A stretch of DNA of 64,000 bases from Agapetus fuscipes (lineage: Eukaryota; Arthropoda; Insecta; Trichoptera; Glossosomatidae), in NCBI GenBank assembly GCA_951799405.1, contig OX637352.1, positions 9,806,820 to 9,870,819 on the forward strand, written 5' to 3'. Shown piece by piece: positions 1 to 64,000 of this stretch. The translations under genes and the position numbers were made by a program. The notes below the pieces were generated by a model, which was given only the letters and a program-made list of their open reading frames with translations, ran no database searches and was not told the origin of the DNA. Within the stretch, counting starts at the first letter, position 1. The number at the start of each line of letters is the position of its first letter.

Positions 1-244
1 TTTGAACGTAAGGATTTATACTTGGGGTACACATGAAACTCGGCTCTGTGACCCTGTTACCAAGCAGAGAGGTGTATTCTGCAACTATGTCACCTAAAGT
101 TGAAACTGGGGTGACGTTTGACAATCCAGAGTAATGAATTTATTGGATTGTAACGCAAAGCGTCAAAAAAGTACCGATTTTTTTTGGCAAAAGCTCCAAG
201 TCCCTATTTCGAGCCGCTGTGTCCAAAATGAAAATAACAATAAT
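1..244. other. No recognised feature
   Basis: AT-rich sequence with no convincing frame. I recognise no repeat family here apart from a weak SINE-2 3' end starting near 245. Confidence 0.4.
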
Positions 245-368
245 CAGAATTTAAGGACGACTTATTTGATGAGCGCTGTTTTTGTGTGAATCACACCTCA
301 AGAGCCCTCTGCGAGCTTGGTCGTCGCTGTAGAAAGCGCCGATTTTCAAGCAAGACTCAGTAGCTGGA
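245..368 (-). mobile_element. SINE-2, 3' part only
   Basis: On the minus strand this reads as the 3' half of SINE-2: the GGCGC...GACGACCAAGCTCGCAGAG block, then the CACACAAAAACAGCGCTC block that ends the 'a' subfamily. The tRNA-like head is absent, so the copy is truncated. It abuts Fam-A copy A1. Confidence 0.7.
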
Positions 369-622
369 TCTAAATCTAAATCTAAGCTGCAAAGATATGT
401 ATCATTTGAGATTCATATTAAATGCATTCCCAAAAGCAGACACGCATAATTTCGCACTCACACATGCCGCATGTGGATCTACAATATAAAAAACCCAATC
501 TCAAATGAACATAAGCCCTGTAACTCTTGCCGACCTTCCCTGAAACAGGCGTGACATTGGCAAAGTGAACCATTTTTTACAGTATGGGTGGTCAGCCTCA
601 TATCAACCTATAAGTCAAGGAA
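369..622 (-). repeat. Fam-A copy A1 (full length)
   Basis: Near-consensus copy. On the minus strand it runs from TTGACTTATAGGTTG through GGCTGACCACCCATACTG, GGTTCACTTTGCCAATGTC, CAGGGAAGGTCGGCAAGAG and CACATGCGGCATGTG to GCAGCTTAGATTTAGATT. It is about 250 bp and ends in a short (TAGATT)n tail. Its class is unknown (see findings). Confidence 0.8.
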
Positions 623-690
623 TTAGCAGTATAGGTTGGTGAATTGCATTACTCTTCAAAAATCTATTTTAAAAAAAACTTCAATCTGAC
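615..690 (+). mobile_element. SINE-3 3' end fragment
   Basis: Contains the SINE-3 3' module (ATAGGTTGGTGAATTGCATT, then CTATTTTAAAAAAAA). This matches the ends of the fuller copies near 18.06 and 28.33 kb. The tRNA-like head is missing. Confidence 0.6.
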
Positions 691-983
691 AACAATTTGT
701 ATACGACGACAGCATATTAAAAATGCCATGTCTTTTTTGAAAAAAAAATGAATAAAAAATAACGTACAGAAAATGAGATTTCCGATTAGATTAATATTAC
801 TGCAAAAGGAAAAAAAAACATGGCGACGTCAAAGAAATTACTGTCATAGAGAAACGGGCGGGGATTTGAGAAAGCAATAAAATCTGATTCGAAATATTTT
901 CAAATATCTCATTGTTGAAAAAAAAAAATTCTCGCGTTTGTTCGATTTTTTTTTTTTTTTTATAAATTGACATTTTCTTTTTC
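691..983. other. AT-rich spacer, no recognised feature
   Basis: Contains A- and T-homopolymer runs near 745, 805, 918 and 945-961. No gene or repeat family is recognised. Confidence 0.4.
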
Positions 984-1175
984 TTGACTTATGGGTTGGT
1001 ACTGACACAACAAACTGTAAGATAAAGGTTCATTTTTCCAATATCATCTCTGTTTCAGGAAGGGTGGTGGGGAAATTATTTTTGACATTTCAACGGTGGG
1101 GATCAAACCTAACTCTCTTTAATTGAAAGCAAGCGATCTACCAACTGAGCTATTTATTAACCGGTCATTGAAAAC
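984..1175. mobile_element. Chimera of Fam-A 5' end (+) and SINE-1 head (-)
   Basis: Bases 984-1068 carry the 5' third of Fam-A on the plus strand (CTTGACTTATGGGTTGGTA to the CAGGAAGG block). Bases 1070-1175 read on the minus strand as the SINE-1 tRNA-like head: an A box like TAGCTCAGTTGGTAGA, a B box like GGTTTGATCCC and the GTCAAAAATAATTTCCC module. They meet head to head at a breakpoint within both units. Confidence 0.6.
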
Positions 1176-1227
1176 ATATATATTTGATACACAACATCCT
1201 TGAAGAAAAGGTCGAAGAGACCAACGG

Positions 1228-1552
1228 TAGTAGATTTTTTTTTTTTTTTAAGAAGTCCTGTGCCGGAGACTCCCTAGATTCTAGAGACTCCAGGGGTCTA
1301 TGACACTTGTTGTAGTGCCACAGAGGTGTACGAGCTTGGTCGTCACTACAAAGCACCAATACTCAGTTGCTGTAAGACTGGGTGGACCTTTTAGTGACCG
1401 GTCTTTGGTAAAGGCTTTATGATTTTTTTCAACCCAGCGAAGAGCATATTCGGACATATAAATTGTATATTTTTGTGCTCCGCCGGGATCCGAATCCACA
1501 ACCTTCCATTTACGAGTTCGAAGTGTTGCCACTGGACTACGGACCGGTCCAT
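1228..1552 (-). mobile_element. SINE-2, 'b' subfamily, full length
   Basis: The minus strand starts with a tRNA-like head (CCGGTCCGTAGTCCAGTGG, then a B box like GGATTCGGATCC in the GGCGGAGC context). A body follows (CTCTTCGCTGGGTTGAA, GACCGGTCACTAAAGG, CATCCAGCCTTACAG). The 'b' 3' end has AAGTGTCATAGACC and a CTAGAGTCTCTAGAATCTAG palindrome-rich block, then an A-rich tail. The match to 59,296-59,612 is close. Confidence 0.8.
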
Positions 1553-1677
1553 GATGCCAACGAAACGCGGCGTACCTGAGTGGTAGACCATCCAAGTAGC
1601 ATCCGCGCCCAATGTTGCTGAACTTCGGTGTTCTGACGAGAACCGGTGCTTTCAACATGGTATCGTCGTTGACAAAG

Positions 1678-1865
1678 TAGTCTTGACAACTGTCGATAGA
1701 TCTTACCGTATCTATTGGAAGATAGGACGGAATAAAACATTCTGGCGTATCAACATATGATTCATTTGGTAAAGAATCGATCAGCTGTTCAGGCACAGCC
1801 ATGTTTTATTCCATCCAATCTACAAATAGGTAGCGTAAGATCTACCAACGGCTGTCAAGACTTTT
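1678..1865. mobile_element. MITE-3 copy with about 30-bp inverted ends
   Basis: The ends are inverted relatives: AGTCTTGACAACTGTCGATA on the left, and its complement CTACCAACGGCTGTCAAGAC on the right. Both arms continue through TAGATCTTACG and TCTATTTG-like blocks. The interior holds GATCAGCTGTTC. Relatives lie at 20,531-21,120 (interrupted) and 46,321-46,483. It has no coding capacity. A 173-codon minus-strand frame spanning this copy and SINE-2 is a by-product of repeats. Confidence 0.65.
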
Positions 1866-2170
1866 ACTCATAATGATATGAGACATTTATGAGAAAATAC
1901 AGAATTACGTAGAAAAAATTTAAACATGAAAGGGATTTATGAAAACCTTGACATATTTTAGTTGTATAGCGCCGAAACATAAAAGGACAACGAAACAAAA
2001 CATTATTACACTCTTTAATATAATTCACCATCACAATGCTTACAGAACACAGCATTTGTAATCGTAATTGACACAAACCTGTGGCTTTGAAGTCGGGCGA
2101 GCCGATTTCCCTTTTTTCCTTGTCGATCATCTTTTGTTTTTCTATTCCATATTCAAAATTTCCCCATATT
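1866..2170. other. No recognised feature
   Basis: AT-rich spacer between MITE-3 and the LINE remnant. No motif is recognised. Confidence 0.35.
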
Positions 2171-2174
2171 ATCT

Positions 2175-2770
2175 ATTTTTATCAGAGTGTGCAAACAACT
2201 CACTGAGCCTAGAGCAATGGTGGACGTCTTTAGCTGCGTTATACGATCCAAATTAGAGTACGCTGTCGAGGTTTGGACTCCTTACCAGCGGATGTACATA
2301 GATAAGATAGAACAAATCCAAAAAAAGTTTCTCAGGTATCTCCTCATGAGGCGGTGTGGAAGTTATCCACAGTTCATGCATTATGAGGAGCTACTTCGGG
2401 AGACAGGATTTAGAAGTCTGGAAACCAGGCGCAACAGGTCCCTTATGGTGCTCACTCATAAGGTCATAAATGGCTTAATTGACAGTCCCACCCTGTTGGA
2501 GGGCTACAGGTTGTATGTGCCTGACAACTACACCCGAGGGCGAGGACATGATCTACATATTTCATGTACAACGAAAAGCCGTACTGATGTTGTGGCGCAA
2601 CACCCTGTGACTCGGAGTATAAAGCTCTTAAATAAGTCAAATATAGACATTTTTTAATGTAATTTATTAAGATTTAAAAATCAAGCAATAGAGTTCCTCC
2701 CAGCGTGTTGATAGCTGTGAGGGTGCACTGTAATTAGGGTGACCTGTTGTGCACACCAAAAAAAATAAAA
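2175..2770 (+). mobile_element. 5'-truncated LINE (Jockey/CR1-like), 3' end
   Basis: Consists of the last 150 or so codons of a LINE ORF2, a 3' UTR of about 110 bp and an A-rich tail (AAAAAAAATAAAAATAA). The 5' break is near 2175-2190. It lacks endonuclease, the catalytic palm of reverse transcriptase and any ORF1, so it is a dead-on-arrival copy. Confidence 0.75.
2187..2657 (+). pseudogene. LINE ORF2 C-terminal fragment (RT thumb/C-domain)
   Basis: This open frame encodes the end of a non-LTR reverse transcriptase. The diagnostic stretch, at about residues 19-50, is IRSKLEYAVEVWTPY then IDKIEQIQKKFLRYL, the post-palm region conserved in Jockey- and CR1-like LINEs. It is followed by LETRRNRSLMVLTHKVINGLID. 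The YxDD catalytic box lies upstream of the break and is missing. The frame is open to a normal stop, so the copy is fairly young. The annotated ATG is arbitrary, because the true protein start is lost. The exact clade is uncertain. Confidence 0.75.
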
Positions 2771-3685
2771 ATAATCCCTACATAACATTCGATGACAAAG
2801 AAAGCAAAAACAATATACAACACAAGAAATATCAGTATACTAGTATAGCTTCAAACGCAATACAATAATTGTTTCTTAATCGAATAAAAACGATTGAGAC
2901 AAAGTGAAAGCAACTCAGAGTTAATAAATTACTCTTCCCCCACGAGAAATGACTTGTCCAGTAGTCCAAGTATACAACTCTGCAATGCCACATCAAAAAA
3001 ACAATGGAAACTAAAACGCTCAATGTCGGCGCTATTTTATTTGTAATACATTTTTTAGTTTAACGATATGGTTGAGTTGTGGCGTATAGTTTTTTACTTG
3101 GGTGGGTTGTAGCGATCATTCTTCACGACAAAAAGAATTGTTTGCCCGCGAACAAGGGAAAACAAGTCGGCATTTGTTGTTTGGAACATTTTGGTTCTTA
3201 AACAAAAAAATGCGAATTTAAGAAAAAGTAAATATTTGATACAAAAAATAAATATTTTTTTGAACTTTTAATAAAAAAGTAGTTTGTTTTATTCCACTGA
3301 TTTTAATGAGTAATTATTTACTAAAAACGTTTGAAGAGATACTTCTCAGTCTTCAGTTTCTTAGATACTAAACTTAAAACAGCTAATACATGACTTACAA
3401 TTAAAATTTTAGCCAGGCTAAAATTGAAAGGAGAGGGTAAGAAGATATGGGCGGTATCTGAAGGTTAATGAGGTTATTTTTTTTACTCATACAACTAGAA
3501 TTTATTTCTAACATTTTAATGATGTCCATCTTTTTTTCTTTTATGCAATTCGAGATGAGATGCAGGTTGTCGTCTTCAAAAACGTGGCCTTCACTTCTTG
3601 CATGGTCTGCCATCTCAGAATTGATTCGAATGTTTTTAATAACATCCAAAAAACATACGAATATACCAAAAAATGTATGCATGTG
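2771..3685. other. AT-rich spacer, no gene recognised
   Basis: Nearly 0.9 kb with several short frames that look like chance. No repeat family that I could recognise. Confidence 0.4.
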
Positions 3686-3772
3686 AACCGTATCTTAAGA
3701 TCTATTGTGCAAATAATTGTGCAAAATAAGTAACTGCAGTTTTTATTAAATTGACCCCAATAAATCATACCA
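3686..3772 (+). repeat. Decayed 3' end of a Ty3-type LTR (LTR-4 family)
   Basis: The block GTGAACCGTATC...AAATAAGTAACTGCAG...ATTGACCCCAATAAATCATAC is a degenerate version of the LTR-4 3' end (GTGAACC...GAACCCGGTAAAATCATAACA) seen near 16.42 and 59.25 kb. No 5' part is recognisable. Confidence 0.45.
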
Positions 3773-3782
3773 CTATCATCTG

Positions 3783-4022
3783 TACCCTGAGTACGAGTTG
3801 CAAAACTTGAGTAAAGTAAAATTTATGGAAAGTATTAAAGAGTGATTTTCCGCAAAATCTGCCGTTTTTGTTCCTTACACATTATGGACTTAGCAAAAGA
3901 GTTACAGTGATGAAGAAAATCAAGTTCAAACAAACAAAAACGGCAGATTTTGGGCAACACCACTCTTTAATACTTTCCGTAAACTTTACTTTACTCAAGT
4001 TTTGCAACTCGTACTCAGGGTA
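3783..4022. mobile_element. MITE-1 copy 1 (long inverted ends)
   Basis: A 240-bp foldback. It opens TACCCTGAGTACGAGTTGCA and closes with the exact inverse. The arms continue for about 80 bases per side through AAACTTGAGTA, AAAGTTTACGGAAAGTATTA, AAGAGTGATTTTCC and CAAAATCTGCCG. A centre of about 60 bp holds TTAGCAAAAGAGTTACAGTG. It is non-coding. Two sisters lie at 7,197 and 7,650. Confidence 0.85.
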
Positions 4023-4039
4023 GTACTGAACTATGAACG

Positions 4040-4427
4040 GAACTTGATGAAAGTTTTCTGTATATTTAAAAAAAAAGCTAAGACCAAAATACCAAGGATG
4101 ATAATAGATGGCTAATAAGGCAAAAAAGTATGTTTTGCGGAGTAAGTAGAGTGGTTGTTGGCGTCTCCTTTGTGTCCTTGTTATATTGCCTGGCAGTCAT
4201 TAATGTACCTCCTAATGAAGAGCTTAATTGCTGGCCAGAATTGTTGCTGAGCATCATCCATTTCCTCTTTTTCCCCATTCTCTTATGTCATCACATCTTC
4301 TTGTCTGTGCTACCTCGTGCTCTCACTGTCTGCAGGTATCTATATTTGAATGCTTGAACTACCAATATGAGCAATTGTAAACGCATAATGTAATTTGTAA
4401 AGATATGGTAGCACACCTTATTTTTTG
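4040..4427. other. Unassigned unique sequence
   Basis: It contains 66- and 75-codon frames on opposite strands, neither of which resembles a protein family I know. The base composition is slightly less AT-rich than its surroundings. It may be an old LINE piece, but no motif supports that. Confidence 0.3.
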
Positions 4428-4668
4428 ACACGTTGATATGCGGCTGACCACACATGCTGTAGAAAATGGTTCACTTTGCCAATTTCACCCATGTTTCAGG
4501 GAAGGTCGGCTGGAGTTGCAGGGTGTATGTCCATTTTTGATTTGGTTTTTACGTTGTAGGTTCACATGCGGCGCGAACTTGTAAGTGTCTGCTTGTGGGG
4601 AATGCATGTAATGTGATTCCGCAATGTAACATATCTTTGCAACTTAGATTAGAGATTAGATTAGAATC
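4428..4668 (+). repeat. Fam-A copy A3
   Basis: The 5' end starts at TTGATATGCGGCTGACC, and all internal blocks are present. The tail is (TTAGATTAGAGA)n. It immediately precedes SINE-1 at 4,696. Confidence 0.75.
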
Positions 4669-4692
4669 GGTATCTTTAGTTTGGTATTTTTA

Positions 4693-5010
4693 GTCCGGTC
4701 GATAGCTCAGTTGGTAAAGTACTTGCATTCTATGCCGAGAGCTCGGGTGTCAGAAATGATTTCCCGTTTCGGTGTTTATTTCAAACCTTAAATAAAAAAA
4801 ACCGGCAAGGTTTACTCAGCCTTCACAAGCAATGAGTACCAGCCCCCTCGGGAGCTGGAAAACACCCCACTTCACAGAAGGGGTTGGCGTAAGGCCGGCC
4901 CCCTTACCTGTAAAAATAAATAAGTTTACTCGCCATATGCGACCCCATAAAGGGGCAAGAAGTTACATTGTATGTGTAGCTTAGTTGCATCCCGTTGCCT
5001 TAAGGTCGCT
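4693..5010 (+). mobile_element. SINE-1, near full length
   Basis: The tRNA-like head is GGTCGATAGCTCAGTTGGTA (A box inside), then CTTGCATTCTATGCCGAGAG. The B box is mostly lost (GGGTGTCAG directly follows the GAGCTC). The body has ATGATTTCCCGTTTCGGTG, GCAAGGTTTACTCAGCCTTC, GAGCTGGAAA, a CCACTTCACAGAAGGGGTTGG hairpin-like block, GTAAGGCCGGCCCCCTTACC, and the CTCGCCATATGCGA end with TGTGTAGCTTAGTTGC. Confidence 0.8.
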
Positions 5011-5545
5011 AGGAATTCAACAGAACACCGCTTATGGTGCTCTGCTTCCCAAGAGGACAGCTTCCGTTCAATAACAGATTAGTGATCCAAAGTAAGAAAG
5101 TAAAAAGACTTATTTTGTCCTCATTTCCTTAAGTCTTCAACTCCCCTCCCCTCCCCTCCCCCCGGCAATCTCTCAAAGTGTTTTGCGTTTTATTTGTGTT
5201 GTCGTGTCCCCCACGGGGAGTTGATAAAAAGCTCTGCGCTACAAAGCCTTTGTGCGTCGTCTGAGGATTGTTAGCTGTTTATTATTTCCTCTATAAGAAA
5301 TTAACTAATTTATCAGTTACCAGTGAGAAATTAACTTTTCGTTCTTTGAAAGATAAAAAAAAAAACTTTTTTATTATTGACACAGCAATCACTTTATCGG
5401 GCTGTGTATCCGTGGTCTGGTTGATTCTTCGGACAGTTTCGCCCATTGCTCCGATGGGCATTATCAGCGGTTGGCTAGTCGCTGTGATCTTCTTACAGGA
5501 TCTGCTGTAATGTAATTGCAACATGATTGTATCTCGACGCAAAGG
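5011..5545. other. Unique spacer with a C-rich tract
   Basis: No gene is recognised. The 80- and 83-codon frames on opposite strands around 5.27-5.54 kb share no known motif. At 5143-5163 the plus strand has four C-runs (CCCC-T-CCCC-T-CCCC-T-CCCCCC), so the minus strand fits the G-quadruplex pattern. Confidence 0.4.
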
Positions 5546-5889
5546 TAGATATGAGGCTGATCATCTATACTAAAAAAAAAAAAGGTTCACTTTGGCAATG
5601 ATCACCCCAGTTTCAGGGAAGGTCGGCAAATGTTGTTGGGCTTATGTTCATTTAAAATTGGGTTTTTATGTTGTTACTCCACATGCGGCATGTGTAAGCC
5701 AGAGCTTCTCCGTATCTGCTTATGAGAATGCATTCAGTGATGACGATGATGATGATGATGGATGATTTCTTTCATGGTCCAGGACTATCTCAAGGGCGCC
5801 ATGGCTTCTGGAAAAAAGCAGGGTCTTCAGTCCCTTTTTGATTCAGTATGAATTTTAAAATATCTCTGCAACTTTGATTATAGATTAAA
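5546..5889 (+). repeat. Fam-A copy A4, interrupted
   Basis: Fam-A runs 5546-5738 and resumes at 5841 (AGTATGAATTTTAAAATATC to GCAACTTTGATTATAGATTA). It is split by the insertion at 5739-5840. Confidence 0.75.
5739..5840 (-). mobile_element. LINE/SINE 3' fragment inserted in Fam-A, 7-bp target duplication
   Basis: ATTCAGT occurs at 5732-5738 and again at 5841-5847, flanking the insert exactly. On the minus strand the insert reads CCCTGCTTTTTTCCAGAAGC, GCGCCCTTGAGATAGTCC, CATGAAAGAAATC and then a (CATCAT)n tail. This is the layout of a target-primed (LINE-type) insertion. Confidence 0.7.
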
Positions 5890-5929
5890 GAATGTATAAG
5901 TACATTTTTAATGATTATGTTTGTCTTGG

Positions 5930-5931
5930 CG

Positions 5932-5980
<49 letters not shown>

Positions 5981-5986
5981 ATATAG
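5930..5986. repeat. (AT)n microsatellite
   Basis: About 50 bases of alternating AT, broken by two TTT interruptions. Confidence 0.9.
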
Positions 5987-6060
5987 TTACTATACATACA
6001 GGTATGTGTGTGTAGACGTAAGTGTTTGATATTTTGTATCATGTTATTCTTGCATTCCCT

Positions 6061-6295
6061 GGAAACATGCATTCTAGAGGCGTCTTGTATAGTCAGGAAC
6101 ATGCGGGATTAAGCATTGGTCATAATATATAAATACAGGCTGCGGTTCTGTGAAGCTTCAGTGATTCTTTAACACCCAAGCCGTGCAACCACCAATACAG
6201 AAGTTACAGAGTGAACTATATTATGTAATTGATTTGTTAAAAATAAATTAAACTGCAATATTATTAAAAATGAACCCGAAATAAATTATAGTAGT
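6061..6295 (+). repeat. Degenerate Ty3-type LTR (LTR-4 family)
   Basis: It has a promoter-like core, ATATATAAATACAGGCTGCG, followed by TGTGAAGCTTCAGTGATTC. This parallels the LTR at 58.9-59.25 kb (CATATAAATAGGCTGCAG, CTGCGAAACAGCCAGTGATC). The 3' end ATGAACCCGAAATAAATTATA resembles the GAACCCG...CATAACA terminus. Upstream is CATTCTAGAGGCGTC, also shared with 58.93 kb (GGAGGCGTCAGGAACA). Confidence 0.6.
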
Positions 6296-6679
6296 ATGTA
6301 CAATCAAACCATAGCTATTTCCCTCATCCTTTGAATGTGTACGCAGATTGTGAATGGCATGTTTGAGTAGAGGTGACGACAGGCGGCTACCCTAAAAGGG
6401 TCACATCTACCCTAAGCCCTGCGTACCCCAAGCACGACCCTAACGTTTAATTAAGCGTATTGTAGGCTTCGTTAGGAGGGGCGGGTGACATAACACCCTC
6501 TGTGAAAGCTGGGATGAAAGTTCCTCTATTTTTACCTCGCTCACCTTTGAGGTATTTTCTTTTTGCTTTGCCTTTCATTTGAAACAGACAACTATACATC
6601 TGACACAGTGAATTTGTTTCTCGTAAAAGAGGTCAAATTCAGGAGCATGATTAAGTTTATGTTATCTACTTGGCATAAA
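6296..6679. other. Unassigned spacer
   Basis: Contains a run of CCCTAA- and CCCCAA-like words at 6390-6450 without a regular period, plus small chance frames. Confidence 0.35.
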
Positions 6680-6875
6680 CATAAGTTGTACACCAATGTC
6701 ACCCCTGTTTCCGAGAAGGTCGGCAAAATGTTGAAGGGCTGTAGTTCGTTTGCGGATTGAATTTTAATTTTAAGAACATATTCAGCATTTGCAAGCGCGA
6801 ACTTACACGTGCGTGTTTGTGGGCATGCATTCGATATGTATATTAAATGTTAATAAATCTTTGAAACAATAAATT
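6680..6875 (+). repeat. Fam-A copy A5 (5' truncated)
   Basis: Starts near the TGTACACCAATGTCACCCC block and runs to CTTTGAAACAATAAATT. The first third is degraded. Confidence 0.7.
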
Positions 6876-6892
6876 GGGTAAAACTAATAATT

Positions 6893-7005
6893 TGGGTCTT
6901 GCTTGAGAATTGGCGCTGTCTATACCGACGACTAAGCTTAAAGAGGGCTCTTGAAGTGTGATTTATACAAAAACAGCTCTCACCAAATAAATCATCCTAA
7001 TGATA
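6893..7005 (+). mobile_element. SINE-2 'a' 3' half
   Basis: Reads GGTCTTGCTTGAGAATTGGC, then GACGACTAAGCTTAAAGAGG, GCTCTTGAAGTGTGATTTAT and ACAAAAACAGCTCTCACC to CATCCTAATGA. The tRNA-like head is absent. Confidence 0.75.
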
Positions 7006-7196
7006 TAATAAAAACATTTTTCTTCCATGTATTATGACAAGATTCAACATAATAATGTCGTTTCTTTGCGAGAGCTTTTAAAGTAAATAAATTAAAAACA
7101 AAACAACAACACTGATTGTTGTAAATATTCCGACGTTTAATAGCAACCCAGCAAGATCTTTAGTAACCGATGTGAAAGCACACTTCTAGAGCTCAG

Positions 7197-7434
7197 TACC
7201 CTTAGTACGAGTTGAAAAACTTGAGTACAGTAAAGTTTACGGAAAGTATTAAAGAGTGATTTTCCCCAAAATCTGCCGTTTTTGTTTCTTACACTTTATG
7301 GTCTTAGCAAAAGAGTTACAGTGATGAAAAAAATCTAATTCAAACAAAAAAAACTGTAGATTTTGGGGAAAACCAACCTTTAATACTTTCCGTAAACTTT
7401 AGTTCACTCAAGTTTTGCAACTCGTACTCAGGGT
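7197..7434. mobile_element. MITE-1 copy 2
   Basis: A 238-bp foldback with the same arms as copy 1 (TACCCTTAGTACGAGTTG...CAACTCGTACTCAGGGT). The two ends differ by a few substitutions (CCTTAG versus CTCAGG). Confidence 0.85.
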
Positions 7435-7649
7435 GCAGAACTGCGAGTTACGCCACTGTCAAATTTCCAATAACCCTTTGAGTTCCGAATGCCAACCGCG
7501 CGTCTAACCAATATGACATGTAACAAGGAATGTCGTACTGCCACTGAATCAACGTGCCATACTGCCGCAATATGTTGAAATCAAGGGAGTCATGGTGTTT
7601 GTATGCAAATATTAGATACATCTATTGCGAGGTCCCGAAATGATTACAG

Positions 7650-7889
7650 TACCCTTAGTACGAGTTGCAAAACTTGAGTAATGTAAAGTTTACAGCAATT
7701 ATTAAAGAGTGATTTCCCCCAAAATCTGCCGTTTTTCTTTGTTTGAACTTGATTTTCTTCATCACTGTAACTCTTTTGCTAAGACCATAGAGTGTAAGAA
7801 ACAAAAACGGCAGATCTTCGGAGAAATCACTCTTTAATATTTTCCGTAAACTTTACTTTTCTCAAGTTTTGCAACTCGCACTAAGGGTA
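7650..7889. mobile_element. MITE-1 copy 3, inverted centre
   Basis: A 240-bp foldback. Its centre is in the opposite orientation to copies 1 and 2 (CACTGTAACTCTTTTGCTAA). The arms extend four more bases each side (ACAG and CTGT), which suggests the full inverted end is ACAGTACCCTTAG. Confidence 0.85.
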
Positions 7890-7928
7890 CTGTTCTACGC
7901 TTTATCATAAGTCAGACAAAAAAGACTG

Positions 7929-8121
7929 AATATCTAATCTAATCTAATCTAAGTTGCAAAATATAAGTAACATAGAGATTCACATTATATGCATTTTCAC
8001 AAAACAGACGTGTTTAAGTTCACGCTTAAACATGCCGCATGTAGTCCTACAATATAAAATCCCGAATCTTTTTCTACATCATGGGTGGTCAGCCGCATAC
8101 CAACCTATAAGTCAAGGAACA
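7929..8121 (-). repeat. Fam-A copy A6 with internal deletion
   Basis: Begins with four ATCTA units of tail. It loses the CAGGGAAGG...CACTTTGCC segment, jumping from the GATTCGGGATTTTATATTG block to CATGATGTAGAAAAA. It ends at CAACCTATAAGTCAAGGAAC. Confidence 0.75.
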
Positions 8122-8206
8122 TACACAACTGAACAGATTTTAGTACCGAAGTGCAAAGTTCATAAATTGAGCCTCTAGGCACATTATTTCTTTTCCTTCT
8201 ATCATG

Positions 8207-8411
8207 TTCCTTGACCACCCATGCTATAAAAATGGTTCATTTTGCCAATGTCACCCCTATTTCAGGGAAGGACGGCAAGAGTTGCAGGGTGTATGTCCAT
8301 TTGAAATACGGGTTTTTAGGTTGTAGGTTCACATGCGGCGTGTGCAAGCGTGAACTTGTACGTGTCTGCTTGTGAGAATGCATATTATAATCTAATAAGA
8401 TTAGATTAGAT
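8207..8411 (+). repeat. Fam-A copy A7 with short 5' deletion
   Basis: TTCCTTGACCACCCATGCTA lacks the TTATAGGTTGGTATGAGGC segment. The rest is intact to ATTAGATTAGA. Confidence 0.75.
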
Positions 8412-8447
8412 GTGTCATTCTAACATGGAACCGAAATTTGTCCTTTT

Positions 8448-8613
8448 TTTTTTAAGAAATCCTGTGCGGAAGACTCCCTAGATTTCAAAGACTTTAGGGT
8501 CTATGACACTTGTTGAAGTGCCGCAGATGTGTTTACAAGCTTGGTCATCGCCACAAAGCGCCAATACTCAAGCAAGACGCAGTTGCTATAAGGCTGGATG
8601 GACCTTAAATTAT
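8448..8613 (-). mobile_element. SINE-2 'b' 3' half
   Basis: Minus strand: TCCATCCAGCCTTATAGCAA, GGCGCTTTGTGGCGATGACC, AAGTGTCATAGACC, TCTAGGGAGTCTTCCGCAC, then poly-A (seen as TTTTTTTTTT on the plus strand). It is truncated before the tRNA-like head. Confidence 0.75.
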
Positions 8614-9008
8614 GGTGAGGCCAAGTTTGGCTCCACCATAGGCGAGGGGAGGGATTGTAAAATGCTGGTTCTCATATTATGTTCCGGGTTTTTCAGCGAA
8701 CTGATCAGGCAAATCTGCCAGAACAGCCGACTATGAGGAACAAGGGATGGGAGTCACGGATTTAGACAGGACTCACCTTGATCGCCTCTGGTTTGCTTCT
8801 TGTCGTGAATTTCTCGTGTTTATCGTACTTCTTTCTTCAATCGCGCGCGATGAATACAGTGGCTTCTCTAATGCGTCTCTGTTTACAACAAAGCCACGCT
8901 GGGTGCATATCTTTTCTCTTTCTCACTAATGAGGATTTATGTTAAGGTAGGCTGAAACGGCGATAGTATATATTACGGTGACTATAACTGTGCCGGGTTC
9001 ACTGTATT
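8614..9008. other. Unassigned, less AT-rich spacer
   Basis: About 0.4 kb with a higher GC content than its neighbours and two frames (77 and 60 codons) without recognisable motifs. It may be unique host DNA or a LINE 5' piece; I see no evidence for either. Confidence 0.3.
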
Positions 9009-9009
9009 T

Positions 9010-9502
9010 ATATTAAGTCGCAAACGCAACTAAGCTACACATATAGTGTAACTTCTTACCTGCGTTATCCCCAAAAGAATCGCATGTGGCGCTTCGGGAC
9101 CTATTTATTTTTACAGGTAAGGGGGCCGACCTCACACTAACCACTTTCAGTTGAAGGGGGGGGCTATAGTTCTCATTTCTTGTGAAGGCTAAGTAAGCCT
9201 TTGAGATCGAACCCTTGCTCTCGGCATGGAATGCAAGAATTCTACCAATTGAGCTATCGACCTTTTTACGAGCTTGATCGTCGTCGCTACAAAGCGCCAA
9301 TTCTCAAGCAAGACCCAGTGGCTGTAAGGCTGAATGGACCTTCGGTGAGCGGTCATTGGGAAAGGTTTTATGAATTTTTCAACCCAGCGAAGAACAAATT
9401 TGAAAATATAAATGGTATATTTTTTGAGCTCCGCCGGGAATCGAACCCACAACCTTCCCATTCAGAGTCCGAATTGTTACCACTGAACTACGGACCGGTA
9501 TG
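9010..9502 (-). mobile_element. Dimeric SINE (SINE-2 then SINE-1), copy 1
   Basis: Read on the minus strand, SINE-2 comes first: head CCGGTCCGTAGTTCAGTGG with a GGTTCGATTCC B box, then body to GACGATCAAGCTCGTAAAAA. SINE-1 follows: GGTCGATAGCTCAATTGGTA, body, then TAGCTTAGTTGCG. The junction CGTAAAAAGGTCGATAGCTC is the same as in the copy at 13,858. The SINE-1 half lacks part of its head-to-body link (AAATCGAACCC/TCAAAGG). Confidence 0.8.
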
Positions 9503-9970
9503 TCAAGTCAATGGTGAAAAATATTCCTCTATTGTTTTTTTCGTTTTTTTTTGCATGATTATTGGTTGTAAATATCTCAATAGACTTTAATTGTTCACTG
9601 CGTTTGTTCATAGATTTAATTATTGTATGCAAATTGGTATTCAAAACTCAGATGAGTCGTAAAAAATCAAAGTCGGAAATCTAGGGTATTTAAAAAAAAG
9701 AGATATTTATACATGGAAACGGTGAAGATATAATTTCCTGCATTTCCATACATTTATTCAAACATAGAAAAAACTTCCTAGATTGCCGGGTTTGGTTATA
9801 TGCAGTTCTTATATTTTTTATAAACCCAACATTTGAATGTAACGAATAATAGTGTTTAACGAACTCTGTGAAAACTACGTGGTTGGAATATTTGTTGGGA
9901 AATCAGAAAAAAACTGGATTGATTTCAATAAAAAATAATATAATTTACTCGTATACTTATTTGTATTTCA
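9503..9970. other. AT-rich spacer
   Basis: No feature is recognised. Several frames of chance length only. Confidence 0.35.
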
Positions 9971-9987
9971 TATATAGAAGTTTCTTG

Positions 9988-10417
9988 TAAATGAAGTAAA
10001 ATGAAGATATACAAGACCTGCGTTAGACCGATAATGACATACGGTATCGAAACCAGAGCCGACACCACGAGAACGAAGAGTCTCCTACGAACCACCGAAA
10101 TGAAAACTCTCCGCCCTATCGCAGGATTGACCATGCGAGACAGAATACGAAATTCCGAAATTCGGAGGATCTGTGATGTCGAGGATGTCGTGCGATGGGG
10201 TAGAAACAGAAGACGTTACTGGAGAGATCACGTCGAAAGAATGGATCCGGTGAGAATGGTGAAAATAGCGGCAGACGAGATACCATCAACCAGCAGACCC
10301 CCTGGACGACCACCAAAGAGGTGGAAGGACAGCTGGACATCCGCGTCCCAGGAGTGAACCCGAGAATAAACAGGACCTAGTCCTAAAACAAGCTGAAGAA
10401 GAAGAAGAAGAAGAATA
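9988..10417 (+). mobile_element. 5'-truncated RTE-type LINE with 12-bp target duplication
   Basis: AGAAGTTTCTTG is present at 9976-9987 and again at 10418-10429, exactly flanking the insert. The insert consists of the last 119 or so codons of the LINE pol, a short 3' UTR and a (GAA)n tail at 10394-10413. A long perfect target duplication together with 5' truncation is the expected product of target-primed reverse transcription. Confidence 0.9.
10001..10357 (+). pseudogene. RTE-type LINE pol C-terminus
   Basis: The frame encodes the C-terminal tail of an RTE-like reverse transcriptase. Motifs are YKTCVRPIMTYGIET (the conserved post-palm block), LLRTTEMKTLRPIAGLTMRD, DVVRWGRNRRRYWRDHVERM and PPGRPPKRWKDSWTSASQE at the end, just before a stop and the (GAA)n tail. 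Catalytic RT motifs and the endonuclease are absent because of 5' truncation, so the piece cannot mobilise itself. The frame has no internal stop. Related tails lie at 22.66-22.82 kb (+) and 51.75-51.95 kb (-). Confidence 0.9.
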
Positions 10418-10544
10418 AGAAGTTTCTTGATACACGCACACTATGTACCTTTCAGTGTAAATTATCATTTTCTCGAAGTTTCCAGATAGACACATTCACA
10501 ATCTGTATCTTATTTTAATTGGATAATAATCAAGTATAGTTATC

Positions 10545-10802
10545 TTTCTATCTATCTAAGTTGCAAGGATGGACATTTCAAGGTTCATACTAATTGCATG
10601 CACTCAAGCAGATACATGTTAACTTGTGCTTACACATGCTGCATGTGTGCCTACAAAATAAAAAACCGAAATCTCAAACGAGCATAAGCCCTGTAACCTT
10701 TACCGTCCTCAACTGAAACAGGGGTGACGTTGGCGATGTGAACCAATTTTAACAGTATGTGTGGTCAGCCTCATCTTATTTTCAACCAATTAGTTAAGGA
10801 AG
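10545..10802 (-). repeat. Fam-A copy A8
   Basis: Full length with a (TCTA)n tail at its left end. Ends at the CAACCAATTAGTTAAGGAA side. Confidence 0.75.
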
Positions 10803-10875
10803 AATTCGTATTTCACGAACTATTTATATTCTTAAAATTAGTTCATTTAATGTTATATTCATTTTCAGTTGCCAA

Positions 10876-11168
10876 GCACTACTTTGCTACACATGTAGTG
10901 TAACATTATGTCACATTTTTACATGAGTCGAGTAGAACCTTTTTATTTTTCGAGGTAAGGGGGCCCTTAAGTAAGGGGGGCCTGACGCCAACTATTTTAA
11001 ATAAAAATGGGGGTTTCCCAGCTCCCGAGGGAGCCGGTACTCATTTCTTGTGAAAGCTGAGTAAGGATTTGAAATAAACACGAAAACGGAAAATAATTTC
11101 TAACACCCTCAGTGGGACTCAAACCCGAGCTCTTGGCATATAATGCACATACTCTACCTCGTGAACTT
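10876..11168 (-). mobile_element. SINE-1 copy
   Basis: All body blocks are present on the minus strand (GAGTTTGAGTCCCACTGAGG head to the TGTGTAGCAAAGTAGTGC end). The A box is partly degraded (GAGGTAGAGTATGTGCATTA). It has a duplicated GTAAGGGGG block near 10,957-10,982. Confidence 0.7.
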
Positions 11169-11690
11169 TCGAAAAATAAAATATAATAAAAAATATATAG
11201 AAGTTTTCCTTCTACGTGTTAAATCAGAACACTCGCGTTCCTTTATTTTCTTCCAGAAATGAATCAACGTCTCATTGGCTGACATAGCAAATACCTTGTA
11301 GCACAAGTATAAAACCTCAACTAGAAAGTTTTTCCATTTATACATGAAAACTTTAACACTCTATAGATGCGCTGTCTTAGTTTCCATCTATTTTTTGGTT
11401 GCTATGGTTGAATTTAAACGTATTTTTTTTTACACTTGCAGACGGCTTGGAAAGTCGTGCAAAAACATCACTGGCTCTTTGTTTTCTCAGGCAACTTGAC
11501 TCTGTGCAGATCCGTGTTATGCAAATGGTTTGCCAGCGATGTGAAGGTTCATTTCCATCCAGAATGGTTAGATTTTCAAACCTCATTTTATTTACTTTCG
11601 ACGACTTGGTAGAGTTTTTTTTACAATGTTTTATTTTAGCACTTTCATATTTGATTCCTTGATTTATATATTTTTTATGGTTTGTGTATT
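11169..11690. other. Unassigned AT-rich spacer
   Basis: The plus frame 11,399-11,662 and the overlapping minus frame carry no known motif. The piece around 11,340-11,385 weakly resembles sequence near 13.6, 16.75 and 63.66 kb (CTCTATAGATGCG and TTAGTTTC words), possibly an old MITE. Confidence 0.3.
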
Positions 11691-11696
11691 AATTAA

Positions 11697-11956
11697 TTTA
11701 TAGGTTGGTATGAAGCGGACCACACTTACTGTAAAAAAAATGGTTCACTTTGCCAATGTCACCCCCTGTTTCAGGGTAGGTCGGTAAAAGTTGCAGGGCT
11801 TATGTTAATTGAAGATTGGGTTTCATATTGTAAGTCCATATGCGGCATGTGTAAGCGCGATCTTATACGTGTCTGCTTGTGAAATTGCATATAATGTGAA
11901 TCCTTAATGTTACATATCTTTGCAACTTAGATTAGATTAGATTAGATTAGATTAGA
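11697..11956 (+). repeat. Fam-A copy A9
   Basis: Full length with a pure (ATTAG)n tail of five units, the clearest example of the microsatellite tail in this window. Confidence 0.8.
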
Positions 11957-12121
11957 TCCCTTAGGTCCGCTATTTTCAACGTTAGCATGTGTGACTTCAA
12001 ACTGATAATAAAACTACCTTCACGATAGCGTCCTTTTCTTTCACCATAAAGTCGTTATGCTGACTTAGAGGTGCTCCTTTCAGGAGTTGTCTTAACAAAA
12101 TATCTTGTCTCTCTCCAAAGA

Positions 12122-12287
12122 TAAGCAACTAAGCCACACATAAGTGTAACTTCTCTTGCGTTTTTCCGATGCTGTCACATGTGGCATGTATAATCTATTT
12201 ATTTTCACATGTATGCGGTAGGCCTTACACTAACACTTCAGTTGAAGTAGGGGTTTCTCAGCTCTCAGATTTCTTGTGAGGACTCTA
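12122..12287 (-). mobile_element. SINE-1 3' half
   Basis: The minus strand runs from the AGTCCTCACAAGAAATC block to GGCTTAGTTGCTTAT. The tRNA-like half is replaced by Fam-A copy A10, which begins at the same point. Confidence 0.7.
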
Positions 12288-12500
12288 AAATACTGTAAAA
12301 AATGGTTAACTTTGCTAATGTCACCCCCTGTTGCAGGGTAAAACGGACTAGGGCGTATGTTTATTTGAGATTCGGATTTTAATTTGTGAGTAGGTACTCG
12401 TACAAGTGCGAACTTACACGTGCCTGTTAGTAGGCATGCATTTAATAGGAACGTTAAATGTGAACATATTTTTGCAACTTACTCGTAGATTATAGATTAT
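12288..12500 (+). repeat. Fam-A copy A10 (5' truncated)
   Basis: Starts at ATACTGTAAAAAATGGTTAA and ends at GCAACTTACTCGTAGATTAT. The first 40 or so bases are missing. Confidence 0.7.
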
Positions 12501-12559
12501 ATATCGCTTCCTCAGTTCTTATTTATCGTATACGCCAATCTTGTCAAATATCACTTTTT

Positions 12560-12722
12560 CAAGCAGTTGTCTTATGAATCAAATTCTACACAATCTGAGC
12601 TAAGAAAAACCGTTAAACTCGATAATGTGAGAGTTCTTTTACATGTTTTTAAAATAAATTTCTTGTTTTCATAAGACACATTGGTCCAGTACACATGCAA
12701 ATATTGCTCATGTAAAATTTTC
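12560..12722 (-). mobile_element. MITE-2 fragment
   Basis: Contains the MITE-2 interior on the minus strand (CATAAGACAC, CACAATCTGAGCTAAGAAAA, CGATAATGTGAGAG). Its terminal AGTGCTTGTTTG arm is missing on one side. Confidence 0.6.
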
Positions 12723-12962
12723 TCAATGGCGTATACGATAAACAAGAACTGAGGCAGCGATATATAGGCTGGAAACAGCTCTCTCTGTTTGAATTCCTTC
12801 AGTGTATACAAATAGTCATAGCAGATCTATAGTTGCCACGAATTTGCTTTGGAAATGTGTCAGGTCGCTCCAGTTGGTGAACTTTGCCCGCTATGAAGTC
12901 ACAGTGTAACCAAATTATTTCCATACAGGAGTTGTACTCCTAAAGCGAAATACCGCCACCTA

Positions 12963-13236
12963 AGTGTTTGCTTGTCTTATCTCCAATAGAGATGATTCCA
13001 CATAAGCAATGGTTTTATTTTCCTCGAAGTGTTTGCTTAGATTATAGGAATACCTTCTGATTAACGGATGAAATTGTCTTAAGAATCACATTTTACACAA
13101 TCTGAGCTAAGAAAAAAACGTTAAACACGATAATGTGAGAGTGGCTGAAATATGTTTGAAATCAATTTCCAGTTTTCATAAGACACATTGGTACAGTACA
13201 CATAAAAACATTGCTCATGTGAAATTACTTCTGATG
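12963..13236 (-). mobile_element. MITE-2 copy, rearranged
   Basis: The arm AGTGTTTGCTTGTCTTATC at 12,963 is repeated as AGTGTTTGCTTAGATTAT at 13,027. The interior (AATTGTCTTAAGAATCACAT, CACAATCTGAGCTAAG, CGATAATGTGAGAG) then runs to the GCTCATGTGAAATTACTTCT arm. One end is duplicated. Confidence 0.6.
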
Positions 13237-13357
13237 GACATTGAAATAAACATCAAATGGAAAATTATTTTTTACACCCTCGCCCTCGGTGAGATTCGAA
13301 CCTGAGCTCTCGGCATGGAATGCAAGCACTCTAACTAACAACTGAGCTATCGATAGG
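13237..13357 (-). mobile_element. SINE-1 head fragment
   Basis: The minus strand gives ATCGATAGCTCAGTTGTTAG (A box), CTTGCATTCCATGCCGAGAG, GGTTCGAATCTCACCGAGGG (B box), then the AATTTTCCATTTGATG module. It stops at the MITE-2 border. Confidence 0.75.
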
Positions 13358-13379
13358 AGTTACAAAGATATATTACATT

Positions 13380-13500
13380 TTACTTCCTTGCCTTATTGGT
13401 TGGTATGAGGCTGACCACCCATACAGTAAAAATTGGTTCGTTTTCCCATTGTCACCCCTGTTGTAGGAAAGGGCGACAAAAGTTGTGAGCCATTTTTAAA
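13380..13500 (+). repeat. Fam-A copy A11 (5' half only)
   Basis: TTCCTTGCCTTATTGGTTGG to GGGCGACAAAAGTTGTGAGC. The 3' half is absent. Confidence 0.75.
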
Positions 13501-13764
13501 GGGATTATTTTTCAGTAAAACGCAGTCACGTCTTCAGATAACGTTAACTTTAACCCAAGTATACAACTTTTTATACACTCACCCGATAGCGTAAATGGGA
13601 AAAAATATATTAAAAACTAAACGCTCTCTAGAGGTGCGATTGCATCTTCCATACATTTTTATTTATTTACGCGATCGCACGGAATTTAAGCTTTATTCCC
13701 GGTGTACTGATAAATTAGAGTGACACAAACACGTAGAGTGTCTGCTCTTTGAATCTGCGTTTAC
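13501..13764. other. Unassigned spacer
   Basis: Contains ACTAAACGCTCTCTAGAGGTGCGAT-like sequence related to pieces near 11.35 and 16.75 kb. No gene. Confidence 0.3.
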
Positions 13765-14458
13765 AACGTCCCCTTAGTGCTTGTTTGGCTTATGTCCAAT
13801 CAGAAGTAATTTCACATGAGCAATGTTTGTATGTGTACTGGACCAATAGGTATTAAAAAAAACAACTAAGCTACACATATTGTGTAACTTTTTGACTGCG
13901 TTATCCCCGAAAGGGGTTGTGGCGATTCGGGACCTATTTATTTTTACAGGTAAGAGGGCTGGCCTCACACCAACCACTTTCAGTTGAAGTGGGGGTCTCC
14001 CAGCTCCCGTGAGGGCTGGTTCTCATTTTTTGTGAAGGCTGATTGAACCCTTGTTCTCGGCATGGAATGCAAGCATTCTACCAATTGAGCTATCGACCTT
14101 TTTACGAGCTTGGTCGTCGTCACTGCAAAGCGCCAATTCTCAAGCAAGACCCAGTTGCTGTAAGGCTGAATGGACCTTTGGTGACCGGGCATTGGTATCG
14201 GTTTATGAAGTTTTCAACCCAGCGAAGAGCAAATTTGAAAATATGAATTGTTTATTTTTTGTGCTCCGCCGGGATTCGAACCGACAACCTTCCATTCAGA
14301 GTCCGAAAGTGTTACCACTGAACTATGGGTATTGATTTAAAAAATATTAAAAACAACTCTCTCACTATCGTAAGTTATGTTTTTCTTAGCTCATATGTGG
14401 TTCTTAAGACAATTTCATTGAAAGGCCATCTTTGATAGATAAGCCAAACAAGCACTGG
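13765..14458 (+). mobile_element. MITE-2 copy split by a dimeric SINE
   Basis: The left part at 13,765-13,857 begins CCCCTTAGTGCTTGTTTGGC. The right part at 14,345-14,458 ends GATAAGCCAAACAAGCACTG, its inverse. The arms match over about 20 bases. The interior includes GTACTGGACCAATAG and TTAGCTCATATGTGG. The SINE sits between them. Confidence 0.75.
13858..14344 (-). mobile_element. Dimeric SINE (SINE-2 then SINE-1), copy 2
   Basis: It has the same order, orientation and junction as the copy at 9,010: minus-strand SINE-2 head near 14,335, junction CGTAAAAAGGTCGATAGCTC at about 14,090-14,109, and SINE-1 end at 13,865. TATTAAAAA at 13,851-13,859 and at 14,345-14,353 is a likely target duplication. 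Confidence 0.8.
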
Positions 14459-15040
14459 AAGGACGACAAGTTTAGGTGCAGCTAATCGCTGGGAGAAGGA
14501 AGGAAGGCGTGAATAAATGGTTGTTCGGGAGGAGAGTTAACATAGGGAAGATGCGGATAAATGGATGTGAAAGAAAATGATAAGGAAGGTAGAGTAAGAA
14601 TTTAAAAGAGAACGGAAGGTTTGATATCAGAAACTAATGAATCGTTTTAATTTAATATAATAAATAGCGTCTAAATGGACGTCTCTCGCATAATCCAGAC
14701 CCTTCTATAGTGAACCGCACACTTCTGTATTGTTCCATATTACTCTAAATACGCTTACGCATACCAACAACTACATGCTTGAGCACATGCACACATTTAA
14801 ACTCACAGATTAAACTAGAGGCGGGCACACACAAACACATACTAAGCAAGCCACGTAGCCGGGCTCATAACTTCGTAACAGTAAAATGTCGTAGAATACC
14901 CGTTTTCCTGAATATTGGCATTAGTTGTTCCTTGACTCATACTAACCTCAAGGAACACAAATTAGTATTTAGGTACAAACAAACAATTACTAAGTAAAAT
15001 AATGAAATTAAATTGTACAGAATATCAAGTAACTGTTAAT
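14459..15040. other. Unassigned spacer
   Basis: Low-complexity AG-rich stretch at 14,470-14,625 (GAAGGAAGG-like words), then AT-rich sequence. No convincing coding signal in the 72-codon plus frame at 14,779. Confidence 0.35.
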
Positions 15041-15064
15041 CTGAAGATAGCCAAGAAGCCGAAA
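15041..15064 (+). other. Hammerhead-like motif, degenerate
   Basis: CTGAAGA at 15,041-15,047 is followed 13 bases later by GAAACG. The sequence between is TAGCCAAGAAGCC, which does not pair well (AGCC repeats directly). It is related to the better hairpins near 18.76 and 44.69 kb. Confidence 0.35.
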
Positions 15065-16080
15065 CGGGTCCAACTCATAATTTGTTTTTTTAACAAATAA
15101 AAAAGTACAATAAAACATTGTTTTTTTACATATTGTAGAAAAAATACAAAATATCAAATGAAAAATGGGAATTGAAAATTTCAATGCCTCAACTTTAGTC
15201 GCCAATGATAAATGTAAAACAAGCCAAAATCAAAAGTGTTTTTGTTGGAAATCTTGGAAACTAAATGATCTGGCAACGATATAAGTTGTGTAATTGCATT
15301 CTGAAGGAAATACCGCAATGCTGAATTCTCTTGTAGCTAAATGGGACACTAGCGCAGATGCTTCAATTAAAGCATCAGCCAACTGCACTGTATCGAGCAA
15401 TGTACAATGTACATACAATATACAATGGTTCAACTAGATGAAAAATTGGCTGGTGACGTAGTCTGTTATACAAATTTATACAATAAAGTGGCATTTGTGG
15501 ATTTATATCTATAATATATTGTTTCGTTTTCTGCTGGATTCTCTATTTAATTACAATGCCATAATTTATTTCACAACTTGACCGTCACTGTTTATAAATT
15601 GTTTTCTTGCGACTCTGCTGTCCGTACCATTTTGATCTCTTTTGTAAGGAACCAGAGAGGTCTTTCTCGCATTTAATAGATCATTCCACCACCAGAATGT
15701 TATGTACACGCACTAATACAATTCACTATCACTTCCAGATGGTTCCGTCTTACGTTGTATGCGTGTATAAGCGCACTTATTTCAAGTTTGCGACAATATT
15801 GTTTTTTGTTAGAATGTGTAATTGTGTGAGTTGGTGTGAGTTGTGTCTGTGTGAGTCTGTGAAGTCTCTAGATGTACCTATACTTAAAGTATCCATTTTA
15901 AAGAACCTAGTACGTATTCTTAAATAATTGCATTTGTATTAGTTCAATTTGAGTGCTTACTCGAATATTCTAAGTAGAATGTTCAGGCGAAATTTCGCAT
16001 GTGCCGATTCTCAATGATTCGAGAATAACCTTTATTCTCACCTATAAACGAGATGGTCTGTAGTGATACACGCAGTAGGC
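15065..16080. other. Unassigned AT-rich spacer
   Basis: About 1 kb with a 106-codon plus frame (15,607-15,927) and a 67-codon minus frame. Neither shows a domain, a splice-framed exon or a codon bias that I can recognise. It is possibly unique host intergenic or intronic DNA. Confidence 0.35.
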
Positions 16081-16084
16081 TTCA

Positions 16085-16312
16085 ACTGCCACTTTGACTG
16101 AACAGAACCTGTTTCGGAGACAAGGCTTTTAGTTCGGCTGGTCCATCCTGCTGGAACAGTCTACCTCTGGAGTTGAGAACAGAGACCAGTGTTGGCAGTT
16201 TCAGAAAGTTGCTTAAGCCACATTTGTTTAATAGAAGCTTCAACACATAAAAGCGCCCTTGGGCCACTAAACGGCGCTATATACAAATTGGCCAATTATT
16301 ATTATTATTAGT
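16085..16312 (+). mobile_element. LINE 3' end (CR1/L2-like), with (ATT)n tail
   Basis: Plus-strand translation gives FGDKAFSSAGPSCWNSLPLE, then LRTETSVGSFRKLLKPHLF and a stop. This is the typical C-terminus of CR1/L2-type LINE proteins. A 3' UTR of about 60 bp follows (AAAAGCGCCC, CCACTAAACGGCGCTATATA) and then (ATT)n at 16,296-16,311. The same UTR occurs reversed at 59,110-59,190. Confidence 0.8.
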
Positions 16313-16319
16313 ATCTAAA

Positions 16320-16428
16320 CCATCGACCTGTAAAATTCAAAAGCAACTCTGTGTACGAACCAAATATGAACCATATCTAAAATAAACAACCGCAAATTTG
16401 ATTAAATTGAACCCGGTAAAATCATAAC
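16320..16428 (+). repeat. 3' part of a Ty3-type LTR (LTR-4 family)
   Basis: Contains TGAACCATATCTAAAATAAA, CCGCAAATTTGATTAAATTG and AACCCGGTAAAATCATAACA, the best-preserved LTR-4 terminus. No 5' half is seen upstream, where a LINE tail is found instead. Confidence 0.6.
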
Positions 16429-16985
16429 AATATTGTGAATCTTGTTGGTGAGCCAGATTCGCCATTTTTTCCCTGTGTGAATGGTACATTCTTTCTTTTA
16501 CCGTTTCCAAAGCACTTTAAAGGTAATTTGTAAACATTTCGAATATAACGGGAAACAAAACGGCAGGAAGAAAGTCATATAAATGTAAATGGAATGACCT
16601 CCCCGAATATCTTATAAAGAACATTTAAAAAATATAACCATAAGATTTTCTACGGACCTTTTTACTTACGTAATTCTTTCGTTCAAGTATTCTAGAGTCG
16701 TATCATTTAAACGGTTAAACTTTACAGCTCCAAGTAAAAAAAAATATTGCGAAAACTAACTCTCTATTGCGTAATTAAGAAAATGTATGAAAAACACTAT
16801 AGCACTTTTAGTGAGTGATTTAGTTTCTAAATATTTTTTCCATCGAGGGGAGATTACGATTTTTTTATACTTGGGGTCTTGCCCCTGAGTAAAAACCAAA
16901 ATGCTGAATTAACTTGGCTTACGATCCCTGATATTTTTTTATCTTTGTAAGCCTCATTTCAAATTCAAAAACTTTTTCAGTCATG
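16429..16985. other. Unassigned AT-rich spacer
   Basis: No gene. Includes a CTAACTCTCTATTGCGTAAT region shared in part with 13.6 and 63.66 kb. Confidence 0.3.
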
Positions 16986-16989
16986 AGCT

Positions 16990-17215
16990 ATACTCTTCTA
17001 TTTTTCTTGTATCCAGACGTCATTTTACTGGAGGTGGCCAGTACCTCTGCAGATGCGTCTCCACTTTGTTCTGTACTTGCACCTTTCTTTCATCTCCTCG
17101 ACATTCATCACTCTCTGTTCATGCATGCTCTTCTCTTTCCTCCAATCATTTGCAATCTCGCTTATATGATCAATTCATTATTCTTTTTTTTTTGTCGAAG
17201 TTGTCATATGAGCTA
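16990..17215 (-). pseudogene. LINE-P C-terminal remnant
   Basis: Minus-strand translation has RMNELI.RARLQMIGGK, EQSGDASAEVLATSSKMTSG and similar patches with stops. It parallels the remnant at 51,485-51,735 (NEWIDQLRQIAD, RNREEHA). It is highly decayed. Confidence 0.5.
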
Positions 17216-17695
17216 GACATGATTCGAACCAGCGTTATTCTGCTCACAATACGCTAGTCAAGAAAAGCGATTTGACACCCTCGACTATAACGCCAACTGA
17301 TATTTGTTACGAGTTATTATCAGAAAGCAAACAATATTTTATTCAATATGAAATAATATACATCACCAGTGCATTTTTATTTTTTTTTATTTTCAAAGAA
17401 AAAAACATTATTTTTTAAGCATGCCTTGGCAATAACAATAGTAAGAGCAGAAAAAGTTAAACACAAAAGGAAAACTCATTGCAAGTCAGGGACGTGCGCG
17501 GCATTTTAAGCGGGGGTAGGCAAAATTAAGTATTTTTTCCGGTTCTCAAGAAATCAGATATTATCATAAAAAACTGGGCTTATACCTTATTATGTACCCC
17601 TCGTGTAGTCTTAATATCTTTTCATGCTTTAATTGATTAAAGATCAGTTTGAACTGAATTTAAGGCAAAGCAATTAATTTAATACCGCTGGGCTA
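17216..17695. other. Unassigned AT-rich spacer
   Basis: Nothing recognised. The stretch GGGACGTGCGCGGCATTTTA near 17,490 is locally GC-rich. Confidence 0.3.
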
Positions 17696-17697
17696 TG

Positions 17698-17960
17698 ATC
17701 CAATACATTATTGACGAGAATATGGCAGTAAAAGTAAGAGTGTACTGAGATGGTATGGGCATCTACAAAGATTGGACGATGAACGACTCAAAAGATGTTT
17801 GAAAAAGAAATGTAAAAGATAAGCGTTTAAGGAAAAAATAGATTGATCTTGTAAGTAAGATTGCAAAGAAGTGTACAAAGACGAAGCAAAGTAGAGACAT
17901 ATCAATGGAGGTACTAGCCACTCCTTTTGAAATAACGGGTGGATACATTACAATATTTGC
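17698..17960 (+). pseudogene. LINE-P C-terminal remnant
   Basis: Plus strand with stops: VLRWYGHLQRLDDERL (a hallmark of LINE pol tails: RW.GH..R), then KEKIDRSCK, CKEVYKDEAK and RHINGGTSHSF. It is the same family as the minus-strand remnants at 16,990 and 51,485. Confidence 0.6.
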
Positions 17961-18060
17961 TAATTATGTATGTACCATCCACGCAGTTTCAAGGTCTATT
18001 GGCGTTTTAAGCTATATTAAACCAGAATTTGAATCGAATCTGAAAAATCGAATTAAAAAA

Positions 18061-18280
18061 GGTATCGGTGTTATGGCCGCGGGGTCAAGTCAGGGTATTT
18101 GGAACCGGATAACGTTGGTTCAAATCCCGTGACGATAACTTCGACCCTGGTTCAACAGATGCCGTTGCATGCACACAAGCTTCTGCTTTCGCATGAAGAC
18201 AACTAACCAGGCAAAATAGGTTGGTGGATTGCATTATTTTCCACAAATCTATTTAAAAAAAAAAACTAAACCTTTTTTTG
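18061..18280 (+). mobile_element. SINE-3 copy 1
   Basis: The head has GTTATGGCCGCGGGGTCAAG and GGAACCGGATAACGTTGG, then a B box (GGTTCAAATCCCG). The body is ACTTCGACCCTGGTTCAACA and CATGAAGACAACTAACCAGG. The 3' end is AATAGGTTGGTGGATTGCAT and CAAATCTATTT, with a poly-A tail. The head is tRNA-like but its A box is unusual. Confidence 0.75.
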
Positions 18281-18391
18281 GAAAAAAATATGTTAACATA
18301 TTCCTTGACTTATAGGTTGGTATGAGGCTGACCATCCATACTGTAAAAAATGGTGTTCTTTACCCAATGTCACCCCTATTTCAGGGAAGGT

Positions 18392-18560
18392 GTTATGTTT
18401 AAAATGGCTTGCCGGGAACTGATGAGCGACGGCCCGATTAGTTCACACGGCGCAGTTCGGCTGCTTCCGTGATCGTTCGGCTCCGTTCGGCTCACAAAAC
18501 ACACTGTACACTTCGAGATTGTTCTTTCTATGTTATTTTAAAATAACATAACAAAGTTTA
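18392..18560. mobile_element. Short DNA-transposon-like insert in Fam-A
   Basis: Opens GTTATGTTTAAAATGG and closes TTTAAAATAACATAAC, giving inverted ends of about 13 bp. The interior is GC-richer (CGGCCCGATTAGTTCACACG, repeated CGTTCGGCTCCGTTCGGCTC). No coding. Target duplication not clear. Confidence 0.55.
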
Positions 18561-18637
18561 GCAAAAGTTGCAGGGCTTATGTTCATTTGACGTTTTGATT
18601 TTATTACACAAAGTACACAATGCAGCATTGGTAGGCG

Positions 18638-18790
18638 CAAAATTAAAAAAAAAAGGATTATTTTGAAAGATAATATATTTTGTTTAAAAAACTAAAATTA
18701 AGAAACATTGTTTTGTACCACTTGAGTATTTTTTATTGCAAAAACGTTTTCGGTGGGTACTTCCACCATCTTCGGTTGCACTTATATAAT
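18638..18790 (-). mobile_element. AT-rich insert carrying a hammerhead-like hairpin
   Basis: Splits Fam-A copy A12. The only structured part is the minus-strand motif at 18,747-18,775 (see that entry). The rest is A/T-rich. Confidence 0.45.
18747..18775 (-). other. Hammerhead-like motif
   Basis: Minus strand: CCGAAGA, T, GGTGG, loop AAGTACC, CACC with flanking C, then GAAAACG. Compared with the hammerhead core CUGANGA...GAAA, one position differs (U to C). The stem of five pairs GGTGG/CCACC is perfect. Confidence 0.4.
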
Positions 18791-18868
18791 AATTTAACGT
18801 GTCTATTTAAGGGCATGCATTTCATATGAATTTTAAAAGGTACATATATTATAGCAACTTAGATTTTA

Positions 18869-19229
18869 TACATTATACGGTCACAACTTTTTGATCATAT
18901 TGGGAATTCGCCACTGCTGCAAGCTTTGCTTCCAGGTTTTCCTGTAACTTGAATTGAATTATGTTTAATTTTTCCGACTTTGCGAGTCTTCATCTCAGAA
19001 GCTGAAAAAAAAACAATGGCCCTTTCAGGCAAACAACCTAAAAACAAAAAAAAAACCTTGAAGTCAGTCAATTATTCAGGGAACCCTTGGCTATGACTTT
19101 TTAATGAAAGAGTTTTGCAAAAAAAAATACAAATGCCACGTGACCATATTGTGTCACGTTTTTTGTATTTTTTCAGTTTATTTTTAATTTTTCTATGTAC
19201 AAGGGAAAAATGAATGATGAAGAGTTGAA
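18869..19229. other. Unassigned AT-rich spacer
   Basis: No gene. Runs of A near 19,005, 19,045 and 19,120. Confidence 0.3.
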
Positions 19230-19470
19230 TGATGGGTTGGTATGAGGCTGACCATCCATACTGTAAAAAATGGTTCACTTTGCCAATGTCACCCCTGTGT
19301 CAGGGAAGGTCGGCAAAAGTTGTAGGGCTTATGTTAATTTGAGGTTTGGATTTTATTTGTAAGTACACAATCAGCATTTGTAAGCGTGAACTACACGTGT
19401 TTGTTTGTCGGCATGTATTTGAGAACTTTAAATGAACTTATCCTTGCAAGTAAGATTATAGATTGTAGAA
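19230..19470 (+). repeat. Fam-A copy A13
   Basis: Full length. Belongs to the variant with TTTGAGGTTTGGATTTTATT and CATTTGTAAGCGTGAACTAC, shared with copies A15, A23 and A29. Confidence 0.8.
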
Positions 19471-19642
19471 GAGTGTGAACATTTATAAATCAAGCATTTG
19501 GTAGTTTTCTAGTGATATTGCTCACTATATTTTTGAGAAGGGTTGCATAATTAAACCATTGTTTGAACTAAACAAATCAGGGTTTATTGACTTAATATAG
19601 GATTGGGAAATGGGAAAGAAAAATATTTGTTTGAAACAAACA

Positions 19643-19910
19643 TGACCGATCCGTAGTCTAGTGGTAACGCTTTAGACTTGGAAATGGAAGGTGGAGTACT
19701 TGAAATGTATCCTTTATATTTTCAATTATGCTCTTCGCTGGGTTAAACAATTCATATACCTTTATCAAAGACCGGTCACCACAGGTTCATCCAGCCTTAC
19801 AGCAACTTGATCTTGCTTGAGAATTGGCGACGACCAAGCTCGCAGAGGGTTCTTGAGTTGTGATTCACACAAAAACAGAGCTCACCAAATAAACCATCCA
19901 AATATTCTTC
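19643..19910 (+). mobile_element. SINE-2 'a', full length
   Basis: Head GACCGATCCGTAGTCTAGTG, B box region decayed (GGTGGAGTACTTGAAAT). Body as in other copies. The 3' end is GACGACCAAGCTCGCAGAGG and CACACAAAAACAGAGCTCAC to CCATCCAAATA. Confidence 0.8.
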
Positions 19911-20241
19911 TTTATCGATGAAAGTAAAGGCCACTTTTAGCCAAAAGATGGGATGAAGTATTTACAGTAACAGGAACAGATAGTTTTTGACTAATTACAG
20001 ATATTTTGGTTTGTTTGAGGATATTTATTTGGGTCAGATGAGCAATGGAAACAGCTGATCTGTTTGCCTAATCTGGGATTATACTTATCTGAAGTTACAA
20101 AGGCGTCTGTGGGAGCTGTAGGCCTTGGGTCAATAAGAAACCGGCTGGCAGTTGGAGAGACCTATAACTTACTAATGCTACTAGTGTGTATACGATATCA
20201 TATAGGCATTAGTGAAGGAAGAGGACAATTCTAATTATTAT
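19911..20241. other. Unassigned spacer
   Basis: No recognised gene or family. Moderately GC-richer around 20,090-20,160. Confidence 0.3.
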
Positions 20242-20530
20242 AGCAACGCAACTAAGCTACACATACGGTGCTACTTCTTGTCGCGTTATCTCCGAAGTGT
20301 ATCGCTGTGAAGAATGAAACCTATTTATTTTGACAGGTAAGAGAGCCGGCCTTCCGCCAAACCCTTCAGGTGGCTGGTATCCATTTTTTGTGAAGGTTGA
20401 GCTGGTATTTTATTTTGGCTTTGAAATGACCGCCGAAACGGGAAATCATTTCTGATACCCTCGGTGGGATTCAAATCCGAATTCTCGGCATGGAATGCAA
20501 GCACTCTACCAACTGCGCTATCGACTGGAG
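20242..20530 (-). mobile_element. SINE-1, full length
   Basis: Minus strand: TCGATAGCGCAGTTGGTAGA (A box), CTTGCATTCCATGCCGAGAA, GGATTTGAATCCCACCGAGG (B box), ATGATTTCCCGTTTCGG, GAGCCACCTGAAGG-like hairpin, GTAGCTTAGTTGCGTTGCT. It abuts the MITE-3 end at 20,531. Confidence 0.8.
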
Positions 20531-20573
20531 GAAGTCTCAACGACCGTTGATAGATCTTACCTATTTGAAGGTA

Positions 20574-20990
20574 ATCATCATCTTGTGAAGGCAGCGCCTT
20601 GTTGTGTCAGCCATATGTCTCTGTCTGTTGCCATCCTTTTGAGATGCGAATAGGAGGAGACATCCATGAGCCGCTTCACATCCTTGAAGTATGAAGTTCT
20701 TGGGCGACCTCTTGTTTGTTTTTCCAAGATTTTGATATCAAAGATGTTGTTAGAAAGGTGTTATGTCTAAACGAGCGCCCTATTAGCTTGGCTTTCTTTT
20801 TCAAAATGTGACTTATAAGCTCTCTTCTCTCTTCCACGTCCCGCATCACCTTTTCATTGAACTTCTTTTCGACCCTAATGTCTTGGACATTTTTCTCCAA
20901 ATCAACATCTTGAACGTCTCCTTTTTTTCCTCTTTTTCATATTTGTAGTTGGTCCAGGTTTCGCATCCATACAACAACAAAAAACAACAA
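20574..20990 (-). mobile_element. 5'-truncated LINE inside MITE-3, 6-bp target duplication
   Basis: AAGGTA at 20,568-20,573 and 20,991-20,996 flanks the insert. Minus-strand translation starts in YGCETWT-like sequence (the conserved post-palm block of non-LTR RTs). It continues as VMRDVEERRELISHILKKK and GRSFRHNTFLTTSL, then RDVKRLMDVSSYSHLKRMAT-like sequence and QQGAAFT with a frame change. A short GATGATGATT tail ends it. Confidence 0.75.
20676..20900 (-). pseudogene. LINE pol C-terminal frame
   Basis: A 74-codon open piece of the LINE above. NEKVMRDVEERRELISHILK and KAKLIGRSFRHNTFLTT match the 'R..L...I..RK....GH..RH' layout of LINE tails. The catalytic part is absent, and a frameshift separates it from the MDVSSYSHLKRM end. 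Confidence 0.65.
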
Positions 20991-21120
20991 AAGGTAGGAC
21001 GGAATAAAACAAGGTGCCTGAACAGCTGATCGTTGTTATATATGAAATGGATCAGCTGTTAATACATCCTATCTTCAAATAGATACGTTAAGAACTATTG
21101 ATGGTCGTCGAGACTTTCAC

Positions 21121-21607
21121 CCCTTGTGGCGTAAATGAATTGTGTTTTAGGTTTTGGAGATTTATTTTTGTTTCAATATTTATTATGATAATTTATTCAT
21201 AAAAAGGGGTTTACAGTGAAAAACAAAGGATACACTTTTGAACATAAGTTTGAAAAATTACGTGTTACTGAACTAGAAAAACCTGTGTTTCAGGCACGGA
21301 GAGCTAAAGGTTATATTCAAACTAGATGTACGGTCGTTGGACATATTTACATATCATAATTAACTTTCCAGATTAATAACATTTTTTGGATATTAGACGA
21401 ACCGTTCTATTAGATCATTGGTCAGCAAAGTGCGGCTCTTTGACTATTGGAGTGCATTCCTGAATTTTCCTTGAACTAAGTTTTCAGCAGGTTTTGGGAG
21501 TTTCAAAACTGCAGCGTGACTTTAGCATTCGTCAAAAACCCTTTTATTGTTATAATAATTAAATTAAAAAAATCTCCTTTTTGCTCCATATTTTTTCATT
21601 ATCGAAT
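21121..21607. other. Unassigned AT-rich spacer
   Basis: No gene or family recognised. Confidence 0.3.
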
Positions 21608-21611
21608 TATC

Positions 21612-21862
21612 AGTTGGTTGGTATGAGGCTGACCATCCATACTGTAAAAAATGCTTCACTTTGCCAATGTCACCCCAGTTTTAGGGAAGGTTGACAAGAG
21701 TTGCAGGGCTTATGTTCATTTGAGATAGAGGTTTTTTGTATTGTAGGTCCACATGCGGCATGTGTGAGCGCGAAATTATGCGTGTCTGCTTGTGGGAATG
21801 CATTTAATATGAAACTCAGATGATACATATCTTTGCACCTTAGATTTAGATTTAGATTTTTA
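21612..21862 (+). repeat. Fam-A copy A14
   Basis: Full length. Tail (TTAGAT)n at 21,839-21,860. Confidence 0.8.
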
Positions 21863-22655
21863 GTTGCGTGCTATTTTAATTATTATTTATTTTATGGCAG
21901 TCCATAGAAACTGTTAGAAAGTCTTGTAATTGTCGGAGTAAAAAAAAGAATCCGTCCGTTTGTATGTATGTCCCAGCCGTACTGGGTACTGATTGTAGAG
22001 ACACCATTTTTTTTGGTAATAAAATGTGACCTGATCATTCTATCAATATTCAAACTCACGAGTTGCCAACTCCACGCCATCTTCCCATTATTAATCGATT
22101 AGTTTGTTTTAATTGATTCCGAGACCGAGCTTAACTCTCCCTTCTAGTCTACAGTATAAATTTATACCGGAGTCTTTCCCCTTTAGGCTCAGTCAACAGA
22201 TTTACTAACGGACAACAAGTCAGTGGTAGCTGATACCAGAAGAAAGTGTTAATATTGAACGTAATTGAAAGGTTGAGGATGTTTACCGGTGAAGTAGGAA
22301 AAGAACATTACAAAAACCCAATCTAATCCCCGTTCCGTTTTTCATCCGGGGAAGCGTAGTACAGAACGCTCATGCAATGCTATATTTTTTTGTGGTGGAA
22401 GGCTTTCTTGATGGTCGTGACTCGACGCAGCAGTTATTCTAGATTTACCTGTTCGTCCACTAGAGAAATTATCAAAAGCTCGAAGTTACTGACTCGGTGC
22501 AATGTCATTGAGATGCGCTTCTTACTACTTCGTGCCAGTCACAAAATATGTGCTGATGGCGTTCTCAATCGGCTGGGAGATCCAGTCCGGGGTCGACGTA
22601 GAAGGCGCAAAAATATCTGAAAGCTCGATGGATATCCCTTGTGGACAGGAAGTCG
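21863..22655. other. Unassigned region with promoter-like words
   Basis: TATAAA at 22,155-22,160 lies 36 bases upstream of a TCAGT initiator-like word at 22,189-22,193, a spacing typical of arthropod core promoters. No gene is recognised downstream; the 82- and 73-codon overlapping frames at 22,372-22,723 lead into an RTE remnant. It could be an LTR or LINE promoter. Confidence 0.35.
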
Positions 22656-22659
22656 GGTC

Positions 22660-22820
22660 TATAGTAGGAAGAGAAGATGCTTCTAGCGAGACCAAGTGTT
22701 CAGGATGGATGCAGACCGGTTAGCAACTGTTGCTGCAAAGGAACTGCCGATTGGTCAGCGCTCACCAGGCAGATCCTCTATGAGGTGAAGAGACAGCTGG
22801 TCCTCAGTGCCACAGGAGGG
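22660..22820 (+). pseudogene. RTE-type LINE pol tail, decayed
   Basis: Reads RMDADRLATVAAKELPIGQ, then RSPGRSSMR, RDSWSSVPQE with frame breaks. It lines up with RMDPVRMVKIAADEIPSTSR...PPGRPPKRW.DSWTSASQE of the copy at 10,001. Confidence 0.65.
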
Positions 22821-23395
22821 GACTTGCGATATAGTGGTCAAACTGAGAAAAAGAGGAAAACGTATTTGTGAAGATTATAATTATTCGTTGCATTTTCTTA
22901 CACAAAACCAGAGTGTTTTTTTTATCCATTTTATTCCCGTGCGTGGAATTGAGGTTCATTTGTCAATTTATAAAATCAATCACGCAGTGTTAAAACCAGT
23001 TTTTAAAACGAAACATATTTTTATAGAGTCTTTGCGCTGTATTAAAGTTATTTATTTTCCCTGGTATAATATATTCGTTTCAAACAGCATAATTCGTGCG
23101 AAATTGAATCTTTTAGTGCCTTGTGCCTTTATTTATAGAATTCTGTGTGAGGAAATCCCTAGATTTCAGAAATTCTAGAAGTACATATATAATTCTTGGT
23201 GTCGCAGAGTTGTTGAGGTGGCTGTTGATGTCCTTATTCTTTGTAGCAGAGATGTTAGCTGTGTAGTATTGTGTTATGTGTTGTGTTGCATTTACTTTGA
23301 GACACAAAATGGAAGTGGCGATTCATATTGGTTTTCAATAGGTCAAGATTAAATTGGTGTGGGAACACAGATTCCGGTAAAGGAATCTATATTAA
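22821..23395. other. Spacer with a duplicated segment
   Basis: About 85 bases near 23,296-23,380 (GAGACACAAAATGGAAGTGG ... AACACAGATTCCGG) recur at about 23,741-23,820 with a few changes. The minus frame at 23,113-23,307 may be a Jockey-like LINE tail (ISATKNKDINSHLNNSATPR), but this is weak. Confidence 0.4.
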
Positions 23396-23642
23396 TCTAA
23401 TCCATAATCTAAGTTGCAAGGATATATTCATTTAAAGCTCTCAGATGTATGCCCACAAACCAACAAGTGTAGTTCGCGCTTACAAATGCTGAATGTGTAC
23501 TTACAAATAAAATCCAAACCTCAAATGAACATAAGCCCCACAACTTTTGCCGACCTTCCCTGAAACAGGGGTGACATTGGCAAAGTGAACCATTTTTTAC
23601 AGTATGGGTGGTCAGCCTCATACCAACCTATAAGTCAAGGAA
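23396..23642 (-). repeat. Fam-A copy A15
   Basis: Full length, flanked by the two copies of the 85-bp direct repeat (about 23,296 and 23,741). Confidence 0.8.
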
Positions 23643-24500
23643 TATGAATGAGTCGTGAAAATACCCAATTCTCATAGTTTTGATATCGACTGTAAAGAGA
23701 TGGATGTGAGTTGTTATAAGTGTTATGTTGCTTTTGTTATGAGACACAAAATGGGAGTGGCGATTATATTCGTTTTCAATAGGTCAGGATTAAATCGGTG
23801 TGGAAACACAGATACTGGTAACTCGTTCCAGAAACAGGCAGTTTGACAAAAGAATGTGTCCTGAAAACTCTCAATTCTCATAGTTTTGATGTTAAAGGAA
23901 TGAATGTGAATCGCTATGTTGTGTAGTTTTTATTTTGAGACACTGAAAAGTAGTTTATTTAAAAAAAACCTTTGAGCAGTCTTCATTTCTCCATCTGCCG
24001 TCACTGAAACAAATTGACTGTGCACACAAAGGGCGCGATGGATGTCTGAATATTATACATTTGCCTTTATAATGCTTCCAATTCAATTTTGTGTCGAATC
24101 TTTAGAAAGCAAACCGTCGGTCTTCTCACCCAATATTGATTTTTTATCGATGCCATTTGAATAGATTGACATTTAGAAAATACGAAACAGAGAATTGTAA
24201 ATATTGCCAAGCTTTCGGATAGTACTTGAACGTAACTTAAAAAAACTGTAAATTTAAATGTACTCTTTTTTCTAGTTTCGGGAATCGGAGCATTTTTAAA
24301 TTTCAAAGTTTTTTCTTTCGGTGAGCAAACATCAGGCTTGTAACCAATAAAAAAATAATTGTTTACCTCTTCCCTAGCAACACCGCCGTGTGACGACACA
24401 ATTTATGTCACACAATTAATGTGCAAACTTCATTTTACTGAATATTTTTTATTCCTTGACTTAAATTGACTTTTGTTACTGATTTTTGTTCTTCAAATGT
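23643..24500. other. Spacer with internal repeats
   Basis: AATTCTCATAGTTTTGAT occurs near 23,670 and 23,873, each followed by GGATGTGA/GAATGTGA and GTTATGTTG-like words. This suggests a tandem repeat of about 200 bp. The 110-codon minus frame 24,067-24,399 has no recognisable motif. Confidence 0.4.
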
Positions 24501-24502
24501 AT

Positions 24503-24727
24503 GTAGGTTGAGATGAAGCTGACCATTCACACAGTAAAAATTGGGTCACCCCAGATTCAGGGAAGGTCATAAAAAGTTGCATGCTTTATGTTCATTTGAG
24601 GTTTGGATTTTAATTTGTATGCATAAATGCAGCATGTGTAAGCTTGGACTTTCCCGTGTCTGTTTGTGGGCTTGCATTTAATATGAATTTTAAATGTAAA
24701 TATATCTTTACAACTTAGATTAGAGAT
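24503..24727 (+). repeat. Fam-A copy A16
   Basis: Diverged copy with a short deletion in the GGTTCACTTTGCCAATG block (ATTGGGTCACCCC). Confidence 0.7.
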
Positions 24728-25023
24728 CAACTTTTTTTATTTTTACTTTTCTGGAAGATCTTCCCTCACTTGAGAAAATATATAGCATTGTACGAGCGTC
24801 CATGTGCTGTGGGTGCTTCTGACATATGCATACAATACGGGTACATGGCGAGCTTGAGAATACTAGAATTTTCAATTTTAATTTATTTAATAAATTTATC
24901 ACTTGCACAAATAAGCTCTTTTTACTGCACAGGATTTCTCTCTACTGGAGGAAGCTTCACTTGGATAAACACAGCTTTAAGGCTCCATCCGGCGTGATAA
25001 GCTGCTCTTAATTACATATAACT
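24728..25023. other. Unassigned spacer
   Basis: Overlapping short plus frames without motifs. Confidence 0.3.
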
Positions 25024-25520
25024 AGTAAGTCGTGAGATCTCTTACTGAGAAAGCACTGCGGCGCGAATTGTGCATTCCTATTAAAGAACATAAAGTTATT
25101 TTATTATTCTATCACTTCGTTTTCACTGCAGTTGTAATTAACTGAATTTAAAATGAAGATTATTCTTCTTTGTCTTATTCCCATTGCCTTTATTCCATAT
25201 TTGAGTGTTTTGTATTCTGTCCAGTTGTGGGTGTCTGGTGATGCATTATCTATAATCTTAGTTGCAAAAAAAAGCAAGTAATTTATGAGATCTCTTAATG
25301 AGAAAGCACTGCAGCGTTTATTGTGCAATCTTATTACAGAACATAAAGTTAGTTTATTATTCTATCACTTCGTTTTCACTTCAGTTGTAATTAAATGAAT
25401 TTAAATAAAGATTTTTTTTCTTTTTCTTATTCGGACTGAACTTATTCCTTATTTCAGAGTTTTGTATTCTGTCCAGTTGTGGGTTTCCGATAATGTTTAA
25501 TCTATAATCTAAGTTGCAAA
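25024..25520 (+). repeat. Tandem duplication, two units of about 249 bp
   Basis: Unit 1 (25,024-25,271) and unit 2 (25,273-25,520) share GAGATCTCTTA, GAGAAAGCACTGC, AACATAAAGTTA, TTATTATTCTATCACTTCG, GCAGTTGTAATTAA and TTTTGTATTCTGTCCAGTTG. Each ends in a Fam-A tail (TCTATAATCT.AGTTGCAAA). Confidence 0.85.
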
Positions 25521-25746
25521 TATATAATAACATATAAAAATAACATTAAAGGCTTTCCCACAAAAATACGTATAAATTTACGCTTAGAAATTTTGCATGT
25601 TTACTTATAATATCAAATACAAATCTCGAATGAACATAAGCCCTGAAACTTTAGTCGACCTTCCCTGTAAGAAGGGTGGCATTGGAAAAGTTAACCATTT
25701 GTACTGAGTGTAGGGTCCGCCTCATACCAGCGTATAAGTCAAGAAA
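25498..25746 (-). repeat. Fam-A copy A17
   Basis: Full length but diverged. Its tail overlaps the end of the tandem duplication. Confidence 0.75.
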
Positions 25747-25865
25747 TACAAATAATAAATGGCATTTAAGTATATAAAAACAACAGAACCTTAAAAATTC
25801 TATGAAAGTCAGGAAGGTGGTGTGTAACGATTCTGCTTGTTTCCAGAATGATCTTTATGTACAAC

Positions 25866-25986
25866 ATATAATCTAAATTGCAAAGATAAAATACATTTGA
25901 GATTCATATTAAACGCATTCCCACAGGCAGACACGTATAAGTCAGCGCTTAAACATGCCGCATGCAGACTTACAATATAAAAACCT
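25866..25986 (-). repeat. Fam-A copy A18 (3' half)
   Basis: Tail and CACATGCGGCATG-type block only. It breaks at AATATAAAAACC. Confidence 0.7.
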
Positions 25987-26084
25987 TTTATATAAATATG
26001 GACCAGAATTCCCTTGAGCCTCAGACATAAATCAACCGTCGCCGTACTGTTCAAGTGTAAAAGCTCTCTCAAAACTGAAAGTGA

Positions 26085-26165
26085 GGATATGAATTGTGTA
26101 AAATAGAAATGAACCGCAGTTTTGATGAAATAGAACCCGCTAAAGACATGATAATATAATATTCA
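26085..26165 (+). repeat. Decayed 3' end of a Ty3-type LTR (LTR-4)
   Basis: TGAACCGCAGTTTTGATGAA then ATAGAACCCGCTAAAGACAT. Same layout as the LTR-4 ends near 16.4 and 59.2 kb. Confidence 0.45.
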
Positions 26166-26189
26166 TAAGAATGTAATTTGCCGTGTATG

Positions 26190-26457
26190 TTCCTTGACTT
26201 ATAGGTTGGTATGCGGCTGACCATCCATGCTGTAAAAATGGTTCACTTTGCCAACGTCACCCCTGCTTCAGGGAAGGAAGGCAAGAGTTGCAGGGTGTAT
26301 GTCCATTTGAGATTTGTTTTTTTATGTTGTAGGTTCACATGAGGCATGTGCAAGCGCAAACTTGTACGTGTCTGGTTGTGGAAATGCATGTAATGTGAAT
26401 CTCCAATGTAACATATTATCTTTGCAACTTTATTAGATAAGTTGAGATTAGATAAGA
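26190..26457 (+). repeat. Fam-A copy A19
   Basis: Full length. Variant with GAAGGAAGGCAAGAGTTGC and GTAGGTTCACATGAGGCATG. Confidence 0.8.
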
Positions 26458-26831
26458 ATGAAATAGAGGAGTGTCGGGTAGAGTTGTAAAGATCGACTAA
26501 TGCACAGAGAAATTAGATTACACGCCTTGAAAGTGAAATCGTGTGAGGGGAAATTTAAAAATTGAAGTAAATTGCCCGCGAATTTTTTTTCGCGCGCCCC
26601 CCCTTATATCGCGCGCGAACAATAAATATATTCCGGAGACGCCGAAAAGGTTTTCTCAGCTGCTACATCAACGTGTACCACAACAGGGTGATTTGAAAAA
26701 GTGTGGTTTCTATTTTATTTTTAAAAACAGCAAAATATCATTGACTGGAATTGGTACAAGACAACAAGACCATATCGCAACCTTAACGGTAAAAGCGAAT
26801 AAGTGCTGATTAACTGATTTGAGAAAGAAAT
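26458..26831. other. Spacer with a perfect 9-bp GC hairpin
   Basis: TTCGCGCGC at 26,589-26,597 pairs with GCGCGCGAA at 26,611-26,619. The 88-codon plus frame at 26,543 has no known motif. Around 26,790-26,830 there is weak similarity to 35.08-35.30 kb. Confidence 0.4.
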
Positions 26832-27115
26832 AAACGCAACTAACGCAACTAAGCTACACATATAGTGTAACTTCTTGCCGGGCTATCCCCGAAGGAGTCG
26901 CATGTGGCGAGTTATTTATTTTTACAGGTAGGGGGCCGGCCTTACGCCAACCACTATAGTTGAAGTGGAGGTTTCCCAGCTCCCGAGAGTGCCGGTACTC
27001 ATTTCTGGTGAAGGCTGAGTAAACCTTGCCGGTATTTTATTTTGGGGTTTGAAATAAACACCGAAACGGGAAATCATTTCTGACACCCTCGCCTCGGTGG
27101 GATTCGAACCCGAAA
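26832..27115 (-). mobile_element. SINE-1, head truncated
   Basis: The minus strand begins at GGGTTCGAATCCCACCGAGG (B box) and runs through all body blocks to TAGCTTAGTTGCGTTAG. The A box side is missing. Confidence 0.8.
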
Positions 27116-27139
27116 GAAAGCGTGGATAAAAAAGAGATT

Positions 27140-27330
27140 GTGTGTAATTTTTCATTGTAAGTTAACTAATTTTAAAGTAGTGCTCATGAAAAACTTCAAA
27201 AAACACAGAATTTTGACAAATTTTAAGTGTTTTCTCTCGTAGAAAATATAAAAAATGTGCATTTATCTGAGAAACCCAGATGTTAGCTTAATATGTCACT
27301 TATTCAGTTTTACCTTTAAGGCATCGATAT
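27140..27330 (-). repeat. Unnamed repeat shared with 35.09-35.25 kb
   Basis: Minus strand contains AAGTGACATAT, TCTACGAGAGAAAACACTTA, TTCATGAGCAC and AGTTAACTTAC. The same words occur in order on the plus strand at 35,095-35,240. Confidence 0.5.
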
Positions 27331-27373
27331 GATCACCAATGCTCCAGTGACGGCGTTTGTCACATCTATCGTT

Positions 27374-27577
27374 TTATCTATAATCTATGTTGCAGAGATG
27401 TATTACATTTATGATTAATGATAAATTGATTCTTACAAGCATACACGTATAAATTCGCGTTTACACATGCCGAATGTGAACTTACAACATAAATACACTA
27501 TCTTAAATGAACTGCAAGTATTGCCGACCTTACCTGAAAAGGGTGATATTGGCAAAGTGAACCATTTTTTACAGAAT
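27374..27577 (-). repeat. Fam-A copy A20
   Basis: Lacks the 5' 35 or so bases (it stops at CATTTTTTACAG) and adjoins MITE-2 at 27,594. Confidence 0.7.
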
Positions 27578-27593
27578 ATATCTACAACTCGTC

Positions 27594-27755
27594 CCCTTAG
27601 TGCTTATTTCCTTTATGACCATCAGAGGTAATTTCACATGAGCAGATTGTGAAAAATGTGATTAATAGGATAATGTTATTTAAAAGGTCATCTTAGAAAC
27701 AAATGACAGATAAGTCAAACAAGCACTGACATGAAGAACTGTAAAAAAAAATTAA
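27594..27755. mobile_element. MITE-2, short complete form
   Basis: CCCCTTAGTGCTTATTTCCT at the left and GATAAGTCAAACAAGCACTG at the right are inverted. The interior is reduced to about 100 bp, lacking the GAGCTAAGAAAAACG segment. Confidence 0.7.
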
Positions 27756-28018
27756 AAAGATAAAATATTTTTTATCATTTACGTTCTCCCTGTATCCATA
27801 CAAATGAAGGAGAAAAAAATATTGTACTGGTACTTGCGTATGGAAATCCCTCCCTTTCAACATCTCGCTACATCTTCTTTTTCTTCCTCTTCTGCCTACG
27901 TCACTTCACGTCACGACACGCGTATATTTCGTGACGGGGATTTGCCACGTAGGAGACGCATAATGTGAGGATATATCCGAGAGGTCTGTGCCCCCAGTAA
28001 GGAACTCACCTCGATTGC
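27756..28018. other. Unassigned spacer
   Basis: CT-rich stretch, then CACTTCACGTCACGACACG and TTTCGTGACGGGGATTTGCC, which are partly self-complementary. No gene. Confidence 0.3.
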
Positions 28019-28255
28019 GTAAACGCAACTAAGCTACACATATAGTTATCCCCGAAGGGATCGCATGTGGCGATTCGGGACCTACTTATTTTTACGGGTA
28101 AGGGGGCTGGCCTCACACCAACCACTTTAAGTTGAAGTGGGGGTTTCCCAGCTCCCGGGGGGCTGGTTCTTATTTCTTGTGAAGGCTGAGTAAGCCTTGA
28201 AATCGAACCCTTGCTCTCGGCATAGAATGCAAGAATCCTACCAATAGAGTAATTT
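28019..28255 (-). mobile_element. SINE-1, deletion variant
   Basis: Same subfamily as the SINE-1 half of the dimers: the head-to-body link is GAAATCGAACCCTTGCTC on the plus strand. The A box is degraded (ACTCTATTGGTAGGATTC). Confidence 0.75.
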
Positions 28256-28330
28256 CACTTTTTTTTTATTTCATAAAATGGTAGGCTATATCTTTAAAAA
28301 TGATTATATGTGGCTTAGTTTTTAAATTAT

Positions 28331-28530
28331 GGCTCTTTGTCGGTGTTATGGCCGCGGGGATCAAGACAGGTTATTTGGAACCGGATAACGCTGGTTCGAA
28401 TCCCGCGACGATAACTTCGACCCTGGTTCAACAGAAGCTTCTGGTTTCGCATAAAGACAACTGGCCAGGCAAAATAGGTTGGTGGATTGTATTTCTTTCC
28501 ACAAATCTATTTGAAAAAAAAAAAAAAATT
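28331..28530 (+). mobile_element. SINE-3 copy 2
   Basis: Better preserved than copy 1: GGTTATTTGGAACCGGATAA, GCTGGTTCGAATCCCGCG (B box), ACTTCGACCCTGGTTCAACA, CAACTGGCCAGGCAAAATAG, poly-A of 15. Confidence 0.8.
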
Positions 28531-28846
28531 CGCGTATTTTTCATTTCTGTTAAAACAGGTCTTTTTTTTATTCGGGCAGATATGACGTCAGATCTTCGGA
28601 GTTTAGGTGTCAAATGACCCAGGTAGTCAGTTTGCTAGCGACGTTTGTCGTCAAAATGACGACACACGTCCCTAGCCGTTCACGTTGCATTTTTGGCGGG
28701 ATTCAAATTCTCCGCATTTTATTTTTAAAAATTATCAATGATTTCTTTATTTTAACTACTTAAAAAATAAATGATTGTGATCCTTGAAATGTACTCTACA
28801 CAAGCATATTATTTTCAATCGTTTTCCCTTCCACTGAAATTACCCT
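28531..28846. other. Spacer with a near-perfect hairpin
   Basis: GACGTTTGTCGTCA at 28,638-28,651 and TGACGACACACGTC at about 28,655-28,668 are inverse with one mismatch. No gene. Confidence 0.4.
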
Positions 28847-29205
28847 TGGTCGGGTTTTTGCTCGTGGACTGTATGTTCGGTGCTGACTTTAATTTTGAGG
28901 TGATGCGGGGTGTGGAGATGACTTGAAAGATGTAGTTAGTTAAACAATTTAATGGTCCTTTATTCCATAAAGATTACAAGGAGTTTTTACAAAGGATTAC
29001 GTGAATAAAATTAGATGAACAGTTGGGACAAGTTACCAGGTCGACGATTGAGACAGAAGAGGGAGAAGGAAGTTAGGTTTTAATGCGCCTGTGACATCTG
29101 TCAGAAATGCAATACCAACCCAACAGAATGTACCAAAGACAAAAAGATTACTATTCTTGGTAGGTATATTATTTTAATTAATTTGGTCATATTAAATTTG
29201 GACCA
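28847..29205 (-). repeat. BEL/Pao 3' LTR (359 bp)
   Basis: Same length and, by eye, the same sequence as 34,707-35,065. Ends TGGTC/GACCA. Confidence 0.93.
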
Positions 29206-29832
29206 TACTGGCGGGCCTCAGATTGGCAAATACCGTGTTATAACGGTGAATATTTGGCAATATTACTAGAGAGGTCATCTCCACAATGATGTATGATAGC
29301 TCGTTTACATAATGTTACATCGTGGACTGTATTTTTGAGGTTGTCATAATATACTGGTTAACAGTGATTGACTCTAATTTATAATTCTTTTTTGCTTTTC
29401 AATAACTGGTACTTGTCTGTAGAAATCAACACTTAGATCTAAGAATCATTGATTATACAAAACAATGGTAGGTGCATACAAACTTAAATAGAATTCTGAC
29501 TTTGAAAATAATTTATTTGACTTATACACCTTGAAGCAGTTGAAAGTTAAGTATTAATCTTACTTGTTGTATGTATGGTAGTCAATTGTGTTAGCAACAA
29601 ATGATACTTCAATTAAGTTGATATGGTGAGTTACCCTTGTAGGTAAGCATTTACATACAAATTTACATGGATTCAATAAAGTGTACTTATAATTACTCAG
29701 CCTTTTAATTAATTAAATACATAATTTAATGTGATCAGTTCTTGCATAGTAACATAAAACATAAAGTGAAGTTACAGATAACATAAGACAAATAATTATC
29801 GGTAAGTACATAATCATTTATCCTGCTAGGAA
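29206..29832. other. BEL/Pao 3' untranslated region
   Basis: AT-rich stretch of about 630 bp between the end of the integrase-C frame and the 3' LTR. No envelope-like frame. The base run next to the LTR (minus strand GAGGCCCGCCAGTA) is in the polypurine-tract position but is not purely purine. Confidence 0.6.
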
Positions 29833-30426
29833 TTACCAAATAGGTAATTTACTTAATTTTTGAATTGGTCTCTTTTTAATACCAGAGTCAGTTTTTATGG
29901 ATACTACTCTCAGAATACCATCCGTACCAGGATGTAATTCTGTTACTCTTCCCAATCTCCATCTCAAGGGCGGTTGATTATCCTCCCTAAGCACAACTAA
30001 ATCATTAATTTGTAGTGTAGATGTCGTTAACTGAGTCCATTTCTTGCGAGGTTGCAAAGAATTGAGATATTCATTAGTCCAACGCTTCCAGAAGGTCTGG
30101 AATAGTCGACTTAACAGTTGATACCGATTAACTGCATGGATTGGAATATGATTCAGATCTGGTTCGGGAAGAGCGACCAGTGGTCCTCCGATAAGGAAAT
30201 GACCCGGAGTCAATGGTAACAAGTCATTAGGATCGTCTGATAAGGGTGTCAACGGCCTTGAATTCAGACAAGCTTCGACTTGGATTAATAAAGTAGAACA
30301 TTCTTCAAAAGTGAGGGTATGATTGCCCACTAACTTTTTAAATAAATGCTTTGCGCTTTTTACAGTAGTTTCCCATAGACCACCGTGATGGGGTCCATCT
30401 AAAAGTTTGACTGGCAATCCAGGCAA
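29833..30426 (-). pseudogene. BEL/Pao integrase C-terminal remnant
   Basis: This 197-codon frame encodes the region after the integrase catalytic core: PHHGGLWETTVKSAKHLFKK, then ACLNSRPLTPLSDDPNDLLP and PGHFLIGGPL, all conserved in BEL/Pao. The DUF5641-like C-domain follows (RYQLLSRLFQTFWKRWTNEY, LVVLREDNQPPLRWRLGRV). The zinc-binding and DDE core that should precede PHHGGLWE is absent. Its ATG is artefactual, and it overlaps the end of the upstream frame by about 89 bases in another phase because of the deletion joint. Confidence 0.88.
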
Positions 30427-33400
30427 GTGTTATGCTAGAATCTGTCCACAATGTGGACCTTGTTATCACCAGGTTACTCGTCTCACTAACGCGTTTAAAT
30501 AATTTAGATAATAATAAGGCTGCGTTCAATTCTAACCGGGGTAAGGAGATTTGTTGCAAAGGTGCTACCTTTGACTTGGCACAAAAAAGTTGAGAGTTAA
30601 CTTCGGAAGTCAACTCGTTGCGAGTAACTAAATAGATACATGCTCCGAATGCTCGTGTAGAGGCATCCGCAAAGCCGTGTAGTTCTACGGAGGATTTATG
30701 ATCTGTTCCACATACATGCCGTGCTACATGTATGGAGGCTGCTAGGTTGAACTGATGCACAAAATTACACCATTCAGTTTTTGTTGGAGTAGATAACTCA
30801 TCATCCCATTTACTGCTTTCTTGCCACAGCCGTTGCATAAAGAGTTTGGAAATTATAGTAATGGGAGAGAGCAACCCTAAAGGATCAAACGTTCTGGCTA
30901 TCGCAGATAAAATTGATCGCTTGGTTAAATTTGCTTCGTTACATTCAATGTGTAAATTGAATATCAACGTGTCAGTACTAGGTTGCCACGTTAATCCTAA
31001 AGTTTTATAAGTGTCATGGTTTGCAAAATTTACAGATGAAACACGTTCTTGCAATTGTAGGGAACTATTGGTTGTCCACTTTCTTAATGACATACATGCA
31101 CTATTAAATATTTCAGTAATTTGGGTTTTAATCAAATTGAGCTGATTAATATCGTCGTGTCCAGTTATCAAGTCGTCCATGTACATGTCTGACTCGATAA
31201 CTTGACAAGCTTCAGGGTACTTGTCCCTATTTGTTTGAGCGAGTTGCATGATGCATCTCGTAGCTAGGAAGGGGGCTGAAGCGGTTCCGTATGTAACCGT
31301 GTTTAACTGATACTGGCAAGGCAAGTGAGTCACACTGTCTCTCCATAGGATTCTTTGAAGAGGTCTGTCCTGTGGCTGAATATCTATTTGTCGATACATT
31401 TTCTCCACGTCAGCTGTCATCACCCACCTGGGCGTTCTGAAACGTAACAAAATGTCAAATAGATCTTGTTGCACAGTAGGTCCTATCATTAAAATGTCAT
31501 TCAACGAAAGCCCAGAGGTAGTTCTGGCGCTCCCATTGAATACTACTCTCAGTTTTGTAGTCGTGGAATGTTCTTTTATTACCGCGTGATGCGGAAAATA
31601 ATAAGCAATTTGAGTGTTATGTGGGGGCACAAGACTCATGTGTCCTAAAGCTAAATATTCGGATAAAAAGTCATCATACCGCGCCTTGAGCTGAGGATTG
31701 CGGTTGAGTTTGGATTCTAGCGAGATCAGACATTTTGATGCTCGCGCTAATGAATCGCCTAATACCCCAGGGTCCGACTTCAGACCTATGCGTGTCTGGA
31801 ATCTCCCCTGCGGTGATCGGGTTGTGGTTTGGACGAATAGATCTTCCATAGCCTTTTCTTCTAAAGATTGATGTTTAGTATTCTCGATGGTTTCACACTT
31901 CCAAAAAGCTTCTACCAGTCCGTGAAGACCGGTTGACGCTCCTCTGCTGGGCCCAGACGTCCTTCGGGATCCTCCAGACGCCGCAGTCAGCATCGATGAT
32001 ACGAAGGTAGCTTGCATTGGTGCCAAACCGGTCGCCAACCATCCCAAGTGTGAGGGATAGAACCGGAGCCCTCCCCTTGACAGCGACGTCCGGCTGCAGC
32101 GCAGGATTCTCCAAAAGACGTCTGCGCCGAGCAGCATGGAGACTGCGCCAGCCTTGGCAAACTGTGGGTCTGCCAGGTCGCGCAGTGGTACGGGCGGCTC
32201 ACACCTGAAACTGGTTTGGGGAAGATTTGTAGTTATGGTCTCTACAACAAGGAATGAACATTCAGTTTTAAAACCAGATAATCGAGAAGCTATTGTAGCC
32301 GTAACGGCTTCAGATGAATAACTTGTTTGTTGTTGAATACCTTCAATAGGCATTTTTAACGTAGATTTAGGAAGCTTCAATGAGTCAGCTAGTTCCCTTG
32401 TTAGGAAGTTTGCCTGCGACCCATTATCTAAAACGGCTCGTACAGCTCTTGACGACCCGTCTGAGTCATACAAGTGTACGCTTACAGTTGTTAACATAGC
32501 TTGAACATTATTGGAATTACTAAATGCTGCCAAGGCAATCTTATGGTCTATAGTATGTAACAATGTATGGTGATTGCTTTGACATTTTTTGCATTTGCTT
32601 GAGCTACGGCATTTGTATGCTTGGTGCCCAATGCGAAGACAATTGAAGCATAATCTATTACTTTTTGCGGAATCCCGCCTTTGAGAAACATTTAACTGTA
32701 TGAATTGACTGCATGTGTGAATGTAATGTGGTCCTTTACAGATCGGACACTTGACACCTTCTATTGTAAGCAACGCTTTCTTGGTTGCAGGTTTGCTATT
32801 TGTGGGCTCGAGAGTGTATTGATTATACATTTCTAAATGAGATGCCTTTTTTTTTAGAAATGCCAAAAAATCATTAACCGATTTGTAGTCCTTGTGGGAC
32901 TTCCAATCGCTAATGCTTGGTGGGTCTAATTGCTTCAGAAACTGGTAGATGAGTAATTCATCCCAGTTCGAAGTGTCAACCCCCAAGCTGTTCAGTGCAT
33001 TTAAATTACTACTAATAGTGTTGGTGAAATTGTGAATCTCATTGAATCTTCTCACATTAAATTTAATACTGTGTATGTTATCTAGATGCGTTTTTATTAA
33101 GATCTCCTTGTTGTTGTATCTGGCTTCCAAAATACTATATGCCAGGGGGTAGTTTTTCCCTGATACTTCTAATTGCGCTAAGATTGACTGTACTTGAGGA
33201 GATAACGAATTTTTCAGATACATGAATTTCTCTATATTTGAAATGTTTGCATTATTGTCTATTAAGGCCAAAAATAAATCTCTAAATGTTACCCAGTTGT
33301 CATATTTTCCATCAAAGATCGGAATTGACAATTTAGGTAAGTTCATGGGGTTACAGAATTCATTATTAACTATATGATTAATTTTTAGGCTATTGGCCTC

Positions 33401-33679
33401 AGATTGCTCTAAGAACCCTTCATACTTTGCTATTAAATTCACCAGGACCTCTTCCTGGTGTAGCATTGTTCTATGTAGGTCCTCATCATTGGCCAAAGCA
33501 TCTACATTATGGTTATACAATTCATTAAATTTTGTTATTATTTCTCTGATTTGACATAGTTTTGATTTTACTAGTGAGATTTCTAAATTTTCCTTTAAAA
33601 TATATTGTTCATAGGTAGCTAATCTAGCTGACAATGTCCTCGTCCAATTTGACAGTCTAGTCGTCATTTTGAAACACAA
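30338..33679 (-). pseudogene. BEL/Pao Gag-Pol polyprotein, truncated before integrase
   Basis: A 1,113-codon frame without internal stops. Gag: coiled N-terminus (residues 5-100), capsid-like DUF1759-type region with IPIFDGKYDNWVTFRDLF (119-136). Three Cys/His clusters: CPICKGPHYIHTC (311-323), CFNCLRIGHQAYKC (344-357), CKKCQSNHH (363-371). Protease: VLDNGSQANF (416-425). RT: RVVFNGSA (711-718), TADVEKMYRQI (755-765), MYMDD (832-836). RNase H: FADASTRAFG (1003-1012), SLPRLELNAA (1045-1054), WTDSSITLAWI (1078-1088). The frame then runs into the deletion and ends out of phase with the integrase tail. The first ATG is at codon 1, but MTTRLSNWTR at codon 5 is the likelier start. Residues 487-596 are encoded by a conspicuously GC-rich patch. 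Confidence 0.93.
31890..32220 (-). other. GC-rich patch in the BEL/Pao frame
   Basis: About 330 bp with much higher GC than the AT-rich pol on each side. It encodes DLADPQFAKAGAVSMLLGAD, VFWRILRCSR and PSHLGWLATG, the expected protease-to-RT linker of BEL elements, so it is homologous sequence of different composition. The edges are abrupt. Confidence 0.7.
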
Positions 33680-33744
33680 TATACACTAATCACAAATAAA
33701 TAGATAAATAACACTGGCCTGCCTGTGTGGAGGAATCCTCGGTG

Positions 33745-34500
33745 ATCCCGTGGTTCGTACTGGGTCTGGCAGCTCGTGCGGCCCGTGCGTGGTGTCGATC
33801 TCAGCTTTGGTCAGCTGATATGGGGCGCCTGCCTGCACCAAGCAGCGCTCCTGGTTCGTCAGAAGGAGAAGCTCCTCCTGCTCGTGGATGATGATGGATG
33901 ACTCTCGCACTAGGCCTGGGCCTGTGCGCAGTCGATGTGGGGCTCAGTTTGCTTCACAAACTGATGTGGGGACGCCTGTTTGTACAAAGCAGCTCTCCGC
34001 ATTCGTCAGAAGGAGTGGTTCCCTCTGCCCGGCCCGCTGATGAAGGATGACTCTCGCACTAGGCCATGCGGCCCTTGCGCAGTCGATGATGGGCTCAACT
34101 GATGGCAATCAGCTGATGTGGGGGCGGCTGCTTGCACAAAGCAGCGCTCCGCATTCGTCAGAAGGAGAAGCTCCCTCTGCCCGGCCCGATGATGAAGGAT
34201 GACTCTCGCACTAGGCCATGCGGCCCTTGCGCAGTCGATGATGGGCTCAACTGATGGCAATCAGCTGATGTGGGGGCGGCTGCTTGCACAAAGCAGCGCT
34301 CCGCATTCGTCAGAAGGAGAAGCTCCCTCTGCCCGGCCCGATGATGAAGGATGACTCTCGCACTAGGCCATGCGGCCCTTGCGCAGTCGATGTGGGGCTC
34401 AGTTTGCTTCACAAACTGATGTGGGGACGCTTGCTTGTACAAAGCAGCGCTCCGCATTCGTCAGAAGGAGTGGTTCCCTCTGCCCGGCCCGCTGATGAAT
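33745..34500. repeat. Minisatellite of about 152 bp x 5 in the BEL/Pao leader
   Basis: The word GGATGACTCTCGCACTAGGC starts at 33,896, 34,045, 34,197 and 34,349, and a diverged first unit covers 33,745-33,895. Units 34,045 and 34,197 are nearly identical and contain CAACTGATGGCAATCAGCTG. The units at 33,896 and 34,349 share the variant TCAGTTTGCTTCACAAACTG. The array is GC-rich and keeps long minus-strand frames open, but no protein family is recognised. Confidence 0.9.
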
Positions 34501-34686
34501 GTGCGCCCGCTGTATGGGGCCACGTGCTCTCCTCTCCGTCGCGCTGCGTAAAAGTCCGCTTTTTGTGAGCACAAAAGGGTCCTCGGTGGACGCAGATGAC
34601 TCCAGATGCTAGTTCACTGAATAATCCGCTGGTATGGAGCAACAAGGTCGCTCATCCTGCTCGAAGTGACCAAAAATGGTCACGAT

Positions 34687-34704
34687 GCGGCTCGATGGAC
34701 CAAA
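34687..34704 (-). promoter_or_regulatory. Candidate BEL/Pao primer-binding site
   Basis: Just inside the 5' LTR the minus strand reads TTTTTGGTCCATCGAGCCGC. TGGTCCATCGAGC has the TGG start required for pairing to a tRNA CCA end. A second TGGTCACTTCGAGC lies further in. The tRNA is not identified. Confidence 0.45.
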
Positions 34705-34706
34705 AA

Positions 34707-35065
34707 TGGTCGGGTTTTTGCTCGTGGACTGTATGTTCGGTGCTGACTTTAATTTTGAGGTGATGCGGGGTGTGGAGATGACTTGAAAGATGTAGTTAGT
34801 TAAACAATTTAATGGTCCTTTATTCCATAAAGATTACAAGGAGTTTTTACAAAGGATTACGTGAATAAAATTAGATGAACAGTTGGGACAAGTTACCAGG
34901 TCGACGATTGAGACAGAAGAGGGAGAAGGAAGTTAGGTTTTAATGCGCCTGTGACATCTGTCAGAAATGCAATACCAACCCAACAGAATGTACCAAAGAC
35001 AAAAAGATTACTATTCTTGGTAGGTATATTATTTTAATTAATTTGGTCATATTAAATTTGGACCA
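34707..35065 (-). repeat. BEL/Pao 5' LTR (359 bp)
   Basis: Partner of 28,847-29,205. For transcription toward lower coordinates this is the promoter LTR. Confidence 0.93.
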
Positions 35066-35570
35066 ACCCTATTGATCTTTTTAAAACCTTAAAGGTAAAA
35101 CTCAATAAGTGACATATCTCGCCATCGTGCGCCTTATTCCCGTTTTCTACGAGAGTAAACACTAAAAAAGTGTGAAAGTCCTGCAGTTAAGAAGTTGGTC
35201 ATGAGCACTTCCTTGTAATAAGTTAACTTACTATGAGAAGTTACACCCAATAATTTTTTTTAATCCCGATTTCTCAAATCAGTGAATCAGCAATTGTTCA
35301 GAAGCGCTATTCTGCTGAATTCCTTACACTTTAGATATCAATCCAAGTTGGAGCTCGCGAAAGAAGTTCATAGATAAAAAATCACAGTCCAACTTATTTT
35401 TGGACACGAATTGCTATCTAAGGTCGTAATGAATTTAGAAGAATAGTGCTTCCGTTGTACCTTTTAGTTGGCAATATTATTTTGCAACCCTCATACTCGC
35501 GTATTTAAAAAATATTCAATCTTCAAAATTCAAGGATCAAATTTCGGAAATAGCAAATGAATGGGATATC
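35066..35570. other. Spacer with a repeat shared with 27.14-27.33 kb
   Basis: Words AATAAGTGACATAT, TCTACGAGAGTAAACACTAA and GTCATGAGCACTTCC match the minus strand of the 27.1-27.3 kb piece. The rest is unassigned. Confidence 0.45.
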
Positions 35571-35720
35571 CAGTGGCTTAGGACTCTGGATATCCCTTTT
35601 ATTATTAAAAAGAGGGCTTGTATGAAAAAGGTTATGACTCTGGATGAAATGAAAGAAGTATGTAAGGACAGGAAGAAGTGGCCGCTAATCTGCAATGTTG
35701 ACTTTGTAATGTGGCTAAAA
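35540..35720 (+). pseudogene. LINE-D pol C-terminus
   Basis: Plus strand encodes RACMKKVMTLDEMKEVCKDR then KKWPLICNV. This is the short tail after the RT domain ('...CKDRKKWR.IC'). Sisters: 45,870-45,995 (+), 50,527-50,605 (-), 61,515-61,555 (+) and 62,110-62,185 (-). Confidence 0.65.
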
Positions 35721-35744
35721 AAAAAAATGGTTCACTTTGCATGC

Positions 35745-35957
35745 AATGGTTCACATACATACATTCTCACAACCAGACACGTACAAGTTCACGCTTGCAC
35801 ATGCCTCATGTGAACCTACAACATAAAAACCAAATCTCAAATGGACATACACCCTGCAACTCTTGCCGTCCTTCCCTGAAACAGGGGTGACATTGGCAAA
35901 GTGAACCATTTTTACAGCATGGGCGGTAAGCCGCATACCAACCTATAAGTCAAGGAA
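35745..35957 (-). repeat. Fam-A copy A21 (tail lost)
   Basis: From ACATACATTCTCACAACCAG to CAACCTATAAGTCAAGGAAC. The tail side is joined to a second short GGTTCACTTTGC fragment at 35,728. Confidence 0.75.
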
Positions 35958-35959
35958 CT

Positions 35960-36345
35960 TTGCAGCTTAAATTTAGGCTTATTCATTAATGTTACTTTTT
36001 TGTATAGGTAAGTATTGACTTTTTTTGCATAGATTTCTTTTTTAGGTTTTGTTGTTTTTTTTTATATCCTAAAATGTTATTTATTATTTGTATTCCTTGA
36101 CTTATAGGTTGGTATGAGGCTGAACACCAATGCTATAAATAAATGGTACATTTTGCCAAGCCACCCCTGCTTCAGGGAAGGACGGCAAGAGTTGCAGGGT
36201 GTTTTTCCATTTTAGATTCGGGTTTTTATATTGTAGGTCCAAATGTGGCATGTTTAAGCGTGAATTTATACGTGTCTGCTTGTGAAAATACATATAATGT
36301 GAATCTTTAAAGTTTCATAATCTTTGCAACTTGGATAAGATTAGA
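35960..36345 (+). repeat. Fam-A copy A22 within a longer duplicated unit
   Basis: Fam-A occupies 36,090-36,345. The preceding 130 bp (GCAGCTTAAATTTAGGCTTA, TTGCATAGATTTC, AGGTTTTGTTGTTTT, TAAAATGTTATTTATTATTT) is also found before copy A25 at 44,962-45,066. So the two loci share a unit of about 380 bp. Confidence 0.75.
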
Positions 36346-36744
36346 TTGGCAATATAATTTTGCAACCCTCATACTCCGTCTACCGCAAATGGATTTTATC
36401 CATTGCCATGTTTATTTTTGGCACACCACCAGACAATGACGCAGCCGGTTAAAAGTCTGCCGTTATTTTGATAAATCACCTTACCAGCTTCACAAAAAAC
36501 ATTTCAGCTACAAGTCAATACACTTATCAAACAAAAAACACCAAATAAATCAGGCTTTTTCGATGCAATAAAGTAGGGTTTTACTTGCAGCCCTTAGGAC
36601 AGTTGTATTTTACCTTTTTTCTTTCGGAAAATAAATTTGTAAAGAGGAATGAATTAGACCAGAAACAGGTATCTCCCCTATTGATTACAAATTAATTACT
36701 TTTTTATTCATTTCAATTAATTATAAATTCAAAATTAAGGCTGG
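36346..36744. other. Unassigned AT-rich spacer
   Basis: No gene or family recognised. Confidence 0.3.
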
Positions 36745-36957
36745 AATCTCATTGTGTAAATATTTTGTTTACTTTGCCAGTGCCACTCCTGTGTCAGGGA
36801 AGGTCGGCAAAAGTTGTAGGGCTTATGTTCATTGAGGTTTGGATTTTATTTGTAAGTACACATTCAGCATTTGTAAGCGCGAAATACACGTGTTTGTTTG
36901 TGGGCATACATCTGAGAGCTTTAAATGAATGTATTCTTGCAACTTAGATTATAGATG
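36745..36957 (+). repeat. Fam-A copy A23 (5' truncated)
   Basis: Starts in the TTTACTTTGCCAGTGCCACT block. Tail TTAGATTATAGATGAG. Confidence 0.75.
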
Positions 36958-36987
36958 AGTATCAAAAAATGCTATTTTTAACGAAAG

Positions 36988-37308
36988 ATTGTCCGGTCGA
37001 TAGCTCACTTGGTGAGTGCTTACATTCCATGCCAAAAGCTCGAGTTCGAATCCCACCGAGAGTATCAGATATGATTTTCTATTTCAGTGTTTATTTCAAA
37101 CCCAAAATTAAAATAACGGCAAGGTTTACTCAGCCTTCACAACAAATGAGTAGCAACCACATTGGGAGATGGGAAACCCCCACTTCAAATGAAGTGGTTG
37201 GCGTAAGACCGCCCCCCCTTACCTGTAAAACAAATAGTTTTAACTCGCCACATGCGAAACCTTCGGCCATAGCGCGTTAAGAATTTACACTTAGTTGCGT
37301 TGCCATAC
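36988..37308 (+). mobile_element. SINE-1, full length
   Basis: GGTCGATAGCTCACTTGGTG, CTTACATTCCATGCC, GAGTTCGAATCCCACCGAG (intact B box), body, GTAAGACCGCCCCCCCTTAC and TTAGTTGCGTTGCC at the end. Confidence 0.85.
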
Positions 37309-37311
37309 AGT

Positions 37312-37530
37312 TTGGTTTTATTCCAATGCAAGTAACTAAATACAGCCCTAGTCTCAAAGTATGCACTTACACATGATGCAAGTGTAGGTAGTTACAAAAT
37401 AAAACCCAAATCTCAAATGAACATAAGTCCAGCAAATTTTTGCTGCTCCTTCCTAAACCAGGGGGGACAATGACTATGCATTTTTTATGTTATGGCTGGT
37501 CAGCCTCTTACCAACCTTCAATGAAATTAT
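37312..37530 (-). repeat. Fam-A copy A24, diverged
   Basis: Blocks AAATCTCAAATGAACATAAG, CCAGGGGGGACAATG and GGCTGGTCAGCCTCTTACC are recognisable. The tail is degraded. Confidence 0.65.
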
Positions 37531-37544
37531 AAAAATCCGTTTAT

Positions 37545-37868
37545 CTTATTTGAGAAAAATTGACAGAAGACGATCTTTAGGTTGAAGAAGAACATCTTAG
37601 TTAAAGAACCTGAGACAGTAGTTTAGCAGAAGCACAAGATCCGTAATAAATCGTTTTCAAGGAACGCGACGACGCTTATCACGTTCTGAGAAACCAGAGA
37701 AATAAGCCTCCTCACATAAAAGTGAAAAATGACTTGACCGAACTTCAGAGACAAACCCAAAAAACCCTTTGGGAAGAAGTCGATAAGAGGAAGGTGAAGG
37801 GTGAAGTAAACCTAACGGTTAAATTCATCAATGGAACGCCGAAAATAGTCAACATTACAAAAAACTGA
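37545..37868 (+). pseudogene. LINE ORF1 C-terminal remnant
   Basis: The last 72 codons are in one frame: VFKERDDAYHVLRNQRNKPP, VKNDLTELQRQTQKTLWEEV and EVNLTVKFINGTPKIVNIT, then a stop at 37,866. This is the usual C-terminal end of a Jockey-like ORF1 RNA-binding protein. Upstream, the related sequence (ILVKEPETVV, KHKIRNK) is in another phase with stops near 37,552 and 37,624. So a frameshift at about 37,650 and two stop codons kill it. Confidence 0.65.
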
Positions 37869-37900
37869 ATTCCCTCAACATCATCACAGATCAACATCAC

Positions 37901-40804
37901 AGATCAAGAGCATCACTGATTCGACAACAATTAACATTATACTACCAAAATGTACGTGGACTACGTAGTAAGATTAGAGATCTGTATGTTCAAGCCTCCA
38001 TAGGTACCGTTGACATTTATGCTCTCACTGAGACTTGGTTAAATAATGATATTTTCTCTTCTGAGCTTGGATTTATAAATCACTCTGTCTATCGCTGTGA
38101 TAGATCTCCATTGACTAGCTCCAAGTCTCGTGGAGGTGGGGTTCTGGTTGCTATCTCAAAAAATATTAAATCTAAATTAATTCCTTGTTTTTCTAAATCA
38201 ATCGAACTATTGTTTGTGATGGCTTTCACTAAGCCAGTGTCAACCATCATAGGATGTCTTTATTTGCCTCCAAACTCAAGTATTGATTTATATAATACCT
38301 TTGTCAACGAAATGGAACTAATCAAATCTAAATTTCCCTCTTCTAAGTACTTACTCATGGGTGACTTTAACCTCCCAAACATAAATTGGAATCTATGCGA
38401 TTCGCCTTCGCCACAGCCCCACTTGTTGAACTTTTCTGAAGCTGATGATATAATAATTGATTTTTGTAATTATCTTAACTTTTCTCAAGTAAACTATATA
38501 TTGAACGACCACCAGCGTACTCTGGACCTGGTTTTCAGTAACATTTCCCAAATTGAGGTTGGTAAATCTGTCGAAGTTCTTGTTCCGGTTGATGGATATC
38601 ATCCCCCTCTTTCCATTACAGTCCCCTATCGCTCTGATCCTAACCTTCAATTCATAAACACCAAACCCAATCTGCATAATGCTGACTTTGATAAATTAAA
38701 CACACTTTTGGATCAGATGGATTGGTCTTTCCTAAAACATGTTAATTTAAACGACACTTCCAACAGATCTTGCAATATTAACAACATTACATCTCTGTTT
38801 TATTCTAAACTTAATGATGCCGTTACTCAATCTATTCCAAATTACCATTCTAATACTCGTTTTTCTACCTATCCAGTTTGGTTTAGTGCTGAACTGATTA
38901 ATGCTATTCGTCGTAAAAAACTCGCTCATATTAAATATATAACCTCACACTCCTCACAAAATTACAATGATTTTAAAACTTTGCGTACTTACTGCAAAAC
39001 CCTTTCTGGCAAGTGCTATAAAAGCTATATAATTGCAGTTGAGACCTCTGTCCAATCGGATATAAAAAAGTTCTGGTCGTTTACTAACTCTCTCCGTAAG
39101 GGTGACTCTGGTATACCCTCTAATGTCTACATGGATCACAATACTGCTGACAATGCTCAGGGCATAGCTGATCTATTTGCTACATTCTTTAAAAGTGTCT
39201 TTACGGATGATTCCACTAACAATTTGTGCAACTTCTCTTCCAACATTGATCTCCATGTATCCAATTTATCGTTTGAAACTTCTGATGTAACTGTTCACAT
39301 TCAACTCATGAAAGGCACAACAAATCCTGGCCCTGATAATATCCCCTCTATATTACTCAAACACTGTGTTAATACTCTATCAGAACCACTTTGTAGTCTA
39401 TTTAACTTATCCCTCTCTTCTGGTATCTTCCCTGACTTATGGAAAGCAAGCTATCTAACTCCTGTTTTCAAGAAAGGTGACAAACATAATGTTTTAAACT
39501 ATAGACCAATAAGCATCATATCTGCGATACCAAAACTTTTTGAAAAACTCATCCTTAGTAAATTATCTTTTATTATAACCAAATCCGTCTCCCCCTTCCA
39601 ACATGGGTTCCTACCAAATAGGTCTACTCTATCTAATCTGTTGGTCTACGTAAATTATATATCTGATGCCATATCTAGGCGCAAACAAGTTGACGTCATC
39701 TATACAGATTTCAGTAAAGCATTTGACTCTGTCTCTCACAAATTACTCCTCTTTAAACTAGAGAAAATGGGAATTGGTGGCCACTTTCTCTCCTGGTTGA
39801 CGTGCTATCTTTCTAATAGACAATTATCGGTAAAGATTAATAACTGCAAATCCTTTACATTCTGCCAAAAGAGTGGTGTTCCGCAAGGCTCCCATTTGGG
39901 TCCCTATTTGTTTCTCTTATTTTTAGACGATATTGCTAATATTTTCCTCGACTGTCATGTTCTTCTTTTTGCGGATGATGTCAAATTTTTTAGAGTGATA
40001 GAATCAAATGATGATAGTCTTAAACTTCAATCATCATTAGATAAACTAGTCGACTGGTGTCACTTCAATAACCTAAACCTTAACATTTCTAAATGCCAAA
40101 TAATGAGATTTTATAAAATTAAAAATCCCTGTTTGCATGATTATTTCATAGGTCAACAAAAGTTAAATAGTGTTTTGGTTATTTCTGACTTAGGTGTTTT
40201 ATTTGATCACAAATTATCGTTTATAAATCATATAAACTATGTTGCGGGTAAGGGAATGAAAATGTTAGGTTTTGTAGCAAGAACAACCAAGGACTTCAAT
40301 AATATTCTTAGTATTAAAACGCTTTACATGTCACTAGTTAGAAGCTCCATGGAATATTGTTCCCCCGTATGGTCACCCTATTATGCCTGTCATATAAAAG
40401 CCATTGAGCGCATTCAACTTAAATTTGTAAAAATTATTAATTTCAAATTAAGAATTCCCGTCTCTGAATTTAATGCACAATATTTACTTAGTATTTTGAA
40501 TCTTAATAGTCTCACTGATAGGCGTTTAATCAATGACCTCATTGTGCTTTTTAAAATTAAACACTCCTTAATTGATTCACCAATCCTACTTTCTGAACTT
40601 AATTTCTCCATCCCTTCATTTATTACCCGCAACTTAGTTCCTTATCGCACTGTATCCACACATACATCTACACACTTCTACAGCCCACTAATACGTATTC
40701 AACGTTTGGGTAATATATACAATGAAATAGATTCTGATACTCATACAAATCCTAAAACATACAAATATAATTTAATTAAGTACTTCAACTCCCATGGTAC
40801 ATAA
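37901..40804 (+). CDS. LINE ORF2: endonuclease and reverse transcriptase
   Basis: The frame is open for about 960 codons. The first ATG is at 38,111, but the APE-type endonuclease begins further up, without an ATG, at LTLYYQNVRGLRSKIRDL (37,931). The true start is therefore lost or unconventional. Endonuclease blocks are ALTETWLN, SRGGGVLVAI, LLMGDFNLPNINW and HQRTLDLVFSN; the final catalytic His is in DGYHPPLSI. The RT has LTPVFKKGDKHNVLNYRPIS, TDFSKAFDSVSHKLLLFKL, SGVPQGSHLGPYLFLLFLDD and LLFADDVKFF (FADD at 39,968-39,979). The C-terminus has RSSMEYCSPVWSPYY. Having no stop over this length argues for a recent insertion. Confidence 0.9.
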   Translation, partial: RSRASLIRQQLTLYYQNVRGLRSKIRDLYVQASIGTVDIYALTETWLNNDIFSSELGFINHSVYRCDRSPLTSSKSRGGGVLVAISKNIKSKLIPCFSKSIELLFVMAFTKPVSTIIGCLYLPPNSSIDLYNTFVNEMELIKSKFPSSKYLLMGDFNLPNINWNLCDSPSPQPHLLNFSEADDIIIDFCNYLNFSQVNYILNDHQRTLDLVFSNISQIEVGKSVEVLVPVDGYHPPLSITVPYRSDPNLQFINTKPNLHNADFDKLNTLLDQMDWSFLKHVNLNDTSNRSCNINNITSLFYSKLNDAVTQSIPNYHSNTRFSTYPVWFSAELINAIRRKKLAHIKYITSHSSQNYNDFKTLRTYCKTLSGKCYKSYIIAVETSVQSDIKKFWSFTNSLRKGDSGIPSNVYMDHNTADNAQGIADLFATFFKSVFTDDSTNNLCNFSSNIDLHVSNLSFETSDVTVHIQLMKGTTNPGPDNIPSILLKHCVNTLSEPLCSLFNLSLSSGIFPDLWKASYLTPVFKKGDKHNVLNYRPISIISAIPKLFEKLILSKLSFIITKSVSPFQHGFLPNRSTLSNLLVYVNYISDAISRRKQVDVIYTDFSKAFDSVSHKLLLFKLEKMGIGGHFLSWLTCYLSNRQLSVKINNCKSFTFCQKSGVPQGSHLGPYLFLLFLDDIANIFLDCHVLLFADDVKFFRVIESNDDSLKLQSSLDKLVDWCHFNNLNLNISKCQIMRFYKIKNPCLHDYFIGQQKLNSVLVISDLGVLFDHKLSFINHINYVAGKGMKMLGFVARTTKDFNNILSIKTLYMSLVRSSMEYCSPVWSPYYACHIKAIERIQLKFVKIINFKLRIPVSEFNAQYLLSILNLNSLTDRRLINDLIVLFKIKHSLIDSPILLSELNFSIPSFITRNLVPYRTVSTHTSTHFYSPLIRIQRLGNIYNEIDSDTHTNPKTYKYNLIKYFNSHGT

Positions 40805-41345
40805 TAAGTACATAATAATTATTGTAGAGTTGCATCTCTTATAATATTGTACTGTACTATTGTTTACTCTAGTTTTATCAAATTTCTAGTTTATTTTTGT
40901 TACTTTAATATAAGACCTTGCTTTTTCTTTTTTGTTTTTTTTTTGTTTTATCTTTGTTTTTATTTTTTATTTTCTACTTATTTTGTTAACTTTTTTGCAA
41001 TGTATTTCAATTTTTGTTTACCCTCATCTGTGCGTTTTTTTATTTTACCTAAGTTTTAATATTATTACTTGATCATGCTCTTATTGCTCTATATGCTATA
41101 TGCTCATTGCTCTTATGTTTTTCTTCTTTCTTTTCTCTCTTATGTTTTTCTCTTCATCTTCTTACTTTTTGCATAAATATCTTCTACTTTTATTCTGTAG
41201 TAATCTTATTGTAAGCTTTATTTTGTAGGAACCTGTTTTATTTTGATACTGTTATGTCTGTAATGTATTTTATTTCTATTTTTGTATACATGTAAAAGGC
41301 ACAATGTGCCGTTAATGAATGAATAAATAAATAAATAAATAAATC
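40805..41345 (+). other. LINE 3' UTR and tail
   Basis: Very T-rich stretch (40,915-41,045), then CTGTAATGTATTTTATTTCT. A palindromic hairpin GGCACA-A-TGTGCC at 41,298-41,310 follows, with GTTAATGAATGAATAAATAA and five or more TAAA units. The hairpin next to the tail is probably the RT recognition element. Confidence 0.75.
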
Positions 41346-41354
41346 CCTCTTCCG

Positions 41355-41440
41355 CAGCAAATCGTTCATTCAAATCGCTCTGATGACTGCCAATCTTCAC
41401 TAAAGAAGCACATGAAGAAGGAGAATTATTATTTGTTGTG
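41355..41440 (+). mobile_element. LINE 3' fragment shared with 59.77 kb
   Basis: AAATCGCTCTGATGACTGCC, AATCTTCACTAAAGAAGCAC and GAAGAAGGAGAATTATT match 59,768-59,845 in the same orientation. The end has a GAA-rich tail in both. Confidence 0.6.
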
Positions 41441-41931
41441 CGAAAAATAATAAATAACATCTACAATAAGCCTTTACTTGTTAAAGTGCCGACTGATATC
41501 AATAATTGAGGCCACATTTGGTCCGCGGGCCGCAGGTGGAACATCCCTGGCTCATAGGATAAGTTGGATGATATTAAACGTTATTTATCACATAAGAAAT
41601 TGAATTGAATACCGGGGGGTGGGGAGGGGGGGGGGGGGTAGTAATGCGCCTTGTGAATTTATTTTTATTTTTATTGGAGCTGCGTAGAATTGTATATTGA
41701 CTTGGGAAAAAAACTTTTTTTATTTAGCTTTGATTTTTGATTAAGAATACGAACAAATGCATTTAGACAATTGTAAAAAAGGTAAATCAATACATTGTTA
41801 ATGCTTTTTTCATTATTTAAGTCACATACAACTAAAGGTGCCAATTTCATCAAAAATAATAGGACTATTTTATTTTTTGACCGGATTTTTCGATGGTTTA
41901 TAATTAATTGATAATATTTAAATAAAAATCG
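41441..41931. other. AT-rich spacer with a G-run
   Basis: GGGGGG-T-GGGG-A-G(14) at about 41,613-41,638 fits a strong G-quadruplex pattern on the plus strand. No gene. Confidence 0.5.
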
Positions 41932-42212
41932 TTTATTTGGTGATCGTTGTTTTAGTGCAAATCACACCTCAACAGCTCTCTACAAGCTTGGTCACTGCTG
42001 TATAAAACTATCAATTGTCAAGTAAGACTCGGTTGCTCAGTTGCAAAGACCCTCGGAGACCGATCGTCGTTAAAGGCAGTTGAATCTTACAAAACAACCA
42101 AGAGTAAATTTGAAAAATACGTGAAATTTTTTGTGCTCTGAAAGAAATCGAACCCATGATCTTTCAAATTACAAACCCAAAGCGTTGACCACTAAAGTAC
42201 AAACCGATCTTC
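41932..42212 (-). mobile_element. SINE-2 'a', old copy
   Basis: All blocks can be traced but with many changes: head near 42,195 (TTTGTACTTTAGTGGTCAAC), B box GGTTCGATTTC, 3' end GTGATTTGCACTAAAACAAC to CCAAATAAA. Confidence 0.7.
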
Positions 42213-42463
42213 CATTTTATACGAAACTGTTAAAAATAAGTCTTTTATATCAAGGTTTAGCTGTAAGTAGGTACTGGGTATTTTTAAAAGCATTTTAAAG
42301 CGCGATTTTAGTTGAAAATTTCCAAGAGATTTCACTAGCAGTTTCAATTTCCTGTTTATACAAAAAATAGCACAAAATACAAACATTGTTAAAGGAAAAC
42401 AGCAGAATTCAATAAATGTGTTGGGTCAGGTTTCGCATGCCAGTCATCCGGGCTTTACCGTGG

Positions 42464-43565
42464 AAGCTCTAGAAGCACTTTCCTCTTATAAGCGCTTCTC
42501 TAACTAAATCTTTTCCAGAATGTTCACGTTTTTTAGAAGCATTCTGTCATCTAAAAATACTCCACAATATTCAAAATTCATTTTACGTTTACTTCTGTTT
42601 TATCTGAATTATCCCATTTAGAAGCACTTTTCTCTTATAAACGCTTCTCTAACTAGAACTCTTCCTTTTACAGAATATTCATGATTTTTAGAAGCATTCT
42701 GCCATTTCATAATATAATGATTCATTTTACGTAAAAATTTCCTCTGTTTGTATTAAGTACAACTACAGAATGACTAGACTAGGTACCATCTAGAAGCACT
42801 CCAGTAAATTTTTTACAACTGAAAGTTTTTATGGGGATCTAGACGCACGTGTTTTTTTTAGAATCACTCATTCATCTACTTCTAGAAGCATTCTCAATGA
42901 GGTGTTAGACACTTACTTTTTTGAAACACTTCTGCACCAAGAAGAATTATTCTTTGAAAAGCACTTTACTTGGAAGCACCTTTACATTTGAAAGCATTCT
43001 TATTCTCAGATACTCGTCTCTTGTAAGAACTTTGCCACCAAAAAGCAACTCTTCTTAGGGACAAACTCCACTTCGAAGCAATTTTTAAAGTAGAAATACC
43101 AACCTTTTCGAAGATTTTCTCTACTTAGAAGTACCTAGTATGCTTTCAGCAGCACTTCACAAAAGCATTTTTTTTTTTTATCACTCCCTCTTCTACTTAG
43201 AAACACTTATTTCTATTTGAAGCACTTCGTCTCCGAAATACATTCAGAAGTTTTTATAACCTATCAGAAGCACTCCACCTAGAAGCAACATTTTTGAAGG
43301 ACTTGACCACTAAGGAGTAAGTAGTGTGCTTTCAGAAACATTCCACCTAGAACCAATAGTCGTTCAGAAGCACTCCTATTCAAAAATCACAACACCTAGA
43401 AGCACGCCACTTAAAAGTAGAACACCTAGAAGCCCCTCACCAAAAAGCAGAGCACCTAGAAGCACGTCACTAAAAACACATTCCAATAAAAAGCACGCCG
43501 CCCCCGCCAAAAAGCACGCCGCCCCCGCCAAAAAGCACGCCGCCCCCGCCAAAAAGCACTCTCCT
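42464..43565 (+). repeat. Degenerate AGAAGCA-motif array
   Basis: The word AGAAGCA(C/T)T or a one-base variant occurs some 25 times at spacings of about 14-90 bases, for example near 42,469, 42,532, 42,620, 42,689, 42,792, 42,882, 43,266 and 43,368. Two units of about 150 bp at its left (42,464 and 42,615) share CTTATAA.CGCTTCTCTAACTA and ATTCATTTTACGT. At 43,489-43,560 it ends in three copies of a 21-bp AAAAAGCACGCCGCCCCCGCC unit. Confidence 0.75.
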
Positions 43566-43742
43566 CTCCACGCCCCTCGCATCAGGATGACTGATGAGCT
43601 TCTAGTTTTTTGCTCCGAGCTTTTCGGGAGCTTTCGGAAGATCCGCTTCGAGCGCGGTTTCCTCCCCCTCACCCACCTCCCCCCCCTGATGAAACGACCC
43701 GGGGCGGAACTGGAAATTTGCAAATTTAACTTGAGTGGTTAA
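43326..43742 (+). CDS. Hypothetical basic repeat protein frame
   Basis: A 138-codon frame across the right end of the array and a GC-rich island. Residues about 24-60 are Ser/Pro/Arg-rich (TPRSTPLKSRTPRSPSPKSR). Then KKHAAPA is repeated three times from the 21-bp tandem units. A non-repetitive C-terminus follows (MTDELLVFCSELFGSFRKIR, FERGFLPLTHLPPLMKRPGA). The basic repeats resemble H1- or protamine-like tails only in composition. The minus strand is also open for 115 codons here, so repeat structure alone may explain the open frame. I do not recognise a family. Confidence 0.25.
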   Translation: MLSETFHLEPIVVQKHSYSKITTPRSTPLKSRTPRSPSPKSRAPRSTSLKTHSNKKHAAPAKKHAAPAKKHAAPAKKHSPLHAPRIRMTDELLVFCSELFGSFRKIRFERGFLPLTHLPPLMKRPGAELEICKFNLSG

Positions 43743-44024
43743 CAAATGAATCACTGTTTTTTTTGTCTTTTTGTTTTTACATTTCTATTCTGTTTTTTTG
43801 GTTTTCTTTTTATTGTAAAAGACATCGAAATAAGCTGTTAATTTGGTTCTTTCGGTTTGAAAAAAATACACTTAATTCTTGAATGTTAAGAAGTGACGAT
43901 TTTTTGATTGATAATTCAGTTAAATTAAAAGTTTAAGGGTGTGTGTATTGACATTGTGAGGATTATTTCAAAATTAGCAATTAATAGATAAAAACAAAGT
44001 TTTTCTTTTCGAAATGGTTTATAT
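43743..44024. other. AT-rich spacer
   Basis: T-rich sequence with no recognised feature. Confidence 0.3.
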
Positions 44025-44097
44025 ATTCTCGAGCGCTTTCAGCGTGTTATCACATCAATATCAAGATAACAATCATCGCCGGAAGCGCTCGAGAAAA
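44025..44097. repeat. Imperfect palindrome, about 26-bp arms
   Basis: TTCTCGAGCGCTTTCAGCG and TGTTATC at the left pair with GATAACA and CGCCGGAAGCGCTCGAGAA at the right, around a 13-base centre (ACATCAATATCAA). It is probably a foldback element or a transposon end. Confidence 0.7.
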
Positions 44098-44670
44098 TCA
44101 ACTAAGTTGTAAAAAAAACTTTGATGTTATTTTCACAGTTATTTCATAACCATGGTACCTATAAATATTTTTTAATAAAGATTAAAAAAAGTTCGTCCAA
44201 CACTCGTATTAAAAAAAGTCCGTTCTTTTCGATTTCTTGAAAAAATAATTTGTAGAGAGCACTTATGCAGTTTTACCTTCAAAGTAGCGAAATGTAACAG
44301 AACAAAAATTTAAAAAGATTTACGTTGTAATTTTTACTTTATTCGTTCTTGCTTCCTTTCATAAAAATATTGCTTTACTTTATCGCATCCTTTCTTTTAC
44401 TTCTATATATTTCTTGTGTGATTGCTACGCCTCTAGAAGCGGGTATGTCTCGCCGAAATGGAGTTTTGGAATAGACAACTGAGAGATCCAGTATTGCCTT
44501 CATCTCGACAACAATACGCCTAACATAAACGCAGATCTAACTAGGTAGTATTTCTGTTTAAGAGACAATATTATTTCCTTTCGTAAGATGTGACTTTTAT
44601 TGCTGTCTTTCTGTTGAAATATTAATGCCATATTTTTAATAAAAGTTATACATCGATCAAAATAAAAGAT
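44098..44670. other. AT-rich spacer
   Basis: No gene recognised. Confidence 0.3.
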
Positions 44671-44678
44671 CCACATAC

Positions 44679-44703
44679 CTGAAGATGACCTACTAGGTCG
44701 AAA
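44679..44703 (+). other. Hammerhead-like motif (best of three)
   Basis: CTGAAGA, T, GACCT, loop ACT, AGGTC, GAAA: the exact CUGANGA and GAAA core elements around a perfect five-pair stem. I did not find matching stems I and III around it, so a complete ribozyme is not shown. Confidence 0.45.
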
Positions 44704-44884
44704 ACGTTCGTAATTTGTTTAAAGATTTTAATCTTTTTGAATAAATTTATCCGTGAAAATAAACAGTGTTTTTAATTCATCAAAAAATTATAAAATTAAA
44801 CAAAATAAAAGACATATCTGTCCTTACCATAGCAACAAAAGTTCCATCGACACACAACAACTATAGGTAATAATAATCGAATAT

Positions 44885-44950
44885 GTATGTTGCAAGAATA
44901 GATGGATGTCGTGGTAGAGGAAGACCGAGAAGGTATGGATGGAGGTACGG
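44885..44950 (+). pseudogene. LINE pol tail scrap
   Basis: Encodes RIDGCRGRGRPRRYGW-like sequence, the 'GRGRPR..W' word typical of LINE C-termini, next to the duplicated unit at 44,962. Confidence 0.4.
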
Positions 44951-44961
44951 ATACCTATATA

Positions 44962-45331
44962 GCTTTGCAGCTTAGATTTAGGCTTATTCAGACTTTCTTT
45001 TGCATAGATTTATTTTTGAGGTTTTGTTGTTTTTTAATATACTAAAATGTTATTTATTATTTGTATTCCTTGACATATGGGTTGGTATGAGGCTGAACAC
45101 CAATGCTGTAGAAAATGGTTCACTTTCCCAATGTCACCCCTGTTTCAGGGAAGGACGGCAAGAGTTGTAGGGTTTATGTCCATTTGAGATTTGATTTTTA
45201 TGTTGTAGGTTCACATGCGGCATGCGCAATTGTGAACTTGTACGTGTCTGCTTGTGAGAATGCATATTATGTGAACCACCAATGTTACATATATTTGTAA
45301 CATAGATTAGATTGGATTAGATTAGATTAGA
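44962..45331 (+). repeat. Fam-A copy A25 within a longer duplicated unit
   Basis: Fam-A at 45,066-45,331 with tail (ATTAG)n. The upstream 100 bp match those before copy A22. Confidence 0.8.
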
Positions 45332-45860
45332 CAGGTTCTACCTCCAAAGAAGTTCACTCAATTTCATCCAGTCTAGCAAGACGCTGATACATTTACAATT
45401 CACAAAGCTACAGACAGTATTCTGGCTGTACGTAATCTCTAAGAAGGGTTGTATTTGGAAGGTATTAGGGAAAAGAGCTGATGTGCAAATACCAGACATG
45501 ATTTACATACTCAACCGTAGAGTTTTCCAAAAAATATACGCTAAATAAAACAGCGCTTCAAGTGAGGGCTTCAGTTTACGTATATAAATTTTTGGTAATA
45601 CGATTTGTTTGAGTAAAAAGAAATGCTTAATACTTGGTGTATTGGCAAGCAGACTGAAAAGATGGCTAATTTATCGGATAAGAAATATTGCTTCAACACA
45701 AATGTGGCTGAGATAGTTTGAATAAAATGTAAACGTTAGGGAAATATTCTGTGCGTTTGGTTGTCATTCAACCATTAAAATTGTAAAAGGAACTGGTAAC
45801 TGGAGATCCTAAAGATGTCGCTAAACAGGACATTTATTAAGCTGAGGGGGAATTGATAGA
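45332..45860. other. Unassigned spacer
   Basis: No frame or family recognised. Confidence 0.3.
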
Positions 45861-45869
45861 AGAAGGCAT

Positions 45870-46000
45870 GAATGGAATATCCAGAGTCATAATAAAAGAA
45901 GAGCTTGTATGAAGAAAGTTATGACTCTGGAGGAAATGAAAGAAGTATGTAAGGATAGAAAGAAATGGCGGTTGATCTGTAATGTTGGCGGCTAGGGTTT
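45870..46000 (+). pseudogene. LINE-D pol C-terminus
   Basis: RRACMKKVMTLEEMKEVCKD, RKKWRLICNVGG and a stop at the GGCTAG. The best-preserved member of the family listed at 35,540. Confidence 0.7.
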
Positions 46001-46100
46001 ATTAAAGTAAAATTGGTTTTATGATTTAGTTTTTTTTTTTTTTTTTAATGTCCATGTTTATATTATTATTTATTGATTTAAAAAATGTAATTTGTGATGT

Positions 46101-46318
46101 ATGTTCCTTGACTTATAGGTTGGTATGCGGCTGACCACCCATACTGTAAAAAATGGTTCACTTTGCCAATGTCACCCCTGTTTCAGGGAAGGACGGCAAG
46201 TTTGTAGGTCCACATGCGGCATGTGTTAGCACGAAATTATACAAGTCTGCTTGTGGGAATGCATTTAATATAAATCTTAAATGATATATATCTTTGCAGC
46301 TTAGATTAGATTATTAGA
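46101..46318 (+). repeat. Fam-A copy A26 (internal deletion)
   Basis: Lacks the AGTTGCAGGG...GGTTTTTATATT segment: GACGGCAAG joins TTTGTAGGTCCACATGCGGC. Confidence 0.75.
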
Positions 46319-46320
46319 TA

Positions 46321-46483
46321 AGTTATTGATAGATCTTACCGTAGCTATTTGAAGAAAGGACGATGTACAACATGGCAATGCCTGAAGAGCTGATCGTTTT
46401 TCCATATAAAATGCTGCCGCTGTTATATTTCATCTTATCGTCAAATACACACCGCAAGATCTATCGACGGTCGTCGAGACTTC
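46321..46483. mobile_element. MITE-3 copy
   Basis: TTGATAGATCTTACCGTAGC at the left versus AAGATCTATCGACGGTCGTC at the right. Interior GAGCTGATCGTTTTTCC. Confidence 0.65.
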
Positions 46484-47265
46484 CCTCCCAGGGTTGAGAT
46501 TTCATCGACTGTCACTTTTGCGAACAGTCTCAGTAGTAGCATCTCGAATTCTAGGCCTTAAGTCATATGTTAAGACGCTCAGAATCACTTTTCATTTTTG
46601 TTTGTAAATTTAAAATCCTCGAGCCCTAAACCCTCACGGCTTTAATCTTTCAGTGATTTCTGAGCCTCCTTTGCTTTGTGTAAACACTTGGGAATGTGTA
46701 GCTTCACGGGAGGGCCTTCTGCCACTCGCATCTCACATAACTTTTGCATGCGAGTCCTGTGACACATCCCCGGATGGGACGGATATACAGGGCGTGAGTA
46801 AGTGGAAGGGAGACTGTCACTTTTGCGACTATCGCGTGGAAAGGGGATGGATGTATGGAAAATATGCGTGTGTGAGGGAATTAAATAGCTATAAGATAAG
46901 CGTCCACGAATGGTTTATGACTTGCGTTCGAATAAGTGTGGTGGAAAATCATAACAATGAGTGACAGGTATCATCGACAGTGAGGGTTGGCAGCAGTGCT
47001 ATGATAAATTGACACAACCGCGTTGAAAAACAAAAATGAAGCCATGTCAAAGTGACAGCGCATTAAAAGACAACAGTGGCACAGAGTCCTTATAACATGA
47101 TTATCATCGGCTTCCCTCTTGAAATGAAGCAAAAAATATGTGGAAAAGTATTAATTAAATTAGTAAAAAAGGAACAACTATATTTTTTGAAAACCGCGCA
47201 AACTGCTTTCAAACGTGTAAAATTTAGCTGCCGAACTATGCCGGAAACGGCCGACAGATGATTCC
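46484..47265. other. Unassigned region, possibly unique
   Basis: TCGACTGTCACTTTTGCGA and GAGACTGTCACTTTTGCGAC are a repeated word at 46,506 and 46,810. The plus frame 46,653-46,964 (103 codons, seven or so Cys, for example CESCDTS and CHFCDY) follows a TTTCAG but matches no family I know. Confidence 0.3.
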
Positions 47266-47271
47266 AAAAAT

Positions 47272-47362
47272 AAATATGTAGGTTCCACTCGCCACATGCG
47301 AAATCCTTCGGGGACAACGAGTCAAGAATTACGCTATATGTGTAGCTTAGTTGCATTTTTTT
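47272..47362 (+). mobile_element. SINE-1 3' end fragment
   Basis: ACTCGCCACATGCGAAATCC, TTCGGGGACAACG, TATGTGTAGCTTAGTTGCAT, T-run. Confidence 0.7.
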
Positions 47363-47401
47363 TTTACGGTCAGACGAGAGATAACAATGGTTGGCGTCAC
47401 A

Positions 47402-47500
47402 ACTGAAAATTATGACCCAAATCTATAATGAACATAAACTCTGCAATTTTTGCCGACCTTCCCGGAAACAAGCGTGACATTGGAAAGTGAACTATAGTTT
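47402..47500 (-). repeat. Fam-A copy A27 fragment
   Basis: Contains the CAAATCTATAATGAACATAA to GAAAGTGAACTAT part. It is cut by the LTR at 47,509. Confidence 0.65.
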
Positions 47501-47508
47501 TGAAAAGT

Positions 47509-47767
47509 TGTGAGGGTTTTTCTTCTCTCCTGCTGATTGACACAATTAATAATATAACATACACACTTTAATATGTTTACTTTTATTTCTTTCACAATGT
47601 ATACACAATTAACCACAGCACAATAATATTCTTTATTCTTAATTACACAGGCTTGTGGCTATCCCGCCAGGCAAGCTTCTCTCTTTTTGCATTCCTTTGT
47701 TTTCCTTTTCATTCAAATTCAAATCTCATGTTCCATTTTACCTAACAAACAAATCCATCTCGTTACA
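47509..47767 (-). repeat. TRIM-like 3' LTR
   Basis: TGTGAGGGTTTTTCTTCTCT to CCATCTCGTTACA on the plus strand. Confidence 0.85.
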
Positions 47768-48573
47768 ATACACCTCCTTCCTCTCATAAAAAAAAAAAAA
47801 AAAAAAAACATTCCCAATTTTTTTTTTTTTTTTTACAATGAGTAAATAATGTATCATAATGCTCAGCCGGCGCCACATATTTTGTTTTATTTTAAGGATA
47901 AATTTCAAAAATATGAAAATAAAAAAAAACCTGTTTCTGATACATTATTCAGTCATTAATACATTTTTTTTAACAATGCCAATTATTTTCATACTAAAAT
48001 TAATATATTTTTTTTTTTAACACAAATTTCATATTCAATATTATAAACAATATTTGTTTTTTTTTAAATACTTAATTCAACAATTCAAAATAATCAAATA
48101 ACAATACATAATAAACATTCACCAGTTAATTAATCAATTCATTAAAATAACTTTTTTTTTTTTTTAAACATGTATCACATCTTTCCCAATATTTAAATTT
48201 ATTTCAAATTTATTTTTCATTAATAAATTTATCAGTCCATCAATTTTTTTTTTAAAAAAAAAACTTTACCTTCATATGTAATACTTTGTTTAATTAATGT
48301 TTCATACCTTCATTCATGCAATATTTCATAATTCATTCTTTCACTGATCACTTTTATATCAACTTTCACCGTATCATTCATCACCTCAAATTTTTCATAC
48401 ACATGAAAATATGTTTTTTTTTTTTTTTTTAATCTAATTTGATTATGTCCTTGATGTGATATTTATTTATAACATTTGTGTCTATATCTTTTAATACATA
48501 GACTATCTTGCTAACTTTCTTTTCTATTCTGGCTTTGACAAATTTTTGAGGAATTTCATTTACAGATTTTTTC

Positions 48574-48589
48574 TTTTACGTTGGGCGCC
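48574..48589 (-). promoter_or_regulatory. Primer-binding site, tRNA-Lys type
   Basis: Minus strand TGGCGCCCAACGT, a few bases inside the 5' LTR. TGGCGCCCAAC is the well-known tRNA-Lys-primed site used by gypsy-like elements. Confidence 0.7.
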
Positions 48590-48593
48590 AAAA

Positions 48594-48851
48594 TGTGAGG
48601 GTTTTTCTTCTCTCCTGCTGATTGACACAATTAATAATATAACATACACACTTTAATATGTTTACTTTTATTTCTTTCACAATGTATACACAATTAACCA
48701 CAGCACAATAATATTCTTTATTCTTAATTACACAGGCTTGTGGCTATCCCGCCAGGCAAGCTTCTCTCTTTTTGCATTCCTTTGTTTTCCTTTTCATTCA
48801 AATTCAAATCTCATGTTCCATTTTACCTAACAAACAAATCCATCTCGTTAC
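48594..48851 (-). repeat. TRIM-like 5' LTR
   Basis: Same sequence as the left LTR apart from its last base or two. Confidence 0.85.
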
Positions 48852-49950
48852 CGTTTTCCATTCTCGTGCCGAAACCGGTCACAACTCGTTATTTTTGTTT
48901 GTAACTAATTAAAAATAAATAAAGTAGAACTAAACAAAGTTTGTTATCATTTTTTAATAATTGAACTATATTTAAAATATAAGGGCTTGACATTTATCTT
49001 TGAAAACTTTTTTCGATCGAATTAATAAAGCATTTTAAAAAAGAAACCACAAGATATTTTCTGCATTCACAAAATGTGAATAGTGAATATTGCAAATGGT
49101 GAATGGTGGATTCGCATACCATTCAGCGATAGAAAAAAAACTCTCGTATATGTCATATAGTTAATCATGAATGATCGAAGCAATATTCGATACATCAAAT
49201 TCTTCGTTATTTGGGGAGTATGGAACCAAAGACAGTAATCTAAGATTATTTAAAAAAATTAATACATGTATAGAAATGAAGAGAAATTTATTTCCTGCGT
49301 TTCCATATATTTATCTTTTGTACGATAAATATCCTAGATTGCTGTTTTTGATTCTATACTACTCAAACGAGAGTAATTTTGGTATGAAAAGGTTTTCATA
49401 CATGCCAACGAGAAATGAGTTCGTCTAATTGCTTGGAAAAAATATTAAAAGGAAAATCCGTTGATTCAAAGTTACATCATTGTTTTTATTTTTGAATAAA
49501 AAACATAAACTGTGAAAGTAAAAACTAATTGTAAATATATTTTATTTGAGTTGAACAGAATCATAAAACGAATCAAGATTTTGTTTTAAAAAAGATAATT
49601 AGATGGAGACACTAAGATAATTATGAAAATATAAAAAATGTAAACTTTTAATTTTTGCAGAAAAACAAGATTTCTATCTAAATCGCCGATATTTATTTAA
49701 GTTTAGGTCTGATTCTTTTAATTGTTTTTATCGTCGTGCAAAAAAGGTGTTTCCTGAAAACGTTGGCTACGACGCCAATAAAATTCATAAATAATGTAAG
49801 TTCTCCAAAAACGGTTCGTCAAACATCATAAAAGTAAAATTAATGTTTATGATAAAATGTATCAAAACGACCGTCACTTCAATTTAAATTTAACAATGTG
49901 TTTTAGAAAGGTTCATTACGCTTTACATAACAGGGTCTTGCATATAAAAT
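48852..49950. other. AT-rich spacer
   Basis: The plus frame 49,171-49,428 (85 codons) resembles nothing known. No other feature seen in about 1.1 kb. Confidence 0.3.
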
Positions 49951-50040
49951 TGTTGCTCTGTAGTGACAATAAACCTCGGAAAAGGCTCATTATGTGTAGT
50001 TTACACAAAACAACCCTCACCAAATATAACGTTCAAATTA
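49951..50040 (+). mobile_element. SINE-2 'a' 3' fragment, decayed
   Basis: CTGTAGTGACAATAAACCTC, GTAGTTTACACAAAACAACC and CTCACCAAATATAACG trace the SINE-2 3' end. Confidence 0.5.
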
Positions 50041-50153
50041 ATGTAAAATTTATGACATAATAACATTAAAAGATATTTTTGAAAATAGATTTATGTTTCG
50101 TTGTACCTAAATATGATCTCAGGAATAAAACAGTTTGTTATTTTTTTATATAA

Positions 50154-50410
50154 AATCTAAATCTAAATCTAAGCTGCAAAGATATGTATCATTTGAGATT
50201 CATATTAAATGCATTCCCATAAGCAGACATGCATAATTTCGCGCCTACACATGCCACATGTGGACCTACAATATTAAAAACCCAATCTCAAATGAACATA
50301 AGCCCTGCAACTCTTGCCGACCTTCCCTGAAACAGGGGTGACATTTGCAAAGTGAACCATTTTTTACAGTATGGGTGGTCAGTCGCATACCAACCTATCA
50401 GTCAAGGAAT
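50154..50410 (-). repeat. Fam-A copy A28
   Basis: Full length with a (AAATCT)n tail. Very close to copy A1. Confidence 0.8.
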
Positions 50411-51480
50411 ACAAGCAATTAATACATTCAAATATATAAAACAAATAAACTCTAAGCTATTAAACAGTAAAAAATTAAAAAAAAAAAAAAAAACTACAAA
50501 ACATATTTAAAAAAAATAATAATGATAATTTAAAAGCCTCAGCTTTAACCGCCAACATAACAGATCAACCGCCATTTCTTTCGATCCTTGCATACTTCTT
50601 TCTAAAATATATCTAAATAATAAAAAAGAGAGTAATTAAGGCAGTGTTATTGTTATAGAATACTTTTTTTTATCAATAATAATAAAACAAAACATTATTA
50701 ATTGTGAAAAGCTTGAAATTTTCAGAATTTACTGGGAAAAAAACATGAGTGGATTTATAAGGGGGTAGGTAGGTACAAATGAAAAAATGATAAACTTTTA
50801 AAATCGAATTTGATTGAGACGGTAAATCATGTCGAGCGATTCCGCAGCATTCCGCCAGGATTTATTGCTCTGAAAAAATACTACGGCGGAAAATCGCAAC
50901 GGAAAATTTTTCAGCAATCGAGAAAATAATATATTTCCCAAACAAAGGACAACAAAAAAAAAAGTCGAAAAGTGTGAAAAAAAAAACACGTGGCTTGTCG
51001 CGAAATTTTTAGCAATGTAAAATATTTTAATAAATTTAATTTATTCTGTTACATTGTAACGCTTTCAGTTTTTTTTATGACTGGAGTTTGTGATTTTTTT
51101 TTCGCGCGTACCCTCTTTTTCTCTTGAGGGTGCTTGTATACAATGGAGACTTATGGTTTGTCAGATTTTTTTTAATGATTTACGTAAGTGAATAAAAAAA
51201 ACGGAGCGAAATTGAAGTTTTTTTTATGCGAAAATGGACTTAAAAAAATAAATGAGATTGAAGTTTTTTTTTTGTTAATGTAGGATAAGTCTACTGTGGC
51301 ATGATATTTTTTTAATTAAATCATATTTTTATTTTTAATATAAAAACATATTGTGTCCTTCAATTGATAAAAAAACTGCAAAAATCATAAAAAAATATTT
51401 ATCCTTGCCAGAAAAATCTTTGTAATTAAAATTAAATTTTTATAATTGTTGTACATCGGAAAAAAACGGTTTAATAAACG
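50411..51480. other. AT-rich spacer, with a LINE-D tail on the minus strand
   Basis: 50,527-50,605 reads on the minus strand as the CKDRKKWRLICYVGG-like LINE-D tail. The remainder has many T and A runs and no gene. Confidence 0.45.
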
Positions 51481-51484
51481 ATAA

Positions 51485-51735
51485 GACTGTATCCAGTTGC
51501 TTTTCCTCTAAAGGTTGCCAGTACCTCCACATATATGTCTTCACTTTGTTCTATCCTTGCACACTTTTTCATCTCATCGATATTCATCACTCTCTTCATG
51601 CATGCTCTTCTCTGTTTCTTCCTCTACATACATTGCAGTCATCTGCAATCTGCCTTAGTTGATCAATCCATTCATTCTTCAGTCTTTTCCTTTCACGTTT
51701 ACATTTGAGTGCCTTGTACAGTTGAAACAAAATTA
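51485..51735 (-). pseudogene. LINE-P C-terminal remnant
   Basis: Minus strand with stops: NEWIDQLRQIADDCNVC, RNREEHA, CKDRTK.RHICGGTGNL. Matches the plus-strand piece at 17,698. Confidence 0.6.
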
Positions 51736-51739
51736 TTTG

Positions 51740-51955
51740 AGAAGCTTTAATCTGTTTATTCAGGACTTTCCTTTTGTGATGCAGAAGACCAGCTGTTCTT
51801 CCATCTTTTGGGTGGTTGGCCAGTTAGTCGCTGGCTGTATGGAATCTCACGTATACCGATCTGAGTTATCCTACTTTCCCTCATGCGGTCTACACGGTCC
51901 CTCCAAAACCGTGTCCTCTTATTATTCCATCTAACAATGTTTCCCATCAATCAAT
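51740..51955 (-). pseudogene. RTE-type LINE pol C-terminus
   Basis: The minus frame has RWNNKRTRFWRDRVDRMRES, then GQPPKRWKNSWSSASQKES. It is the same tail as the 10,001 copy (RRRYWRDHVERM, PPGRPPKRWKDSW) but diverged. It is joined directly to the LINE-P remnant on its downstream side. Confidence 0.75.
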
Positions 51956-52045
51956 TTAAAAGACAAACATGGCAGAAGTCTGTTTTTCCCATAATGCAAA
52001 AATGTACCATCTTTAATCTATAATCTGTAATCGAAGTTGCTTACT

Positions 52046-52290
52046 CCTTGACTTATAGGTTGATACGAGGCTGACCACCCATATTGTTAAAAAATGGTTC
52101 ACTTTGCCAATGACACTCCTGTATCAGGCAAGGTCGGCAAAAGTTGTAGGGCTTATGTTCATTTGAGGTTAGGATTTTATTTGTAAGTACACATTCAGCA
52201 TGTGTAAGCGCGAACTACACGTGTTTGTTTGTGGGCATGCACTTGAGAACTTTAAATGAATATATCTTTGCAACTTAGATTAAAGATAGA
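52046..52290 (+). repeat. Fam-A copy A29
   Basis: Full length, tail TTAGATTAAAGATAGATTAT. Forms a tail-to-tail pair with A30. Confidence 0.8.
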
Positions 52291-52517
52291 TTATAGAAGT
52301 TGCAAAGGTAACATTAAATGCATGTCCACAAGCAGACACTTTTAAGTTCGCGTTTACAAAAGCTGCATGTGTACTTAAAAATTAAAAACGAAATCTCAAA
52401 TTAACGTAAACCCTGCACCTTTGGCTAACCTTCTTTGAAACAGGGGTGACATTGGCAAAGTTAACTATTTTTTACAGTATGAGTGGTCAGTCTTATACCA
52501 ACCTATAATTCAAGGAA
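52291..52517 (-). repeat. Fam-A copy A30
   Basis: Full length without a long tail. It starts GAAGTTGCAAAGGTAACATT directly after the A29 tail. Confidence 0.8.
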
Positions 52518-52697
52518 CAGAATGACACCATGAAAAAGAGTAATAGGTAGTCATAAACATGACGGTTGCCTGGAAACTGATTATAACAACTTAGTTTGAA
52601 TGAAGATGACGCCCTATGGCACATTCTTTTTTGATACACAAATCGGTTCAGATGCTCCATTTATATGTTTTTTGTTGAGCGATGATGTTCTCGTTTG

Positions 52698-52972
52698 GTG
52701 ACCGGTCAAAAGTCTAGTGGTAACGCTTCAGACTCGTAAATGTAAGGTTGTGGGTTTCAATCCTGGCGGAGCACAAAAAATATGTAATTTATATTTTCAA
52801 ACATGCTGTTCCCTGGGTTGAAAAATTCATTCACCTTAACCACAAATTGGTCACCAAAGGTCCATCCAGCCTTACAGCAAATGAGCCGTGCTTGCTTAAG
52901 TTTGTAGGGCTCTTAAGGGGGGGATTCACACAAAAACAGCGCTCACTAAATAAATCATCCTAATAATAATCT
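52698..52972 (+). mobile_element. SINE-2 'a', full length
   Basis: GACCGGTCAAAAGTCTAGTG, GTTGTGGGTTTCAATCCTGG (B box), body with GACC block lost to CAAATTGGTCACC, 3' end ACACAAAAACAGCGCTCACT to CATCCTAATAATA. Confidence 0.8.
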
Positions 52973-53477
52973 ATCTTCTGTGTGCTTTTGGGCGTTCGAG
53001 TACATAACTCATATGAGTCTGAAATGCAAAACATATCCTTGCAACTTAGATTACAATTACAGTAATACTTACGCTTCATATACTTCTAGTTAACATTCTA
53101 CGCAGAAATTTCCGTCCTGAAATGTGCCCTTTGGTATAACCGACCTTTTTCTGGGTACATCCGACCTTTTTTTAGGGGTAGATCCGCCCTATTCAATGGC
53201 ATGTCCGACCTTTTTAAGGGCTCGGCTGGGTTTTAACAAAAAAACATAATTTGCCAGTCCCAGCGGTATGATTTGAAAATATTTTTTACTATTATTGAAG
53301 GTAATTCGTATTTTTGAATGTCCTGCATTTTTTTTTGCGATTCATTTGCCATAATATAACATCCAATACAAAAAACACTTATTTGACTTGTTGTAGACTA
53401 CTGGTTAAAGTTTTGGATTCAGATATCGTAAATTTCGTGTGTTAAATTTCTGTCGAAGCTCGAAAAAATTGAAATTT
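52973..53477. other. Spacer with short tandem words
   Basis: At 53,110-53,225, TCCG(A/T)CC(T)TTTTT-type words recur four times with TTTAGGGGTA/TAAGGGCT between them. No gene. Confidence 0.4.
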
Positions 53478-53740
53478 CTTACCACGTTGTCTCCGAAAGC
53501 ATGCCATGTTTTGAACCTATTTATTTGTAGAGATAAGGAATCCAAATGAGCGCAAACCAACTACTGCATGTGACAGACTGGAAAGCCGCAGCGGTAGACA
53601 GGAGGAGTTGGAGGCGAAGGCTGATGGAGGCCAAGGGGAGATATGAGCTGTAGGGACATTTTTTCTTGATGTGAGGGTTTTCCAGCTCCCGAAAGCTGAT
53701 TCTCATTTCTTGTGAAGGCCGAGTAAGCCTAACCGTCTAT
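53478..53740 (-). mobile_element. SINE-1 3' part, split by a LINE scrap
   Basis: The SINE-1 blocks GTTGTCTCCGAAAGCATGCC and ATTTATTTGTAGAGATAAGG precede the insert, and GGGTTTTCCAGCTCCCGAAA and TTCTTGTGAAGGCCGAGTAA follow it (plus-strand view). Confidence 0.6.
53566..53664 (+). pseudogene. LINE pol C-terminal scrap inside SINE-1
   Basis: Encodes DWKAAAVDRRSWRRRLMEAK then GRYEL and a stop. This is the usual 'W...A.DR..WR' end of LINE pol proteins. GC-richer than the SINE on either side. Confidence 0.6.
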
Positions 53741-53844
53741 TAAAATTGTCTCAAATCAAAAACTAAAAGGAAATATTTGTTGTAATCCTAAACATTATTT
53801 TAAGCTGCATTCGTTAATACATAATCCACCCTAAAAAAAAATAT

Positions 53845-54300
53845 TGTTACGTTTTTCCTTAGGGTTCTTTTAATTAAAACACAAGTTTAACACAAGTTAG
53901 CCATACAGTTTATTTACACAGACTTTCTTACAATAGATTTATATTTAACAGACTTATTCTAACAGATTTATTTTAACACACTTATTTATTTCGTACAGAT
54001 TACATTTATTTTACACCATATTGGTCGCCCTGGCAACTAGATACTCCTCTGTGTGAGTGCTTCGAAGACTGACTCGCTTCAGCCGATTGTCGCCCTTCTT
54101 ATAGCGGAACCTAGGGGCCATTCCAGCCTGCCCTAGAAGGTTCCACTACCACAGTTGTATAGACGGTTCTGGACATATTTATTTCATGAAGAGTCCATTT
54201 CCTACCTACATACACACCTTACAATTACAATCGTCTGGGCCAGAACATTCTCTCAAAACACACGCACACCAACAAGCATCTACCAGTGTATTTCGTTACA
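53845..54300 (-). repeat. 3' LTR of the DEK-bearing element
   Basis: 456 bp, same as 56,385-56,840 by eye. It sits at once next to the stop codon of the internal frame. Confidence 0.93.
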
Positions 54301-54316
54301 TTATCCCCCCCTTAGG
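54301..54316 (-). promoter_or_regulatory. Polypurine tract of the DEK-bearing element
   Basis: Minus strand CTAAGGGGGGATAA directly before the 3' LTR. A hairpin CTGTTCCG-GGG-CGGAACAG lies just upstream (54,317-54,335). The TAA is also the stop codon of the frame. Confidence 0.75.
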
Positions 54317-56019
54317 CTGTTCCGCCCCGGAACAGTCTTTACTTTAAGAAGGTACGGGCAGTTTGACCCACAGTTGCATCCAGTGGTCAGGAAAAATGAC
54401 GTTCCACGGAATTTTCCCCTTAGGGTTTTGCCCGTCATTGCTGGCTGGTGTGGGGGGGGGTGCTTTCCTCTTGGCGGCCGGCATGGGCGCCTTTCCTTGG
54501 TTGGGGGCGCCGCCTTGCGTCCCCGGTCAGCCACCGCTCCTCGGCTCCGCTTGCTCGCCGGCTCCTGCGTCAAAGGATCAGAATCCTTGGTTGTCGGAGC
54601 CGCTCTCCTGCTCGGAAGCGGAGTTCTCACTCTTGCTCTCGTCCTCTGACTCGCTGAGTGGCTTCCTGCCGCGCCATGCTTGGGTCGTCCCTTCTGCTTG
54701 CTCTGCTTGGCTGAGCCCCTGCGGGCGGGGGCGCGGCGCCTGCGGGAGGGAGCGCCCCCTTCCCCCACTGACGGGTCAAAGTCAGAGTCCGCCTCCTGTC
54801 CGGAGCCACTCGGGTTGTACGAGCCATCTGAATCCCCTAATTCATCCCTGCTGACTTTGGGTCCCCGCACTTTGGTTTCCGGATCTGTTTCATACTCCTC
54901 GTTAGAGTAACCTCTCTTGACAATAGCAGCAGCGGACCTTCTGGGCCTGCCTCCCGTGGCCTCGCCGCGGTCAGTCACCGGCCTCTCCTTCATCAGCCCC
55001 CTGGCGTGCGAGGAGACCTGCTTTGGCAGCAGCAGGAAGCCCACCACCCTGCTGACCAGCTCCGTGGGCGCGCCCCTCTTGTCCAAGCCCAGCTTCTCGC
55101 ACAGCGTCCGCAGCTGCTTGGGCTCCAGCTTCTGCACCTCCTCCAGCTTGGCCTTGTGCTCAGGCGTGTCCTTCTCAAACTCGTAGCCCTTGAACTTCTT
55201 TTTGTTGCGCTTGATGAGGTTCGTGCGGCACAATTGATTGTACCGGAACTTGAGGTCCTCCATCTTGAACCTGGAGATGGCCACCTCCACGTCGGGGATG
55301 TAGTCGATGGGGATGCCCCGGCCCGCGGGCACGGGCACCGGCGGCTCCACGGCCTTCTTCTTCTTGAGAGCCTCCTCCACGGCCTCCGCCGCCTTCTTCT
55401 TGGGCGCGGGCTTCTTCTTCACACTGTTGGCCTTCTTGGCCTTGCCCTTCTTGTCCTTGGCGTCCTCATCCTCCTCCTTGGCGTCCGTCTCCTCCTTCGC
55501 ATCCTTGTCAGCCTTCACCTCGGCCGAGTCACTCTTGCCGTTTTCAGCCGACTTGACATCTTTGCCATCTTTGTCATCTTTGCTGTCAGCTGCGTCCTCA
55601 GCCTTGAGCTGGCCGTTGTTTTTGGCCTTCAGGTCTCCCTTCCCCAACTTCTGAGACAACTCATCCTCAGTTGACATATCGGCCTTTTTGTCATCCTGAT
55701 TATCACTTAATTTTACACTATCAGTGTCCACCGACATTTTTAAGGCTAGGTTTTTAGCCCTCTCCTCCTTCCAACCAGCTAGGTCTTCCCTCAAGCTCTT
55801 GAAGTTGGCAGCCATCTTTGTTTTAAACTCTTCCACGGCTCGCTCGCGGTCCCCTCCAGACGCCATGACAAAATATGCCGGGTCTTCGCCTGACTGTTCC
55901 AAGGCCTCCATGAGGCGTGCTTGTAAGGCCGCCTTCCCTCCTGAGGTCTCCAGGTCCCTCTCCAGAAGCTCATTCTTAAGCTCATAGGCTTTGAGGTCCT
56001 TGATGTTCACCTTAGCCAT
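54301..56019 (-). CDS. SAP-DEK-like fusion protein in an LTR retrotransposon
   Basis: A 572-codon frame starting ATGGCTAAGGTGAACATC. Residues 5-42 are a SAP-type DNA-binding helix pair (NIKDLKAYELKNELLERDLE ... KAALQARLMEAL), a module also seen in retroelement Gag starts. Residues 97-225 are an acidic/lysine-rich linker. Residues 233-335 resemble the DEK core (its SAP-box region): GRGIPIDYIPDVEVAISRFK, KFKGYEFEKDTPEHKAKLEE and LRTLCEKLGLDKRGAPTELV. GRPRRSAA (357-364) and an acidic Ser stretch follow, as in DEK. DEK is a chromatin and splicing-associated nuclear protein. The last 120 or so residues lie in a shifted frame (see findings), and the last few codons translate the polypurine tract. 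The GC content is far above that of flanking DNA. No introns are visible, so it looks like a captured mRNA. Confidence 0.75.
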   Translation of the reverse strand: MAKVNIKDLKAYELKNELLERDLETSGGKAALQARLMEALEQSGEDPAYFVMASGGDRERAVEEFKTKMAANFKSLREDLAGWKEERAKNLALKMSVDTDSVKLSDNQDDKKADMSTEDELSQKLGKGDLKAKNNGQLKAEDAADSKDDKDGKDVKSAENGKSDSAEVKADKDAKEETDAKEEDEDAKDKKGKAKKANSVKKKPAPKKKAAEAVEEALKKKKAVEPPVPVPAGRGIPIDYIPDVEVAISRFKMEDLKFRYNQLCRTNLIKRNKKKFKGYEFEKDTPEHKAKLEEVQKLEPKQLRTLCEKLGLDKRGAPTELVSRVVGFLLLPKQVSSHARGLMKERPVTDRGEATGGRPRRSAAAIVKRGYSNEEYETDPETKVRGPKVSRDELGDSDGSYNPSGSGQEADSDFDPSVGEGGAPSRRRRAPARRGSAKQSKQKGRPKHGAAGSHSASQRTRARVRTPLPSRRAAPTTKDSDPLTQEPASKRSRGAVADRGRKAAPPTKERRPCRPPRGKHPPPHQPAMTGKTLRGKFRGTSFFLTTGCNCGSNCPYLLKVKTVPGRNSLRGG

Positions 56020-56384
56020 TTTTTATTTTAACAAAAATTTAAATTTACTTCAAAATAATTTACTTCAAAACAAATTATTTTACAAAAAAAATATTTTTAA
56101 ATTTCAAATAATGATATTAGATAATGATTATTTACTTTGCTTCGTCAGATCGGCTAGCTTTACTAACACTAGCACAATATTATTAACACGTTATCTATGC
56201 ACACTTCAATCAAATTTTTAGCGGGTAACCACACGATCGTTTTTAATTCAAGTTTAATCAGTTTTATTTAAAACTTTTTTTTTTTTTATTCATTAGTTTT
56301 TATTATGTTGTCCAGAAATATTTTTCAATAGTCTTAAGCACAGATTTTTTTGGTACTTGGTTTTAAATCTCACACCGACACCAT
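56020..56384 (-). other. Leader of the DEK-bearing element, with primer site
   Basis: 365 bp, AT-rich. The minus strand right after the 5' LTR reads A-TGGTGTCGGTGTGAGATTT. The plus-strand complement GGTTTTAAATCTCACACC then GACACCA looks like the T-arm and 3' acceptor end of a tRNA with CCA. So it is a long primer-binding site; the tRNA is possibly Leu-type, but that is not certain. Confidence 0.7.
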
Positions 56385-56840
56385 TGTTACGTTTTTCCTT
56401 AGGGTTCTTTTAATTAAAACACAAGTTTAACACAAGTTAGCCATACAGTTTATTTACACAGACTTTCTTACAATAGATTTATATTTAACAGACTTATTCT
56501 AACAGATTTATTTTAACACACTTATTTATTTCGTACAGATTACATTTATTTTACACCATATTGGTCGCCCTGGCAACTAGATACTCCTCTGTGTGAGTGC
56601 TTCGAAGACTGACTCGCTTCAGCCGATTGTCGCCCTTCTTATAGCGGAACCTAGGGGCCATTCCAGCCTGCCCTAGAAGGTTCCACTACCACAGTTGTAT
56701 AGACGGTTCTGGACATATTTATTTCATGAAGAGTCCATTTCCTACCTACATACACACCTTACAATTACAATCGTCTGGGCCAGAACATTCTCTCAAAACA
56801 CACGCACACCAACAAGCATCTACCAGTGTATTTCGTTACA
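56385..56840 (-). repeat. 5' LTR of the DEK-bearing element
   Basis: Promoter-side LTR for minus-strand transcription. Identical to the other LTR by eye. Confidence 0.93.
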
Positions 56841-57096
56841 ATATAATCTAATCTTATCTAAGTTGCAAAGATATTTTACGCTGGAGATTCACTTTACATA
56901 CATTTTCACAAGCAGCCATGTACAAGTTCGCGCTTGCACATGCCGCATGTGAACCCACAACATAAAAACCAAATCTTAAATGGAAAAACACCCTACAACT
57001 CTTGCCGTCCTTCCCTGAAACAGGGGTGGTTATGGAAGAGTGAACCATTTTTACAGCATGGGTGGTCAACCACATACCAACTTATAAATCAAGGAA
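56841..57096 (-). repeat. Fam-A copy A31
   Basis: Full length. Its tail ATATAATCTAATCTTATCTA begins with the ATAT target site, so the LTR element inserted at or in the Fam-A microsatellite tail. Confidence 0.8.
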
Positions 57097-57271
57097 CAAA
57101 TATTAAAATTTAAAATTGTTATATGCATGAATTTGTTCACCCTCAATAGTCGTCCAGAAAGCGTGTCTATTGAAGATATTGCCTACGACGCAACGGCTTA
57201 TCTAATGCACAAAAAGCGTAATTTATTTACAGTTAATTTTGATTTGCAAATGCGTCAATCGATCGTTGTTC

Positions 57272-57456
57272 CTTTTCGATAGTTGCTATGAGGCTGACAT
57301 CCATGCTAGAAAAACGTGAATCACTTTTGCCAATGCCACTCCGCTTTGAGGGAAAGGCGGCTGGAGAAGCAAGGTACATGTTTACGTGAGATTCGGTTCA
57401 TTTTCCAAGTACACATGCAGCAGGTGTAGGCTCTAACTTACACGTGGGCATGCATC
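57272..57456 (+). repeat. Fam-A copy A32, cut by MITE-4
   Basis: GTTGCTATGAGGCTGACATC to CACGTGGGCATGCATC. The expected tail may continue after 57,718 (AAATATGAGCCGTTAATATT). Confidence 0.65.
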
Positions 57457-57460
57457 AAAT

Positions 57461-57717
57461 GAGTCGTATAACTGCAAACGCCGTCATCTCCAAAATGTAT
57501 GATTTTTGAGATAATGATTAATTTGATTCTGCGCAGTGTAACAAATTATTTGCTGTGTGCGATATAATGTAAGCCTCACTTAATCCTTCGTAATTTCAAT
57601 TGAAAAAGTATGATTTCGTGAAAACGCCGTCATCTCCAACTAGTGTTGTCGTTTTACAGTTTATTTTTCTCAAAATAATTGCGTAAGGAGTTGACGGCGT
57701 TTGCATTTATACGACTC
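57461..57717. mobile_element. MITE-4 with 4-bp target duplication
   Basis: GAGTCGTATAACTGCAAACG and its inverse CGTTTGCATTTATACGACTC form inverted ends of about 30 bp. AAAT at 57,457-57,460 and 57,718-57,721 flanks it. A third copy of the inner arm, AAACGCCGTCATCTCCAA, lies in the middle at about 57,622-57,640. Confidence 0.8.
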
Positions 57718-57721
57718 AAAT

Positions 57722-58314
57722 ATGAGCCGTTAATATTTCTTAGCAGCATAGACCATAACGTATAGTATAATTTCATACCGTCAAAAATGTGATTTTGAGA
57801 ACAAATTTGTTTCCTAATTCCTGAATAATGTAATTTTTTCCGTATGTTTCCGTCGGCAGCTGCTGTCAAAAAGCCAGACCGTTTACAAACAAAAGCTGAC
57901 AAAAAGTGACAGTTCACAACGGGGAAAAGTGACAGTTGGAACGAGGGGACATTTTGTGCCAAAGTGCCCCAATTCTCTGCCTGTTCCACCTTTAAATGAA
58001 GCAATTAATAATTTTAACGAATCGCCCCGGACAAAGAAGCGGAAATCGTAGAAATTAATCAATTAATTAATACAATTGCCAGAAATTACAAATGCTTTAC
58101 ATTTCCGTTTTCAAGGAATTATTTACCTTGATCGCAGATTCTGCTATTCAATTTTTTGGTTATTTAATTATTTCTTTTGTAACATATTGAAATTATCATA
58201 TAATAAAGTTATTTATGTGTAAGAAAATTTATCCTATGGATTTGTTACAAGGCAGACACGTGTAGTCTCACTTAAAATGATGTAAACTATTATCTAAGTT
58301 GCAAAACAATGTAT
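57722..58314. other. Unassigned spacer
   Basis: The minus frame 57,654-58,004 (116 codons) crosses the MITE-4 arm and has no known motif. AAAAGTGACAGTT recurs at 57,903 and 57,926. Weak Fam-A scraps lie near 58,250-58,312. Confidence 0.35.
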
Positions 58315-58376
58315 TGTTATGTAAATAGCAAATGCATATAAATATTAATCTAGGTAGATATAATAATAATAATATT

Positions 58377-58437
58377 AGGATGATTTATTTGGTGAGCGCT
58401 GTTTTTGTGTGTATCACACCTCAAGAGTCCTCTAATC
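58377..58437 (-). mobile_element. SINE-2 'a' 3' scrap
   Basis: GGATGATTTATTTGGTGAGC and GCTGTTTTTGTGTGTATCAC on the plus strand. It lies inside the solo LTR. Confidence 0.6.
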
Positions 58438-58560
58438 ATTTGTAGCTGATGAGAGTTGTATATAAGTAAGATTAATTATTATAAATACCTAGGGTAAAGA
58501 TATATTATAAGGAAGTAACGAGAAATCATCATTATTATTTACTCGAAGCTTTTGGAAGAC

Positions 58561-58650
58561 CGTTCGAGAAGGTTCCGGAAAAATTGATCTCTAGAAGCCT
58601 CTACCTTCATAGCTATATAAGACGCGAATGGTTTGCAGGCAGCTAGTCAT
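58561..58650 (+). promoter_or_regulatory. Heat-shock-type core promoter in the LTR
   Basis: TTCgaGAAggTTCcgGAA at 58,563-58,580 is four alternating pentamers with exact spacing, the ideal HSF-binding array. TATATAA is at 58,614-58,620 and a TCAT initiator-like word at 58,647, about 33-35 bases further. More GAA/TTC words lie just upstream (TCGAAG, GGAAGA). Confidence 0.7.
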
Positions 58651-58829
58651 CCTACGACAATCTGCTTCTCAACACTAAAACAGTATAGGTAAGTGAACCT
58701 AAGCCATCTGTAAAATAAATAAATGTGAATTGTGAAAATAAATGTAAACTGTCAAATAAACACCCTAGAAGAACAGTTTTTATTTTGCAAAATATTTGAA
58801 CCCGAAAAACATAACAATATTTACATAAA

Positions 58830-58905
58830 GGATCCATGTGAAATGTATGCACACATTGAGACACGTGTGAGTTCGCGCTTGAATATGTCGCATGTACGTT
58901 GAAAC
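58830..58905 (-). repeat. Fam-A copy A33 fragment
   Basis: GTATGCACACATTGAGACAC, GAGTTCGCGCTTGAATATGT, CGCATGTAC. Confidence 0.6.
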
Positions 58906-58911
58906 GTTGAT

Positions 58912-59247
58912 TCTGCTGATATTCTCTGGAGGCGTCAGGAACACTCTAGAATAGGCCGTCGTCCCATATAAATAGGCTGCAGTCCTGCGAAACAGCCAGT
59001 GATCAAGAGATCGATTAATGCTCTAGCCGTGAAACCGACAAAGACCAGAAGTGGAAAAGTGAACCATTTATTTTGTAACCAGCTTGTGAAAAATAAACGC
59101 TGTGAAATGAATAATAAAAATAATATAGCCAATTTTTATGAAGCGCCGTTTAGTGGCACTAGCCACTCCTAGGGCGCTTAAATATATAAAAAATATACAT
59201 ATAACCGCAATTTAGTTAGAAAGTGAACCTGTGATAAAATCATAACA
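58912..59247 (+). repeat. LTR-4 solo LTR (5' end lost)
   Basis: GGAGGCGTCAGGAACACTCT, CATATAAATAGGCTGCAG (TATA), AACAGCCAGTGATC (initiator-like), AATAAACGCTGTGAAATGAA, an inserted LINE 3' piece (59,110-59,190), then GTGAACCTGTGATAAAATCA and TAACA at the end. GAAcaCTCtaGAA near 58,942 is a heat-shock-like word with one mismatch. Confidence 0.65.
59110..59190 (-). mobile_element. CR1/L2-like LINE 3' end inside the LTR
   Basis: Minus strand AAGCGCCCTAGGAGTGGCTA, GTGCCACTAAACGGCGCTTC, AAAAATTGGCTATATTATTT. Same UTR as at 16,255-16,311. Confidence 0.7.
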
Positions 59248-59251
59248 TTAT

Positions 59252-59295
59252 GCTGTAAGTTCACATGCGGCATGTGCAAGCGCGAACTTATACAT
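59252..59295 (+). repeat. Fam-A scrap A34
   Basis: TAAGTTCACATGCGGCATGT and GCAAGCGCGAACTTATAC only. It joins the SINE-2 tail. Confidence 0.65.
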
Positions 59296-59612
59296 TTTTT
59301 TAAAAGAAATCCTATGCGGGAAACTCCCTAGATTCTAGAGACTCTAGGGGTCTATGACACTTGTTGTGTCGCAGAGGTGTACGAGCTTGTTCGTCGCTAC
59401 AAAGCACCAATACTGAAGCTAGACCCAGTTGCTGTAAGGCTGGATGGACCTTTAGTGACCGGTCTTTGGTAAAGGCTTTATGATTTTGTTCAACCCAGCG
59501 AAGAGCATATTTGGAAATATAAATGGTATATTTTTGTGCTCCGCCGGGATCCGAATCCACAACCTTCCATTTACGAGTCCGAAGTGTTGCCACTGAACTG
59601 CGGACCGGTCCA
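59296..59612 (-). mobile_element. SINE-2 'b', full length
   Basis: Same layout as the copy at 1,228, with the CTAGAGTCTCTAGAATCTAG block and CCGGTCCGCAGTTCAGTGG head. Ends at the minisatellite. Confidence 0.8.
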
Positions 59613-59708
59613 ATCCAACATGTCTGGAGCGGTCCAACATATCTGTCCAACATATCTATCCAACATATCTGTCCAACATATCTGTCCGGACCGGTCCAAC
59701 ATGTCTGC
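59609..59708 (+). repeat. Minisatellite, 14-bp TCCAACATATCTGT unit
   Basis: Six to seven units with few changes, bracketed at both ends by GGACCGGTCCAACATGTCTG-like sequence that matches the SINE-2 head end. Confidence 0.85.
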
Positions 59709-59711
59709 TTA

Positions 59712-59760
59712 TTTAATGTAAATCTTAAATGTATCATATCCTTGCAACTTAGATTATGGT
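59712..59760 (+). repeat. Fam-A 3' end A35
   Basis: AATGTAAATCTTAAATGTAT and TTGCAACTTAGATTATGG. With A34 it may be one Fam-A copy split by SINE-2 and the minisatellite. Confidence 0.6.
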
Positions 59761-59764
59761 ATCA

Positions 59765-59850
59765 AATGTGCAAATCGCTATGATGACCGACAATCTTCAC
59801 TGAAGAGGCACTGAAAGAAGAAGAATAACAATATTATTTTATATTCTAGC
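59765..59850 (+). mobile_element. LINE 3' fragment (sister of 41.36 kb)
   Basis: GCAAATCGCTATGATGACCG, CAATCTTCACTGAAGAGGCA and GAAGAAGAATAAC. Confidence 0.6.
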
Positions 59851-60700
59851 CGTGCGCATTGTTCTGTTTGTATTAAATTTTATAAACGGCGCTTTGTTAC
59901 GTAAAATAATAAATCAAATGAGATTTAAAGTGAAATTATGCAAATGTCGAGACGGCATTATTGCAAATCATATTTATTCCTTTGTTGTTTGGAGATTCGC
60001 AGTACAACAAAATGTTTTAAAAGCGCTCTACACTGTGAAAGCTAAACCTGCCTTTTCTTTTTAAAGTGATTCTTAAAGTTTTAGGTCTGGTAAAAAGGTG
60101 ATATTATTGAAAATATTCAGAGAAGTTTATTGATTATGTTTCAAAATTATTATTTAAGAAAATATATAAATACTTAAAAAATGACGAAATAAATCTCTTT
60201 TTTCTGTATTTTTAGTAAGCAAATTGGGTGCTTTACATTTTGACAATATTTTGTTTCGTTGTAATTAAAGAATGATTTAATATTTAGTAGCTGGCAGAGA
60301 TTGTTTTTCTAAAAGAGGCAAACTTTTAGAGAAAACCTGAGAAAAGTAAAACTAATTTAAAAAAAAAAATTCTTCACAACAGTTTTCCATAAAGTATCGG
60401 TAACCATTCAGTATCATAAACCGGCTCTGTTATAAATTATATATTGAATCATTCCGTAATAAAAAATTGAAAAAAAAAACTGTGAAATAAACCTGTTTTT
60501 TTTATAAAAAAAATGTGGCCACAATTTTTAAGTTGCATATTTAGAGAAAGAATTAAAAAAAAACCCCTATTTTTTTTACCATGTCACTCTTTTATACTTA
60601 AAGTGATATTCACAAGCAGCAAATCCATAACTTATCCGCTGCCTTAAGTGAAAATCAGATCTAGTTATGAATAACAACGTAAGACTATAAAGGGTAAGAA
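59851..60700. other. AT-rich spacer
   Basis: No gene. The 70-codon plus frame at 59,852 has no known motif. Confidence 0.3.
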
Positions 60701-60702
60701 AA

Positions 60703-60886
60703 ATGCTGGAAAGTTGCTATTCGGGATCTGTTGCTGTGGTTTGTGGGAGCTGGAGCTTCCGGACGTTTCACCCATATCTACGATAGGCTCCTTCAGCGTG
60801 AAAGTGAAATAACGAAGATGACCTCGATGAAACTGTGATGACCCACAGACCACGGCAACGGATCCCGGAAAGCAACTCTCCAGCAT
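60703..60886. mobile_element. Foldback element (MITE-5)
   Basis: ATGCTGGAAAGTTGCTATTC at the left and its relative GGAAAGCAACTCTCCAGCAT at the right. The arms are about 45 bp with roughly seven mismatches, including GGGATCTGTTGCTGTGG / CCACGGCAACGGATCCC. The 74-codon minus frame across it is a by-product. Confidence 0.75.
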
Positions 60887-61255
60887 CATCAGCCGGCCGT
60901 GTAAGCCTAAAACTCATATTTGTAAAGAACCATGTTTTAAAGAAAAAAACGTAAATTTTAGAGGAGCGCTGTCTTAAGTTACCTACTTTAGAGATGCAAT
61001 GCTGCTTAGATTTACGCTTGAGAAATAAATAATTTCATTTGACAAATGGTTGTGAGAAAGACAAACGTGAAAGGAGAGAGGGATTGTATTCAGATTCAAA
61101 TTTAACATTTAAAAAGATTATTTTTGTAAATGAGATGAAAGAAGTATCGTACCACGACAAAATGTCCATGCACATGGCAAAATTGACGTACTGTTTACCG
61201 AAAATGTATTAAAAATCGTACAATATATAAATCGTCATATTAAATTTGTCATGTA
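60887..61255. other. Unassigned spacer
   Basis: GACAAAATGTCCATGCAC at 61,158 resembles the tandem words at 61.4 kb. Confidence 0.3.
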
Positions 61256-61369
61256 TGTTCCTTGACTTATAGGTTGTTATGCGGCTGACCACCCATACTG
61301 TAAAAAATTGGTTCACTTTGCCAATGTCACCCCTGTTTCAGGGAAGGACGGCAAGAGTTGCAAGGCTTA
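61256..61369 (+). repeat. Fam-A copy A36 (5' half)
   Basis: Intact from TTCCTTGACTTATAGGTTGT to GGCAAGAGTTGCAAGGCTT, then stops. Confidence 0.75.
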
Positions 61370-61401
61370 AAAAAAATAATACAAATAAAAATGTAATCAA
61401 T

Positions 61402-61497
61402 TCGGTGGATATTTTGTCGGTGGACATTCTTTCGGGTGGAAATTTTTTCTGTGGACATTGTGTCGTTGGACATTTTGTCTATGGATATCTTGTCGTG
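61402..61497 (+). repeat. Short tandem repeat, GTGGACATTTTGTCG type
   Basis: Six units of 15-19 bases: GGTGGATATTTTGTC, GGTGGACATTCTTTC, GGTGGAAATTTTTTC, TGTGGACATTGTGTC, GTTGGACATTTTGTC and TATGGATATCTTGTC. The core GACATTTTGTC is partly palindromic. Confidence 0.75.
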
Positions 61498-61514
61498 GAA
61501 CCTAGAAGTACGCA

Positions 61515-61560
61515 CGCACTGAAAAACATGGCGGTTGATCAGCAATGTTGACGATATTTT
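61515..61560 (+). pseudogene. LINE-D tail scrap
   Basis: CATGGCGGTTGATCAGCAAT corresponds to the W-R-L-I-C-N end of LINE-D. Confidence 0.45.
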
Positions 61561-61665
61561 TAATGAGCATTTTAAAAGTTTGATTATTTTATAACATTTT
61601 GTTCATTGCTTATTTTTTATCCTTAAAATTTCAATGTGCATTATGTTTTTTGTTCTGTGACTCTA

Positions 61666-61870
61666 ATCATGGTATGGGACTATAAAAATTTGTTCACTTT
61701 GCAGATGCCACTCCTGTTTCAAGGAAAAGTTTCAGGGTTTATGCTCGTTTGAGATTTAATTTTGTTTGTCCTCATGCAGAATTTTGTAAGAGCAAACTTG
61801 CTGGTGTCTGCTTGTAGAAATACATAAAATATGAATGTTTAATTATATTTTTAATGTTTGGAGCATTAAA
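61666..61870 (+). repeat. Fam-A copy A37, diverged
   Basis: Blocks TTCACTTTGCAGATGCCACT, GTTTATGCTCGTTTGAGATT and GGTGTCTGCTTGTAGAAATA. Its tail end faces A38. Confidence 0.65.
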
Positions 61871-61871
61871 T

Positions 61872-62110
61872 TTAATCTAATCTAAGCTGCAAGGATATGT
61901 ATCATTTAAGATTTATATTAAATGCATTCCAACAAGCAGACATGAATAATTTCGCGCTTACACATGCCGCATGTGGACCTACAATATAAAAACCCAATCT
62001 CAAATGAACATAAGCCTTGCAACTCTTGCCGTCCTTCCCTGTTACAGCAAAGTGAACCTTTTTTTAAAGTATGGGTGGTGGTATGGCCGCATACCAACCT
62101 GTAAGTCAAA
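61872..62110 (-). repeat. Fam-A copy A38
   Basis: Near full length; loses GGGGTGACATTGG in the middle (CTGTTACAGCAAAGTGAACC). Confidence 0.75.
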
Positions 62111-62190
62111 AAAAAACTAAAACATAAAACCAATTTCACTTTTATAAACCCTAGCCGCCAACATTACAGATCAACCGCCATTAAAAATTT
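62110..62190 (-). pseudogene. LINE-D pol C-terminus
   Basis: Minus strand ATGGCGGTTGATCTGTAATG then TTGGCGGCTAGGGTTTATAA, the same end and stop as at 45,975. Confidence 0.65.
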
Positions 62191-62404
62191 ACAAAATTAT
62201 TATTATTTGGAAATTGTTCCTAGTTTTGGAATAAGGATCGAAAAAATTTGAAATTTGTCACACGAAAAAATTGTGGAAAAAAATATTATTACCAATAAAG
62301 AAAAACTTGTTGTATATAATTACCCAATAATAGATGTTATTGGGTAATTACCAATTAATAATTCATAAAAGGAAAAAAATAATGAATTCATGATATTAAT
62401 ACCT
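62191..62404. other. AT-rich spacer
   Basis: No feature recognised apart from a palindrome-like TTACCCAATAATAGATGTTA then TTGGGTAATTACC. Confidence 0.3.
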
Positions 62405-62475
62405 GTTTCTAGCCAGGCAGAATAGGTTGGTGAATTGCATTCCTCTTCACGAATCTATTTAAAAAAAAAATACCA
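62405..62475 (+). mobile_element. SINE-3 3' end
   Basis: GCCAGGCAGAATAGGTTGGT, GAATTGCATTCC, CGAATCTATTT and an A-run. Confidence 0.65.
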
Positions 62476-62783
62476 TCCAGAATTAGTCAAGAAACTTTTA
62501 TAAATCGAAAAAAAAAAACAAACATTGTTATCTTTATTTTTCCCATTTGACAGATATGAAAAGAAAAATACGAAATAATTCGCCTCTTATTGCTTTTTGT
62601 CGTTTATCTCTATATTACTGACAACATTGTTTTTGCGACACTGGGTGATATTAAAAAAAGGACCGTCTTCGTATAAGTGAATTTTCTGCCACTCGTTTTT
62701 TGTCGACCACATTTTTCTCCTTTCACGAACGTGTCCAACACTCCGAGTATAAAAGATTGCGGTAAATCCCCTCGATCACGTAA

Positions 62784-62895
62784 CGTCACCCTAGTGCTTG
62801 TTTGTCTTATCTCCAACAGAGGAAATCACACATGAGAATGTGTATTGGAACAATTTGTCTCACAAAATGCAAATAAACTTAATAATTTTTGTCCT
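62784..62895 (+). mobile_element. MITE-2 left part
   Basis: CACCCTAGTGCTTGTTTGTC and TTATCTCCAACAGAGGAAAT, then GTCTCACAAAATGC. The remainder is missing. Confidence 0.55.
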
Positions 62896-62897
62896 GT

Positions 62898-63152
62898 AAT
62901 CAATAATCTAAGTTGCAAAGATATATATTATTAACATTCAAAACTCATATAAAATGCACGCCCACAAAAACACAAGTTTACGAATTCGCGTTTACAAAAT
63001 ACTGAATGTGTATTTACAGATTAAAACCAAACCTCAAATGACCATAAACCCTGCAGCTTTTGCCGATCTTCCCTGAAACAGGGGGTACATTCTCAAAGTG
63101 AACCTTTTTTCCAGCCAGGTGGTCAGCCTCAGACCAAGCTAAAAGTCAAGGA
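62898..63152 (-). repeat. Fam-A copy A39
   Basis: Full length. Lies between two MITE-2 pieces. Confidence 0.75.
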
Positions 63153-63645
63153 GATTTCCAACTGAGGTAATTTCACATGAGCAAGGTTTGCGTGTGTACT
63201 GGATCAATATGTCTTATGAATGCTGGAAAGTGATTTTAAAAATATTCAAAACCACTGCTACATTATAGTGTTTTTATTAGCTCAGATTGTGTAGAATGCG
63301 ACAAAAAAGTACAAAAATAAAATAATGTAAGTTACAAAGATATTTTACATTTAAGGTTCATACTAAATGCAATCCCACAAGCGGATACGTTTAAGTTTGC
63401 GCTTAAACATGCCGCATGTGGACTTACAAAATAAAACCCAATCTCAAATGAACATAAGCCATGTAACTCTTACTGACTTTCCCTGGAAAAGGGTTGACAT
63501 TGGCAAAGTGAACTATTTTTTTTACAGTATGGGTGGTAAGCCTCATACCAACCTATAAGTCAAGGAATAATTCTGATGAAAAAATAATTTAAAAGTCATC
63601 TTTGAATCAATAGGTTCATAAGCAAAACAAGCACTGGGGGGAACG
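63153..63645 (+). mobile_element. MITE-2 split by Fam-A
   Basis: 63,153-63,320 (AACTGAGGTAATTTCACATG, GTACTGGATCAATATGTCTT, TTAGCTCAGATTGTGTAGAA) continues at 63,568-63,645 (AAAAGTCATCTTTGAATCAA, AAAACAAGCACTGG) once Fam-A A40 is removed. Confidence 0.7.
63322..63567 (-). repeat. Fam-A copy A40
   Basis: Full length, inserted in MITE-2. Confidence 0.8.
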
Positions 63646-64000
63646 ATTTATAGAAAAATGTATGAAAACTAAATCACTCACTAGGTATGCTGTGGGATTG
63701 TTCATGCATTTTTCTAATTACGAATGTTCCAAAATTCCCGTTAAGTAACGGTTGAGCCATGGATTTGCTGTGTGAAGTATTCAATTGTGTCACAGACTAG
63801 ACGTCAAGTTATGGTAAAATTAATGAATGAAATAAATTTTTAATATTTATATAACTTTGAAACTTAAATCATAGCTAGGTGGCTATAACCTCACACTGTT
63901 TAAAATAGATTTGTAACTGTATAGGTCATCACCATAGCAACCGTTACCTTGGTAACAAGATGAACGCCTAGTGAAAATTCGGATAAAAAATGAGGGTATT
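63646..64000. other. Unassigned AT-rich end of window
   Basis: ATGAAAACTAAATCACTCAC near 63,662 resembles inverted sequence at 16.8 kb, possibly an old MITE. No gene. Confidence 0.3.

What the first reader, a model, noticed from the sequence alone, without database searches (positions are those of the whole stretch)
53845..56840. LTR retrotransposon that carries a DEK-like host gene
Two 456-bp LTRs that look identical and a 4-bp ATAT target duplication enclose a single long minus-strand frame. Its centre (residues 233-335) resembles the DEK chromatin protein, and its first 45 residues are a SAP-type module like those at the start of some Gag proteins. The insert is intronless and GC-rich in an AT-rich setting, as expected for a captured mRNA. 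Capture of cellular genes by LTR elements is rare in animals; a DEK-type passenger is new to me. A DNA/chromatin-binding passenger could affect where the element inserts or is packaged.
Basis: partly seen in the sequence, partly recalled or inferred. Interest (0 to 1): 0.88.

Follow-up and report, generated by a model that had tools for sequence, protein, structure and literature searches.

The report
Jumping gene carrying host DEK cDNA
A mobile element in this insect genome carries an intron-free copy of the host chromatin-protein gene DEK, joined to the front of its own Gag protein, and this fusion has spread to about 300 places in the genome.

Summary
The element (53845-56840, minus strand) has identical 456-bp LTRs, an ATAT target duplication, a primer-binding site, a polypurine tract and one 572-aa frame. 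Residues 1 to about 92 are a Gag N-terminus (SAP plus coil), found in related elements of this genome in front of capsid-type sequence. From residue 95, DEK's own start methionine, the frame is the host's DEK. The host gene is in the assembly; ten coding exons, spliced, match the insert at 93-96% nucleotide identity where they align without large gaps, and no intron remains. The acidic tract, the C-terminal DEK domain and all of pol are missing.

Both junctions are shared by the copies that cover them (24 of 24 and 14 of 14), so there was one capture. A DEK-core 31-mer occurs at 300 places (the host exon probably one), the LTR/primer-site junction at 154. Of 51 such junctions on C1-C9, none proved to be an autonomous copy. 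Most scored copies keep the frame open. Best reading: a retrovirus-like gag-host-gene transduction that became its own non-autonomous family, moved in trans, probably by SAP-Gag relatives. A chromatin-tethering role is inferred, not shown; evidence for selection on the protein is mixed.

The parts
53841..53844 (.). target-site duplication ATAT, left copy
53845..54300 (-). 3' LTR, 456 bp, identical to the 5' LTR
54301..54313 (-). polypurine tract (AAGGGGGGGATAA) next to the 3' LTR; it also encodes the last codons and the stop of the frame
   Evidence: read from sequence
54301..54441 (-). 3' tail of the parent retrotransposon after the DEK junction; a pattern for its start without DEK before it gave 0 matches in the assembly
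54301..56019 (-). single open frame, 572 aa, Gag N-terminus fused to DEK
54442..55744 (-). captured spliced DEK mRNA: from 7 nt before the DEK ATG (residue 95) to 3 nt into the next exon after exon 10; acidic tract lost
55015..55326 (-). DEK pseudo-SAP/SAP module, residues 232-335; 4 residues shorter than in the host gene
55738..56019 (-). residues 1-94: Gag N-terminus, the last two codons from the DEK leader
55897..56004 (-). SAP domain of Gag, residues 6-41
56020..56384 (-). leader between the 5' LTR and gag
56369..56383 (-). primer-binding site TGGTGTCGGTGTGAG, by position; tRNA not identified
56385..56840 (-). 5' LTR, 456 bp
56841..56844 (.). target-site duplication ATAT, right copy

Best explanation
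A SAP-Gag LTR retrotransposon (probably Ty3/gypsy) transduced the host's spliced DEK mRNA, as acutely transforming retroviruses transduce cellular genes. The 5' part of gag was joined in frame to DEK just before DEK's start codon, and the 3' join lies 3 nt into the exon after exon 10; capsid, nucleocapsid and all of pol were lost. The chimera kept what is needed in cis (LTRs, primer site, leader, polypurine tract) and is copied in trans, probably by SAP-Gag relatives. One founder became an independent family with about 300 places carrying the DEK core, and it was recently active. Shown: source gene, splicing, junctions, single origin, copy number, absence of pol, open frames. Inferred: template switching inside a particle as the way of capture; helper identity; and a function of the protein, most likely chromatin attachment through the SAP of Gag and the SAP of DEK.
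For: Ten host DEK exons with AG/GT borders on G000:C11; eight of nine aligned stretches are 93-96% identical to the insert, the ninth (exon 3) has 3 mismatches and 48 gap columns. Same 5' junction in 24 of 24 loci that cover it and same 3' junction in 14 of 14, with one base different in L011 and L013. 300 places of the DEK-core 31-mer at up to 3 mismatches and 154 of the LTR/PBS junction at up to 2, reversed controls 0. Of 14 copies with two LTRs, 13 have an exact 4-nt duplication and 11 have identical LTRs. Relatives: L044 gag start 88% and L045 86% identical at DNA level; L045 has Retrotrans_gag, CCHC and protease above Pfam cut-offs, L044 SAP above and Retrotrans_gag (E 0.002) below its cut-off. 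Window copy and L017: no difference in the interior, 9 in the LTR, all at positions 253-445. Frame: 143 of 150 scored gag hits lie in open frames of at least 500 aa; 7 of 8 distinct indels in the frame are multiples of 3 against 8 of 32 in the leader, Fisher p 0.002.
Against: No autonomous element with this LTR, primer site or 3' tail was found, so the helper is unknown; L044 and L045 have a different primer site, and their pol beyond protease was not read, so that they are autonomous is inferred. Template switching is not demonstrated: the parental sequence at the joins is lacking. Selection is mixed. Host against element dN/dS is 0.22-0.24 over 349-351 codons and 0.20-0.30 over the first 203-205, but includes the host branch. 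Segregating sites give 0.34 (gag), 0.45 (DEK), 0.53 and 0.71 (the two later stretches) from small counts. Pairs inside the family give 0.57 (window/L015), 0.84 (L015/L056) and 1.27 (window/L056; 4 synonymous, 18 non-synonymous). Low divergence alone would leave many frames open. The DEK frame is broken for about 30 codons and again near the end, and the pseudo-SAP half has a 4-aa deletion and low structural confidence. No RNA or protein evidence.
Confidence: 0.9

Rival explanations
1. Passive cargo: the capture is real, but the DEK part does nothing for the element; it only fills space between the cis signals, and the frame is open because the copies are young.
For: Copies are young (11 of 14 LTR pairs identical); window copy against L056 shows no constraint (dN/dS 1.27); DEK frame partly broken and DEK_C lost; AlphaFold confidence low for most of the protein.
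Against: In-frame indel bias inside the frame but not in the leader; 12 of 14 copies found by LTR similarity keep a gag-DEK frame of 528-662 aa; segregating ratio 0.34 in gag and 0.45 in DEK.
Confidence: 0.4
2. The DEK module serves the element: the Gag-DEK protein joins helper particles through the Gag coil and holds RNA or the integration complex on nucleosomes, replacing or adding to the Gag SAP.
For: The part kept is the module that binds nucleosomes in human DEK, and DEK without its C-terminal domain still binds (PMC12263440, passages). In the alignment, four of the five contact residues mutated together there (K124, K125, K158, R168) face basic residues (K270, R271, R304, K314). The five best Foldseek hits are all DEK entries. 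In the 51 junctions checked on C1-C9 no copy was seen to have capsid or pol in place of DEK.
Against: R153 faces E299 (E in the host too). Of two further residues mutated in that paper, R107 falls in the gap of the alignment and R116 faces Q. Foldseek E-values are only 0.04-0.19; the pseudo-SAP half is shortened and not confidently modelled. No binding data.
Confidence: 0.32
3. DEK similarity is chance or reflects a DEK-like domain native to this Gag family.
For: SAP-type modules occur in both Gag and DEK.
Against: Exon-by-exon nucleotide match to the host DEK gene; the two relatives fetched have capsid-type sequence after SAP and coil.
Confidence: 0.01
4. Capture by read-through and splicing (element inserted upstream of or in DEK, gag spliced to a DEK exon) rather than template switching between two packaged RNAs.
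For: The host sequence before the 5' junction ends in a possible splice acceptor (TTTCCCACAG, by eye); the 3' junction is only 3 nt past an exon boundary, CCA being the first bases of the next exon.
Against: The 5' junction is not exactly at that acceptor, and the 3' junction lies past the exon end.
Confidence: 0.3

Closest known systems
Maize Bs1 retroelement (segments of a plasma-membrane ATPase gene and two other host genes; PMC13317346 passages; PMC5408686 passages)
   Same: LTR element that carries transduced host cDNA segments in its coding sequence
   Different: Here an insect, one 1.3-kb DEK cDNA, about 300 places with the core, and the source gene and both junctions readable in one assembly
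Acutely transforming retroviruses with gag-host-gene fusions (recalled, no call)
   Same: Gag N-terminus fused to a spliced host mRNA, pol lost, helper needed
   Different: Vertically inherited retrotransposon family; the passenger is a chromatin protein
LTR-mediated retroposition in animals (Tan et al. 2016, not held; seen only as cited in PMC5408686 and PMC8232201)
   Same: Cellular mRNA inserted in LTR-element cDNA, ascribed to template switching at microsimilarities
   Different: Those are described as retrocopies; here the chimera itself became a multicopy transposing family with a fused frame
SAP-Gag elements of the same genome (L044, L045)
   Same: Gag N-terminus and the LTR end CGTAACA alike
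   Different: They go on to coil and capsid-type sequence (L045 also CCHC and protease), have a different primer site, and the LTR search against them gave no significant match

Membership tests
LTR retrotransposon | paired LTRs, target-site duplication, primer site, polypurine tract | tested here: met
   primer site and polypurine tract judged by position and sequence, tRNA not identified
LTR retrotransposon, autonomous | protease, reverse transcriptase, integrase in the element | tested here: not met
   the 2,084-bp interior has one long frame on the element strand, gag-DEK, without any such Pfam match; non-autonomous
Ty3/gypsy | Retrotrans_gag, CCHC, aspartic protease; 4-bp duplication | tested here: inconclusive
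   4-bp duplication met; the domains are in relative L045, not in the element, and are not unique to Ty3/gypsy
Ty3/gypsy | reverse transcriptase phylogeny and RT-RH-IN order | not tested
   pol of the relatives was not fetched
DEK protein | pseudo-SAP/SAP module | tested here: met
   with a 4-aa deletion in the first half
DEK protein | C-terminal DEK_C domain (PF08766) | tested here: not met
   absent from the frame; present in the host gene at C11:946574
Retrovirus-like host gene transduction | spliced host cDNA fused in frame to gag, replacing structural and pol genes | tested here: met
Retrovirus-like host gene transduction | joins made by template switching (microhomology against the parent) | tested here: inconclusive
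   DEK-free parent not found
Retrovirus-like host gene transduction | dependence on a helper in trans | not testable with these tools
   follows from absence of pol; helper not identified

The most novel reading that the evidence does not exclude
The element has tamed a host chromatin protein: Gag-DEK joins helper particles through the Gag coil and fixes them to nucleosomes, steering or speeding integration. In addition, the roughly 94% identity to the host's DEK mRNA works as a shield, because small RNAs against the element would also hit the host's own DEK.
Probability: 0.2. Interest if true: 0.92.

Novelty: new variant of a known kind. Interest (0 to 1): 0.77.

Why it matters
In the reviews I saw in passages, host gene capture by LTR elements appears mostly as gene segments in plant elements and as retrocopies in animals. 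Here donor gene, junctions and some 300 places with the captured core are in one assembly. That makes an old question testable: can a captured host gene become part of a retrotransposon's own life cycle, and how does a host silence an element that carries a piece of one of its own chromatin genes?

Tried and rejected
Rejected: chance DEK similarity. Rejected: native Gag domain. Rejected for the loci read: repeated captures. Tried without result: an autonomous partner with the same LTR end and primer site. One search counted 154 places and listed 100; of these, 54 lie next to a gag hit and 46 do not. Ten of the 46 were fetched and 10 of 10 carry the gag-DEK join. Of the 51 listed places on C1-C9, 46 have the exact DEK core downstream, L046 and L056 carry DEK, 2 are presumed from gag-hit frames of 572 and 577 aa, and L057 is a 5' fragment without gag or DEK in the 1.9 kb read. 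The 54 unlisted places and the listed ones elsewhere were checked only in part. A pattern for the 3' tail without DEK gave 0 matches at up to 3 mismatches. The LTR DNA search scored 40 of 1089 candidates. Other gag-DEK fusions in the protein database: 5 hits, all bearing DEK_C, one of them unnamed, none with the Gag SAP in its domain list; only the 7982 best candidates were scored. L026's LTR mismatch count (23 mismatches, 26 gap bases) is set aside because its 5' LTR match is cut. L014 has 2 mismatches and 1 gap base. The whole-protein AlphaFold model was judged too weak for a fold search. Literature: seen as listings (part of the hits for 66, 99, 120), showed no LTR element with a DEK passenger; that speaks for one open-access library only. 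On rechecking I found that R107 and R116 are not kept, and lowered the tether reading from 0.35 to 0.32 and the novel case from 0.22 to 0.20.
Full report
What is there. On the minus strand, 53845-56840 is a small LTR element: two identical 456-bp LTRs (TGTAAC...GTAACA), ATAT on both sides, a primer-binding site TGGTGTCGGTGTGAG one base after the 5' LTR, and a polypurine tract AAGGGGGGGATAA right before the 3' LTR. The interior is 2,084 bp and its long frame on the element strand has 572 aa; the stop codon abuts the 3' LTR. Pfam finds a SAP domain and no pol domain in the frame; two weaker matches lie below their cut-offs.

Gag part. Residues 6-41 are a SAP domain (PF02037, E 4.2e-9). A search of the assembly with a Gag capsid piece scored 150 of 929 candidates. 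The two best were fetched. L044 and L045 begin with MAKVNIKDLK and MATKVNIKDLK, and are 88% and 86% identical to the window element over 212 and 217 columns from just before gag. L044 goes on in one frame to coil and capsid-type sequence (SAP above its cut-off; Retrotrans_gag E 0.002, below its cut-off). L045's SAP stretch and capsid lie in different frames; its capsid, CCHC and protease pass their cut-offs. So the Gag start of the window element is an ordinary Gag N-terminus of this genome. L044 and L045 share the LTR end CGTAACA but have another primer site.

DEK part. Database relatives of the rest are DEK proteins, the named ones from Lepidoptera (Danaus, Eumeta, Phthorimaea, Scirpophaga). 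Element residue 95 aligns with the first methionine of the Danaus protein. The DEK_C model has three matches in the assembly; the one on C11 is the DEK gene. Ten coding exons bounded by AG and GT were placed there, and the start of a further one was seen. Their spliced sequence aligns to the insert from the ATG to the end of exon 10. Eight of nine aligned stretches are 93-96% identical; exon 3 has 3 mismatches and 48 gap columns. The joins 1/2, 5/6, 6/7, 7/8 and 9/10 are made without intron sequence; the join 3/4 probably leads into the first bases of exon 4 before the acidic deletion; the join 2/3 has 6 extra nt in the window copy that 5 of 11 other copies lack. Missing: the acidic tract of exons 3 to 5; 4 residues in the pseudo-SAP half; 40 nt around the 8/9 join with one extra base further on, which puts about 30 codons out of the DEK frame; then one more base. 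The insert begins 7 nt before the ATG and ends 3 nt into the exon after exon 10. DEK_C lies further downstream in the host gene and is not in the element.

Family. An LTR search found 41 matches, 40 of 1089 candidates being scored. Of 14 copies with two LTRs in hand (window, L009-L020, L026), 11 LTR pairs are identical; L011 differs at 1 position, L014 at 2 plus a gap base, and L026 has a cut LTR. 13 of 14 have an exact 4-nt duplication (L013 3 of 4). 12 of 14 keep a gag-DEK frame of 528-662 aa; L014 and L026 have lost the gag start. Seven further 8-kb loci hold a single LTR, 7 of 7 with exact duplications. A Gag search scored 150 of 1281 candidates, all 97-100% identical; 143 of 150 lie in open frames of at least 500 aa and 7 in shorter ones. 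A DEK-core 31-mer occurs at 300 places at up to 3 mismatches (the host exon, with 2 mismatches, should be one, but only 100 places are listed). The LTR/primer-site junction occurs at 154 places. Reversed-pattern controls were 0 in both. The 5' junction is the same in 24 of 24 loci that cover it and the 3' junction in 14 of 14, allowing 2 mismatches; L011 and L013 differ by one base and a longer C run. Five overlapping loci were left out. So there was one capture.

No autonomous form was found among those checked. On C1-C9, 51 primer-site places were listed: 46 have the exact DEK core downstream, L046 and L056 carry DEK, two are presumed from gag hits, and L057 is a 5' fragment. The 3' tail without DEK gave 0 matches. 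Two copies, L053 and L056, keep a longer coil like that of L044 and L045 before the same junction. L056 also keeps host-like DEK residues, so it is near the base of the family or a recombinant.

How it moves. Lacking pol and capsid, it must be copied in trans; SAP-Gag relatives are the obvious but unproved helpers. Normal LTR-element replication is indicated by the duplications and identical LTRs. The window copy and L017 have identical interiors but differ at 9 LTR positions, all at 253-445 of 456, as expected if strand transfer joined two packaged RNAs.

Selection. For: 7 of 8 distinct indels in the frame are multiples of 3 against 8 of 32 in the leader (p 0.002; gap placement in the leader is uncertain and events are not fully independent). 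Ratios at segregating sites are 0.34 (gag), 0.45 (DEK), 0.53 and 0.71 (later stretches) from small counts. Host against element dN/dS is 0.22-0.24 over 349-351 codons, but includes the host branch. Against: pairs inside the family give 0.57, 0.84 and 1.27, the last for the window copy against L056 with 4 synonymous and 18 non-synonymous changes. I rate selection on the protein as possible and unproved.

Protein. AlphaFold on the whole frame (3 sequences) is weak (mean pLDDT 45.5) but shows helices 6-24 and 28-43 (SAP), 58-97 (coil) and several at 244-329, with block means of 60-82 at 281-330. The DEK module alone gives 53.9 overall, with blocks of 63-82 at its residues 61-110. Foldseek places DEK entries in the first five ranks, E 0.04-0.19. 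In the passages I read of PMC12263440, human DEK binds nucleosomes through this SAP module, and DEK without its C-terminal domain still binds. In the alignment, K124, K125, K158 and R168 of human DEK face K270, R271, R304 and K314; R153 faces E299; R107 falls in a gap and R116 faces Q. The kept part is thus the relevant one, but altered.

Host. The assembly is unnamed, 618 Mb. From its DEK gene the host is an insect near Lepidoptera. The element's DEK core is only 55-58% identical to the database DEK proteins, which may point to Trichoptera or an early lepidopteran; this is inference.

Verdict. The kind (gene transduction by an LTR element) is known; a multicopy animal family built on a Gag-DEK fusion is a new variant as far as these searches go. 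The literature listings showed nothing like it, within one open-access library.

Noticed in passing
window 29833-33679 (-): BEL/Pao-type LTR element coding region: Peptidase_A17, DUF1759, RVT_1 in a 1113-aa frame and DUF5641 in the next.
   Followed up: partly
window 38111-40804 (+): Non-LTR retrotransposon frame of 897 aa with endonuclease and reverse transcriptase.
   Followed up: partly
window 56845-57080: Right flank looks, by eye, like the reverse complement of a repeat that also lies in the host DEK gene region (rc locus about 18500-18720), so the element probably sits at the edge of a dispersed repeat.
   Followed up: no
G000:C25 near 1509013, 1512323, 1515633 (+): Three gag hits exactly 3,310 bases apart: possibly a tandem array of the element.
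   Followed up: no
L016: Copy with a 294-nt in-frame insertion near the 3' end of the DEK part that repeats DEK sequence and lengthens the frame to 662 aa; frames of 652-687 aa recur among the hits, cause not checked.
   Followed up: partly
L053, L056: Copies that keep a longer Gag coil before the same DEK junction; L056 also has more host-like DEK residues.
   Followed up: partly
L009-L028 and window: Of 20 exact 4-nt target duplications, 17 fit RTAY (ATAT, ATAC, GTAT, GTAC); the others are ATAA, TTAT and GGGT (counted by eye). A target preference is likely.
   Followed up: no
G000:C9:6431727 and C1:1336652: Two further DEK_C matches in regions where the DEK proteins tested gave no tblastn hit: probably other proteins with that domain.
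   Followed up: partly
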